A DNA stretch of 64,000 nt from Branchiostoma floridae (lineage: Eukaryota; Chordata; Leptocardii; Amphioxiformes; Branchiostomatidae), in assembly GCF_000003815.2 (NCBI RefSeq), contig NC_049989.1, positions 19,353,165 to 19,417,164 on the forward strand. Reading direction: 5' to 3'. The notes under the pieces are model-generated. The model did no database searches. It worked only from the letters and a program-made list of their open reading frames with translations, and was not told the origin of the DNA. Shown here one piece after another: positions 1 through 64,000 of this stretch. Each line of letters opens with the position of its first letter. Position 1 is the first letter of the stretch. The position numbers and the translations under genes were made by a program.

Positions 1-43
1 ACTCGTCGTCCGATCGATTTTCGCTACATGTGACGGGGGTATT
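1..43. mobile_element. Truncated end of a foldback/MITE element
   Basis: The first 43 bases match, almost base for base, the arm of the foldback element at 15892-16084, sharing the core CGATCGATTTTCG followed by TACATGTGA and a G-run. The rest of this copy lies outside the window. Non-autonomous; no coding content. Confidence 0.7.
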
Positions 44-1091
44 AGTAACACCTTACCGTAATGACGACGAGTATCGTAACCTCCACGTACGCAAGTTGGG
101 GCTGTGCTCGGTGGAACTCGCTGAGAAAGGTGAAGAAACTCCTGTTCCCGAAAATGTCGTCGTTGTCGTGAAAATAAGACACATCCCTTACACCTGTCAC
201 GTTCGCCATGTCTATTTTGAAAAGTTAAAGGGTCATTCTAAGCCTTTAGAAAGGAACAACTCAGTTTGCTCAACTGATAAAAGAAGGCTGTCTGTTTAAT
301 CAAGTCAATAAACGCGTGATAAAGCTACTACGACAACCGGAATATGGTAATTTGTGTAATATAAGGCGTGAGTTTGTACAAATTACCTAACAGTTTTATG
401 ACGTCAGCAGATTATTTAAAACACACACGACTGTTGCCGGGTGGGGAGATGAATTTAGATATGCGTCCCGATAACTGCAATATAATCGGCACAAAAAGTT
501 TGGACTTTGATCACATTTCCGTTGTTTCAGCATCAATTTCAAATGTTTTGTATATCATTGGAAAGCTTGTGTAACTCCCTAATGATATGTAAATTGTCAT
601 TGTAAACGAGTTCCAGGCCTACGTAAGTGAGTTATACATAAACAAACAAAAGAAATGTTCCGAAAATCTGACAATTGATTCAATTTTTATGACAAAAATA
701 AGGGCTATAACATCTATAACTTGACTTAATTCGCTATCCCTATTTACTGACGTCAGCCGCTGTACTCAGTACAAACAAACGATTGCGTCCGACAATCGAT
801 CTAATGCCGAAACATTCCCCACCCAATCATGACAGAAATACACATGCTTTCGTCTCAAATTCTTTTCATATTTTCATAGTTCACCTTTATTCGCTGGTTA
901 ACCTATATCCGTTGTTATCCGTTGAAAACAGGATATTCTGGGATATCAAGTCGAAGGAAGGTTGTATTAAAATTGTGACATTTTTAAAACATTCAGCAGT
1001 TTGAAACCACCATTGACATCCCTAAATATATCCTGTATTCAAAAACAACGGATGTAGGTTACCACACGAATAAAGATGAACCAGCGCTAAT

Positions 1092-1275
1092 GACCTACGT
1101 CATATTTCCTAGCCGGGGCCAGGCGAAAAATTAAAGTTTATTCCATTGAATAAGATCAAGACATGATGTTGAATTATTCATTTTTATTTAATTTGTGTTT
1201 TTGTTGTTTTATATCGTTATTTTTCGTTCCCAAAACTTCCAGGCCGGACCCCTTTGTGGAAATGTGACTTAAGCC
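1092..1275. mobile_element. MITE, CCGGGGCC-arm family (diverged copy)
   Basis: The left arm carries AGCCGGGGCCAGGCGAAAAA and the right arm GGCCGGACCCC followed by TGGAAATGTGACTTAAGCC. The arms pair with each other and with copies at 15185-15375, 37477-37662 and 49615-49803. This is the most diverged of the four. Confidence 0.6.
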
Positions 1276-1839
1276 TAATACGGTATTTTATGATTTTCAT
1301 AAACACACGACTTTGGACTTAATTATATTTTGAAGGGACTCTTTGAGCCCAGTCGGAGTAACGACGTTATGAGACCGTAACCATCTTTGTGAACGTACAA
1401 ATTAAACCTGCTTGAGAAGAAGAGTCCAAGCAGACGTGTCATGTCAGCTGGATGAAAAAAGAGAAGAATTTGGCACAACAGGGACAGATAAGTTGCCACG
1501 GGATTTCAGTCAGTCTTTTGCAGTCTATAGTTACCATCTACCACTTCTCTACCACATTCCGCCCTGGCCGAATAGTAATAAGGGACTTTTGCCAAGTTTA
1601 TATAATAGGAATAAAAGCCTAGTAGTCCTGAGTTAATTGGCCTAGGGGTGAACTGACCGGCCGGCAGACGTGATAGCTGGATAGACTGCGAAAGACTGAC
1701 TGAAATCCTAAGGCAATTTTTTTGTACCTATTAGGCTTATTTCTTCTTTTTTTATCCAGCTGACACGTCTGCTTTGAGACTTTAAACAACGTCGTGCCTG
1801 TCACAGCAGTCTGTCGGCTGCACTTCTAATTCCTTCCCA

Positions 1840-1904
1840 CAGGTGGCGCTGGTTCAATGCGTTTGGTGACGTCAGAACAGCGCTAGCGCTGTAAAGAAAC
1901 AAAG
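1840..1904 (+). promoter_or_regulatory. Probable AIP promoter with CRE and palindrome
   Basis: A perfect cAMP-response element TGACGTCA lies at 1867-1874, about 30 bp before the AIP start codon, followed by the palindrome CAGCGCTAGCGCTG at 1877-1890. No TATA box is visible. Promoter function is inferred from position; the transcription start is not known. Confidence 0.45.
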
Positions 1905-4900
1905 ATGTCGATGTGGGAGCCAGGAGTGAAGAAACGCGTTCTGTACGCCGGTACAGGCGATGTGGTGGACTACCAGGAAGGCACCAAGGTAAGGAAATTA
2001 CGTTGTCCCATGTTCTTAAAGCATTCAGCTCTTAGCAGGAAGACTCGGCTTTGGAGAGACGACATTTCGCTTGGTATCATAAGGGGGAGGGGGCGGTTAG
2101 TCTGTGTGTCTGTTTTGGTATCAAATACTGGATGAGAACTAATTGCGCGACATATTTTTTGGCGAAGGTAAGGAAATTACGTTGTCCCATCTTCTTAAAA
2201 GCATTCAGCTCTTGGCAGGAAGACTCGGCTTTGGAGACGACATATTTCGCTTCGTATCAAAAGGGGGAGGGGGGCGGTTAGTCTGTGTGTCTGTTTTGGT
2301 ATCAAATACTGGATGAGGAGCTAGGTTCCGGTAAGCGATTTGCAGAGAATCGAACGGGGTGAGACTGTTCACGCAGTGAAGGAAATCGATCTGGTGCGAT
2401 TCTCTTCACTTGAATGCGGAGCGCGCACGGCGATGGTGAGCCTATACTATCGTGCGAGACTATTCCCCTGGTGATGAAACGCGCACCAGCGCGATTCTCA
2501 TCACTTGAAGGCGGAGCGCGCACGGCGATCGTGAGCCAATACTACCGGCAAATTAAACGGTCGAATATCTTCACTTGAAGGCGCCGCGCGAACGCCCGCT
2601 ATTTTGAAAGACGTCGGGTACGGGTGCTGACACACTTTTGACAGCGATACTTGTCGATAACGTATAGTAAGACTCACTCTGAATAACTGTTACTTATCTC
2701 TGGGTTGACATTTAACCCTTTGCCGGGAATGTAGTAACGTTACTAATCACGTAAGTCAGCAACAAATCAGAGACAAATAGCTCACGTAACACCCGAACAT
2801 CGTTATTTATTTCCTACTATAACCTTCTACAAAACAGACTTACATTATACCACTGCAAATTCATAACCTTACATGAAATATATACAAATACATCCTACCT
2901 ATGTATTCAGAGTTTACGCTACGATGTACAAAACTACTCACCCTTACAACTCACACAACGTTTACAAACTTCGTACAAAATTTAGAACATGGGCCGTGAT
3001 GTGACGCTACACTACAGTATATCATTCTCATTAAAGTCATGAAAACAAATCGAGCGTTTGCTATTTTATAATTAAATCAAACGAGCGTACAAAACGTAGA
3101 CCAACAAGTATCGTATGTATTCAAAGCTTACACTACATGCCGCAGTATTTACCGAAGTATTTACAGATTAGTATGTACAAATTTACAAAATCGCTACGAA
3201 ATTGTCGGATAACAAAATGGCGTCTGCCCACGCTATCCCGGCGTCCTTTGCAGTATGTTGCCCGGCTTCTCTTTGTTTTGTACCTGAAAGAAAACGCTGA
3301 AAAGAAAAGTAAAGACAAAAATTAGCAATGGTTAATTACGAAAGAAATATGATGAAAAAATCGTCAATAAAGCCAAAGAATGAAACATCAATTGTGTGGA
3401 ATTAAACAAGTCTAGGGTTTAGCGATTACAATCTAGTGGATAAAATTAACAAAAATCAACTCCCGAAGACAAATGGCGCCTGCCCACGCGTCCTCACCAA
3501 CATACTGCTTCATGTTGGAGAAGATCCAGCAACATACTACAAACAGGCCGCTACTGCAGCTGCGGCGCCCAGACAGCCAGCACTCACGCAACCACCGGTA
3601 CCCCAGACACCTGTCGACCAGCACGCCTCAGATGACACGCGGTTGAACTTCTCACTACTAGTACAAGAACAGACAGAGGAACAGACAACCACGGAAACTG
3701 AACCGGCAGAGGTCGAGGCAGCCGGTGTCCATCAGGTGCATCGTGATTTATTTTTGACACCACCAAAACTTGATCCACAGTACATTTAGGTCCATCGTAA
3801 TTTATTTTTTACATTTGAATATACCGCCAAATCTTGACCCACAGAACATTTAGGTGCATCGTAATTTATTTTTTTTATTTGAATATGCCGCCAAAGCTTG
3901 ATCCGCAGTGCATGACGGTTTAGCGTCACCATGCCAAGACGCCATGTTTTTCTTTGTCCGAGTAGCGTAGTTAATGTTTCCACGTAGAATTTAGATGCTT
4001 ATGTACGGTATATCGGTCTGCTACGATAAGAAATTGTGACAAATCATATGACAGTGTAAATGTATCCGTAAGATTCTTAACAGTTCTTGAAGGTTTATTA
4101 TTTTTTACATTCAAATGTGCCTCCAAAGCTAACTGATCCGCAGTGCATGACGGTTTAGCGTCATCATGTCAGGACGGCCATGTTTTTCTTTGTCCGAGTA
4201 GCGTAGTTTGTTTCCATGTAGAATTTAGACTCTGTACGATATCTCGACCTGCGTACATCTTTATTCCATCGTGTAATATTTGTACATATTCATTCCATCG
4301 TGTAATACTTGTACATACATACATCTGAATACTAGTATTAGCTGCACGTCGCTCGTTCGGCCAGCGCCAGCCTGTAAGTTCATGTACATTTCATCTTCAT
4401 TTCACTTTAGCGCTGCTCAGAGTTAGATCGAAACTGTCGACGTTCCATTTGTACCTGCAGAAAAAGAAAACAATACTATTGATTTAACTTCATGTCCTTT
4501 TTCATTCTTGATTATGATACAAATGTTGAATAAAGGTTTGTAAGTGCATCTCAGTATCGTGAGTGCGTTGTTTGTGCCTTGCTCAATCCTAGTAACGTTA
4601 CTTAACTTACATGTACAATACATTTGCCCCCTCCCTCCGCTGGGTACGTTACTGGTGCGTAATTTCGGAAAGGCGTACATGCCGGGAAGTATAATATATA
4701 TATGTGCTGACAAATGAGCAATAACTGTTACATATAATCCGGTAGGATGAGCAGTAGGTCGGTAGTATAGTATTGGCTCACGATCGCCGTGCGCGCTCCG
4801 CCTTCAAGCGATGAGAATCGCGGTGGTGCGCGTTTCATCACCAGGGGAATAGTCTCGCACGATAGTATAGGCTCACCATCGCCGTGCGCGCTCCGCATTC

Positions 4901-7900
4901 AAGTGAAGAGAATCGCACCAGATCGATTTCCTTCACTGCGTGAACAGTCTCACCCCGTTCGATTCTCTGCAAATCGCTTACCTGTTCTTACCTGGGATGA
5001 GAACTAATTGCGCGACATATTTTTTGGCGAAGGTAAGGAAATTACGTTGTCCCATCTTCTTAAAGCATTCAGCTCTTGGCAGGAAGACTCGGCTTTGGAG
5101 ACGACATATTTCGCTTCGTATCATAAGGGGGAGGGGGGCGTTTAGTCTGTGTGTCTGTTGTCAAAATTTATACTTGATGAGACAATTGAAGAAGCTACAA
5201 TTATGTACGGAAAGGTGTCATATATGAAATTTGAACTATTGTTAGTATCTTAGATATACAATCCAAAACAGTAAAGACACACTAAATTAAAGTTGCATAG
5301 ACTAAGCTTGTACTTGTAGTACTTTAGTACTATAAATTATGGAAGCCTTTGATAGCCCCGCTCCCCTAAAAAAAGGAGGGGGGAAGGGGACATGACTTGA
5401 AATGTCTGACGATTTTCAAAATTATATGTAGTTGCTTGTCAATAAGTACGTGCTACTAGTGTCTGGCACATTTACTTCACAATCATCTTATTATTTCATT
5501 AACGTTATTTATTTATTTATTCCTTTAGTGCCAGTGATCATTATATTGATTATTATTCACAGTCTGCTATCCGAGGGACGAAGCTAGGTACTCATTTTCA
5601 TCTGAGTGAAGTGGGGAACGTTGTATTAGTGCCTTACCCAAGGGCACGCGATTGATGACACAGCAGGGTTTGAACATGGGACCTCTTGGGCCTAAGCCCA
5701 ACGTGCTGCCAATTACGCCACGCGATCTCACAATATTGATCTTATATTCCTCCTAGGCCGTGTTCCACTACGAGACGTGTAAGCTGGACGAGCCGCCGAC
5801 AGTTCTGGACGACAGCCGGTCCCAGGAGAAACCCATGGAGCTCATCTTCGGCAAGAAGTTCAAACTGGAGATTTGGGAGAAATGTCTGATGAGCATGCGG
5901 GTGGGCGAGGTGGCAGAGTTCGTGTGTGAGCCAAGGGTAAGTCAACAGATTAGCAAGAAAGATAGTGTTGTTGTTTCAAATTGCAAGTGAAAGTGCTGAT
6001 TGGGCTAGTGTATGACCTACTAGTACCCGACTTGCCCAATAGTAAGACAAGTAAGACTTTTCCATTGAATGAGGTTTTGATTGTAACTTTTCATAGCATC
6101 AAGCAATGGTCAACATAGAAAAATAGAGGCAAAAATAAGAATTCCATTGCTCGAATTGAAAATGTATATATAAGCGACATTTGAATTTTGGGCAAGTGAA
6201 AGGTTCGTTTGCGCAAGTAAATTTTAGATGTGCTTGCCCAATGGGAAAAGTGCATTTTAGAAAACTTGTCCAACTCTGCTACTATTACACTATGACGGCC
6301 TTTCCGTACCAGGTGGTTGCTCAGTACCCCATCGTGGCCAAGAGTCTGCGGGACATCCGACAGGGGAAGCAGGAGCACCCTCGCCACTGCTGCGGCATGG
6401 CGTCCGACAACAGCCTGGGGTACGCAGACTTGGACGAGCTGGTTAGACAACCCCAGCCCCTGGCTTTCATCATAGAGCTGCTCAAGGTTGGCTGTTTACT
6501 GTGTATCATATCATAGCCAGAATATCAAAAGCTTTCATTTCATGTTGAAGTTAATTCTTTAACGGTTTATTTAAGAATTCAAACAACATTGTTTCAAACG
6601 TTTCAAGCATGGCAGCCAAAGTGGCTGAATTTCTCCAGCAGAACTTGTAGTTTTGATATTTTGAGTTCTGGAGATGCAATGGGCTTGATATTTAAGTGGT
6701 TGATATCTTTTGCAGCAGAGAGTAAGGCCCAATCTATACACAGTTTTTGCCGATATCTGTGGATATGTCGGGAGGGATCTGGAACGTTGGCCACGGGACA
6801 CCAGTGGCGCTTGCAGTCATAAACAGCTATATGGCCTAATGAGCCCGCGTTATATGCTACTAAGCCCTCCAGAAGTCGGGACACATCTACACACGCACGG
6901 AAGCTGTCGGGGACCCCTGCTAAGCTATCGTATGAATGCTCCAGACCTTTCGGGAGAAATTCTGCCGATATCTTTATGGCGATATTGCAGTTCCATCTAG
7001 ACGCTGAAAAAAAGCTGTCGGCGAGAGGTTGTCGGCTCGCCGATATCGGGAAAAACCGTGTCTAGATTTTGCCCAAGTACTGTAAGTTGTGTCCTCCTAA
7101 GGGCATTTTTGAATCTGCAGGGGCCAATTTATTTTCAGACTTAGATATGTCTGTTTGTTTGTTTAGGTGGAAAAGAAGGGAGAGTACAGCCAGGAGGCGT
7201 GGCAGATGACACCAGAGGAGAAAAAGGCAGCTCTACCTCGGCTGCAGGAGGAAGGTTTGTTTGTTTGTTTTTTGCTTGTTTGTCCTTTCTCATGTGGTTG
7301 TTCAGGCATGTCCTTGCCTGGTATGGCCTAATTTTTTTTTGAGGGGGGGGGGGGAGTGTTATGAAGTCTTTCACTAAAGGTGGACTCTCACTGCATTTGC
7401 AGCACCAGTGCGGCACTGCGGGGTTCGTAGATGAGTCAACGAATTTCAGAAATGAAGAACAAATTTTCTGCCGTTTTCTGTATTTTGTTGTCTTATAAGT
7501 CATACTTTTACGTATTACGCAATATGTAGATTATTTAAAATCACGAAAGTAACAAAGCAGTGCCGCAGTGAATGAACCCTGCAGTGCCACACCGGTGCCC
7601 CAAGTACAATGAGATGCCACCTTAAATCATTATATTTATTATCTTTTTACAACAAAAACTCTGTGAGTTCGTATATACTTGTTTTAAAAAGAGGGAATAG
7701 GCAAACAATAGTTTTAGTAATAGCATAGCTCTAGATAGTTTTATCCAATTGTTTGATTGTAGCACTACCTATTAATAATAGTATATAGTCTTTAGTATCC
7801 CATGCAATACTATTGAATCACTGCATTTAGCCCATGTGGGCAGGAACATGCAAATAAAGATCTCTATGATCTTTCTTTTTTCCCCAGGGAACAACCTGTA

Positions 7901-10900
7901 CAGATTGAAACAGTTCCACCAAGCTGCTGACTAGTACATTTTTTTTAAGTTGTACAATCTTACACTAAGTCGTTTCTTCAAAATTTTTTTTCCACAGGGA
8001 ACAACCTGTACAGATTGAAACAGTTCCACCAGGCTGCTGACAAGTACATTTTTTTGGTGTTGTACAGTCTTACACTAGCAAGTATACAAAAGTAACGGGT
8101 TCCGCACTGGTGTTCCAGTGCTGAATCAATGGGTCGAATCGGCCTCAGCACTGGTTTTCCAGTGCTGAAGAAACGTCAGCACTGGTTTTCCAGTGCTGAA
8201 CGGCCTTGTTGCAGTGCTGAAGCTCCCTCAGCACTGGAATTCCAGTGCTGAACTTTTCCGAGCACTGGTTTTCCAGTGCTGAACTTTTCCGAGCACTGGT
8301 TTTCCAGTGCTGAACTGCCGTCAGCACTCGGGTACCAGTGCTGAACTCGCGTCGGAGAGGCGGCGAGCCAGTTCAAAGGTCATTCGGCACTGGTTACCCA
8401 GTGCTGAAACCGCCGTCAGCACTGGAACCGAGTGCTGATATACAAAAGTAACGGGTTCCGCACTGGATTTTCCAGTGCTCGGGAACTTTTCAGCACTGGA
8501 AAACCAGTGCTGAAAAAACTTCAGCTCTGGGCTTCCAGTGCTGACGATTATAAAGCACTGGAACGTTCCAGTGCTGAACGTAATATTCATTCGTAGCATG
8601 CGGTCCGTACGGCTGAGTTATTTCCTTTCGACTTGTTACCTTGTTTGTGTGCTATGAATGTGGTCCCCTGCCAAAGAGAAAACGGCGCTGATAAAATGGC
8701 AAAACAATATAAGTCTCAATCCTTTATGTTTCACCTGGCAGTTGTAGTGTAACATTTCCATGTATCTCCGTGTATGTAGTTGTAGTCTGATAGTTCCATG
8801 TATTCACGAAATGATTTGTTCATTTTGAATTTTTACCGGGGTGCCATTTAGGTAATTTTTTTCTCAGTCTGTATATATTTTTTTTCTGATGCACTACGTA
8901 TAAATATGTTTTGTTCCTTAGATTAGAGATTTTGCGTTTTTAGTAGTTCTTTTCATCGACTGTATACATTTTTCAAACAATTGAATAAAGAAAGAGATAC
9001 AGTTCAGGCACAACTTGTACCATTACGTGACAAAAGTTTGGAACAAATAATATAACGTCATTTGCTTGGTAAGTTGCTCTTGTTTTATTATGTCCGAAGG
9101 CATAGCGGCGCCGATAAAAAGGCAATACGACAAGCTTCAAACCTTTATGTTTCAACTTACAGTTGTAGTCTGACATTTCCATGCATCTTCGTATTTCACG
9201 AAATAATTTGTTGATTTGGAATGTTTACCGCGGTGCCATTTATGTCCTTTTAAATTTTTGTCTTTTGTACTTTTTTTTCTGATGTACTACGCAGAAATCT
9301 TAGTTAGATTAGAGATTTTGACCGTATAATACAGCTGTCGATTTACATTTTGTACCAGAATGTACCCTAGCTATGTATCAATCGCTACCCATTGATGTAC
9401 TACCACTACTACGTATATATTTCTGCTAGTGATTGGACCCAAATTTTGTAGAGAACTGTATCAATTTACCGTTGCCGTTTTGTCCCGACTTTATTACGTT
9501 TTTAGTAGTTCTTTTCACCAACTTCATCAGGCTCCCTTTATACATTTTTCAAACAATTGAATAATTGTATAGGGAAAGAAGAGATATAGTTTAGGCACAT
9601 TACGTGAAAAAAAGTTTGGTACAAATAATATAACGTCACTTGAAGTTGCTCTTGTTGTTTTATTGTGTGCGTGCGTGTGTTTGGCAGTGTGTGTGTGTTT
9701 GGCAGTTTCTTTGGTAGGCTCAGTCGTCCGTGCAGCTCACGGTTTATAGTCAACACTACAAGTGCGGTTCCTCTTGTTGTAACTAAATTGGGACCTTCCA
9801 ATGACCTTTTGGCCAAGAAAATTAAATGTTAGATGATGGCGTTACATGTGAGGTGAATGAGTAATGGACCATGAATACGGCTCGAGCTGCGGTAGATATC
9901 TATGTATATAACGTTACCACAGTTGTTTTGACAAGTTACTAACGTGATTGAAGACGTTTTAGACAGGTTATTTTCATTATAATTGTAAACAGCAGCTCAT
10001 GCCGCCTTGAGTCGTGTCGCTAGAGTCGGCGGCTTCAGCACTCGGTTTCCAGTGCGGAATATTTGTCAGCACTGGATTTCCAGAGCTGAAACGTCCTCAG
10101 CACTGGATTTCCAGTGCTGAAACGTCCTCAGCACTGGATTTCCAGAGCTGAAACGTCCTCAGCACTGGATTTCCAGTGCTGAAACGTCCTCAGCACTGGA
10201 TTTCTAGAGCTGAAACGTCCTCAGCACTGGATTTCCAATGCTGAAACGTCCTCAGCACTGGATTTCCAGAGCTGAAACGTCCTCAGCACTGGATTTCCAG
10301 TGCTGACAGGAGGACATTCAGTGCTGAAGCTGCCTCAGCACTGGATTTCCAGTGCTGACGGCGGCTCAGCACTGGACTTCCAGTGCTGACGACCACTTCA
10401 GCACTGGTGTTCCAGTGCTGACAGAGGAGACCGTTACTTTTGTATATTTGCCTTACACTAAGTCTTTTCTTCATATTTTTTCCCCAGGGAACAACCTGTA
10501 CAGATTGAAACATTTCCACCAAGCTGCTGACTAGTACATTTTTTTAAGTTGTACAATCTTACACTAAGTTGTTTCTTCACAATTTTTGTCCCCAGGGAAT
10601 AACCTGTACAGATTGAAACAGTTCCACCAAGCTGCCGACAAGTACGCGGAGGCGCTGGGCTGCATCGAGCAGCTGCTGATCCGTGAGAAGCCCGGAGACG
10701 AGGAGTGGGTCGGTCTGGACTCCCGGAAAGTCCCGCTCCTCCTGAACTACTCCCAGTGTAAACTGATCCTCGGGGATTACTACCCTGTTATAGAACACAC
10801 CACAGCTGTCATCAACAGAGATGAGGGTATGTTCAACCTTAGGCCTAGGGAAAAAAATGTTGTGTTTCCTGTTTCCCTACCTACCCTAGACTTTTTTGGG

Positions 10901-11623
10901 GTGGGCAGTGGAATTACATAGCTTCCAGTTAGAACTTTTATTCAGTCTGCTTCCTATTGAAGTGAAAACACTGCTTGCCCTATCCAATAAAGAATAAATG
11001 TATCTATTATGCACAACATTCAAGTTTGTCATTGAAAGACAAGTGTCCTCATGCATTTCAGTTTACTTTGTTCAACTGTATTGTAATATGTCACATTAAA
11101 TTTCTGGCCAGCCTAAGATTTGGTGTGCACAGTTCAAGAAAATAAGTGAACTGTGTTTTAAAGCACACCAAATTTTACAAATTCAACTTCAAAATACCTC
11201 CAGACTGTGAAAGTTTTGTGACCTGACATTTCAAAACACTTTCTTCAAATAACTAGTAGACAATGCTGTTTCTGCAGATGACCTACTGAGGCATACTGAC
11301 TATATATGGCTATATATGGTCAAGGCTATATATGTATTGCAAACTGCTATAATTTTTTTATTCCAACAGAGATGAGCTTATACTGCTAACATGGCACCAT
11401 TTTGTCATCCACAGGGAACGTTAAAGCATATTTCCGGCGTGGGAAAGCCCACGCGGCCGTCTGGAACGAGAGAGAAGCGCAGGCGGACTTCTCCAAGGTG
11501 TTGGAGCTGGACCCCACCCTGAAGGGAGCCGTGAGGAAGGAGCTGAAACTTCTAGAAGACAGAATAAAGTCTACCGAGAAAGAGGAGTGGGGAAAGTTAA
11601 AAGGGAAGAATGTGTTTGGATAA
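1905..11623 (+). CDS. AIP: AH receptor-interacting protein (FKBP-like + TPR co-chaperone)
   Basis: Six exons join in frame to 321 residues (human AIP is 330): 1905-1988, 5757-5936, 6313-6486, 7167-7254, 10596-10826, 11415-11623. All introns are GT-AG. AIP is a cytoplasmic HSP90 co-chaperone that stabilises client complexes such as the aryl hydrocarbon receptor. Exons 1-3 encode the FKBP-like domain (residues about 10-145; [29 protein letters not shown]). Exons 4-6 encode the TPR region ([59 protein letters not shown]) and the C-terminal helix. It is the single counterpart of vertebrate AIP and AIPL1. The start is the first ATG, giving [12 protein letters not shown], and aligns with the family N-terminus. 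Introns 1 and 4 carry repeats of the exon 1 donor and exon 5 acceptor, each interrupted by a transposon. Confidence 0.96.
1989..5170 (+). repeat. About 180-bp tandem repeat of the AIP exon 1 splice donor (3 copies)
   Basis: The donor-flanking sequence starting GTAAGGAAATTACGTTGTCC occurs at 1989 (the real exon 1 donor), 2168 and 5033. Each copy is followed by the same GGCAGGAAGACTCGGC, G-rich and GTCTGTGTGTCTG blocks. Copies 2 and 3 are also preceded by identical sequence ending GGCGAAG, so each reads as a good AG|GTAAGG donor. The third unit was split by the 2318-4994 element; removing that element and one 7-bp target duplication gives spacings of 179 and 181 bp. Confidence 0.88.
2318..4994. 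mobile_element. 2.7-kb non-autonomous DNA transposon with about 225-bp TIRs
   Basis: Sequence 2330-2545 recurs inverted at about 4768-4982 with few differences, including the blocks GGAGCGCGCACGGCGAT and GTAAGCGATTTGCAGAG. The element is flanked by GGATGAG at 2311-2317 and 4995-5001, a 7-bp target duplication. The interior has about 60-bp tandem units (3740-3905) and a direct duplication (about 3890-4010 and 4125-4250). An open frame of 117 codons at 3436-3789 has no recognisable domain. No transposase is seen, so it is presumably mobilised in trans. The superfamily is unresolved. Confidence 0.8.
5560..5735 (-). mobile_element. tRNA-derived SINE
   Basis: On the minus strand, TGGCGTAATTGGC (5709-5724 region) fits an RNA polymerase III A box, and GTTCAAACCC (about 5666-5680) fits a B box. 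They are followed by the GTGCCCTTGGGTAAGGCAC tail block common in deuterostome tRNA-SINEs. The 5' end lies within about 25 bp of the AIP exon 2 acceptor. It is not a functional tRNA gene, because no complete cloverleaf can be drawn. Confidence 0.7.
7888..8047 (+). pseudogene. Two partial duplicates of AIP exon 5 (acceptor plus about 50 bp)
   Basis: Copies at 7888-7937 and 7998-8047 reproduce the pyrimidine tract, CAG acceptor and first about 50 exonic bases ([15 protein letters not shown]). The first ends in an in-frame TAG directly after the AAD codons; the second keeps the lysine codon but then runs into a T-tract. With the copy at 10488 and real exon 5 at 10596 they form a tandem array of about 108-bp units. 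Splicing into any of them would truncate AIP. Confidence 0.88.
8098..8580. repeat. Palindrome array 1 (about 14 units, variable spacers)
   Basis: Repeated units of the form TCAGCACTGG-NNNN-CCAGTGCTGA, each a 10-bp arm hairpin with a 3-5 base loop, are separated by variable spacers of about 5-50 bp. An internal copy of the element start (TATACAAAAGTAACGGG) recurs near 8442, so part of the array was itself duplicated. Confidence 0.93.
8636..9650. repeat. Two-copy tandem duplication inside the palindrome element
   Basis: About 8636-9068 and 9069-9650 share ordered blocks: GGCGC-GATAAAA, CCTTTATGTTTCA, GTTGTAGT-TGACATTTCCATG, TTTACCG-GGTGCCATTTA, TTAGATTAGAGATTTTG, TTTTTAGTAGTTCTTTTCA and CAAATAATATAACGTCA. 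The second copy has an extra segment around 9320-9480. No open frame is conserved between the copies. Confidence 0.8.
10031..10430. repeat. Palindrome array 2 (about 13 units, 31-bp period)
   Basis: Eight consecutive units start at 10067, 10098, 10129, 10160, 10191, 10222, 10253 and 10284, an exact 31-bp period, with spacer AAACGTCC. Alternate units read CCAGTGCTG and CCAGAGCTG (or close variants), giving a 62-bp higher-order period. More irregular units flank this block on both sides. Confidence 0.95.
10488..10537 (+). pseudogene. Third partial duplicate of AIP exon 5
   Basis: Same structure as the copies at 7888 and 7998: TTTTTCCCCAG acceptor, then the GNNLYRLK codons and an in-frame TAG after AAD. 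It lies 108 bp before the real exon 5 acceptor and has an equally good pyrimidine tract. Confidence 0.88.
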
Positions 11624-13045
11624 GAAATCACTGCTCAGGGCAAAAACATTCCACACAATTCTTCTGTTTTGCAAATACAACAGCCATTTTCACTTTTCAT
11701 TTAAAGGTACAATGTACATGTATATAAGTAAATGTAAAGGTAAGAATTTTGTTCATGTGTTATTATTGCTACTAGTGGTACACATTCTTATAATACTTTT
11801 CAAGAGCCATACATATTTCTAGTATCTCAGTATAGTTAGCTTCTCTAGCTAAAGGATTGTGTTATTGAGATAAAACTATAAGTTAGAATAGGGTAATCAA
11901 CTGACTTTAATAGTTCTGTCTTTGCCCTTTCTTTTGCTAAGTGTCAAACTTATTTATTTATCATTTATTACCTGAATGTTTTCTATTATGCTCAATGCAT
12001 ATGGACCCCAGAAAGAGTAGAAAATTTAACAATATGTGTTTTATCAGTTTCATAGATATGAATCTGTGGTTTACAGTCTATATAACACTACTAAAACTTT
12101 ATCTTCAGGGTAACCTATATCTGTTTAAATGCAGCATATTTAGGGATATGATTATGAAACCAATGGACAGTTTCAAACTGTAATATTTTGAAAATGTTTT
12201 CTAAATTGATTTTTAGATACAGCAGATACAGGTTATCCTATGGATAATTGTGAACTAGCATTACATATACTTTCTAGATTCTGTGTTTTCGCTGTAGGTG
12301 TACAAATCAGTGTTATTTGTTGTATGATAAGATATTTCTATGTAAATTCAAATTGCTAACACAGGATTTAACAAGCCCAATTGCCAGGGGCAAGTGAAAG
12401 CACTGACCGTGCCAGCGCATGTCGTGCTGTACTAACCTTATCTGGGCAGTGCAATTTGCAGTTGCAATACTTTGCAAAGTGTTACCTTTGTGTGCTAAGA
12501 AAGGAAAATCTGTCTGTGATTTTGACAGCTTTTAATCTATAGACTATGTAGAAATTTGAAATTTAATGTATTGAGTACATACATGTATTCACCCAGTTGT
12601 TCTATCTTAAGGCAGTATAATACCTTTGCTTATGAATGTCAGTCTTGAACTAAATAAAGACAATCAGCTATGTTCTCTTTAGTGTCGGGTAGGGTGAACC
12701 CTCCTCTTGCATTTGTCCAATGTTACAGAAAGTGAAATCACCACAAGATTACATTTCGTGTGAAGATTCATATTTGACGGGTATCAAATAGTAAAAGATT
12801 TAAACACATTATTTCCGTTTACAATTGTAAAGCGATATCACCAAGACGTTTTCGGCCAGCCCTCTGGCCATCCCCAACTTCACATAAGACGGAGCCTTTG
12901 TCATGATAACCAAACAGATGTGTGGTGACAGCAGCGCATCAAAGGCATCAACAGAGACGGGGGCAGATAAAGACTGCCAGGGACCTTTGACCTGTTGCTG
13001 ACGTCATACTTCCGTTTAGATCACGTAACTAACATAATTAGTTAA
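11624..13045. other. 3' flank between convergent AIP and NRF-6-like genes
   Basis: The region is AT-rich and without a convincing exon. It is probably the AIP 3' UTR followed by spacer. Part of a dispersed repeat with the motif GCTGACGTCATACTTCCG lies at about 12940-13030; related copies are near 21870-21960, 31548-31640 and 54100-54180. Confidence 0.5.
12653..12658 (+). terminator. Candidate AIP polyadenylation signal
   Basis: A canonical AATAAA lies about 1.03 kb downstream of the AIP stop codon, before the opposing gene. No transcript evidence is available, and other AT-rich hexamers exist in the interval. Confidence 0.35.
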
Positions 13046-16000
13046 TTAGTTTTGTTTCTTGTTCACTGAAGGTTCTCCGTTAACAGTGGTTTCCTTAGTG
13101 TCAGCGGTGATAACCTTGTTGGTCACCTCGAGCTCGTTGACGCCTTGGGCAGCTTCTGCTGAAACACAAGTAACACCATTAGATACATGCTACATGTAGT
13201 CGTTTTCTATACAGAAAATGCAAATGCAATTTTCAAACTAATGGTACCCGGTCCACCCAAATTTTTACAATATTCAAAGATCTACAATACACTTTGCATC
13301 GTCTTATCAACTCATTAATGAGATAACATTCATTTTCCAAAAGAAAGGCTTAGAGTTAGACTTCAAGACTGAGGGGCTGAAAGCGGACGCTTTGCGCAAG
13401 CCTGTATTAGTGTATTTACTTTTAGTGACTTTACCCTATCAGACCAAAGGAAATGAAATAATGTAATCCTATAGTGACATTATACAACAGATTCCTTTCT
13501 CACCTGTATCGTTCTGTTCCTTCACTGGTTTGTGTTTAGACCCACCCTGTCTCCCCCTGCCAAGAATGAGCTGTTCTAGTTCCATGCATGGCATCTCCAC
13601 CATGAGCGAAGCAGCAGAGGCAGAGACAAACGTCACCACGATGATACCAAAGGCGGTAACACACTGCGGGGAAAAAAGGTCTCGACTTTTTATACTACTT
13701 AGAACATTATCATGATAATAACTGTATTGCAAATTACGAGGGGCGTTCAATAAGTGATGCCCCTGACCCACTTCCAGTTGTCTGATATAGATGTAATTTT
13801 GCATGTGTGATGATTCATTTCTCTATGGGTAATGTTGCAAAAAACAGATCTGAACTAATTGTGGTTTCTGATTTATTGGTGTTTGAACTGAGTCAGGTGT
13901 GAAATGGACCAGGTGTGAAATGGAGCCAATTGAGTGTCGCGCAGTGATCCGGTTTTTGTATTTGAAAGGACGCACACCAAAGGGGACTTTTCATGAAATG
14001 AAAGAAACTCATGGTGATAATGCCCCATCATATGACCTTGTAAAATTGCTGGCATCCTGAATTCAAACATGGCCGGAAGTCTGTGGAAACAGCTCCCAGA
14101 CCTGGTCGTCCCTCTTCTGCCATTGATGAGGCATCTGTTGGAGGACCAACCTGGGATGTCCTACAAAAACGGTGTCCAGAGCTGCATCAAACGATGGGAG
14201 AAATGCATAACTCTGGGTGGTTCCTATGAAGAGAAAGACTAATAACTGTGCCAAGTTTCATTAATTTCCTGCTATGGGAAATGGGTCAGGGACATTACTA
14301 ATTGAACGCCCCTCGTATAAGTTAATTAGCACGCTTTGTCCATATCATGATATTTCGTGGCGAAGTTGCCCTGGGGTTAGGATCTAAGAAGGCTGTTCGA
14401 CGTGGTTTCGAACCCTAATAAATGGCGCACTTTTTTACCAACCTTTTTATCAAGTTACTGTGTGGTTGAATATTTCTTCAAGAAAATTATGTAGATGGCC
14501 TAATATCTAATAGGCATATCTTGTATATAAATGTTAGAAATGTGTAAATTCCCATTATTGTCTTTGTAATGCTGTCTGTCTTACACATTTACCCTCAAAC
14601 ATCAGCAGTGCTGCCTCGAAGGTCAGGGTAATGTCTTGATGCAATTTGGAATAAATGGATAGATAATGTAAATAAATATGATGGTAAAACAATTTACCCA
14701 GTTTGCCACAGAAAAGAAGAGAAGTGTCTTCTGGGACATGGTGTAGGCGTGGAGTATTATGGGATGTACGAGGTAGGCGGCATAGCTCAGGCGACTCAGG
14801 GGAGCCCAGCCTCTCCAGGACAGGAACTCCGTCACGAGACCTAAAACGCAAAAGGCAATAACATTGCAGATTTGTAGTGCTTTTGATGTGGCTTTTGATA
14901 TGATATATAATGATGATAAAGATAACTACGGTGATGATGATAGTAAAAACATAATGACGAGGCCCTTATTGGAGGTTTATCTTTTGTGAAGACAGTGGAA
15001 CATGAAATGCCTGACGTTTTGGTACAAAGATAAGTTTGTCTTGGATAAATTTTCAAGACCCTATTTCATGTATAATAACAATTCTTATCGTTACTTATTT
15101 CATTCCCTGTTGTCTTATATAGGTGTTGGCCTTCAGGCTTCTAAGTGTCTTGCCTGTGGAAGGGTGCTATAAGGGTGGGCCTATGCCTAGGTTACATTTC
15201 AAACCGGGGCCCGACTGGGCATTTCGGGAACGAAAAATATAATGTAAAATAGACCAAAATATAAAAAAGTAAGATTTCGAGAGTCGTGGTCATGATTTTT
15301 GTTTATTTCTAGGTATATATTTTTATTTTTCGTTTCATAAACAGCCCAACCGGTTATGAGTTATGTGACCCTAGCATTAGTAAGGTTCTTAAAATTCTGC
15401 TCTAAGGAAATTTCCACACACTTACCTCCATATCCGACGCTACAGGCGTACACAAGCCAGGCCACACTGGTGGCGAACAGGCTGCGGTAAAATGCCATCC
15501 AACCCGGGTTGTCAAAAGTGGCGGTTCTGACTTTAGCCGAGCCCACGGACTGCAGGACCATGCCGTAGGTAGCGAAGGTGTACTTGGGGATTGTGAGGAG
15601 GATGCACACAGCACAGCTAACCATCCAACCGAGTAACATGAGCACCTGAAACAGAAGAGAATTATGAAGAGGGTGATACAAACGCTAATCTCCAAGCAGA
15701 TCCTACAATGGCATAAGATAGTGCCAAACTGGCCAAGGAGTGTAGTCAGCCAAGAGGTGTCCATTTGCCTGGTTCCCCAGTAGCAAAACACACTCCTAGG
15801 CCGGCTTCACTCCTCTGCCAGCTTTTGATACTAATTAATTATGCTACCGTAGGATGATGCTTAGCGGTAAACTGAACCAGTCGACAGTATATATACCCCC
15901 GTCACATGTAACGAAAATCGATCGGACGACGAGTCTGCGAGCTCTAAACTACGAGGAGGCATGACCCTGGCGGGAAGGGGGAACTCTGCCATTTCTTCGT

Positions 16001-19000
16001 CGACATCAGAGTCATTCCTCCTCGTAATTTTGAGCTCGCAGGCTCGTCTTCCGATCGATTTTCGTTACATGTGAGGGGGATATAAAATGTGTAAAAAATA
16101 ATGATGTCTAGTGCGGGGAGCAACAACCTTCTGGATGACAACTCTCTACATCAAAACATGTAGCATTGAATAAATGACTCTAGATGTAAAATGTAAAAAC
16201 GGATAACAATATGTTTTGTTCATTTGTGTTATTTTTCTACATTTCTTTACATTATCAAAGTGCAAAATATTCCTCTTGCTCTGAATGTAGGTAAAAAGAT
16301 AAGACGGGTCTCATATTTTGTACGAAAAATATTTTCCCCACTATTCCCTGCCTCCTACTTTCCTACAGCAATGTGATGATAACAAACTACATAACATTAC
16401 AGTAATTATGCTAAAAATAATACAACCCAAAATTCATTAATATCTTAAGAATACATTTTGTTGTCTTACATATACTTTTTAGATAAATGTCTACCGTACC
16501 TTTGTCTTACGGGTATTGGGCACTGTACGGTTGGTCTGTAGGAGTAGATATCCTAGCAGGATTCCTATCATGTACGGACCAAGGCGTATAATTGTGTCAC
16601 GGTTGTGATACGACACTGTGAAAACGCCATCCTTCCTGAAATGATGACAGCTTTCAATTATTGGTTGGCGCATGGCGTCATGTGTGACGTCATGTGTGAC
16701 GTAGCTGAAAGCGTTCGGCCCGGGGGATATATATATAACTGTTAAAGCTTTTATCATACGAACACAGCTAGACGTTTATGATAACATACTGTACCTATGT
16801 CAACCTGCATCACTATCGTGTGCCCGTAGATGATTAACATACAGCTGATCACCCGGATGCCATGAAGGGTCGAAAGTTGCCCTGGATGCTGGTACGTGTC
16901 CAGTAACTTCTTGGTGTTTTGGTACACAGAGAAGCACTTCAAAAAACGGTCAGTTTTGCCTGGAGAAAATAAAATGAAATGAAATCATCACGTTATTCAT
17001 TTTCAAAATCTGACACAAAATTGGCATCTACCATCCAGAAGAAAAGTCTAGGGGGCCAAAACTTACACACCTTATTATCCTTTCTAAGAGCTTTCAACAA
17101 CTGAAAAAGCATGACTAGAGCAAGTCTAGAACACAAAATACCAAAACCTGAAGTTCAGCTACAGTACCATGACATGTCGCTAGAGCGCCCTGCCGAACTG
17201 TAATTGATGCCATTTCTTTGTCGTATAAAGGCATACCCGCATACCAAATACTTGCGTTCTTTGGTTATCTTGCTAACAAACATCGCTCTGACATACAAAC
17301 GGCAGTCAATAAGTTTACAGTTTCACGGAGGCAATGAGCAGTAAAAGTCATGGGGAAATCGAAGGCAAGTGGAACTCGAACCTTTTTTGTATGCTGACCT
17401 ACCTGATGTCTACATCATTTCACGGGCATGGGCTTTCTGTAATGAGTTCGATCAAAATGTCTACTGAGTTCCATCAGCAAAAAGCCCCGTATCCAGCCGT
17501 GTTATAGCCTGAGTCTCCTCTATTTGTGGAGATGACAGGAGAGAATCGGGAGCTATACACTGTGCGAAAGGGTGTGATTTCCGGACAAAGTCGGAGTTGA
17601 CATATTTTTGGACATGCTAAATATTCGGACTGCGTCCGGGCACGATGTTCAATATTTCCCATATCTGGAAATATCATGAGTCAGGAATTGTCTTGTTATG
17701 TATCCGGACAAATAAGACTTTCCTGTTTTTCAAGATACGCGCCATTGACGTTTCTTGCCTCCGAATACGTGATATGTTCTACATTCTTTGCATATCCAAG
17801 GTCCATATATTTCGTTAAGGAATACCCGGGCAAATTAGGAGTTTGCACGAAACATGATGTGCATTTTTTCTGGGCCATTGTCAGATGACATTTTCATATT
17901 CATTATGTCTCAGAATGTCATGAGTCATGAAATGTTTTGGCACATGCCCAGACGGATAGAATTTCCCGTTCTTCCGAATACGTGTCAGCGACGTTTCATG
18001 TTTTCGAACTCATACTATTTTCTTTTCCTTCCATTTACGAGACATATCCGCGACAGATATTCCATGGATTTTAGGACAGATTTGGAGTTAGCATATTCTG
18101 ACCGTTACTGATAAAGGTATTCTATACGTGAATTGTGAATCGGTGATTGTTTTATTGCGCATCTGAACAAATAAGACTGCAATTTTTTGCCGAAATTTTC
18201 GCTCCTTCCAAATTCATATTCCGTTCCATTTACGACAGATGTCCAAAACAGAAACATTCCAGAGATCAGTTTTCGGACCACTTAATGGTTAACAAATTAC
18301 TTTTCTTGTCATACATGAATCTGAGATTGCTTTGTTGGGTATCCTAAAAAGGTTTCCTATCTTGTCAAATACACGCCATTAACGTTTTTGTTTCTGTATA
18401 TGTGTTTTTATTTTACAACGAGTATGCCCGATGTCGATGTATGTTTACTCTTTAATTTTCTGGTAATTGAAGCTTAAGCTACCATATACATGTGCAAATA
18501 TACTAACATCGACATTCACAATCAAATGACACAGAAAACAATTTTTGCGATGGTAATAATTATGAGTCAAGTATTATTGTTTCTTTGCATATCCGGACAA
18601 TATCAAGAACAACATTCACTCAAAACACTCCACCCCAGCGGTGCAGTTTGGGATAGGTCCATGTCCGGATAATATCTTGAACAAAGTTCAGTCAAAACAC
18701 TCCACCCCAGCGGTGCAGTTTGGGATAGGTCCATATCCGGATTATATCTTGAACAAAGTTCAGTCAAAACACTCCACCCCAGCGGTGCAGTTTGGGATAG
18801 GTCCATATCCGGACAATATCTTGAACAAAGTTCAGTCAAAACACTCCACCCCAGCGGTGCAGTTTGGGATATGTCCATATCCGGACAATATCTTGAACAA
18901 AGTTCAGTCAAAACACTCCACACCAGCGGTTCAGTTTGGGATAGATCCATATCCGGACAATATCATGACAAAAAGTCACTCGTGATATTGAATACCAGCG

Positions 19001-22000
19001 TTGCTATGTGGGAATGGTCCATATCCGGACAATATCACGAGGCACTCGTAAAGCGGTTATGCAAGCTGTGCAAAGTGCCGAGCAGACCAGTGCGTTGGCA
19101 TGTCAACTGTGCGCCAGGCACTGGGGAAGTCGCTGCAGATAACAGCCTACACCGCGCCACAGCGTTTGCTGCTGTGTACAACTTTGAAACTGGTAAGTAC
19201 ATGATGCATTTATTCACAAAAATAATGCACAATGCCATGTGTTTCTGTGAAACAGGCATGATGGATGACACTAACTTGCTTGGAACCATCTGGAGGAGTC
19301 CTTAGGTAACAAGACCATATTAGGAAGTCACATGACTTGACTAGACCAATAGTAGACCAGCTGGTGACAGCAGTTAGGTTTGAAACTAGATTTGAACATC
19401 AGTTGTCGCCGCCGCTAGCCGCTAGCCGCTACCGGACCAAGAACTTGAAGAAGTGAGTAGTGTAGCTCTCTAGTACATATATTGTATATACATAGCAGTT
19501 ACCGTTCTTAGTTCCGTATATGTCTGTCAGCAATGTCTGGTATCCCTTCCTAGTGTTTTGTGTATTTAATAATTAGTAGTGTGATCTTTTTGTAAAGATT
19601 GTTGTATGATAGATCACTTCTCTTTCAGTTGGAACCCCCGCGTGTCATCCCCGGCTTGTTTACAAATTGCCCGTTCCATAGTTAGTTAAATTCTCATATT
19701 ATTTTGTGCTGTAAGTGCCGTAACAGTTGCTTCTAAACTTTTCTGTCCTGTTGTTTTGGCTGGCTAAATCTTTATAGAACCAAGGAGGAACTGTAATCTC
19801 CTTACTACTGGGACCAATGTGATTGTGTGCATATTCAAATTCCATTCGTTCTTTGGGGTCCTTATCTGTGCCATCTGTGTGGCCCTCGCCCTTTGATGAT
19901 AGCCGACTCCAGATTCCTGCCTTTGTCCCCCGTCTTGTCCTGCTGTGATTGTTATGGCCGTGTTGTTTGAATAATTTTACATGTACCGTTCATGGGTTCG
20001 GGGCAGTTACAAGCCGTTCTTTTCCATTCCAGCCGCTGAGCCCCTGTTTCCCAATCGCCTGTCCTGCCATGGCGACGACCGAGGCCTACCTCCTCGTAAC
20101 ACTTAAGACAGTCTGTGCCCGGTGCCGTTGCATCCTGCCAGAATTGTTTCTACTCTGAAGACGGACAGTGCCGGAGCGGGCTGTCCTCGAGACGTGCCGT
20201 CGATATTGCGGGGTCTTGCCAGAGCATCTTCCGTCGCCAATGATCGTCCACTACCACAAAGACGCAGAAGAGGGCTCCCCGGACGATGATTCCACAGTCA
20301 ACACGATACGGACTTATAGAGGACTTGAAAATGGACTGTCGTACTGATTTCGCAATTACATTTTTATCCTACGAATATTGATTGTATGGTATATAACGTT
20401 AGACTTGTGTCGGATACTGTACATTTGATATTGTACATTTAAACTGATCAGTTTTGTTATGATGTTATTGACTTGGGCTTGATATTATTGGATCTGACAG
20501 TGATTGTCTGAACTGTTTAACTTTGGCTTCGTTCGAGCTTCACTTTTTGTGAAGACCAATGAGGTTGTAGTGAGCTAAAACTTCCTTCGTATGACTAAGA
20601 GACAAATGCATATTGATTTGCCCCTTGACGTTAACATGATCTGTTCCTCCACATAATGTATTTGTTGTGATACTTGTGTCATCTGATTTATACAGGAAAG
20701 TCTTTGAAAAGCTTTCACAAAATGTAGCCTTACCGAGTAAGCATTTTCGGGGTTAAAACGGACAGGAAACGTTAAATATTAGGTATTTAGCATGATCGTA
20801 AAGTTACTGGATATTCTGAAATAATGTGTTGTATTGTTCCTATGATGTTTCAGTATACCTTTAGTTTATGCAACCTTTCCGAGGCGTAATAGCCCCGAAC
20901 GCGCTCAGAAAATATGAAATATTCGGAACGTGTTTTGTCTCCAAAGTGTCCGAGAACGTTCCATAATTTGGAATCCGGATATGAGACATGATAATACGGC
21001 TCCATTCTGGAATACGGAAATGCTCAGCATATGCGACCATTCCGGGGCGTAAAAGTTCTGGACGTGATCAGAAAACATGAAATATTAGCCAATGTCTTTT
21101 GTCTCCAAAGAGTCCTAGAACGTTCCATTACTTTGAATCCGGATATTCGACATGATCATATGGTTCCATTCTTGACTCCTGAAATTATCCGGATTTATAC
21201 GAAACTAGTATTCGGAACGTGATTTGTATCCAAAGAGTCCGGAAACGTTCCATAACTGGAAATCCGGATATGAGACGTAATTATTTGGTTCCGTTCCGGA
21301 CTGCTGAAATCATCCGGATTTATACGAAATATTCGGAACGTGTTTTGTCTCAAAAGAGTCCGAAAACGTTCCATTACTGGAAATCCGGATATGAGGCAGG
21401 AATTAAATGGTCCCGTTCCGGACTCCTGAAATTATCCGAAAACGCAGGGGAGTCATGTCAGATTTCGTCCGGATATTGTCCGGATATATCCAGAAACGGT
21501 CCCGATCCGGAGGTATACAAACATAGAAACGTCCGGAAATGACACCCTTTCGCACAGTGTATAATAATACGGCTTGATATCAGGCTAATCAACAAGCACA
21601 TTAGAAGAAAAATTCTGCCATAAAACTTGCCTTCTGCCAGACGGCGTTTTGTGTCTCCTGAGAGACAGGTTGTACAGATGAACTCGTAGAGTGCGGAGAT
21701 GACCAACAGCAAGAGAATGATCGCGATGACGACACTTAACAGAGATTGGAAAAATCAGTCAATCAAGTAATCAATACGTCAATTAACGATCGATATGCAT
21801 TCAATTAAGAGCTAACCAGAGCTTTCTTTAGCATAGAAGGAAGCAGCGTATTTTCGAGATCAACTTCCGACATTGAAGAGAGACGGGCGGTGACACAGGT
21901 CATCTGGCACTTACGACCCGACCCTGCAGTCACGCTGCTCCAATTTGGAGTATCGGAAGTTGGCCCAAAATTTGATTACGTCCCAATTTTAGCAAGTATT

Positions 22001-23178
22001 GGTTGCGTAAGTATAAAAAAGTTATGCCTTCATTAACATTGTGTTTTAAGATAAACAACACGGAGAAATATATATCAGGTGATTCTAAAATTCCCACTCA
22101 CATTGCAGTGACAGCACTGTTTGAGTAAGTGGCGTAGTCTTCTTCCCTCTGACACAAGACTCCTTCAATATTCCAAGATGCTATGGGTTTTAGGCCAAGG
22201 AGACCTCGAGAAAAGAAACTCAACATTATCTTTTTTTAAAAATTCTACTACGCACCAGCTACACAAACATCCACACATATATGGACAAAGATAATACCGG
22301 TCCCAAAGCCTCACCATCCTCTGTCAAAACGAAAAAAAAATAATAAGTAAGCAAAAGAATTATTTCCGAAAAAAATATTTCACGGACGTGCAGCCACACC
22401 TTCACTAGTAAAATCAAACTGATTGCCAATCAGGATCGCCTCATTGTTTATAAGTAAGGACAGCTTAGATATACCCTAAGGTTACATGAATCTTGATCCG
22501 TTCCCAGACCTATAATTGCAGTACCTGCGTTTGCCAACCGTGTAACGTCCACATCCGCGCAGCTGCTCGGAACGCACACGCCTTGTACATAATGCTTCAC
22601 ACCCGCTGCAAACTCCTGCAAATAAGTTTTAAAACTTTTATATTATAGACGTCAATGTTGCCATGACAACATCTCCCTGATATATAGACCCGTGACCAAG
22701 GTCAGCCCTGGAGGGAGCTGTAGGGCACACACAGAAACGCACGCTCACATGCACATGCACATGCACATGCACATACATACACACGGAGGTCCCTTGTTTG
22801 AGGAGATAAGAGACACAGCAACTTACGGTCGGCCATGCGTATATATTCAAGTCCGTTTGAGATGCGTATAACGCTCTTAGTCTCTATCAGACTCCACAGG
22901 TCGCGGGAAAAATAGTACAAATTGGACAAATATAGATACATAGCATGCCAGATGAGTTAGCTGACCGTGAAGTATGGTTAGCGACCCAGCTAACTCGTCT
23001 GACATGTTACCTGCTTACGTTTGTCCAATTTCTATTATTTTTACAACGACCTGTGGGGCCTGGTGGAGGTTAATACTCCCATGCGCGCAGGTGTGACCCC
23101 ACCTTAAGGGTCCTTCCCGGTCTGAGGGGTTAAAACTGTCGCATGGTCGCACCTGGGGCAATTACTGCCGTATTGGCG

Positions 23179-23218
<40 letters not shown>

Positions 23219-24076
23219 ACACGTACACACGCACACACACACACACACACACACATAATCCCACAAACACAGTCCGCGGTTCTGGCTTCCCAGGGCTACA
23301 CCACACCATGCCACACCATAATACATTCATTCATACACCATATGTACGTATCGATATTGAATACTAGTACCTTTGGTATCCCTCCCCAGTTCAGACGACA
23401 GTACGTGGCTCGAAAGTCTGAGGGTAGGTCAGGAGCGTTGTTGGCGTCCACCGTACATCCCTGGTAGCTACCAAAGTCAATCCACTTCCCTTCGAACAGA
23501 CCCGAAGGGACCCTCTTCCCAGTACTGTCCAACACTATGGGTAAGAGAGGGAAACCGAATGTCAAATGCCAACTACTTGCCAAGCAAAGAACAGATAAGA
23601 CCACGAGGTTTTATGGCGTGTAAAGTAACATATAGTAGTGACATGTATCCTTGCTTTCTTTTGAGTTGAGCCTGTTAAGAATCAGAATATAATACATTGT
23701 CGGCCGTCTTGGTAAGTAGATTGAGTTTACTAAAAATCGTCCTCGAGGCATGCATGTACATAAAATTCTCACGGTAATAGGACTTTCATTCATTCCAGCA
23801 TGAACACTTACTTCGACCGGCGTAAGTCTTGGACGCGACAGTATCATCGTGAAGTTTCGCGCTCTGTCTGAAGCACAGTCGGCTGACTTGTTCGGTGTTG
23901 ACCAGCTGATCCACCATAGTCCAGTTTATCGGCTTATTTCGAGCCAAACCGACGAAATGTTCCGCAAATTCCCAGTAGGTTGGAGACAGGCCGTGTTGTG
24001 TGTTGTCAGCAGTTAAAGTCTGACAAGCCGTTGATAAGAATAGCATCGCAGCTATCATTGTAAGTTTCGCGTCCAT
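13046..24076 (-). CDS. NRF-6-like acyltransferase-3 membrane protein, middle exons missing
   Basis: Minus-strand exons: 24076-23812, 23534-23371, 22615-22525, 22180-22102, 21734-21631, 16959-16795, then 16635-16500, 15645-15426, 14840-14698, 13663-13504, 13158-13046. The first exon gives a signal peptide (MDAKLTMIAAMLFLSTACQ). Next come the secreted NRF domain (MLDSTGKRVPSGLFEGKWID, GVCVPSSCADVDV), a membrane segment (VVIAIILLLLVISALYEFI), the start of the acyltransferase-3 domain (FSVYQNTKKLL, LHGIRVISCMLIIYGHT) and its C-terminal helices (GPYMIGILLGYLL, SRLSYAAYLVHPIIL). The family, named for worm nose-resistant-to-fluoxetine genes, comprises multi-pass membrane proteins of unsettled biochemistry. 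The roughly 150-200 residues that normally follow the GHT motif (around SVDTFF) are absent, and exons 6 and 7 are out of frame. Exon 5 uses a GC donor. About 547 residues are visible, against 700 or more for the family. Confidence 0.85.
13737..14315 (+). mobile_element. Internally deleted mariner transposon
   Basis: TIRs of about 35 bp begin CGAGGGGCGTTCAATAAGT, and TA target duplications flank the element (13735-13736 and 14316-14317). Interrupted frames on the plus strand encode the N-terminal mariner transposase region (RTPKGTFHEMKETHGDNAPS, GRKSVETAPRPGRPSSA) joined directly to the C-terminal tail (RWEKCITLGGSYEEKD and stop). The catalytic core is deleted, so it is inactive. It lies in the last third of the NRF-6-like gene. 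Confidence 0.9.
15185..15375. mobile_element. MITE, CCGGGGCC-arm family
   Basis: The left arm reads CCTAGGTTACATTTC followed by AAACCGGGGCCCG; the right arm is the diverged inverse ending GTGACCCTAGC. The interior is AT-rich. It is the same family as the copies at 1092, 37477 and 49615. Confidence 0.75.
15688..15850. mobile_element. Degenerate copy of the 442-bp TIR element family
   Basis: CTAATCTCCAAGCAGATCCT at the left and GCTTCACTCCTCTGCCAGC plus ATGCTACCGTAGGAT at the right match the two arms of the element at 52150-52591. Most of the interior is lost. Confidence 0.7.
15892..16084. mobile_element. 193-bp foldback/MITE element
   Basis: Two arms of about 75 bp are inverted copies of each other (TACCCCCGTCACATGTAACG at the left, its inverse at the right, both continuing through GATCGATTTTCG, GAGCTCG and ACGAGGAGG blocks). 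Nearly 80 percent of the element can fold into one hairpin. A third arm of the family is at 1-43. Confidence 0.88.
18590..18990. repeat. 72-bp tandem repeat (5-6 copies)
   Basis: The CCGGA anchor occurs at 18665, 18737, 18809, 18881 and 18953, exactly 72 bp apart. Because 72 is a multiple of three, open frames persist on both strands (18603-18950 minus, 18641-18985 plus). These frames look like by-products of the repeat rather than genes. Confidence 0.93.
20880..21450. repeat. About 124-bp tandem repeat (4 degenerate copies)
   Basis: Blocks TTCGGAACGTGTTTTGTCTC, AAGAGTCCG-AAACGTTCCAT and AATCCGGATATGAGAC recur from about 20925, with the last two copies 124 bp apart (about 21205 and 21329). 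It forms the right subterminal zone of the 17558-21559 element. Confidence 0.82.
22894..23056. mobile_element. 163-bp MITE with diverged TIRs
   Basis: The left arm CCACAGGTCG...AAATAGTACAAATTGGACAAA pairs with the right arm TTTGTCCAATTTCTATTATTTTTACAACGACCTGTGG (quoted in part). It lies in the second intron of the NRF-6-like gene. Confidence 0.7.
23178..23256. repeat. (CA)n microsatellite
   Basis: Nearly uninterrupted CA dinucleotides with a few TA and CG interruptions, close to exon 2 of the NRF-6-like gene. Short open frames across it are artefacts. Confidence 0.97.
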
Positions 24077-26853
24077 GGTTTCCCTTCTCGAATTCGGCTA
24101 AAGTTTGTGGTAAGTGTGGTGTACCAACACCTGGATTTTAGACAACGCTGTTTTCATGCTAATCTTGTTGACCTTAATTAAGTGGGTCTAACCGGTTTTT
24201 CCCTAATTCGCTCAACACATTTTTTCAAGTTGTTGATTTCTATATATCAGTGCCAACGACTCCTCACCTTTGCCGAGAAAGTCCATGTTTTCGGGTGGAT
24301 GTCTATGTGAACGCGATAACTTGCCTGGATGGATTGTTTTGGTATGTGGGCAGGTGTTGAGTGAGATGATTCCATCTTGTGCCCCCTAGGGGCTTGCTCT
24401 GAATGCGCCCAGCAAGGACGTTATTTCACGTCATTGGCCTGATTTTATAGCCTCTAACAGGCTTCGTGGATCGGTGGTCTAGTTGTAGAAATTGGACCAA
24501 AAAAGTCAATAGTACGCTAGAGGAGTCGGCCGGCCAGTAAATACATTAGCCAGGAAATAAAGTTAATATGACTGCCAACGAGTTGTCAACGAGTATCCAG
24601 AAGCACAGTGCAAAAGTAATTATCAAGCTGAACCAAATATATCTTAAGAGCTACAAAGTTGAAGTTTGTCCAATGGTTGTTCACATTATAATGTGTTACA
24701 CCTTGCTGTAATTTAATTGTACTTTCGGAGGGCCAGGTTAACGCTTTCTATTGCAACTGCACTCTTGTCCGGGTTCAATGTCAAGTAGCCGATAAAATTA
24801 CGTTTGGGGATTCAGAAAAATATTACTAGCAGAACTGGTACTCTCTCGTATGGAGTACAGTATGCCTTTAAAGACGTGTTTGCCGTCAAGTACCTATGGG
24901 CCTGGCCAATTGAAGGGTTGCTGAAAGTGTCATCTATAGTAAGTCTTAAAGGAAGACAATATAGATTTTAAAAAAACCGAAGCAAACAATAAAACAGTAA
25001 CATTGTATATTCATTTTCTTTCATTTGGGAAGACAACTGTTACAGTAATACTTTGCTAGTAAATGTGTCAATTTTTCATACTTTGATGAACATAAAGTAA
25101 AATGTGTCTCTACATTTCTCACCATGTATCAAACAACAACATGTATAATAAGGTCTCCATGATATAAGATTAAAAAAAAAAAGATAAAACTATTGGATAG
25201 AATGGCAATGTAAGCTGTCCCTACGGATGTCAAATACATTGTCAACAAATAAATTGATAAAGCAAAATAATAACTTGATAAAAATAATTTTACCCTCAAC
25301 TACATTTCCATGTAGAATGTAATTCTATGTCTCAGTCTACATATACCTGTATAACGTATGTATAATAACCAGTAGTTGTTGTTACACTGCTACTTCTGCT
25401 AGGATTCTAAACTAAGCCCAGATGGGCAGTTTGCAGGAACAAAAACAAGACATAAAACTTAAAAGACCCCAAAAGGTAAAAGAAATAGTCCTGAGCATAA
25501 ATATATTACTGAACGTACACGTATAGTATACTATATAAACTATACAGCTGAGTTTTCTATTTCATCCCAGCAAATGGACTAACAGGGCCCCGGTTGGGAG
25601 ATGTGACCCTAGCATCTATTACTACTTACTACTTAGTATTAATAATCATTGTATTAGTTAAGTTTTTCCACTGCATCCATAAGACCACATGTGGTCATTT
25701 TGTGCATTTAGCCCTCGGGCATGAATATGCAATAAAGATTATCATTATTAAAACAAAATTACCCTTGCAAACATTGACAATGACACCAATAACGTTAATG
25801 TATCTCTGAATGAGCTCTTAATCAAGTTAATGCCATGAAATCTAATAAGATTCTGTCCAAATGTTCGATGAGGATTCTCTTCATATTTCAACCAAGAGTG
25901 TATTTCAACACCTAAATGTAATATTACAGCATGCCCCAAGTTGCTGCAAAACAGCTCACAACATCTGCTTGTAGTCATTCCACAGGCTGTATGGAGAAGA
26001 AAGTAGAGAAGATAAAACATTTGCAGATGACTGGAATTACATGCATTTACATCATGAAATCTTAGGATAAGTTTTGCACATTATTGCCATGCACAATTGT
26101 AAAGCACTTACTAAGTAAATTTCTGTAAGTGAAAAATTGAAACCAGTATATGAACTTGAATGCATTTGCAGCAGGGTTGTAGCCAGCCTGAAATTATTTT
26201 CAGTCCCCTTGATTTTGAATGGGAATCCTATCGAGCACCGAAGGCATGGCGTGACGTTGCGCATCATTTCTAGGGGGTCTGGGTCCCTGGGAAACACTAT
26301 TTCCTGCATTTTGAGGTGCAAATTGTGCTTGTAGACTAAGCTGTTCAATGGCATCTGTTTTGGTGAAAAAGAACACATGGGCTTCAGGTTTTTTTTATAT
26401 CTTTAACATAACAATTATTGTCTGTCCCAGGGGACGGAATGGGGAAAACTTTTTTTCAGTCCCCAGCTGCAAAATTCCTTCAAAAGACTAAAGGACAGGT
26501 GCTGGCTACAACCCTAATTTGCAGTAATAGTTGGAACCTGTACCAATTTAAGTCCTTTCTGTCTACTAAGGGAGTGTATAGAGGTAATTCTTGCCAAGAT
26601 TGAGCACCAAAGAGACTTGTCTAGTCACAAATATGCAAATGAGTAAAGGCTGAATATGCACCGAGAAAGTCAAATCTGACTTTAGTTATGCAATGTGTCT
26701 AGAATAGATAAATGTGACAACAACCGAATAGTATTTGGGGACTAGTTGGTTTTACTATTAGTATTACATTCTGGGTACATATTTAGCCAACAGCCTATTT
26801 CGTTTGCACAGTTACTGGACGAAAGGAACCTCATCCTGAAAACAAAAAGTGCC
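24077..26853. other. Intergenic region between NRF-6-like gene and POLD4
   Basis: No supported exon. It contains the hAT-like MITE at 26172-26516, a single arm of the CCGGGGCC MITE family at 25587-25614, and at about 25675-25745 a retroposon-like tail ending GCAATAAAGAT that resembles one at 7830-7870. The rest is AT-rich without visible structure. Confidence 0.5.
26172..26516. mobile_element. 345-bp hAT-like MITE
   Basis: The TIRs read CAGGGTTGTAGCCAGC (left) and the inverse of TAGGGTTGTAGCCAGC (right), flanked by a perfect 8-bp duplication ATTTGCAG (26164-26171, 26517-26524). An 8-bp duplication with a YAGGG terminus is typical of hAT elements. There is no coding capacity. Confidence 0.88.
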
Positions 26854-28081
26854 CTACCAGTGTGTGTATTCCTCATCCTCTGTATGCTGTACAATCAAGT
26901 CTCGCACATCCTCGGGCGGAGTCAGCCCAAACTTCTCCGCACGCTCCCATCGCTCCAGTCTTGTGATACCTGAAATTGTGGAGGAAACAAATTTGTCAAA
27001 TTATAAAATGGCTATGAATTTAAGACAACACTTTCAAAAGCCCATATATAGATAGATAGATAGATATACATATATACATACATACAAACACATACATACA
27101 TACATATAATATATGATACTTAATTACAAATGCAAGACCAGATCACTGATTCATACTACATGACTGGAATCGTTATTTTGTTGTTCAGTATGTAGCCTTG
27201 TAGTACTATTGTCTATATAGCTAAAGCTAGTAGCTGTTATTGGTTGCCATACATTGTACCTTGTGCAATTGTTGAGCAATAAAGTTCATCCATTCATTCA
27301 ATATATCTGTATTTACTGGCTGTATCTACAGACTAGAGGTAACTCAGGTTAAAGCAATTGCAATGTAATATGTGTACAGACTGTCTACCTATGCTGGGCC
27401 CATAGTCTGGGTTCAGGTCGAACTGTTTGAGGAGTTGGATATCTGTCTGTCTCTGTAGGACTGCTGCATCACTCGTGCTCTGGGCGGGGGCTGTACATAA
27501 GAGGTGGGGGACAGAAGGGATACAATATCAGTATTGTAAGACTATGCTGTAGCAAGTGTATTATCAAAGTAACAAAGACATTCAGTTCAGTCAGTTCAGT
27601 CATCCATCTGGTGACACACTATGAAATCCCTCCAGTCCAGACAACTCTGTCTTGCATTACACTTACTAGCCTGGATACCATACCCCAACCTCAAAAATAT
27701 ACTTGAGATATGGCTGGGGTTTGGTAACCAGGCTATACACTTACAGACAGGAGGTCTCCATCTTGGAGGCCAACATCTTCCCCAATCACCCTCTTAAGGG
27801 TAAGGGATGGTCCGCCGAACACTTTAAAGTTTACGTTTAATGCAGCCAGGGGCTTATCCAAATTCACAGATGTTGCAGGGAAGATAGTAACATTTTATGA
27901 CAGTCAGGATCCCTGTCCGATAAAAAAAATTCCACACAGTGTCCAACATCTGCTCGGAGATAACCCTGTTAACGTTACCTTGTGAAGATTTAGCGGCAAT
28001 CTGTGCCGGTTTTCCCTGCTTCTGAGTCCTCCCTGGCCTCTTTACCTTCTGGAACGTGTCGGTGATCCTCATCTGAGACAT
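26854..28081 (-). CDS. POLD4: DNA polymerase delta subunit 4 (p12)
   Basis: Three exons (28081-27979, 27490-27389, 26969-26854) join in frame to 106 residues; human POLD4 has 107. It is the smallest subunit of the replicative polymerase delta and helps bind PCNA. The N-terminal MRITDTFQKVKR matches the family's PCNA-interacting segment (ITD followed by an aromatic residue and a basic tail). The core QLLKQFDLNPDYGPSIGITR matches the conserved FDL-x-YGPC-x-GI-TR block, followed by LERWERAEKFGLTPPEDV and ending in HW. The cysteine usual before the TGITR motif is replaced. POLD4 diverges head to head from TBL2, with 581 bp between the ATGs. All junctions are GT-AG, phase 1. Confidence 0.94.
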
Positions 28082-28662
28082 TCTGCACTACTTTTCCAGT
28101 CGTAGCTGCTATTTTGAACCCTTTTAGCGATGTAAACAAACGAAACAAACAAACACGATCAGCACGCGTGTCTGGGCAAGCGTCAGCTGGCTGTAAACAT
28201 AGCGGAGCATTCGGCGTCCAGTATTCAGAAGGTCTCACTTTTTTTGTGTTCAAAAGCAAGAATACAATTCTTTATTCTTGTAATATAAGTGAGAATTTGT
28301 CAAAAACCTTATAACTTTCTATTTACTTGGTATGACTAACGACCATTAATTAACAGTTTCAGTCTCAAAAATATTACTGCAACCAAGGAGCTTTGCTATT
28401 CTAATGCTACCTCCCCATTGATTAGTCGACTAGTCCAGTAAAGGGAACATGAAGGAGGGCTTGTATTGGGGTTCCCGACAATGCTTTACGCTAAATTCAG
28501 GTCAAAAAACGGACACAAAATCGCATTAAACTCGAGTAGAGTAAGACTTTTACACAAAATTTGGCTGTATCACTGCGAATTACTTGAATAAGACGGCTTG
28601 TGAAAAATCAAGATAGGCTGCCTACGACATACGAAAAATCTGCATCTAGCCCCTCGCGAAAC
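28082..28662. promoter_or_regulatory. Bidirectional POLD4/TBL2 promoter interval
   Basis: The start codons of POLD4 (minus) and TBL2 (plus) are only 581 bp apart, so both promoters must lie in or near this interval. No TATA box stands out at either end. Shared regulation is inference from geometry. Confidence 0.55.
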
Positions 28663-31600
28663 ATGGCGGACAACGTGGCAGAAGAGAGCGCCGGTCTGCC
28701 TGCTTTGGCCGTTACCGCGGCGGTGGGGGCCGTAGTGCTGCTACTGGTGCTGCTGTGCGGGGTAGGACAGGGTAAGGGGCAGCAGGAGGAAGAGAAAACA
28801 GGTAAGCTCGGAGGGGGAGTGGTGCAGGGCTGGAGAAAGGGATGGGGGAGGGGGCTGCCGGCTGGTACTGGTAACGGTTACGTACGTCCGGGTGTAGGGC
28901 AAAGGGCATCAGTGTACTCAGCAGGTAGCATAGGCAACTCCCTAAGGAAAGTTCGTATTTTACTTGTGATGTATAATGTTGTTTTCCTCCGCAGGGGCCA
29001 TCGGCCCCATGTAAGGGAGCTTCAGGCATAAGCCTCAAGCATAAAGAGCAAGGAGGTTGATTTTTAACCTACTTGCACAGACACACTACACACCCACAAA
29101 ATTGAAGTACTAGTACATGAAAAAAGGTGGATGACGTGGTATGCTTAACAAAAACTTGAGCTGTAGCAAAGCAGCACTACCACTCACTACTTGTTCTTCA
29201 CTTAAGTTTAATTGAAGATGATTGCTTTACCTTTTTCTTTACTCTAACCAAGGAGCTTTTGCTCTAACTCTAAGTCTAATTAGACATAAATGGTTTTGGT
29301 GCTATAGTGCCATAATGCCTTCAATCAAAGCTGGTGTTTTACACCAACTGGTAGTCATATAGCAATTGATCTTTTCAGATTCAGAATGTATCATGTCAAG
29401 ATGTAAATTTGTTCACCAATTTTCCTCTTTTCAAGCAGAGGAGAAGAACAGCAAAGTGAAGAAACAGCCCAGGAAAGCCAAGCCGAAGCCGGCCCCCAAA
29501 CAGCGACCAGGCACCCACACCTTCTCCCACACCCTGCTGTCCACATCCCTGAAGGGTCACAGCGGCAGGGTCATGGGACTCGACTTCAGCAATAACGCCA
29601 AGTACCTGGCAACATGTGCAGAAGGTTTGTACTAATATGTAATAAATTGTAGCCAGGGTACCAGGCTTTTAGCCCGGCATACGTCATGGCGTCATCTGGA
29701 CATGCTTTATAGTACAAAATGTATTATGCATTCGACGCATTAGACGCCCTCACACTGGGGAGCAGATCCTCTGAGTCGGACAAGCATGAATTCTGATTGA
29801 CCAGGAATGCCACTAGGTGATTTGTGGTCACAGTTTTTTAACTCTCTGATACCAGTTTGTGACCTCTCTGACACCAAAAGATTTTAATATATTGTAAAGT
29901 TCCTCAGACAGGTAACGTTAGCTGAAGCAAACCCAGGCTAGACCAAGCAGGTTTGTATGATACACAATATCAACCATTGGGTTTAAGACTGTTATCCAAC
30001 CCAACTCAGCAGGCTTCTAACTAGGAAGGGGTTTGGACATCTAGGAATGCCTTACACTAGTAAAAAAAAAAGAGGACACCCTATGACTGAGGACGCCTTG
30101 TTTCCCTGGTAATCACGTACATGTGTACAGATTTTCCTACGCACTCTCACTGCCACTTGTATGCTCCACAGACAGGACTGTACGCATCTGGAGTCTGAAA
30201 GACTGGAAGGACAAAGAGCACAAGTAAGTGACTGTGTTCATTTTTTTTTACAGATGTTCAATGGTAGACAAAATTATTAGGTTTTCCCAGCTGGGTGTCT
30301 CAGTTATGGTGGCAGTTTACCATAGAAAGAGACAGCTAGGGAAGCGTAACAAATTTGCCTCCAATTGTCTGCTTGGAAACAAGCATCTAAAAAAGGTACA
30401 AACTGTACAAACTTATACGTACGAAAAACAAAGACACTTCAGGAATAGGCTCTCAGCACGAAGAGCCATGATCATGGCTTCACGTTCCAACATGAGGAGC
30501 CACGATCATGACTCAGCTTTAATTGTTGAACTTTGAATTTCCTGCCAGTGTCCAATAGAATCATTTACCAGAATCTACCACCCAGATGGTTTGTAACTAA
30601 AGGAAATTAACCAATCAGTAGCAATTGACCCAAGGAGAAATCAAAGTAACTGTGGTAGAGTCTAATGATAGAGGGATGGAATGAAGCAGTAAGTGAACTG
30701 TTCTTTGTGTCCACAGGAGTGTCCAGGTGAATGTGGAGTTGGACCATGCCACCTCGGTCAAGTTCAGCCCTGATAACAGGTAATGTGGTAAAAACTGTCG
30801 AGACACTTTAAACTCAGCATTGTGGGCTGTACTGTGAGTTAACCCTTCTTCATTGTCTACGTTTTTGTAATAGTTATGTAGGATATGAGGTACGTTTTGT
30901 TTTAGAACATTCGCTATAGACAGATACACAGAACTCTCGTAATTGCCTTCAAGTTGACCATGAATATGCATGTTTAAAGAAGGACAAAATGTTCATGTAT
31001 CCTTGTTTATAAACTATTGTGTATTGGTAAATTTGTCTACACGTTTTTTAAAAGAGGGAAGTGACTGTAGATAAAGATGGAATTTAGTGGTAATTGAGAG
31101 GGAGATATACACAGTTGATTACACAGTTGAGTACATTCATATATGACATATTCCTATTTTTAGATTTTAAATGTTTAACTTAGACTGTTATTATTCCATC
31201 AGGGCCTTCATTGTTGCACTTTACAATGGGAACACCATCAGAGTCTTCCGCATTGGCAGAAAAGATGAAGGAACAGGAATTCATGTGTCAGCACTGGAAC
31301 AGGACTTTCCACAGGTAAGGGAGAGGAACAGTGGAGGAAAGACGAAATATAGATAGTGATATGATTAATGAATCTTTATATGACCAACACATAGAAGAAT
31401 TACTTACCTAAATTTTTGGGATGGGTCCAAGCCTTGTTTGTGGAATGGACCTATCTAGTACTACTTCTGAGACATGGTGTTAGAGCCTTGTGACTGCAGC
31501 AGTGGGTTGTAAGAGGTGAATAACCTGTGTTGCCTTGTGTCGGGCATTGAACAGAGACAGGGGGCGATACAGGTTATCTGGCACTTGCAACCAATTGCTG

Positions 31601-34600
31601 TGTCTCTGACGTCACATTCAGAAGTAGCAGTAGACTGGTCCATTCTATCAGCCAAGAATTTGGGTAAGTCACAAGGCTTCTTAGTGTTGGTTACTGAGAG
31701 TTTAGTCTTCATTTACCAAAACAGATCAACTTTCATGGCAAGCATGGTGATATACAATGTAGATATAATTTTCATATACATAGAGACAAGTTAGATATAC
31801 ATGTACATTAAGTACATGACATGTACATTAAGTACATGTATTAAGTTTTTTCTGCTTAGTCTTACTGACTTAAATATATTTCTCCTCTTATTCAGAAAAG
31901 CATCAAAGACATCGTTGGACTTGGGATCTCTTCCAACGGGAAGTTCATGATGACGGCATTTGCTGACACAAGCATCTATGTCTGGAACACCAAACCTGGA
32001 GGTCAGGGGTCATGTATGATGTAGCTAGCCTACAGTATTTCCTAACCTGGGGGTCAGGGGTCATGTAGCTAAGTCACAGTATGTCCAAATGTTGAGGTCA
32101 GGGGTCATGTATGATGTGCAGTATGTCCAAACTTGAAGGTATGGGGTCATGTAGCTACAGTATGTTCTAACCTAGGGGTCATGGGTCATGTAGCTAGGCT
32201 GCATGAAAGCAGAGTCAGTCTGGGTTGCTGGGTCACATAAAAAATGAGATGCTTACAAGTTACACGTAGTTTGTTTTATATACATATATGGTTGTTCATA
32301 TTAGGATATACCTAAAAGACTTCTGGTCTATGTCAAAGAATTTAGCCAGGATTCTTATATATATTACATTAAGAGTGTAATATACCATCATGATTGATAT
32401 GTTCAGTGAGATGCTGACTAGTTCTTGTTTATGTGTTTTCCCTGCTGCCCATCCTCTGTACATGGGCAGATCCTGGTGAGTCTGATGCACACCTACAGAG
32501 CCTACTTGGAGTCAGCCATTTGTAAATGAATCCATTTGCCATTTCTGTGGCAGCTTGCATGATGAAGTTAAAAAAGCGGTACAGTCATACCTGACCTGTG
32601 TGACACAATCTCTTGCTGTGAGGGCCTTTTTTGGTCTCCTCTCATAGAGTTTGTGGCTGTTTACCCCGAACTCAAGGAAAACATTCCCAGAACTACCGAT
32701 AGAAGCTTTGATCTTTAATAGGTATGGAAAATCCATTCAATAGGAGCTCATGATTCTCTGTTAAGTTATGGATTCCAGTCATCATCACAGCCTCCAACAC
32801 CATGGTTAACAGACAGTTCTCAGGCTGACAGTAATCAGTCCATGTCATCACATAAGCATGAATCAACAGAACTAGGATGTTCCCAATTTTTCTGACTTAG
32901 AGATGTTAGCCATGAAGCTTCTAGGGGCCTGAATACTGGAAGGGCTGCTTCTGCAAGTAGAACTGTTATTTTGTCTTAAGATATTGTTAACCTGGATATC
33001 TAATGTCCATACTCATTTAACTTGTTCCTGTCCAATCTAGGTGAAGTTCTGGCCACCATCGACACTCATCAGATGGAGAACTACCATGCAGCTGTGTCCC
33101 CCTGTGGCAGGTTTATCGGCTGCTCAGGTAAATACATTTTCTGTATTGGAGCTAAGTGTCTGTGATGCAAATGTAGGCCCATAGTATTTTTTTACTTTAG
33201 GTTTTAGGGTCAGTGGGTTTGAGGCACAGCCCATCCCTCTCCTTCCACTGCCTGTTACGACATCATGATCAAAATGGTACCCATTTTTGCACCCGGCCAT
33301 GGGTGAAATGAGAAAAAGTAACGGATTGACTATAGTTCTGACTTCAGTGCACTTTCATAGTAACTTCATTGTATCACTAGTAGCTTGATAGCTCATCTGT
33401 GTTGATACGATCCATTTTGTAGTTTGTACCTTTCGTTCAACTCAAGCAAATTACTTACCTCAACTTTTCGGTTGCAAAGCCGTCAATTCATTACTCGAGT
33501 CATGTGTCCCTAAAGTCATGTGCTCAGAGTAATTGAATCACCACTCCTGAAAAGGTTGACAGATGTGCGACCGAAAATTTGAGGTATTAGCAATTTGCTT
33601 GCGTTGAACAAAAATTACAAACGCCAAAAAGCAATTTCATAGTATTTATATCTAATGATAATCTGTTGTCCCTACAGGGTTCACCCCAGATGTTAAGGTC
33701 TGGGAGGTAAGCTTTACCAAGGGAGGGGAGTTCAATCAAGTCTCCCGAGCTTTTGAGCTGAAAGGCCACTCCTCAGGGGTGTACTCGTTTGACTTCAATG
33801 TGGACTCCAGCCGCATGGTGTCTGTGTCTAAGGATGGGACTTGGAGGCTCTGGGACACCAACAGTAAGGACATGTTTAGATGTTATTATTTTCTCTTACT
33901 TAAAATAATGCTTGGATCTTGTTACATTTGTGTTTTACCTTCATGGAAGGAAAATATTTCTTTTGCTTTGTTTCTTCTTCCTCTTCTGCTCCAAACAAAG
34001 TCGATGACCTCGGGGTCAACCCCGGCTTGGACATGTTCCTTTTTAATTTCGGCTGGTGACATGTATAAGACAGCCCAGCTCAAGCATCAAACCTCTGTGT
34101 GTAAAAGAAGCCAACACACTTCTTCTGAAGAGTAGTGGTAAAATGAAGCAACGTGCTTGGTAAGAATTGAAGCTATAGCAAAGTCGTGACTCGAGATCTG
34201 CATCACCATAAACATCACCCTCCACCAGGCGCAGCTTGCAGCGACAAACAGAGGATGGTGGAGGTCCCTAGTGAATTCAGTTAGCTTCACGCACCATGTG
34301 CAGGAGGACGAGTGAGTGAGCAAAGTTGTACTGCAGTAAGCAGAAGCCATTTAATTGCACACCCTATTTGTCAGAGTGTATTTTGTGCAATTATCCAGGG
34401 GGAAACAATGCAAAGTTTTCCAGCTGGACCACACCTGTATGGGATTTGGGGATCCCATGCAATTAAGAGAAGTGTGCAGTAATCTGTTGTGCAATTTAAT
34501 GGCTTCTACTGTTTTATGCTTTGGAAAGCATAATGCTTCACCTCAATTGACGATAATGTGGTTGTGTTGTACAGTTGAGTACCAGAAGGGTCAGGAGGCC

Positions 34601-36412
34601 AGCTTGCTGAGCAAGGGGGACCTGCACAGCTCGGCACACTGTATGGTTGCCATGGCGCCCAACGGTTCTTCCTTCGCCATAGCGCAGGGTTACGACATCA
34701 GCCTATACTCCACAGAAAGTGGGCAGGAGGAGGAGAAGTTCACAGATGTTCATGCAGGTAGATACAAAATATACTAGGTCTTTTTGACAAGCACAGTTAA
34801 CAGTGGAGCACAGCATAACATCCCCTTCTAAGGACTGTTATTCCTTTCAATAGCGTGTACATGTACTGGGTATGTTGAATGACAGACACAGCTGTTATTC
34901 TTACTCCAGAAGCAGGGCCACCAACCACTTGTACTACAAACACTACATGCTGAAGCATACACAACATTTTTGTGTTTTAAGGCAATACTTCCTAAGTATA
35001 CCTCTGTTACTTTCTTTATGGGGTTATAGTAAACTTATACATTCTTGATAGAGGTTGTTTGAGAAGTGATCTAGATGGTATATCTATGACTCGAAGGTAA
35101 ATATAAAAGGTAGTCCTATATCCTTAATCTTTTTTAAGGTTGTAGGACCAGTGAGGTGTTTGTTGTATCTAGGGCAAAGTATTAAAAGACAGAGCCCAAC
35201 CCTCTACTTCATTACCATTTACCTTCCAGAAGTCAGATACTCATTTGAAGTGACGAAAGTCGTGTCTGTTTAGGGCTTTCAGGCGCATCAGGATTAGAGC
35301 CTATTCTGTGCCAAGCTCCCTAATTACTAACACAATGCCACTAACTATAAGTACAACATGCTGAAACATGTTGGTGTTCCAATGACATCATCGCCTGAAA
35401 ACACTCTCTATTGATTTCTTTTTTCAGAACCAGTTACGGCTGTGGCCTTTGACCTAGGAAGTAAATACCTGGTGTCTGCAGGTGACAAGCACGTCCGAGT
35501 TCTACACAACACGGTCGGGTACCGGGCCCTTCTGCACGATCTACAGCACAAACTCAAGACCACTCAGAGCACTGCTTACAAGGTACATGTAAAGTCATTA
35601 TATCTGTTGTACCGGTTAGCATCCATCTGTCTCGGAAGACAATGGTAGGCGACTTACTGCCTTACTTCAATTTCTCTTTCTCATCATTTTTGTGGTCCCC
35701 ACAGGAAAACATCTTAGTTAACGTTAATTAAGTCAATATGGCCTAACAGTAACATAAAGTATAAATAAGATTTGAGCAAACGTTCTTCATCTAAACATTC
35801 TTTGTTGCTTTACAGGAGAGACTAAAGGAACAGATAAAGGAGACAGAGTGAGTACATCTTTCATTCCATGAAATTGAAAATCTGTCAGAAAATAAAAAGA
35901 TGTATGGATTTGCCAAAAAGCAGTAACTCAAGCAACTGGATATGATTTTGGAAACACTCCAACCTTCCGTTGTATTTGTTTGTGACAATGAAGAAATCTT
36001 GTTGGGGAGGTTCTCCAGTGTCACTGGTGAAAGACATAGGATGGTTGTCTGAAATATCTGTTTCCAAAACCATATCCAGTTGCTTGAGTAACTGCTCTTT
36101 GGTGTATCTTATTACATGTACCTGGTAACCTTTGACATATCTATAGATCTGCACCTGTATAATTTTGTCTGCATTGGTCTTTAACTACATACAAACATTC
36201 AAATTTTCTTGGTAAGTTCCAAATTTAAAAGCAATTCTAAAGCCTCATTCATCACCATTGTGCAGCTGTAAAACAGGTGAAGCTTACAAGTATCCATAAT
36301 CCAAAATGTATTTTTTTCTAATTTCAGGGATGCTCTTAAATCTATTGTGGGAGAGGAGAAAGGTGAAAAAGACAAGAAAGATAAGGAGAACAGCAAGAAG
36401 AAAGGGAAATAG
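28663..36412 (+). CDS. TBL2: Transducin beta-like protein 2 (ER membrane WD40 protein)
   Basis: Twelve exons join in frame to 461 residues (human 447): 28663-28801, 29439-29624, 30172-30223, 30717-30779, 31203-31314, 31896-32001, 33041-33127, 33678-33863, 34575-34757, 35428-35582, 35816-35847, 36328-36412. TBL2 is an ER-anchored WD40 protein that binds PERK and supports stress translation. Residues about 14-35 form one membrane segment (LAVTAAVGAVVLLLVLLCGV). A basic linker follows, then WD repeats (LKGHSGRVMGLDFSNNAKYL, TVRIWSLKDW, AAVSPCGRFIGCSGFTPDVK, FELKGHSSGVYSFDF, KDGTWRLWDT) and a lysine-rich helical C-terminus. Human TBL2 aligns along the whole length. The exon 6 donor is followed by a five-copy short tandem repeat of itself, and introns 7, 8 and 11 each hold a small foldback element. 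Confidence 0.96.
31995..32205 (+). repeat. Tandem repeat of the TBL2 exon 6 donor (5 copies)
   Basis: The sequence around the exon 6 donor, AACCTGGAGGTCAGGGGTCA, recurs downstream with donor-equivalent GT positions at 32002 (real), 32053, 32097, 32139 and 32178. Units shrink from about 51 to 39 bp and include the last few exonic bases. Confidence 0.88.
33435..33609. mobile_element. 175-bp MITE in TBL2 intron 7
   Basis: The left arm GTTCAACTCAAGCAAATTAC pairs with the right arm AGCAATTTGCTTGCGTTGAAC (quoted to the pairing core). The TTTCGGT and TTTGAGGT blocks also pair inward. Ends 68 bp before the exon 8 acceptor. Confidence 0.75.
34342..34507. mobile_element. 166-bp MITE in TBL2 intron 8
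   Basis: A perfect 19-bp inverted repeat AGAAGCCATTTAATTGCAC (left) closes the element, ending 67 bp before the exon 9 acceptor. No clear target duplication. Confidence 0.8.
35920..36095. repeat. Foldback repeat in TBL2 intron 11
   Basis: CAGTAACTCAAGCAACTGGA plus TATGATTTTGGAAACA at 35921-35956 recurs inverted at 36058-36094. Single arms of the same sequence occur near 37999-38025, 55913 and 58725-58760, so it is a dispersed family. Confidence 0.85.
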
Positions 36413-36514
36413 TGACAGAATTGTAAATTAGACAAGCCTCAATGCTGTAACCTGTATCCAAACCTATTAAAACTGCCAAGAATCTTCATTCTCTCACTCA
36501 AATATTTCTAAGTG

Positions 36515-36878
36515 AGGCCACACCAATTTAATTTCTTGGTTCACGGATTCGCTCGCTCCTATTTTTTGAAAAAAATAAATAAAAATAAAAATTACCACTC
36601 AGCAAATTTCCACCATTAATGAAGCCATTCACCAACTTTCTGGTGTAGCAAATTGGCCTTTATATAATAAGCTCCTTAAAGTGTGGGTACAGGTGCTGTT
36701 ACTGTACGATAATAGTGTTTTTGTACTTTTTTCAAGCAGAAAACTTTTTTTCTTTATGTTTTGGATTAGTCGTTACCTTTACCCCAACCATTTTACAATT
36801 TTTATTTTTATTTCGCCCTCTCGCTCCATATTTTTAATGAAAAAATCCGTGAACCAAGAAATTAAATTGGTGTGGCCT
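36515..36878. mobile_element. 364-bp MITE downstream of TBL2
   Basis: The left arm AGGCCACACCAATTTAATTT continuing through CTTGGTTCACGGATT is repeated inverted at 36828-36878. It begins about 100 bp after the TBL2 stop codon, so it may form part of the 3' UTR. Confidence 0.88.
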
Positions 36879-37476
36879 GAGAGGATGAAGAAGCTATGCT
36901 GTACTTCACTGGTTGAGTCCACTAGCCTGCATCATACACATACAGCCTTCGTGCTGTTAATCATAGGTTAGCATAGCAGCAAAGCTGTTCCAGGCTTGCT
37001 CGCAAGGATCAGCAGCAGGACCTAATCCTAGTTTTGGAAGAATAGCAGCAAAGCTGTGACTTGCTTGCAAGGGTCAGCAGCAGGACTGATAACCCTAGTT
37101 TTGGAAGAATAGCACCTGAGCTGTAACCCAGCAACATGTAGTATGGAAAACAACAATATTTCTGTTTGCCATCTCTTTGAGAATAGCACTATGACTGTAC
37201 CCTAGCTAGTGACGGGCAGCATTAGAGTTGTTCCTAAAGTGGGTATCTGTTGGGGACAAATTATAGTCGCAAATTTCCCCTTGCTGTCACACTAAGAAGC
37301 AACATACGGGTAAAATATCTGATCTCTACAAACAAAAAGGCATTACCCAAAATAATACATCCTAAGTATTGGCCCCAAGTTAAATACAAGATGACCCGGT
37401 GCTGTTCTTTACTAGTAGGGGTGTTGCTGTGCTTTTCTTGCATGAAAATGCTGGGGTCAGCTGCTGTCCTTGAAAG

Positions 37477-37662
37477 ACTTAGGTCACATTTCCAAACCGG
37501 GGCCCGGGAGAGAAAAGAATGAAATAAAAGTCATCAACATACACAGAATTTCAAAATAAGATTCATGGGCATGATATGTGTATATTTCTATGTATACATA
37601 TTAATTTTTAATTTCTTGAAACATCCCGACCGGGCCCCGGTTTGGAAATGTAACCTAAGCCT
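37477..37662. mobile_element. MITE, CCGGGGCC-arm family
   Basis: The left arm is ACTTAGGTCACATTTCC then AAACCGGGGCCCGGG; the right arm is CCGGGCCCCGGTTTGG then AAATGTAACCTAAGCC. Close relative of the 49615-49803 copy. Confidence 0.9.
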
Positions 37663-39721
37663 TAACAGCAGTTTTGGCCCCAAATGAAATCCAGGGTGTT
37701 GCCGTGTTGCTTTCCTTTCATGAAAACTGCTGTCCTTAGTAACAGTGCTGTCAGGTTGTGCTGTTCTCCACCAGATGGGTACAGCTCTGCTGCTATATGT
37801 AGAACGTTTAAGTTTTAGCATTCTATTGTGAGTCCATCTAACATGCTTGAGGCATCTCATGTTCTCTAAACTTCTCAGCTGATTCTTAGTCTTACTAATC
37901 TTAGTACATTTTGTCTACTAACCTTTAGATACGTTGATTGAGGTTAGACAGGTAATAAAATACACCCAAAGGCAGTTCACTCAAACAACTTATAACTATA
38001 TCCAGTTGCTTGAGTAACTGCTTTTTGGTGTAACGTGTAGATTACAAGTACAGGTACTATAGAAACCTTACTGCTAGCATACTAGACAAGTTAGTTATTG
38101 ATGGTAGTTAATTTAGTAAACGTGTCAGAAAAATATTGGTCTTCTGCTTCTTATTTACTTTTTAGGCAATGTTGATTTGATTAAATGGATGACATCCCTA
38201 TAAGCATGAATTTTTGTCTGTTTAAAAAAAGTTTTTGGCTATAAGTTGTGCAAAGCAACCACAAAATAAGCATGAATTAGATACTGATGTTATTATAGTA
38301 TGCCAAATTCATTTCATTTAGTCAAAGAAGTTGTGAAAAAATATTGAGAACACTTTTGCATGGTGGTTCCCAGAGGATGTCATCTATACACCTAAGGTTG
38401 AATCAGTATAGCTTTAGCAGGTCAAAAATCATGTTCATTTTGTGTCTTTTACCAGTGTTTGAATCATGATCACAGTCACGAAAAACTTATTTTGTTGAAG
38501 ACTATTTCAGAATAATTTATTTTTCAATAATTCTTCAACTTGTGTGAACAATTTTACCTTATCTTGATGATGATGAGGTAAAACTAGAAAGTGTATTGAC
38601 TAGTAATATTTTTGGGATGTAAATGTGAATTCTTTCATTTAGACCCTACTGTTTCTGTAAATGAGTCACAATTTTATGATGTATCAAATGCTGTGATACA
38701 GACTTTGATATGATAAAAAGTCATGACAATCTACTAAACATGACAGGCATATACATGTAGTGTTTAGGGTTAGGGTAGCTTACTGTGTCAATCATTCTAT
38801 GTAGGACTGTCTCCAATGTTAGGGGAACTTGTACATTTCGTAGTTGAGGCGTCACAGCATTCAGCGTCAGATTAAAATGAAGCCAAGGCAAGTAGATTTT
38901 ATGGATAACATCGTCTACAGACTAAATTTACCTGCAAATCCAATGTGCATGAGTGCAAAAAATCAGGAAACCCACATTTATATAATATTAAGTGCAATAT
39001 AAGAATTGAAGTGATAAAACAAGGTGTCACAACCAAGAAGTATTTTAATCCTGCGTCCATTAACTAAGTAAGTAATCCATTCCTGTATGTACAAATTTAC
39101 GATAGAACTTACAGATGTTTACTACATATATTGTTGGAGGGTAAAGAACTATTTTGAGATCATGCTAAAATCAATGTGTGCAATGATGTCATCCATAAAA
39201 TTTACTTGCTGTGCCCCTAAGGTCTTCATCTGAAATACACATACAGCAATACCCAATTAGCTTAGGCTGGAAGCTACAGTGTAGCTTGGTTTGGGCTGAA
39301 AGAGCGAAATAACCTAGGCAAGTCCATGTGACTTGTAAAATGTATGAAAAAGTAGTTGGTAAGATTTGTCCCTTGTAGTACAATATTGTATTGAACAATA
39401 GCTGTCATGTCACACAGTCTACACTACATGAGACACGGTGTTTTCAAACTAATGTTTACTAACACCAAACATGGAAATAAACCATGATTAAAATATGAAT
39501 TCAACAAGAACAAGACGTGCGTGTAGAAGATTTACTCACAGAATGCATACAAATTTTACGTAAAGCATACGATTACTACAAGTTAACGGACACATAGTAT
39601 TTTACACAATCCTCTGAATATCTAAATGCAAATGATCATCAGTTCCCACATCTTCAAAGAAGCGAATTGATTGTGCTATTGCTGACAGAAGCACTTTGAA
39701 GGAAACTGATTATCATCAACA

Positions 39722-40972
39722 TTCAGCCCCAAGGAGAGAACCATTCTTTATAGTGTTCTGCAGACTACACATTCAGCACTAAGGAGAGAACCATTCTTTA
39801 TAATGTTCTGCAGACTACACATTCAGTACCGAGAAGAGAACCATTGTTTGTAGTGTTCTGCAGACTACACATGCAGCTTCAAGGAGAGAACCATTCTTTA
39901 TGGTGTTAAGCAGACTACACATTCAGCACCAAGGAGAGAACCATTCTTTATAGTGTTCTGCAGACTACACATTCAGCTTCAAGGAGAGAACCATTCTTTA
40001 TAGTGTTCTACAGACTACACATTCAGCACCGAGAAGAGAACCATTGTTTGTAGTGTTCTGCAGACTACACATTCAGCTTCAAGGAGAGAACCATTCTTTA
40101 TAGTGTTCTACAGACTACACATTCAGCATCAAGTAGAGAACCATTCTTTATAGTGTTCTACAGACTACACATTCAGCACCGAGAAGACAACCATTCTTTA
40201 TAGTGTTCTGCAGACTACACATTCAGCTTCAAGTAGAGAACCATTCTTTATAGTGTTCTACAGACTACACATTCAGCACCGAGAAGACAACCATTGTTTG
40301 TAGTGTTCTGCAGACTACACATTCAGCACCGAGAAGAGAACCATTCTTTATAGTGTTCTGTAAGCTACACATTCAGCACTAAGGAGAGAACCATTCTTTA
40401 TAGTGTTCTGCAGACTACATATTCAGCACCAAGAAGACAACCATTATTTAGAGTGTTATACAGACTACACATTCAACACCAAGGAGAGAACCATTCTTTA
40501 TAGTGTTCTGAAGACTACACATTCAGCACCGAGAAGAGAACCATTCTTTATAGTGTTCTGCAGACTACACATTCAGCACTAAGGAGAGAACCATTCTTTA
40601 TAGTGTTCTACAGATTACAAATTCAGCACCGAGAAGAGAACCATTCTTTATAGCGTTCTGTAAACTACACATTCAGCACCAAGTATAGAATAATTCTTTA
40701 TAGTGTTCTGCAGACTACACATTCAGCACCAAGGAGAGAACCATTCTTTATAATGTTCTGCAGATTACACATTCAGCACCAAGGATAGAACCATTCTTTG
40801 TGGTGTTCTGCAGACTACATATTCAGCACCGAAAAGAGAACCATTCTTTATAGTGTTCTGCAGACTACACATTCAGCACCAAGTAGAGAACCATTCTTTA
40901 TAGTGTTAAGCAGACTACACATTCAGCACCGAGAAGACAACCATTCTTCGTGGTGTTCTACAGACTACGCAG
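39722..40972. repeat. 60-bp minisatellite, about 21 copies
   Basis: A 60-bp unit containing GAGAACCATTCTTTATAGTG, TTCTGCAGACTACACATTCA and GCACC repeats with near-perfect periodicity across 1.25 kb. Variants (AAGGAGAG, GAGAAGAC, TTCAAGGAG) are interspersed non-randomly, suggesting mixed amplification. Short open frames across it are repeat artefacts. Confidence 0.97.
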
Positions 40973-41389
40973 TAAATTAAGTTATGAATGAATCGGACGA
41001 TTCTGGTACCTCTACACAAGTACGCATATATTACCAGTAGGTGCCAAACGTTTACGTGAGAAACATTAGACGAAGAAGAAAGAATAAACTTTGTTTTTCT
41101 CCTTGTCTTTCTAGGGTGCGCCGAAACACACCCTATTTCTATGTAAGTGCAATAACCGGGTAGTTTTAGATCATTATAAAACTAGATTCCTTTTATTTGC
41201 TTTGCTTTCGACACCAGTCTTTTAATCCATAAGAAACGATAAAGACATTATGAAATCGTAAAATATTTTTCAAGCTGTTTTTGATACGGCTCTTTTGATA
41301 TGTAAAAACCAAAGAGAGTGGTTGTGTCTGTATTAGTATTTGATTGATATTAGTCTCGCCAGAAAAACGTGCGATGTTTGTTGTCCACA

Positions 41390-41695
41390 CAAAAGGATTT
41401 TCTTTAATTTTTGGTTTATTCGAAAATCCTTGGTTTCTATAAATTTCTCAAGGTAAGTTTGTTGTTCACACATAAGGATTTTCTTTAATCTTTGTTTCTC
41501 AGAAAATCCTTGGGTTCTATAAATTTCTCAAGGTAAGTTTGTTGTCCACGCAAAATAATTTTCTTTAATCTTTGGTTTCTTAGAAAATCCTTGGTTTCTA
41601 TAAATTTCTCAAGGTAAGTTTGTTGTCCGCGCAAAAGGATTTTCTTTAATCTTTGGTTTCTCAGAAAATCCTTGGTTTCTATAAATTTCTCAGGG
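41390..41695. repeat. About 80-bp tandem repeat upstream of the lectin gene (4 copies)
   Basis: The unit GGATTTTCTTTAATCTTTGG / AGAAAATCCTTGG / ATAAATTTCTCAAGGTAAG starts at about 41394, 41477, 41556 and 41637. It ends about 95 bp before the lectin start codon. Confidence 0.9.
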
Positions 41696-41788
41696 CAATA
41701 CAGATAAACCATACATTGTGCTTCAAGCCTCGGCAGTTACAGGTTTGTGCTTTTTTCCCGTCCGCCAGGAAACCTGACAAGTGACACC

Positions 41789-44389
41789 ATGCAGCAGCAG
41801 CAGCAAACTGGTGAAAGAAGTAAATATGTTTTTTTTAATATCAACTTTCTATTGCTGCACATGTCCGTGGATCAGTTTTTTTCTGTTTGTGTATCTATAT
41901 AGCCGGTTTAACCATCATTCAGTGTAATACATCGGCTTCGCTAATCTCCAAGCAGATCCTACTTACGGTAGCATAAGAAAGCTGATAATTTTGATTATTT
42001 CCACCAGGCACCACCCCCATGCAGCAGTCACAGACTGAATGGCAATCAGTTGCAGACGCTGCTGCGAACACACCCAACCCTTTGTACGCCTCCACAGCAG
42101 GTAAAACTTGTAACCATGCAGGTTTGCAGTACTACCATTGCCTTGTGTTTGTCGGGTTTTGCCTGCTTTTATTAGTCGTGTTATTATGCGATCACGAACA
42201 GAAGGCGTCCCAAAGATAAGTGTTTCACGGGACATAGCTGTCCTATTGGAGAAAAGGCTTCTAATTAGATACTTGTCGGTGGTTATATTTTTCACAACCA
42301 TCAATATTGTACAGCAGACTATGATACGAGTAGTACCTCGACTTAACGAACAAATTAAAACTGCATATTAAAGCAATACGGATGCCGTCAAAAATATTAA
42401 ACTTCAACAAACGGGCCGAAAAGTTAAAAGTTCACTATATATGTTATAATGTTATATGTTATAATAGATTGCTTTCATTCAAGAAATATATCCTTTAGTG
42501 CCAAGACCTCAAAGGTCAAATTTGACCCTTAGCAATGTCGTTTAGTATTTCTAAGTGTTCAATAAAATCTAGATCTCCTTTCCAATTTTTTATCGCCGAT
42601 CTTTGTACACAACTAGGATTTATGTACAATCGACAGCCGACAATTCTGACTGGTGTATTGCAGATAAGGTGCAGCTGCTAATGGAGCAGGTCGTTTCGCA
42701 ACAATGTCAGTTCGCCACAGTTATTTCGCCACAAGACAAATCGTTTCCCAACAAAGCACATGTCATTTCGCCACAAGGCACAGGTCATAACGCCACATTT
42801 GAATGTTATTTCTCCATATGGCCTAATATAGCGTTAGAAGTCGTATTCCTACTACTAGGTAGAACTCCTAGCTAAACATTGACGTCTCATACATGCAAAT
42901 AACTAAATATGCGTACAAAAAGCCAAGAAATGATGCAAGTTTACTAGAGCGGCCAGCAAGCAGCACTTAATATACAAACTATGTTTTGCCACCATTTCAA
43001 CTCCTCCAATATCTAATGATCGTGTGGCCAGCTTTTCAAAGAAGCATTCGTATCTTGAAAGGTCCTATTTTCTAACAGACTACGCTCATCCGGATGGAAA
43101 AAGCAGTCGCCTTACTCTCTGTGGCTTCATCCGCTCCCACCGCAGCTGCATGGCCACCGGCATTGCCGTCCTGCTTAGCCTTGTCGCTGTGGGACTCGCC
43201 CCTCTGACGTTCATCAATAAAGAGGTAAGCACAAATACACCATTAAGCCTGTTTTCAATCTTTTTGACGCTGATTTTGTTGTCTTTTTGAAAGGCTCCTT
43301 TTTATTTTTTTTATTCTCATGTACACATATAGGAAATATCTCAACTGTCCACCGATTTTAACTCCTTGAAACACGATCAATACGATATGCACCAACTGTC
43401 CACCACCATTGACGCATTGAAGCGCGACCAAGACAACATTTCCACCACCGTGAAAGACTTAAAGCGTGACCAAGATTACATCCGCCAACTGTCCATCACT
43501 GTTGACGCATTGAAGAGCGACCTGAACAAGGAGCGAAACCGAACCAACGCCCTGGAGCAGCGTCTTCGCGAGATTGGTAAGACTTTATGTTTGTTACGTA
43601 AAGTGACACACACGTGGAATGTGTGTAGGAGAAAGACGTCTTACTTTAACAAATCTAAAACGTTCCAGTTATTCTAATGCCAGAATCTGGAACTCTGGGC
43701 ATAACAGAACTATACAACTTAACTGGAAATAAGGTATTCTAATGCAGAATAGGTAAAGATTTGCAATTACTGCTTTTCTATATCACATTAGCTTGATGTT
43801 GTTACAAATTGTGATTCCAGCACCTTGTCCCGGCGGTTACACAAAGTGGCGTAGACTCTGCTACAAGGCCTTCAACACAGAGAAGACCTTCAGCGGAGCG
43901 GCCGAGACCTGTCATGACGACGGCGGCACCCTCGCCATACCCCGAGACGCTGACACCAACGCCTTCCTGATCTCCTTGTACAATTCCTTGAGCGACAATC
44001 GGGCCTTCTTGTTCGGCCTGCACGATTGGCGCGAAGAGGGAAGGTTTGAGTGGGTGGATGGTTCTGCACTAGGGACGTACAACTCCTGGGGTCCGGAGCA
44101 ACCTGATAACTATGACGGTATTGAAGACTGCGTTCATTTCGACGCACGCCCAGGCCCACAGGAAGACACATGGAACGACACACCGTGCTACAAGGCATAT
44201 CTCTTCATATGCCAGACTGCTCCAGGTAACTTTTTCCAGAAACCCTTCATCTAGTTAAAATGGCACCGCTTTAGTATGCATCAAATCTAACTAAGCATCG
44301 TTGCTCATGTTGACAAAAACCATGTCAAAATACACAATTTCACTTCTCACACATGTTACTTCTGCTCCTTTGTTCTAGGAGGTCCATAG
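41789..44389 (+). CDS. Type II transmembrane C-type lectin with coiled-coil neck
   Basis: Six exons join in frame to 306 residues: 41789-41810, 42008-42100, 43079-43224, 43333-43576, 43821-44225, 44379-44389. A Gln-rich cytoplasmic tail (residues 1-61, MQQQQQTGTTPMQQSQ) is followed by one membrane anchor (about 63-83, MATGIAVLLSLVAVGLAPLT). Next are a heptad neck (about 88-168, repeats of DALKRDQDNI type) and a long-form C-type lectin domain (about 171-304) with six cysteines. Calcium-site motifs EQPDNYDG and WND are present; QPD in this position usually means galactose rather than mannose preference. This is the layout of asialoglycoprotein-receptor-like cell-surface lectins; ligand and role are inference. 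The last exon adds only three codons and the stop. The first two exons are short, so they are less certain than the rest. Confidence 0.88.
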
Positions 44390-44739
44390 GTGGCAGGTGT
44401 AACTCTCCTGAGCACAATGCAGCAGCTATCCGACCAGCCGCAGTAAAACTCACCAGCAACATGTACGTGAAATTTGGAATTACATCCAGCAATGAGCTTA
44501 ATATAGCCCCTGGATATCTAGATGATGTTACGTAGGAAATAAACTTGCAAAAAAGATGGCACGTAGAAGACACGTAGAAACACATATAGAAATACTTTAC
44601 AAGCAATTAATGCTATTTGCCAATAATGCCAAAAAAGAAATTAACGTTTGACCTAGGGAAAACAAAGATTATAGTACATTCAACAAAAGGGGTCACTTAT
44701 TTCCCATTATATTGCTCATCATACCATAAAACGACATAG

Positions 44740-45170
44740 TTCCAACTTACTGTTACCTAGGAATTATTTCTAAAGCATGATTTACATTTAGCACTGCCGT
44801 AAAGAATCTACAAAAGAAGGCCCTAAGAGCATTATCTAGTATTAAAAGTACACTAGGAGGAACTAGATCTTCTGTATCTCTACGTTGTAAACTGTTTGAC
44901 ACGTTTATCCTGCCGATATTATTGTATGAATCTGAAGTCTGGTTCAGTAGCAAATTGAACGACAAGGATGATTGTATAGAATGTAAATTAGCCAATGAAG
45001 TACACACAAGTAGTCCTCAATATGAAGCTTATGTGGTACTGTAGGAACTAGATCGTCGTAAAGCACGTACCCTTTTTACATATGTCTTACTAGACAGTAC
45101 CTTATATGAATATGAATGCCAATCTCTCTATCTCAATGGACAATATTTAAAAGACAATGTCTGAGAAAAA
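44740..45170 (+). mobile_element. LINE reverse-transcriptase relic (C-terminal part)
   Basis: A plus-strand frame reads STAVKNLQKKALRALSSIKS, LRCKLFDTFILPILLYESEV and WFSSKLN, the usual segment downstream of the catalytic core in CR1/Jockey-type non-LTR retrotransposons. Stop codons interrupt it on both sides, and the catalytic core is not present. A 5'-truncated, dead copy. Confidence 0.85.
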
Positions 45171-45300
45171 TACTTATTATCATTATTATCATCATTACTG
45201 TTACTATTATTATCATTACTATTACTATTGTTATCATCATTATCATTATTATTATAATAATTGTTATAATTATCACCATTATCATTATTATCTTACAATT
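45170..45300. repeat. ATTATC-type simple repeat
   Basis: Degenerate ATT/ATC trinucleotide tract immediately after the LINE relic, possibly its expanded 3' tail. Confidence 0.9.
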
Positions 45301-45397
45301 GCATTGATACTGCCCTTTAGTCCTAAAAGCAACTCCCGGTCCGAGTTTTGAGGATAAGCAAATATTGACATGGAATTCATGATTAGGCATTAGCCAT

Positions 45398-45435
45398 TGG
45401 TGTGTGTGTGTGTGTGAAGGGGGGGGGGGGTGCGA

Positions 45436-45500
<65 letters not shown>

Positions 45501-45503
45501 AGA

Positions 45504-45560
<57 letters not shown>
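45398..45560. repeat. Compound microsatellite TG / G-run / CA / TA / TG / GA
   Basis: Six consecutive simple tracts: (TG)n, an 11-G run, (CA)n, (TA)n, (TG)n and (GA)n. The CA-TA-TG part is self-complementary and can form a cruciform or hairpin. Confidence 0.97.
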
Positions 45561-45561
<1 letters not shown>

Positions 45562-45828
45562 CGTTTTCAAACGACTTCTCCTCATTTCTAGACCAACAAA
45601 AAGTCACATAAATAGACACACCAAACCTAGGCCCATCTCATGTTGACACTTTACCAAATTATACACAAGCATGTAAAATATTGTGCTGAAAATGCAAGTG
45701 TCTTGATGTCTATATTAATTTTGTTGAATAAAAACTGCTTAGAAATAAATATAAATCAAGAACAATCTCTGCATACCGATCCTTTTTTTGCAGGACCGTG
45801 ATATGGAAATAAAACAGTTTATTCAATG

Positions 45829-48800
45829 TCAACCTGATTTAAGAGTTTTAGTCGTAAAGACAGATTTGAGAAACTTGATGCCCCAGATCACAGCCGACAT
45901 CAAGTACCAGGCTGACAAGGCGTTCAGCAGCGGGGAGGGTAGCAGGACCACGGGCGACCCCGACAGTCTGGCCGTCACATCAACCAGGACGAACGCCAGA
46001 CAGCGCGTGAAGTCAACGATCGGTGCGCTGGGCCTATGAGAAAAACAGAACAACAAACGCGTTTATTACCTGCGCCAAGAAGGTTGTGTTTTCCTGTATT
46101 TGTCTGTGGGGTTGTATTGTTGCTATAATTGGATGGGTTGACCAATCTCTCTTGGCAGTCACTACGTCGTAAGTTAAGGGTCTGCAGCGGCTGCCATTCA
46201 GCGCTAAGGTGACCTCAATGCGACGTCAGTAATTGCCCCAGGACTGTGGGTATTGAACCTTTCACACTAGGAATGACATTTGAACCAGTGAGGAAGGCGA
46301 CTGGCGATCTCCGAAACGTTATTTGATTATAACAATTGGTTAAATGTGTCTTCAAATAATTTTGTTATTCAGTGTCTTGCCAACCTGATAACAATGTTCA
46401 TGAACACATGGATGCATGTTATACTTACTTCCTGTCCATGATAGCAGCAACACACACCAGAGTCCACATCACAAACAGAACCCTCCCCACCATGGCAGCC
46501 GTCGTCAGGGTCTGAGACACATGAGGGACGAAAACGCATTTTTTTTAAATTCACATTTATTTTACAAGGATGAGACAAAAAACAGCCATTGCTTATCTGG
46601 GTCTTCTCCTCGAACAAATAATGTTAAAGTAGTGACACATACAAAAACATAAGACTAAATAACAAAAGGGTAAAACAACATGGAACAGGAACATGCAGCT
46701 AGTGCATAAACTGAAGGCTACATAAATAAGAAAACTAATAATCAACAAAAGTGACCTATCTGTACAATGAAATTAAAAACAATATCAAATAATGACAATT
46801 ATGAGTGATGAACAGAGCGGATTTGCGGTTAATAAACGGTTATCTTCAATCAGAAGTAACATTATGAGATAGTTAACTCATATTTGTAAGAATCTATTCA
46901 AACCTACCTTAACAACAGAGAATAGTTCCTGATGCAGAACCAGGGCCAGAACAAAATGGACAGCCACGTAGGTGGACCACAGCCAGGACACCTTACTGTC
47001 GTACTTCGGCTCATGATACTTCACCTGGGGTCATGTCAAAATAGCATTATGCGTCTATCTTATGAGTGAAGGTTTATAAAGCGTTATCATTAAATTGTGT
47101 TACGTCCATATCAAATGATACCTAAAGGTTAGGTGTGACTATCGTTTGGTGTAATATGACCAGCTGCTGCCGTGCCGATTGCCTGTGGTTAAACAAAAGG
47201 TGGTTATTCCGGCTATACTGATACAGATACGGATACAGATACAGACACCGAAGTTGGTGTGTTACTAAGTCATACGGATTATACAGATACAGATACTGGT
47301 AAGTGAAGACTAAGGGCAGTGCGGAATAGCACCATTCACACATGTCCTGAATGTTGACTATACATAGACAATTGGTAATCAATAAAGAACTTTGTTATCC
47401 ATACCTTAGGAATGTCTTCAATACACCCCAGCCGAGGTTTCCCCAGCGCCCAGCCCGGTCCCTTCCACAGCACAGACAGTTTGTTGGTCCAGCCTGGAGT
47501 CGCCCAGAATGTCTTCCAGATGTGGACATAGTGACACAGCTGGAGATGGGAGACAAGCCATTGTTGATTTTTTTTTGTGGACTATATTTTTTATAGAGAG
47601 GGGTTACTAGCCCTTTGACTGTACGTTACCCACACTTAACGTCCCTTTCAAAGGACACTACAGTCCCAACTAAGATACCCTAGTTAGGATTTGGAATATT
47701 GGTCTTCCAGTTACCAACTCATTGCAAATAGGAGTTCAACTGTGAGGCCATTACCGGCTGGAGGATATGAACATCCCGTGCTCCGTGTGTGACTCTCATC
47801 AAATATAATATAGGACGTCTGCTTTGCATTCATCATCATCATCATAACGGGCGGCTTGCCCGGACCAGGGCCATTCTTTCCCTCCAGACATTTCTGCCCC
47901 CATAGCGTTTTTTTTTTCAATCCATGAGAAGTCAGTGTCTACTTACATGTACATGCAGCATTATAAGTGAATTCTTACCTGTACCCATATTGGGTCCCAC
48001 GTGTTGAGTGGGTGTGTCAGGCCATACACGACCTTCTCTTCCTCTTTGGCGAATGTACCTACGTATCAGTGTATATTTGCATCATGTTATCATGTATGAA
48101 TATATAATGTTCATTATTTCAACAATTAAGCAGAACAAAGAAGGTGCTTTCGCAGTCATGATAAAGCAACATGATTATATCAGTTTAGGGGGTAGCCCTT
48201 CCATGGCCCTGTGGGACATCATGTGGCTACCGGGATATTGGGGGCACAGCGTGGCCCCGGATTTTTTAAAACTCAAAGTTGAAAGCAACCCAGGACTCGA
48301 CGACAAATTGACGCCATAACCTAATCGTGAAAACACCAAAAGATATCCCCGGTATTAGACAGTCCGCAGGGACAGATCTGTGGCTTCAGAGATCGACCAG
48401 AGCAGCACTCCATACGGGTACCGGTTTAGTGTGGCCGTAGCGTATAAAGAAAGACACTGACCGAACAACCTGTCAAAGACGATCAGAACGCCACCATAGT
48501 TCTTGTCTATGCAGTACGGGTTCCTTCCTGTAAAATGGGATAAGGCAACAATTACAAAATTCAAGACAGTTTACTGTAACATTCAAACCTGCCCGAGAAG
48601 CCCTCTAAGGGGACAAATAAAGTTATGGAAATGTCGTGTCAGGAAATGTTGAATTTTGCTGAATTGTATACACTCCAATGACAACTGACCGTGGTGTACT
48701 CTGTGGTGGCTGGGTGTATTCAGTACATATTCCAAGGGCCCAAGTGACGTCACCAACTGTACGATGTACATTGGGGATGGAAATGGATAGATTTTATAAT

Positions 48801-51576
48801 CATAATCACAGCAAGTGAGCATTGCAAAGTAATTCATCAAAAACAATACACAAGAAAATGGATTGTGGCACTCAGTATTTGGGAAAGGATATGACAGCTA
48901 AATAAACACCACTACTAGTGAACTAGTCACCTGCTGTAGTGCGTAAAACGGGATATTGAGACGGAGTTGGGCGCCGCCTTGTGCATGTTGCGGAAAGGAC
49001 TATAACCCACGAACCCATCCATTGAATGGAATGGTGCTTACCTCAGTGTGAATCCAGAACTGATATAACAGGTTTAACTGCCTGTGAACAGAGAACGCTG
49101 CTGGCGGAATTAGAAGAGCCAAAGGAAGATGGGCAAACTGAAATTAAAAAAGAAAAATACACATACAGTCAAACATGCTCAAGGAGATCTCAGGGGACCG
49201 ACAGATCAGTTTAATGTTATTGGTTAACATTGATATCATCAATCAATGAATAAAAAAAAAATAGCAATTCATTTCTACCAAAACATAAAACAATGACCTG
49301 TCATGGCATGATTAAAAAGACCGGAGTTGGATGGTTGCAAATTTTGGTGGTTCAAATATCTACATATTTTCAAAACGTTAAAGTTTGAAAGTAATTTGAT
49401 AAGATCCTTACAAAGAAGGTGCCGACTTTTTGAGTGGTCGACTGTCTGAGTGCCGTTGTCAGGTTGTAATCTTCTGAGCTGTGGTGGACCTGGTGTGCTG
49501 CCCATAAGATGTTCACTTCTGCATGGTTGTACGATGGGTGATCCATAGAACATGCAGGGAGGGTGGGAGAAGGGCAGAGGACAGAACAAACGTTCGCGGT
49601 GAAGTCGTACTAAAGGCTTAGGTCACATTTCCAAACCGGGGCCCGGCCGGGATGTTTAAAGAAACGAAAAATTAAAATGTATACCCAATGTACGCCCATG
49701 AAACTTGTGTTGACATTTTGTGTATTTTGATGTCTTTTATATAATTCTTTTCCCTCCCAAAATCTGCATGGCCGGGCCCCGGTTTGGAAATGTGAACTAA
49801 GCCTAAAGGGGCCGACGCCAAAAATTGGGAACATAAACCACTGTAAAAATTTGAACAGTTACAATTATATCAAAGACAGTTTCCGCCCCCCAGGCGTCTT
49901 AACATACCATGTGACATTCTATGCAGCCAGTAGAAGGAAAACTCCGCCAGTATGAAGGCAGTCCACCAGGTGACCGGGGAGTCCCAGGGTAGATCCACTA
50001 GCCGGTAGTTCTCGTAGACCCAGACGTAGGCCATCATATAAGCACCCATGTAGAATAAGCTGTAACAAGGGTCAGAAGACATCCGATATCCGTGTAATAA
50101 ACTTGTTCATCGTTCCAGTTACGCATGCGCAGCGACATAAATTGTCGGTAACAATTTTAGACCTGAGGTCCAGAACCCTCACACATTATTATCCTTGCGA
50201 TTAAATGGCTTTAAAAATGTTCCCACGACTTGTGTGCAGACGTGTTTTGTTTTTATCTCAAGGGCCTTTGACAAACATTACGCACCATTCATTTTTCTAA
50301 CGCTGCACATGAAGACTCTGAATGGTGGACGAGCTAATACTTTGAGTTTCTCGTGTGGCTTGTGTAATTGTAGTTAATTGATTATGCAAATATGGTGTTG
50401 CTTAGCATTTTATTAAGTTTTTATGGTTTGAAGGTTTGACTCTTGGGATCATATGACACTTTCTTTTCCCTCCACTTTTTCCATGGACCACCTGCACTAC
50501 TGATATAGAATGCAACGGTGCAGTCCATCTGCAGACAGTCCTGTTTGGTAGTTGCTTTTAAGTTACTTACTCTCCCATTGTCATGATCATTCCCGCTGAT
50601 ATGGAGCTGATGGAGTCATTCAGACGGGTGTTCGTTTGTCTATTCTTCAGAAAAGCCACCAACATCTCCAGAAAGACCATGCCGAAAAAGATCGGGGTAA
50701 CCTTGAAAAGTTAAAGAAAAAAAGTATTCAGACTGGAGAATACGAAGTTGCAAGAAACATGGCAATCTATTGGAAAAGGGGCTACCTGGGCAACCACTCT
50801 ACTCTTCTCAATTCTTTAAAACATTTTGCTTTTTAATAGGCAGACAAGGGCATTTTGGCTGTGCACTCAAGTTAGTAATTGATTTCATTTAAGTACCACA
50901 TACTGGCAAGGGACCGGAGGCAACGATATTAAACGTTATTCAGACCGTAGGGCAGTGGTGTTCTCCCGTACTGCGTCCAGGGCACAGCATTGGAAGGCGG
51001 TCAGCCCAACCCTCCACTTTCCACTCACTTTTACCTGCTCAACCCTAGTCAGGTTCTAGAATTTTCACACTTGGGTTGGGGACAAAAATCGTGTAAAGCG
51101 CATCTTTAAGGGCACAACATAGCAATTATCTATGTGACCGGAATCTACAAGTCGTTGTTCGTATATATGCTGCTATAATATTTGTCATTCTGTGTCTTGT
51201 GTGGCTACGGTAAAGCCTGACGTATGTAATAAGGTCAAAATACGGGTGTATGTGTGTTTGCTCGCGAGAACCAGAATTAAATCAAACATTTTCAAAACAA
51301 GCTGACAATAAAAACTTAAGATTGTGGGCCAAACACCCCATTGTTACGCGGGTCTTACGCAACATGAACTCACGGAGTTATGGTGTTTAGCGACGAAAAA
51401 AAAAGACAACGTTTTGGTACAAGCACCTGTCCTATGTATCGTGGAACTTCGTCCAGGGTCCGAAACGACGTCTCCTCGGGAGTGACGAGGTAGAACAGCC
51501 ACCGAAGTCCCGTCAGGACCGACGGTCCGTCCCTTCCGGTGACAACCTCCTGGACTTTTAGCTCGACGTCCGCCAT
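45829..51576 (-). CDS. AGMO: Alkylglycerol monooxygenase
   Basis: Twelve exons join in frame to 462 residues (human 445): 51576-51427, 50701-50571, 50059-49908, 49518-49412, 49137-49042, 48756-48690, 48527-48462, 48058-47979, 47539-47405, 47024-46908, 46511-46429, 46033-45829. AGMO is an ER multi-pass di-iron enzyme that uses tetrahydrobiopterin to cleave the ether bond of alkylglycerols. The three histidine boxes of the fatty-acid-hydroxylase superfamily are all present: HRMSH (exon 3), HQVHH (exon 4) and HRVHH (exon 6, within LNTPSHHRVHHG). Family blocks YENYRLVDLPWDSPVTWW, SSEDYNLTTALRQS, LLYQFWIHTE and YCIDKNYGGVLIVFDRLFG confirm orthology. C-terminal membrane helices end at 45829 with TGA. 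No broken frames, so it appears functional. Confidence 0.96.
49615..49803. mobile_element. MITE, CCGGGGCC-arm family (best-preserved copy)
   Basis: TIRs of about 32 bp begin GGCTTAGGTCACATTTCC and continue AAACCGGGGCCCGG. The element is 189 bp and flanked by TAAA on both sides (49611-49614, 49804-49807), a probable 4-bp target duplication. It sits in AGMO intron 3. Confidence 0.92.
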
Positions 51577-54500
51577 TTTGTCCTGTGACCTTTGGCTTCT
51601 GTAACTGACCTACATGTTTATTCTTTATAGACTCTATAGAGTGAAGCGAAAATCTAGGGCACTACGTATTTGGTGCACTGCGCCGCTGGTGTTTACTTTA
51701 CTTTGGTCATACGGAGTCGATCATATGAATGGCAATCACGCAAGCATCAATTTTAATCCGTTTACAACCATACTGTAAATCAAATCATGCAAAGCAGCTG
51801 CAACATGAGCAAAAATATACCATAGTCGCAAAGGCATTGTCAAACAAGATGTTTAAACAAATAAATAAATATGTTAAAGAACAGAAAATGAAGAATCAAT
51901 TGCTCGGTATATCGTATTTTTTGTGTTTAGTCAATTGTTCAACCTTCCTGACAACTTTATTTCACAATGAGGGCTCTCAAACTGTATGGAATTCACAAGC
52001 CTGGAATCCAGCCTTCTTAGCTTTCGTCCACTCCCGAATGTCAGCGTACTAGTAGACCTTCGGGAGCGGGTTAAACCTACCGAGACTGGATTCCAGGTTA
52101 GAAATTCACCGCTGTCATTGTTTTGTGTTGGACTCAATTACCTTCAGTTTAATCTCCAAGCAGATCCTACGGTAGCATAAGACAGTATCAAAAGCTGCCA
52201 GAGGAGTGAAGCTGGCTTAGGAGTGAGTTTCGCTACCGGGGATCTGCCTCCACTGAAACAGGGAGGAGCATTTCTATTCAACAATGGTGTTGCTGCCCCA
52301 CCCTGTGGCCATGTGCTAATTATTTTACGAGCAAATTACACTGAGACAAAATCAGTGACCAGCACATGTCTCAGTTGGAAGTTAACAGTTAATAACACCA
52401 AACAGGAAGGAGGGCAATTAGCACCTACACTGCAAGCACAGTTTGAATGGGAAACAATTGGATGTTAATAGCCTTTGTTCTAACCGACTGGAGGCAGATC
52501 CCCGGTAGCGAAACTCACTCCTAAGCCAGCTTCACTCCTCTGGCAGCTTTTGATACTGTCTTATGCTACCGTAGGATCTGCTTGGAGATTACCTTAAGTT
52601 AGCTCGGTTACCGAAACGCTGGTTGAATGAAAAACTTGGTTGATCGCAATCACAATCTTCTTAATCTACATGTATGTAAGGCCTCGCGGACATTTTATGG
52701 ATGATATCCAGTGGACACCAAAAGACAAATGTGCGAGGGCGAAAAAAATCTAGCAGAAAAGGGCTGTTAAACCACAGGATTAAATATCAAGTATATTCTT
52801 TGCCATTCTTGTTCAAAGAGGCTAACAAGGACACTGTGGCCCAATGCCCTGACCATGTGCCCCTGAACCCTGGAAAGCAGATCCTCTGGCAAATACAACG
52901 TTCTGATTGACCAGGGATGCTACTGGGTCACATGTGGCCAGTTCTTTTTAGAACAGACAATAATCAATGTGCGCACGGATGTCATTTATAAAATCAAGAC
53001 AGTGTGGCCTAAGTCAACATTGTGAGCTGGACAAAGAGAAATAATGATACCAGACACTTTGTTTCTTATTCACACACACAGGCATGTTTTGCGGTGTTGT
53101 TGTTTGTAATACAACTACAATCAAAATGGTCTTTCATGTCCAGAAAATACATGAAACACTGAAAGTATGATGTTCTAAAAAATAACAGTCATAGAAAAGT
53201 CTAACTACAGGTAAGAAGAATATATACGCCAACCAATCACAAAATAAATAAGTTTGGAAATACTGAAGTGAAGGAATAAAAAAGACATTCTTTTCACTAG
53301 GCTATGAAAACAAGCGCAGATCATACACAAGGCATAACAACTACATATACAGGATTGACACTGGAATTTTCCAGGACAAAAAAAAGCGAATAAGATATTT
53401 GGTAAAACATGATTGGGGCAAAGTGGGCGACATCTCTGTAAATTATTCACCTTTTTGTCCATTGCTTGAAGAGAAAGAAAAATGGAAGCACCACCCTGCA
53501 TGTAACATATGTATTGTATACATACATGAATATATCAGAAGCCAACCTAGCCTAATTAGCACTCTCTTAACAGTAAGTCATTGCTATACAATCATTGCTG
53601 ACATTCCCTGACCCTACATAATTATGTATATTTCCTTCCGAATCTATGTATTACCATGACTAACTATAACTCACCTAATAGTAGTATTATATCATATCTC
53701 ACAATTGCCCTGTAGTGGTCACGTCAAACAACCTCTAGACACACTACAGTAACAGTAGTACATGTTTATATATAGAGAGAGATGTCGACAACTGCACACA
53801 TAATTCATAGTTGATGACCTACCCGAAATTGTCCATGTACAACGCACGACCTGTTGCACTCACCTAAAGACCAAAGTTTCCTGATTTCCTAGATTCTGTA
53901 TACTGTATTCTGTATACTGTAGCAGGACATTATTTATGAGTACTGTTGCTTGACTGCTTGCTCCTTATCCCTATTTCTTCTACACTCACAATTTTTGCAT
54001 GAAACTTCATCTGTGATGGATATCAACATAGCGAAGATTTCAAACTTATCCGTACTCAAAGAAAATTTTCTATCAACAAAGTTTCCGTCAGTCCTCTGGC
54101 CCATGACCGATAACTTTAATCCCGGCACTTTTGACCAATTGCTGACATCACACTTCTATTCAGATCATGTGACATACCGGTAGGCTTTGGGTCATTTCTA
54201 CTTGAGAAGGGTAAGAGGATAGACCAAACGCTTGTTGATATTAGTAAGTTTTTCTTTGTGTACAGAAATAATGTAAAATCTTCAACTTAATTCACAGTTT
54301 AGTCTTCAGCTCAATGCACAGCTTTTGTACATGGGTGCTGGACGGTAGCGGATGGACGTTGAAACCACAATGACGACGGGATCCCAGCTAACTTCCCATC
54401 AAGCAGTTCTATCTACAACACCTCGCACCCCTGCTTTAACTTGGCCCCATGTTTAATATTTTGGATAATCCTAGATACCACCACGTCTATGCTGCCATAT

Positions 54501-57500
54501 ACATTGTGTACTTATTTTTCACCAGTAGCTCAACTGTTCTCAAGTTTCTGGTAGTAACACCATTATTTTGGACATTGTACACATGTAGCTGAATCTATAA
54601 TAGTTTGTTCACTGTACACATAGCTACAAGAAGAGAATTCCAGTTTTACACAGCTGTGCTCAGACTTGCTTGCTCTATGAAATTACTTGCTCAGGTAAAT
54701 CCGCCTGGTACTTTTTGAAGTTTTTTGTAATTGTCACTGTGGCCTTTTTATTGCCTCACTTGCATAAGAAGTAACTTTGATGGCTAATAATTTTTGAAGT
54801 GGTCCAACATCCGGTCCACTGATTTTTCTCAAGTTTTTTTTTTTTTTGACCAGTCCTGGGAAAAAAAGTTTTTCTACCAGTACACTGTACCAGTACCCAC
54901 CCCTAGTCAGCCACCTCCTAGTCAGCACATAAATCAACAGTATGAGGATGTTCCCTATTCCCCTAAAGAGATGTTGGCCATGAAGCGTGTAGGGCCTGAC
55001 CATTGGAAGGGCTGGTGTAAGTGTCGTTCAGTCAGGCTACATGTAGTTCATCATTGGTCAATGCCTGAAGTTGGTACCACTAACCATCTGTGTGGAAGTT
55101 GGTAGCAAATAGATCACAGAGAAACCAAAGGTTTAACACTGATCAGCCTGGGCACAGATCACCATAGGAAGATCTACTGATGGGTCTGTTTGGAGATTGG
55201 TACAGTAGATGCCACTCTGTTGAATCAGATGGGATTTGCCCAAATGGTTCAGCGCATATAGAGGTTCCCATGACAGTCCATCCGAATGCATTGGTAGAAG
55301 TCATTCTGAAGACGAGGGTGCCATAGACTTCCTGCAACTTATGATCCACTGCTCACCGAGTCACATGTTCTACTTGCCTAACGTGACATCACAGAATTGA
55401 AGCAGTGGACAATGCTCGTACCTTGACAATGACTGGAGTTGATCAGACAAAGTTTGGGTAAGTCCAATTTTTTTCTGGAGGAGATTACTATTCAACTGTG
55501 ATCCAGCAATTTGTACAGATCAGCCATGGTTGCTCAGATGCCAGGTAGAGTTTTCTGGGTATAAGTCAGTACAGGCGGAAGAAACGTAGAGAGCAGACTT
55601 GACTGGAACTACTGTAGGTACTGTTTTAAGGAGGGTAGATCACTGGTCGGCAGGCTGAGCGGCAGAGCAACAACATCTAGTGGTGCCTCTAGTCAGCATC
55701 CTCCTGAAGATAGAAGAAAATACCACCAATCAGAATTGACATGCAAGTTGTACCTGCCAGTGGGTTAACATACAACTTAGGTCAACTTAATCATTTTTGC
55801 AGGTATTCCTCAGGGAATTAGAATTCTTTAAAACATAGCAGGAATAACATTTATCATAGCACATACAACAAGATCCCACAAAAATGTTACAACAACAGTT
55901 GCTTAAGGTTGCTCAACTGGATATGATTTTCATTAAAAGAGTGGGAGGGCTACATGCCAAATGCCGGAACATTTGATATGTACAAAAAACATGTAGACCC
56001 CTGTCCTGTTGAGTGTGGGATTGTACATTCTCTCATAAATTGTAACTCCTTGGCCATTTTCAACCACCTGCAACACAACCAGGGACACTCTTTTAATCTC
56101 CAATCCACAAACATCCTTACAGTGAGCCCTGTTGATTCGAACAGGGAGTTAGAGAGGCAATATATCTGAGAATGTACAATTATCAGGGCCTACTTATGAG
56201 ATAAAACCCAGAATATACCTACATTAGATACCATCATTATGGGTTATACTTGAATGTTAGTGACAATGTATGTTGCACAATAATATACATTATACATCTA
56301 GCACTGGACACTATAGGGAATATATAACAGGGAAGAGTTGGATATGGTATGAGAAATAAAAGGAAACAGCAAATTGTGGAAACAGCAATGATAGGATACA
56401 GCACAGAAGAAGCAGGATATGGCATGGTGAATAGAGTATGGCATAAAGGTCTGATTGACAAACAAGAAGAAGGCTTACGAGTACCTGACGTGACTCCTGT
56501 CTCTTGACAACATCACAATTCAGAATGTCCTGGTTGAGTTTTCAACACACAGAGACAAGAGGAGAAGGCAACTGTCATTGTACAGGCAACAACAGCAGAA
56601 GTGTGATATCAGCAAACAACAAGTTAACCCTCAAACACCTTGGGTCTGTCTGGACTCTATACAGTTTGTCTTTAACTGTGCCATTTTAACATTTTGAATC
56701 CAAAAGATAAATTAAATTCATCTGAGTTTCATACTTTTAGTTGAAAACATGGTCCTTCTGATCTTTTTTCATTCATTATGATGATAGAGGAATTATTGAC
56801 TCATGTCAAAGTCCTATTTCATTGATAAAACAATATATGTACACTGAAAATTGCAAAAAAGAATATTTGTTTAACAAAACATAATTATATAAGGGGGTCT
56901 GCTTGGACCCATTTGGTCATTTCAGTCACAAAATGTTGGAGGCGTTTGAGGGCTTAGAGCATGTAGTGCAAAACAGTTGTTGAGGTACAGCATCTGGCAA
57001 GATCACAACAATATGAATACAGAATACGCTAGAACTAGTAGAAGCTTTATCATGCTAGCTAGCTAAGGCATAGAAAAATGTACATTCAAGCATCCTAAGC
57101 TGAGCTTAACAGTGCAAAAGGCAAGCAGTAGCAGAACAATAGGAGACTTGCAGAATAGAGTAGAGACAATTCATACATAATCAAACTTAAACCTGTAAGT
57201 GTAAAGCCTTACTACATGTATAATGCTATGTTATATATACCCCGAAATTCAAGATGTCACTTGGTTTACTTTTAAGCCCATCATAGTCCAGGGCTCTCCC
57301 AGTCCCTTTAAAACTCAAGCCATGCTTACAGTTCCAGCTACTACACAGACTGACTGAAGGAAGCAGCATGTCCCAATCAGCCAAGATCGCTTTTTGAGCT
57401 GACTTTTCCTGTAAACCTTCCCAGGATTGACCATACATGTAGCTTGGAGACACTCACTACCACATTGATTTCCTCTCATTGATTCATCAGAAAATTCCAA

Positions 57501-57566
57501 AAATTTAATCCTCAGCAAAGACTTTAGAGGCCACATTTAGCATAGCAAGTTTTCCTCCCCTTTAAG
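51577..57566. other. Region between AGMO 5' end and HIP1 3' end
   Basis: The AGMO promoter must lie just right of 51576. A complete TIR element is at 52150-52591. Repeat segments shared with TBL2 introns occur at about 52850-52940 (related to 29735-29835) and about 54955-55030 (related to 32900-32960). No further exon could be supported; much of 53-57.5 kb may be HIP1 3' UTR, because the terminal coding exon is unresolved. Confidence 0.45.
52150..52591. mobile_element. 442-bp TIR element, Mutator-like
   Basis: TIRs of about 108 bp begin TAATCTCCAAGCAGATCCTA and continue through GTAGCATAAGACAGTATC and CGCTACCGGGGATCTGCCTCC. Flanks are CCTTCAGTT (52141-52149) and CCTTAAGTT (52592-52600), a 9-bp target duplication with one mismatch. 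Long TIRs with a 9-bp duplication suggest the Mutator group. Fragments are at 15688-15850 and 41940-41985. Confidence 0.88.
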
Positions 57567-57638
57567 CTAACCAGATCCTGAAGATGCCCCAGCCCTTAAG
57601 TAAAGGGTAAATCCTCTAACTTTTTCTCTTAGACTCAC

Positions 57639-60600
57639 CTCTTCCTCCCATCCCTCGCTCACCCCAGCCAGCTGGTAGTGTTTCTTGCGCAGGTCCGACA
57701 GTTTCTGTCTCTCCTTGGTGAGAGAGCTCTCCAGCTCCAGCACGTGCACCTGGGAGTCCATCTCCAGCCGCTTGATGGTGGTGAGAGACATCGCTGAGAA
57801 GTCCATGGTGTCTGACAGGAAGAACGCACAGTCATGTTAATATAATAATGCTCACAGAAAGCATGAAATAGAATGGAGTGCAAGTGTTACAGACAAGCAT
57901 GTGGCCTGGGAGTCCATTTCCAGTCGCTTGATGTTGGTGAGCGACATCGCTGAGAAGTCCATGGTGTCTGGAGGAAGAACGCACAGTCATGTTATAAGTG
58001 TCTACAACATCATCTTTATTTTGCACAAAAAAACACTGTAAAAAGGACACGTTAAAAACATGGTAACAAGATGAAGGTGCTTGATGGTGGTGAGAGACAT
58101 CGCTGAGAAGTCCATGGTGTCTGGAGGAATAATACACAGTCGTGTTGTAAGTGTCTACAACATCATATTTATTTCACACAAAAAATCACTGTAAAGGTTT
58201 TGAAAACACCTCTGTCGGTTGACCCATTAATTAGATAAACAGAGATCCATAGGGCGCAAGGTAAAAAAAAAAAAAGTCACAAAAGTTCACTTTTCACAGA
58301 AATCATTATCTTTTCTCCTGCAGTCAGGGTTGGGCAAGTCTTAAAAAATTCACTTGCCCATCAAAACTCTATTGGCCCAAACAAAAGTATTCACTGACCT
58401 TAAACTAAAATCACATATCATTAGGCATTTCATTTGCAGCCAGGAAATCCTACGATTATTTTTCAGTAAAAAATATCACTTAAAAAAATGCATTTACAGT
58501 TAATGTTAATGATAAGTACTACATTATCATCCATACCACTCTCCTCGATCTGAGCCTGTCCAGACTTGGTGGTTGCCACGACGTTCGCCGTGGCGTTGGC
58601 CACGCCCTTGGAGGCCGCCCGCAGCTCCTTCAGTGTTGCACTGTTCTTCTCAGCCTTGACCTGAGAATGGGGTCAAAACAGGACGATGTAGGTTAGACAC
58701 CCAGGTAATAAGATACGCTCCAAAGTAGTTACTCAAGCAACTGGATGTGATTTTGGAAACAGACGTTTCAGATGGCATCCAGTATTTTTTTGTCAGTGAC
58801 ACTGGAGAGATCTTGCTTTACTTGTCTAACCGTTGCTTCCTTTGGCCTACTTAAATTTGTCTTCTAAGCCTTTTTGCATATTAGTTAGGATATACCTGTT
58901 CTCAAACTAGATCTCTTTTGCATATCGATTCCCAGCTAGGATATAAAAACTCTCTCAAACAAGATTTCTCAAGGACCTGTACTATGGACACAGGATATAA
59001 CAAGGCCCTCTGATATGGACACAGAATATGACAAGGCCCACTGTGTACTATGGATACAGGATGTGATAAGGCCCTGTCCTGTGGACACAGCCATACCTTG
59101 GATGCTGCCACCAGTTGTGCGGAGCTGGCGGCTATCTCGTGAGAGCAGACGACCAGCTCCTCAAACTTCCCTGTCCCCTGGATCACCTTATCTGCTGCAT
59201 CCCTGTGGAAGCATGGCAACAATGGAACAGGGAGTTAACCCATGGTACAGGGATTGTAATGGTACACAAGTCGAGGTTTTAATTAATAGATAAATTAATA
59301 GCTTAATCTAAATGCATACTATGGACACTTTCATTATACATGTCTTATTGAGCATTCCAATTATACCATTTCAATTTCTTCTATTTCTGTACAGTAAGTG
59401 TTTTTGATGAAATCACGACAAATTTCACAATGTATACTGAAGGCAATCCTTGCTCAGTAATGACTAAATGAAAACCTTGCTAAAAATGTATTCTGCAAAA
59501 CTTGAAGGAGTTGCATTTTCTTGGTGTTCTGCAGGACCAAATCAAGTCCTTCGACATTCTAATTCTAGCTAAAAGCCTTGTGTGAATAGTTTGATATTTA
59601 CGTGAGCACAGTTGCACCCCAGCCGACAGTCTTGGCTGCGGAGACGAGTCCCTCTGTCCAGCGAGGGTTTCTGTTGTAAAACTCCTGGGCTGTAGCTGTA
59701 CCCTGTAGGGATGGTAAGTTAACTTACATGTTTAACTCCTGGGCTGTAGCTGTAGGGGTAGTAAAGTTGTACATGTAGTTGCTGTAAACATAGGAAAGGT
59801 AGGTTGCAAGTTACTGTAGCTGTAACCTGTAGAAAGGGTGTGTTACAAGTAAAACTGTAGCTGCTGTAATTTGTAGAGATGATACAAATGTAGGTTACAT
59901 GATTGTAAACTGTAGGTGTACCATGTAGAGGCAGGTAAGGTTACATGTAAACTGTTGCAGTACACTGTAGTCTGTAGGAATGGTAGGTTACAAGTAAAAC
60001 TGTAGCTGTATTCTGAAGCCTAGGGATGGTACAAAATTTGATGCAGGTTACATGTGATGATTGCAAACTGTGCCTCGTGTACCATGTAGAGATGGTAGGC
60101 AAGGTTACAAGTAAAACTGCAGTTGTAACCTACATACATGGATAGTACAAATGTAGGTTACATGTAAAACTCCAGGGCTGACATTTACTATGCTGTCTTC
60201 TCAGACGGAACCAAAATACGCGTAGCAATTATATATGTCACTTTCAATATGAGGTAATGGGAACAGAACTACACATTTTAAATAAATAATATATTTGTGA
60301 CTTCAGTGCAATTCATGATGACAAGACTTTCTGTAGTAAGTGGATCTTCTGTAGCAATTGTGCTGTAGTGCACACATGCCCCCTGTTGGACAACAGAAGC
60401 ACTGCAGGTGTGTGAGGCAAGCATTTAGTAGAGCCATTCCGTGTTTTACAAAATACGATACTGTGTACATCATGCATGCATTTAGTAAATACATGCATCT
60501 CCAGCCACTGAAAACACATCATGTTACTTATTGTTAGCCTTACTACATCTACATGTGTGGACACCACAGTGCACAGTCAATGTGTACAACTGTGCTCAGC

Positions 60601-63576
60601 CAATGTTGTGTTATCTCATGTGCCTACTGTACTGTGCACATGTAGTACATGTACATGTACCTCCAGTCCCAGGCTGGCCCACAGCCTTGTCTGATGAGTG
60701 TAGGTTTATGAAAGATGTAAACAGCTCCGGTTAGTTGCTTCAAGTTTCCTCGGCTCATAAGTATGAATCCCCCAAACCCCTTCCCTAGCTCTCCAACTTG
60801 CACACATCAACTTTAATGAAATATGTTATTTTGATTCAAATGTACTCTTTTTAGAATACGGTTGTATCAACACAATTTATTACTTAAGGACGCTACATTG
60901 TATATTCAAATATTGTTGCAGAAGTGCATAAAATATTAAATATTGTTATTACCTTCAATAGGGCTAACAACCCCTCCCTGTAAAAGCATACCCTGCTACA
61001 GAAATAACAAGGAAACTTGCTGACCTACATGTATGACTCCCACTAGGGCACTGTAACACCTACAACAACCTAATACTGAGCACCTTGTTGCAAAGGAACA
61101 TCAGAACTTTCACCATAAACCATCTGAATATCTACTACTATTATCTACTTTGTAACAAATCGCACTTAATTCAGGAGGTCTGTGGCCTCCTGCTCACGTG
61201 GATTTGTGTGTGTGAAAACAAATAAATAAATAAATAATGCTACAACTCGAACAGAGCATGACTATGTATGCAAGTATGTATGTGTGTGTATGTCCATGTA
61301 TCTTACTACTATTTAGAAGTATGACTTGTCCACTCACCCTGCCCTGAGCCACGATGTCGTTCTGCAGATCCTTAGACTTAATGATCAGCTGCTTGATGGC
61401 TTTCATCAGCTCTGTACAGGAGTCCAGGATTCTGCAAGTCACAACAAGAGTGGTGTTACAAAAAACACCTCAGCGACACATGGTTATTGCTGTTAGATGT
61501 AACTCTTTGGAATGATGCCAGTATGTTTGTTTTGTGTCATTAAATCATTTGTCTGTCTGCGGTCAGCAGGTTCTTTGTCATGCCACAGTGGTGGGCATAT
61601 TAGTTAAAACCATTTAACACAAAGACAAGTCTTCACCAATACAAAAACATCTCAACAAACAGTTAGGCAGAACAAGATGTTCTGTAGTCATCTAAGTCAT
61701 ACACAAAATTTTCCACTGATTAGACAGACAGTAAAGCCAACATGTAGCAGAGCAAAAACAACACAGAGTCAAAGACAAACATGGTCCACGATAGTGAAAA
61801 ATAGCATCATCGCATATAATCATTGTCATATCAGCATTTCCCTGTAAATGTACTATTAAATCACCTGGTCCAACTTGAAGGAAAAAGGCATACACTGGGC
61901 ATCGTGCTACAAAATGTAATTTTTAGTGTAGGGTGTTCTCAGGACGCCCTGACACAAACCGTAGCTAACGGCCTGCATGCCAATTAGGTTAATGTCTCTA
62001 AACTACAAGATAACACAGTTTAAGAGATTCGACTCTCTCATTATTTCAGTTCAGTTCAGTTCATCCTTAGAAAGGTGACACCAGCATCTTCACATGTTAT
62101 TTATTGATATTAACTCTTTGATCAGTCAGAATCTCGCGCATGCGCACAATGCTCTTGGTACATGCCACAAACAGCCAAGGTCATCACTACTCACTGGGTG
62201 GAGGTGACCTTTACTAAAACCTGGTGGGGAGAGGGATGGTTGCTAGGCAACAGAACAGAAGGAAACAGGACAGAAAAAAAATTTAAAAAGGTTATGGACA
62301 ACTATACAGGAAACTAATAGTAAAGTCAACAGATACTTCTTCAAGTAAACAAAAGACACATTTGATAAGGAAATTTTAAGGCACAAGAAAAGCAAATGTT
62401 TGCACTACAGATCTAGAGTTTGTTCCACACTGTGGCTAGCATTTTAACTGTAAAATTGCGTAATGGTTAGGGTGTTTGAAAAGACAATTGAGGACTAAAA
62501 AGAGATGTAAGAATAGAAAAGAAAAAAAAGAGTACAACATGTAGAGAAAAGGAATAAATGCATCAATCCTCACCCATGTCACGACTCATCAACAGATTGG
62601 GCAAGTGGGGTAGGTCATGCACTTGCCCTGGACAATAGGGCCAGTGGACTTGTCCAACCCAGCTTTTGGTTCTAAGTTAAATGTTATGTCCAGGAAGTAA
62701 CAGTAAATGGGTGAAATCACAAAAATCTGTCCCAATTCTTCTAGGATTAGTGTTACATAAAATTTAGTCTTCATGCATTAAGGACTTACTTCTCGTTAAC
62801 CTCCAGTCGCACCCCTGAGCTGCCCTGCCGAGACTTGTTCAGCATCTCCTCAATCTTAGCTGCAGCCTTGTCCACGGCTTCCGTCGTCTCAGACATCTCC
62901 GTCTCCACCAGGTCTCCCAGCTCACTCTTAATGTCTGCAATCTTAGGGATCAGTTCCTGAGAAAACGGATACCAAAAAGATGTTAAACCATTATTTTTCA
63001 AGACACAGCATGTTAGACATGTCGCTCAGCTCACTCTTAATGTCAGCAATCTTTGGGATCAGTTCCTGAGAAATCATACTCATTTCATCTTAAACAGAGA
63101 CGCAAAAAGAAGACGCTAAACCATTATTTTTCAAGACACAGCATGATGATTGGGTAACTGTTGTGTTCAGTGTCAAATTAAGATGAAAGACACATACTGG
63201 TGAAGGGCACAAACCTGAAGCATATCTATAATTGAATCATATGACAAAACTGGTTACCGTGCACTACTATAAGCACTTGACATATGATATCCAAATTTTA
63301 CCAGGGCACAACTTTAAGTATTGATGACAAGATCATTAACTGTGCACTACTCCTGGTGACACGTACATTTCAGAGCACATGTATTGATGACAAGATTAAT
63401 AACAGTGCACCACTTATGGTGACACCTACATACCTGAGCACATGTAATCATATCTTGAATGGAAGCCTTGACATCTTCAACTTGTTGACTGGTGACCTCA
63501 GCTGACCCCTGTTGCCGTAGCGACCCGAGCAGCACCAGGCTCTTCTCGCCTGTACCCTTACACCTCTCAGCAAGGT
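57639..63576 (-). CDS. HIP1R: HIP1/HIP1R endocytic adaptor, C-terminal I/LWEQ (THATCH) module, partial
   Basis: Seven minus-strand exons read in frame (302 residues): 63576-63434, 62956-62790, 61431-61338, 59702-59602, 59202-59097, 58660-58537, 57811-57639. The first exon continues from outside the window with carry-in phase 1. HIP1/HIP1R/Sla2 proteins link clathrin-coated pits to F-actin through this module. Signature stretches are LNKSRQGSSGVRLEVNEK, ELMKAIKQLIIKSKDLQND, EFYNRNPRWTEGLVSAAK, KFEELVVCSHEIAASSAQL, and the dimerising C-terminal helix DSQVHVLELESSLTKERQKL ending KKHYQLAGVSEGWEEE. It is pre-duplication, so HIP1 and HIP1R are equally close; the symbol is a convenience. After the last exon either a GTGAGT donor at 57638 leads to an unseen final exon, or the frame runs on 24 codons to a stop at 57567. 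Several exon edges are tandemly duplicated. Confidence 0.94.
57900..58120 (-). pseudogene. Two partial upstream copies of the HIP1 terminal exon
   Basis: Acceptor-plus-exon copies start at 57967 (about 65 bp, DTMDFSAMSLTNIKRLEMDS) and 58120 (about 41 bp, DTMDFSAMSLTTIK). With the real acceptor at 57811 they form a tandem array with 156- and 153-bp spacing. Both keep a CCTCCAG acceptor and the reading frame before diverging. Confidence 0.9.
58980..59098 (-). repeat. About 33-bp repeats at the donor of the 59202-59097 HIP1 exon
   Basis: TATGGACACAGGATATAACA-type units followed by AGGCCC occur at about 58982, 59014 and 59048, with a partial unit at 59080 that abuts the donor. The exon itself is not included. 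Confidence 0.7.
59680..60180 (-). repeat. Degenerate repeats seeded at the acceptor of the 59702-59602 HIP1 exon
   Basis: The exonic-plus-acceptor block ACTCCTGGGCTGTAGCTGTA at 59681 is repeated at 59735. It is followed by degenerate copies of GTAAAACTGTAGCTGTA and TAGGTTACATGTAAA across the next 450 bp. Confidence 0.7.
62940..63150 (-). repeat. Tandem duplication of the acceptor side of HIP1 exon 62956-62790
   Basis: The acceptor and first about 45 coding bases (ELIPKIADIKSEL) recur 109 bp upstream with an acceptor at 63065, in frame. That copy runs into a stop after SDMSNMLCLEK. The intronic ATTATTTTTCAAGACACAGC block is duplicated too. Confidence 0.88.
63300..63450 (-). repeat. 63-bp duplication at the donor side of HIP1 exon 63576-63434
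   Basis: GAGCACATGTA and the following TTGATGACAAGAT...GTGCAC-ACT-TGGTGACAC block occur twice (63373 and 63436 anchors). The copy has lost the GT donor. Confidence 0.8.
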
Positions 63577-64000
63577 CTGGGGACCGAAAAGAAAAGCATT
63601 TTCTCTATTCACTGAATGTGAGTCACTAACTTTCACAATTCTGATTTCACACCAAGTACCCAAATATCTGATCCCCGCATGAAGAAAAAAGTGTTATCAA
63701 AGCCTTCTCAAAACTGTCTTGAATGAACACCTGGATAGATTTCTGTCATCAAAAAGTCAAGAGTCAAGACTGTGACATGCCACAGATAAAGAATAAAAAA
63801 TCGGTAGTTCTAAATGCAGTACCAAAGTCACAGATCATGGGCCAAAAATTGAGCTTGACCTTCTTCTTGCCAACGCCTAGTGACCTACCCATAAACCAAA
63901 TATCAGTCAAAGCATCATAATCCATCCAGAGCTTATTAAGTTATGCTGACCACAAATGTCTGGAAACACAAAAACAATTGTACTTCTATTTCTCATAGAG
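63577..64000. other. HIP1 intron sequence at the right edge
   Basis: No exon is visible in the last 424 bases; the gene continues beyond the window. Confidence 0.6.

Follow-up and report, generated by a model that had tools for sequence, protein, structure and literature searches.

Palindrome arrays near both ends of a probably non-autonomous amphioxus transposon family with 9-bp target site duplications

FB/NOF, of the Foldback group of Drosophila, has tandem modules near both ends and a variable non-coding middle. Tetris, another member of that group, shares this layout with the Branchiostoma floridae family described here, as well as duplications of 8-10 bp and, as far as the excerpted account goes, a helper transposase that has not been found (PMC4079207). 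The ends of Foldback elements are long inverted repeats, whereas the strict terminal inverted repeat (TIR) of the amphioxus family is 21 bp long; this foldback hallmark, in its strict sense, is absent. Tm1, a Mutator/Foldback family of root-knot nematodes, likewise has mostly 9-bp target duplications without a consensus (duplications of 8-10 bp flank 45 of its 53 elements), composite ends with a variable number of a short motif, and MITE-like copies. It differs in that its modules of ~14 bp lie inside the inverted repeats, as against 24-bp palindromes here, and in that one of its groups codes for a putative transposase, of which none was found here (excerpt of PMC3169594). The target duplications of Mutator/MULE elements are 8-11 bp long, typically 9, a range that takes in the 9-bp duplication of the amphioxus family, and the Mutator-related Rehavkus elements resemble it in their 9-bp duplication, with TIRs of 26-400 bp and a minisatellite before the 3' TIR; they differ in encoding a PHD-finger transposase and, in the passages concerned, come from arthropods and annelids (PMC6446971). 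The amphioxus arrays, unlike that of Rehavkus, lie at both ends and are palindromic, and no transposase was seen. The target duplication of Galileo is 7 bp, shorter than the 9 bp here, and VANDAL elements are Mutator-like. Repeated subterminal motifs are common to Galileo and the amphioxus family, and in Galileo they have been tested and are multiple THAP sites for the transposase; Galileo differs in belonging to the P superfamily and in its long TIRs (excerpt of PMC3688188). In the Arabidopsis VANDAL/VANC system, too, a short motif is arrayed in non-coding DNA, where a protein that the element encodes binds it; that protein is an anti-silencing factor, the motifs are not called palindromes in the sections of the report drawn on here, and the host is a plant (PMC10398659).

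Duplication length and architecture, taken by themselves, plausibly place the amphioxus family with the Mutator/foldback elements. Five amphioxus MITEs of B. floridae, named LanceletTn, were reportedly described by Osborne et al. in 2006. The title of that paper stands in the reference list of PMC5803294, and a LanceletTn element is mentioned in passing in PMC5802833 (both sources in part). In the titles and abstracts searched there was no description of the palindrome design; the Repbase and Dfam consensus sequences lay outside this comparison, and the family may stand in Repbase under some name or be identical with one of the five LanceletTn MITEs. The remark of the initial annotation that no named family has this layout is, then, half right: as far as checked, the palindrome-array design is new, but the general layout, a 9-bp duplication with repeated subterminal modules, is of the already known foldback/Mutator type.

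The element that led to the family occupies positions 8078-10451 (2374 bp) of the window, by which is meant the whole 64,000-nucleotide stretch of B. floridae DNA analysed. Its 21-bp TIRs, GCAAGTATACAAAAGTAACGG at 8078-8098 on the plus strand and GCAAATATACAAAAGTAACGG at 10431-10451 on the minus strand, are identical at 20 of 21 positions, and the perfect 9-bp target site duplication CTTACACTA, read from the sequence, lies at 8069-8077 on the left and at 10452-10460 on the right (both plus strand); boundaries, TIRs and duplication are just as first annotated. The left array (8101-8577, plus strand) holds 13 full palindromes of the 24-bp type and the right array (10035-10421, plus strand) holds 12, according to a detector that accepts a 10+0-7+10 layout with at most 5 mismatches in 20. 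The 14 and 13 hairpins counted originally are reached by adding to each side one half-unit recognised by reading (at ~8209-8220 and ~10317-10327). Their arms had been given as TCAGCACTGG and CCAGTGCTGA, and exact TCAGCACTGG-4-CCAGTGCTGA palindromes make up 10 of the 25 full units, the others being inexact. That these palindromes are not due to chance follows from the enrichment of CAGCACTGG, with 34 matches in the window, 33 of them within the element, against 0.37 expected, and from the genome-wide pattern, with 826 forward matches as against none for its reversed counterpart. Few wide gaps interrupt the arrays: one of 63 and one of 52 bp on the left, one of 52 bp on the right. Beyond the 21-bp TIRs, the listed pairs of left and right array segments show 73-81% complementarity over 55-79 bp, mainly because the modules are themselves palindromic, each unit being its own reverse complement. 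An identical direct copy of the TIR-proximal 28 bp, absent from the earlier description, lies within the left array at 8439-8466 (plus strand). The arm TCAGCACTGG shares TCAGCAC with the vertebrate RE1/REST site, in its left half, possibly by chance. Between the arrays the middle (8578-10034, no strand assigned) lacks a long open reading frame and carries an internal duplication that pairs 8711-8771 with 9132-9192 and 8803-8859 with 9195-9251, among others. Stop-to-stop frames that overlap the element reach 98 aa at most, and no transposase gene lies there.

The genome searched for relatives comprises 513 Mb in 431 contigs, with long contigs C1 to C19 (17-35 Mb where sampled). The 826 forward matches of the palindrome pattern and the 826 reverse ones are the same places among the matches listed, since both strands match. 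The TIR core was found at 108 and 101 places (controls 1 and 1), and exact 23-mers starting with the TIR at 58 places for the left end and 67 for the right (controls 0); a 21-mer search of the TIR with up to 3 mismatches gave 373 places (control 33), which should include internal TIR copies. Copies were taken as paired when both ends had at most 2 mismatches in a 16-bp core. Of 59 sampled places 48 were paired copies and 11 were not (L005 and L006 count as one), and with the window element these form the set of 49 analysed below; outside it stand L001-L004, which overlap, L043, seven related fragment places, and eight copies paired later. An exact 9-bp target duplication flanks 34 of the 49, six have one mismatch and nine have two or more; an exact duplication of 5, 6, 7, 8, 10, 11 or 12 bp occurs in none of the 49, and none of 2352 cross-paired flanks matches at 9 bp. 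The target sequences of the paired copies have no strong consensus. Identification as a transposable element is in this way strongly supported: the single copy first described has 48 companions with both TIRs, 33 of them with exact 9-bp duplications of their own, and the refutation proposed at the outset, the lack of any second such copy, does not hold. On sequence grounds the family is best explained as a MITE-like, non-autonomous TIR DNA transposon that moved by cut-and-paste.

Some of the places outside the regular set are repeats of another kind. L043 and L089-L095 are eight left-end fragments with a common left flank, (T/A)ATTGACAA, and downstream DNA that is largely 95-99% identical, two of them lacking an inner stretch. 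They were rejected as independent insertions, the common flank pointing to a piece of the element's end that was carried along as a different repeat multiplied. The short copies L069 and L075 have stretches 96% identical over 2.1 kb including their flanks, so that the surrounding DNA is itself repeated. L062 and L063, on the short contig C323, are derivatives of 77 and 141 bp that have kept both TIRs and one to three palindromes; the same contig bears two further right ends.

The anatomy of the paired copies is regular at the ends and variable in between. In 44 of the 49 the two arrays are at least 200 bp apart, and in these the left array has 2-16 units (median 13) and the right 4-13 (median 6), the outer values mixing the sides because L015 and L042 were read the other way round. 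The distance from the left tip to the first unit is 23 bp in 40 of the 44, and that from the last unit to the right tip is 30 bp in 42. The length of the middle in these copies ranges from 255 to 9131 bp. One type of middle is common to the window element, L025, L028, L023, L007 and others; a second, with a repeat of ~139 bp, is found in L035, L024, L010 and others. The remaining five copies are 77, 141, 290, 360 and 969 bp long. At the level of sequence the copies establish a family whose 21-bp tips are conserved, whose target duplications are strictly 9 bp long and whose two palindrome arrays keep a fixed distance from the tips.

The reading that we favor, at a probability of about 0.56, is that this non-autonomous family is served in trans by a DDE transposase, most plausibly Mutator-like, with the palindromes as putative sites for a dimeric protein in end recognition. 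The transposase would cut at the TIRs, and a dimeric DNA-binding protein, either an accessory factor from an autonomous relative or the DNA-binding domain of the transposase itself, would bind each palindrome with one subunit per 10-bp arm. The avidity and specificity with which ends are recognised and paired would come from the many sites (typically 12-16 on the left and 5-12 on the right), and the middle of the element would be dispensable filler. The loop is 4 nt long in 754 of 891 units; such a fixed spacer suits a dimer with two half-sites, and equally a tetraloop. The THAP sites of Galileo, in another superfamily, are a tested precedent for such a mechanism, and the VANC-bound motif arrays of VANDALs and the piggyBac palindrome are further precedents. 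In piggyBac a palindrome is bound by two cysteine-rich domains of the transposase dimer, and in piggyBat an extra subterminal binding site restricts transposition (excerpt of PMC11707139); by analogy with the latter, the arrays could instead inhibit transposition. The suggestion that dense hairpins serve as binding sites for a transposase, or for another protein, gains indirect backing from the identity of the arms, their lower divergence and the fixed tip distances; a binding protein itself was not found.

The helper that this reading calls for was sought by domain. The genome has 40 places with PF10551 (MULE), 47 with PF20700 (Mutator) and three with PF12762 (Merlin type). Some PF20700 domains are full-length, in open frames of 600-750 aa; Mutator-type domains lie, for instance, at C14:19343122, C2:21253981 and C10:11450533 of the assembly (G000), the best with an E-value of 1.7e-70. 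Proteins joining OTU and MULE domains, of 964 and 935 aa, are present at L065 and L067, and an open frame of 1169 aa at L088 runs off the sampled stretch. A 2019 survey reported that it could not detect MULE transposases in B. floridae (PMC6446971). The Mutator-type open frames of the present genome are candidate helpers. The domain places were compared by coordinates with 135 listed exact ends, that is, the 67 and 58 above and 10 further ones from the 21-mer search, these 10 coming from among the matches listed, on contigs up to 14. No domain place, of 90 in all for MULE, Mutator and Merlin, comes within 10 kb of any listed exact end. The nearest, at C10:23203462, is 10.6 kb from such an end and on its outer side, the copy itself being paired and extending in the opposite direction (L080); all others are more than 20 kb distant, seven of them on contigs that have no listed end. 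The family TIR was not found at four of the 40 PF10551 places or in the flanking pieces of three of the 47 PF20700 places; the remaining 80 of these 87 places were compared by coordinates only. The best TIR-like matches at the MULE loci differ at 6 or 7 of 21 positions, and the sampled stretches of these loci have no TIRs with an 8-10 bp duplication, duplications at L066 having been checked only around the assumed gene position. The helper may have diverged TIRs.

Nor did the copies examined include the longer relative, encoding a transposase, that the initial annotation had proposed looking for. The three longest (9863, 7773 and 4198 bp) all have family ends and exact duplications, and were rejected as autonomous since insertions appear to make up the additional length: the one in L007 carries an 828-aa reverse-transcriptase frame (RVT_1), L045 has frames that by eye are retrotransposon-like, and the 8.8-kb insert of L005/L006 gave no convincing Pfam match in nine frames (best E 0.07 and 0.1). 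This last copy (C7:7614400-7625400, 9863 bp, perfect duplication) has an insert that starts GGCGACGCC and sits in a poly-T of an internal repeat; parts of it recur in L043. In two sets of stretches around ends that had been left unpaired (11 and 20, of 1-4 kb each), judged by eye and by frame length, no DNA-transposase-like frames were noticed; eight of the 20 in the second set proved to be paired, the partner having at most 2 mismatches in the core.

Mobilisation by a transposase outside Mutator/MULE, from some other superfamily, perhaps an undescribed one, whose duplications are 9 bp long, is possible though doubtful. It would accommodate both the distance of more than 10 kb between every MULE or Mutator domain and the listed exact ends and the absence of the TIR from the MULE/Mutator loci sampled. 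Against it, a 9-bp duplication together with composite subterminal repeats is a Mutator/foldback combination in the excerpted literature (PMC3169594, PMC4079207, PMC6446971), and the one other type searched for, Merlin, is sparse: no IS1595-like transposase is linked to the family's ends, the nearest of the three PF12762 places is 336 kb from a listed exact end, and the other two are on contig C245, which has no listed end.

A second alternative grants the transposon and takes away the function: the arrays would be minisatellite-like expansions in a MITE, carried along through slippage and gene conversion and playing no part in transposition. Tetris is instructive here, its foldback repeats having seeded satellites according to the excerpt at hand (PMC4079207). 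In the window's right array a run of near-identical repeats with the same 31-bp spacing and linker indicates recent, local tandem expansion, and its 12 units compare with mostly 5-9 elsewhere (11 in two copies). Unit number varies throughout; the copies of 77-360 bp have one to seven, and two of these copies are flanked by an exact duplication. Passive expansion does not, however, readily account for arrays whose first and last units keep fixed distances from the tips in the proportions given above, nor for the contrast between arms and the DNA around them. Between units of one element, among the units with a 4-nt loop in the nine of 49 elements for which values are given, arm identity is 0.88-0.98, as against 0.23-0.47 for linkers and 0.36-0.84 for loops. 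Detection by likeness to a consensus favors high values for the arms, a leaning to be set against the scarcity of wide gaps in the window's arrays. If the arrays arose by duplication, linkers (and loops) would have drifted, the linkers to near-random, while arms stayed as they were.

The same contrast between copies is modest once misalignment is controlled. An alignment-based version (p 3e-9) was set aside as probably inflated, sliding between identical arms raising the divergence of linkers. Over ungapped blocks with homologous linkers, divergence in the left array is 0.0124 for arms, 0.0190 for loops and 0.0293 for linkers, with p = 0.004 for arms against linkers (0.047 at non-CpG positions) and p = 0.12 for arms against loops, the last of which sits well with passive arrays. 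With L049 as the reference the values are 0.0138, 0.0234 and 0.0260 and the corresponding p values 0.025, 0.036 and 0.015. In a reference-based count arm divergence is about half that of linkers with three of four references; with L049 it is 0.037 for arms against 0.044 for linkers, and loops are lower still (0.028). Arm divergence below that of linkers counts against the passive alternative, which we regard as unlikely.

The spacing of the units invites a more elaborate proposal. Centre-to-centre distances cluster at 31-32.5, 42, 44, 52 and 63 bp, and of nine periods tried coherence is highest near 10.5 bp. For six modal spacings helical phasing has p = 0.004; the strictest set, three spacings none of which is a sum or half-unit of others, gives no significant coherence (p = 0.17; 0.04 when the phase is required as well). 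Right-array centres are only weakly coherent (0.59). Helical phasing of the palindromes is no more than suggestive. From it one might construct an undescribed lineage whose transpososome would be built on two helically phased arrays, with dimer-bound 10-4-10 sites about three turns apart and the TIR serving for cleavage only. We consider this quite unlikely.

It is less probable again that the palindromes are kept because they fold, as hairpins or cruciforms functional in small RNA production, replication stalling or hairpin recognition. The folds predicted for both arrays as single strands are very stable (z -17.0 and -18.0), as this reading would have it; but any palindrome array must fold, and the strength of folding does not separate the readings. 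The predominance of the 4-nt loop is equally what a hairpin would show. The pattern of change is more telling: the 751 units that have a 4-nt loop yield 78 distinct arm pairs, and these show 2 compensatory changes against 2.6 expected from shuffles, with 105 one-sided changes that break a pair, 25 G-U changes and 1 non-pairing double change. Since covariation is absent, selection for folding gains no support, and the arm changes fit recognition as duplex sequence better than folding. The predicted structures also include long stems that join different units, and the arrays have no match in Rfam at gathering scores. The structured RNA envisaged in the initial annotation is accordingly left unsupported, a stable fold being expected of any palindrome array.

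The window element lies within a gene. Two truncated exon duplicates of the host gene stand upstream of it at 7888-7927 and 7998-8037 (span 7888-8037, plus strand) and two exon copies downstream at 10488-10527 and 10596-10635 (span 10488-10635, plus strand); the last runs on into an exon, 10598-10828, that matches AH receptor-interacting protein (AIP) in a PDB search (4aif, E 6e-20), although Pfam gave no match for it at 0.01. Within 7888-10635 this AIP-like gene thus has tandem copies of one exon start together with its tract resembling a 3' splice site, and the repeated starts break off after ~50 bp. The element would have inserted in one unit of this tandem exon duplication, its right array expanding thereafter. 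The exon repeats start at 7888, 7998, 10488 and 10596, so neighboring spacings are 110 and 108 bp; the 2490 bp from 7998 to 10488, less 2383 for the element and one duplication, leaves 107, and the excision arithmetic offered at the outset is borne out. CTTACACTA is present in each host repeat unit (7959, 8069, 10452 and 10558), which makes the neighboring units paralogous empty sites. That same recurrence could make the flanking 9-mers simply two host repeat units and the boundaries accidental, a reading refuted by the sister copies, 33 of which have the same boundaries with exact 9-bp duplications of different sequence, and at odds with the 107-bp remainder beside spacings of 110 and 108.

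It is a common assumption that subterminal repeat arrays serve transposases as docking sites, but such arrays are seldom regular enough for tests. In this amphioxus family dozens of copies reveal the site, its spacing, its number and its distance from the tip, which makes binding, phasing and the requirement for the arrays in cis directly testable.
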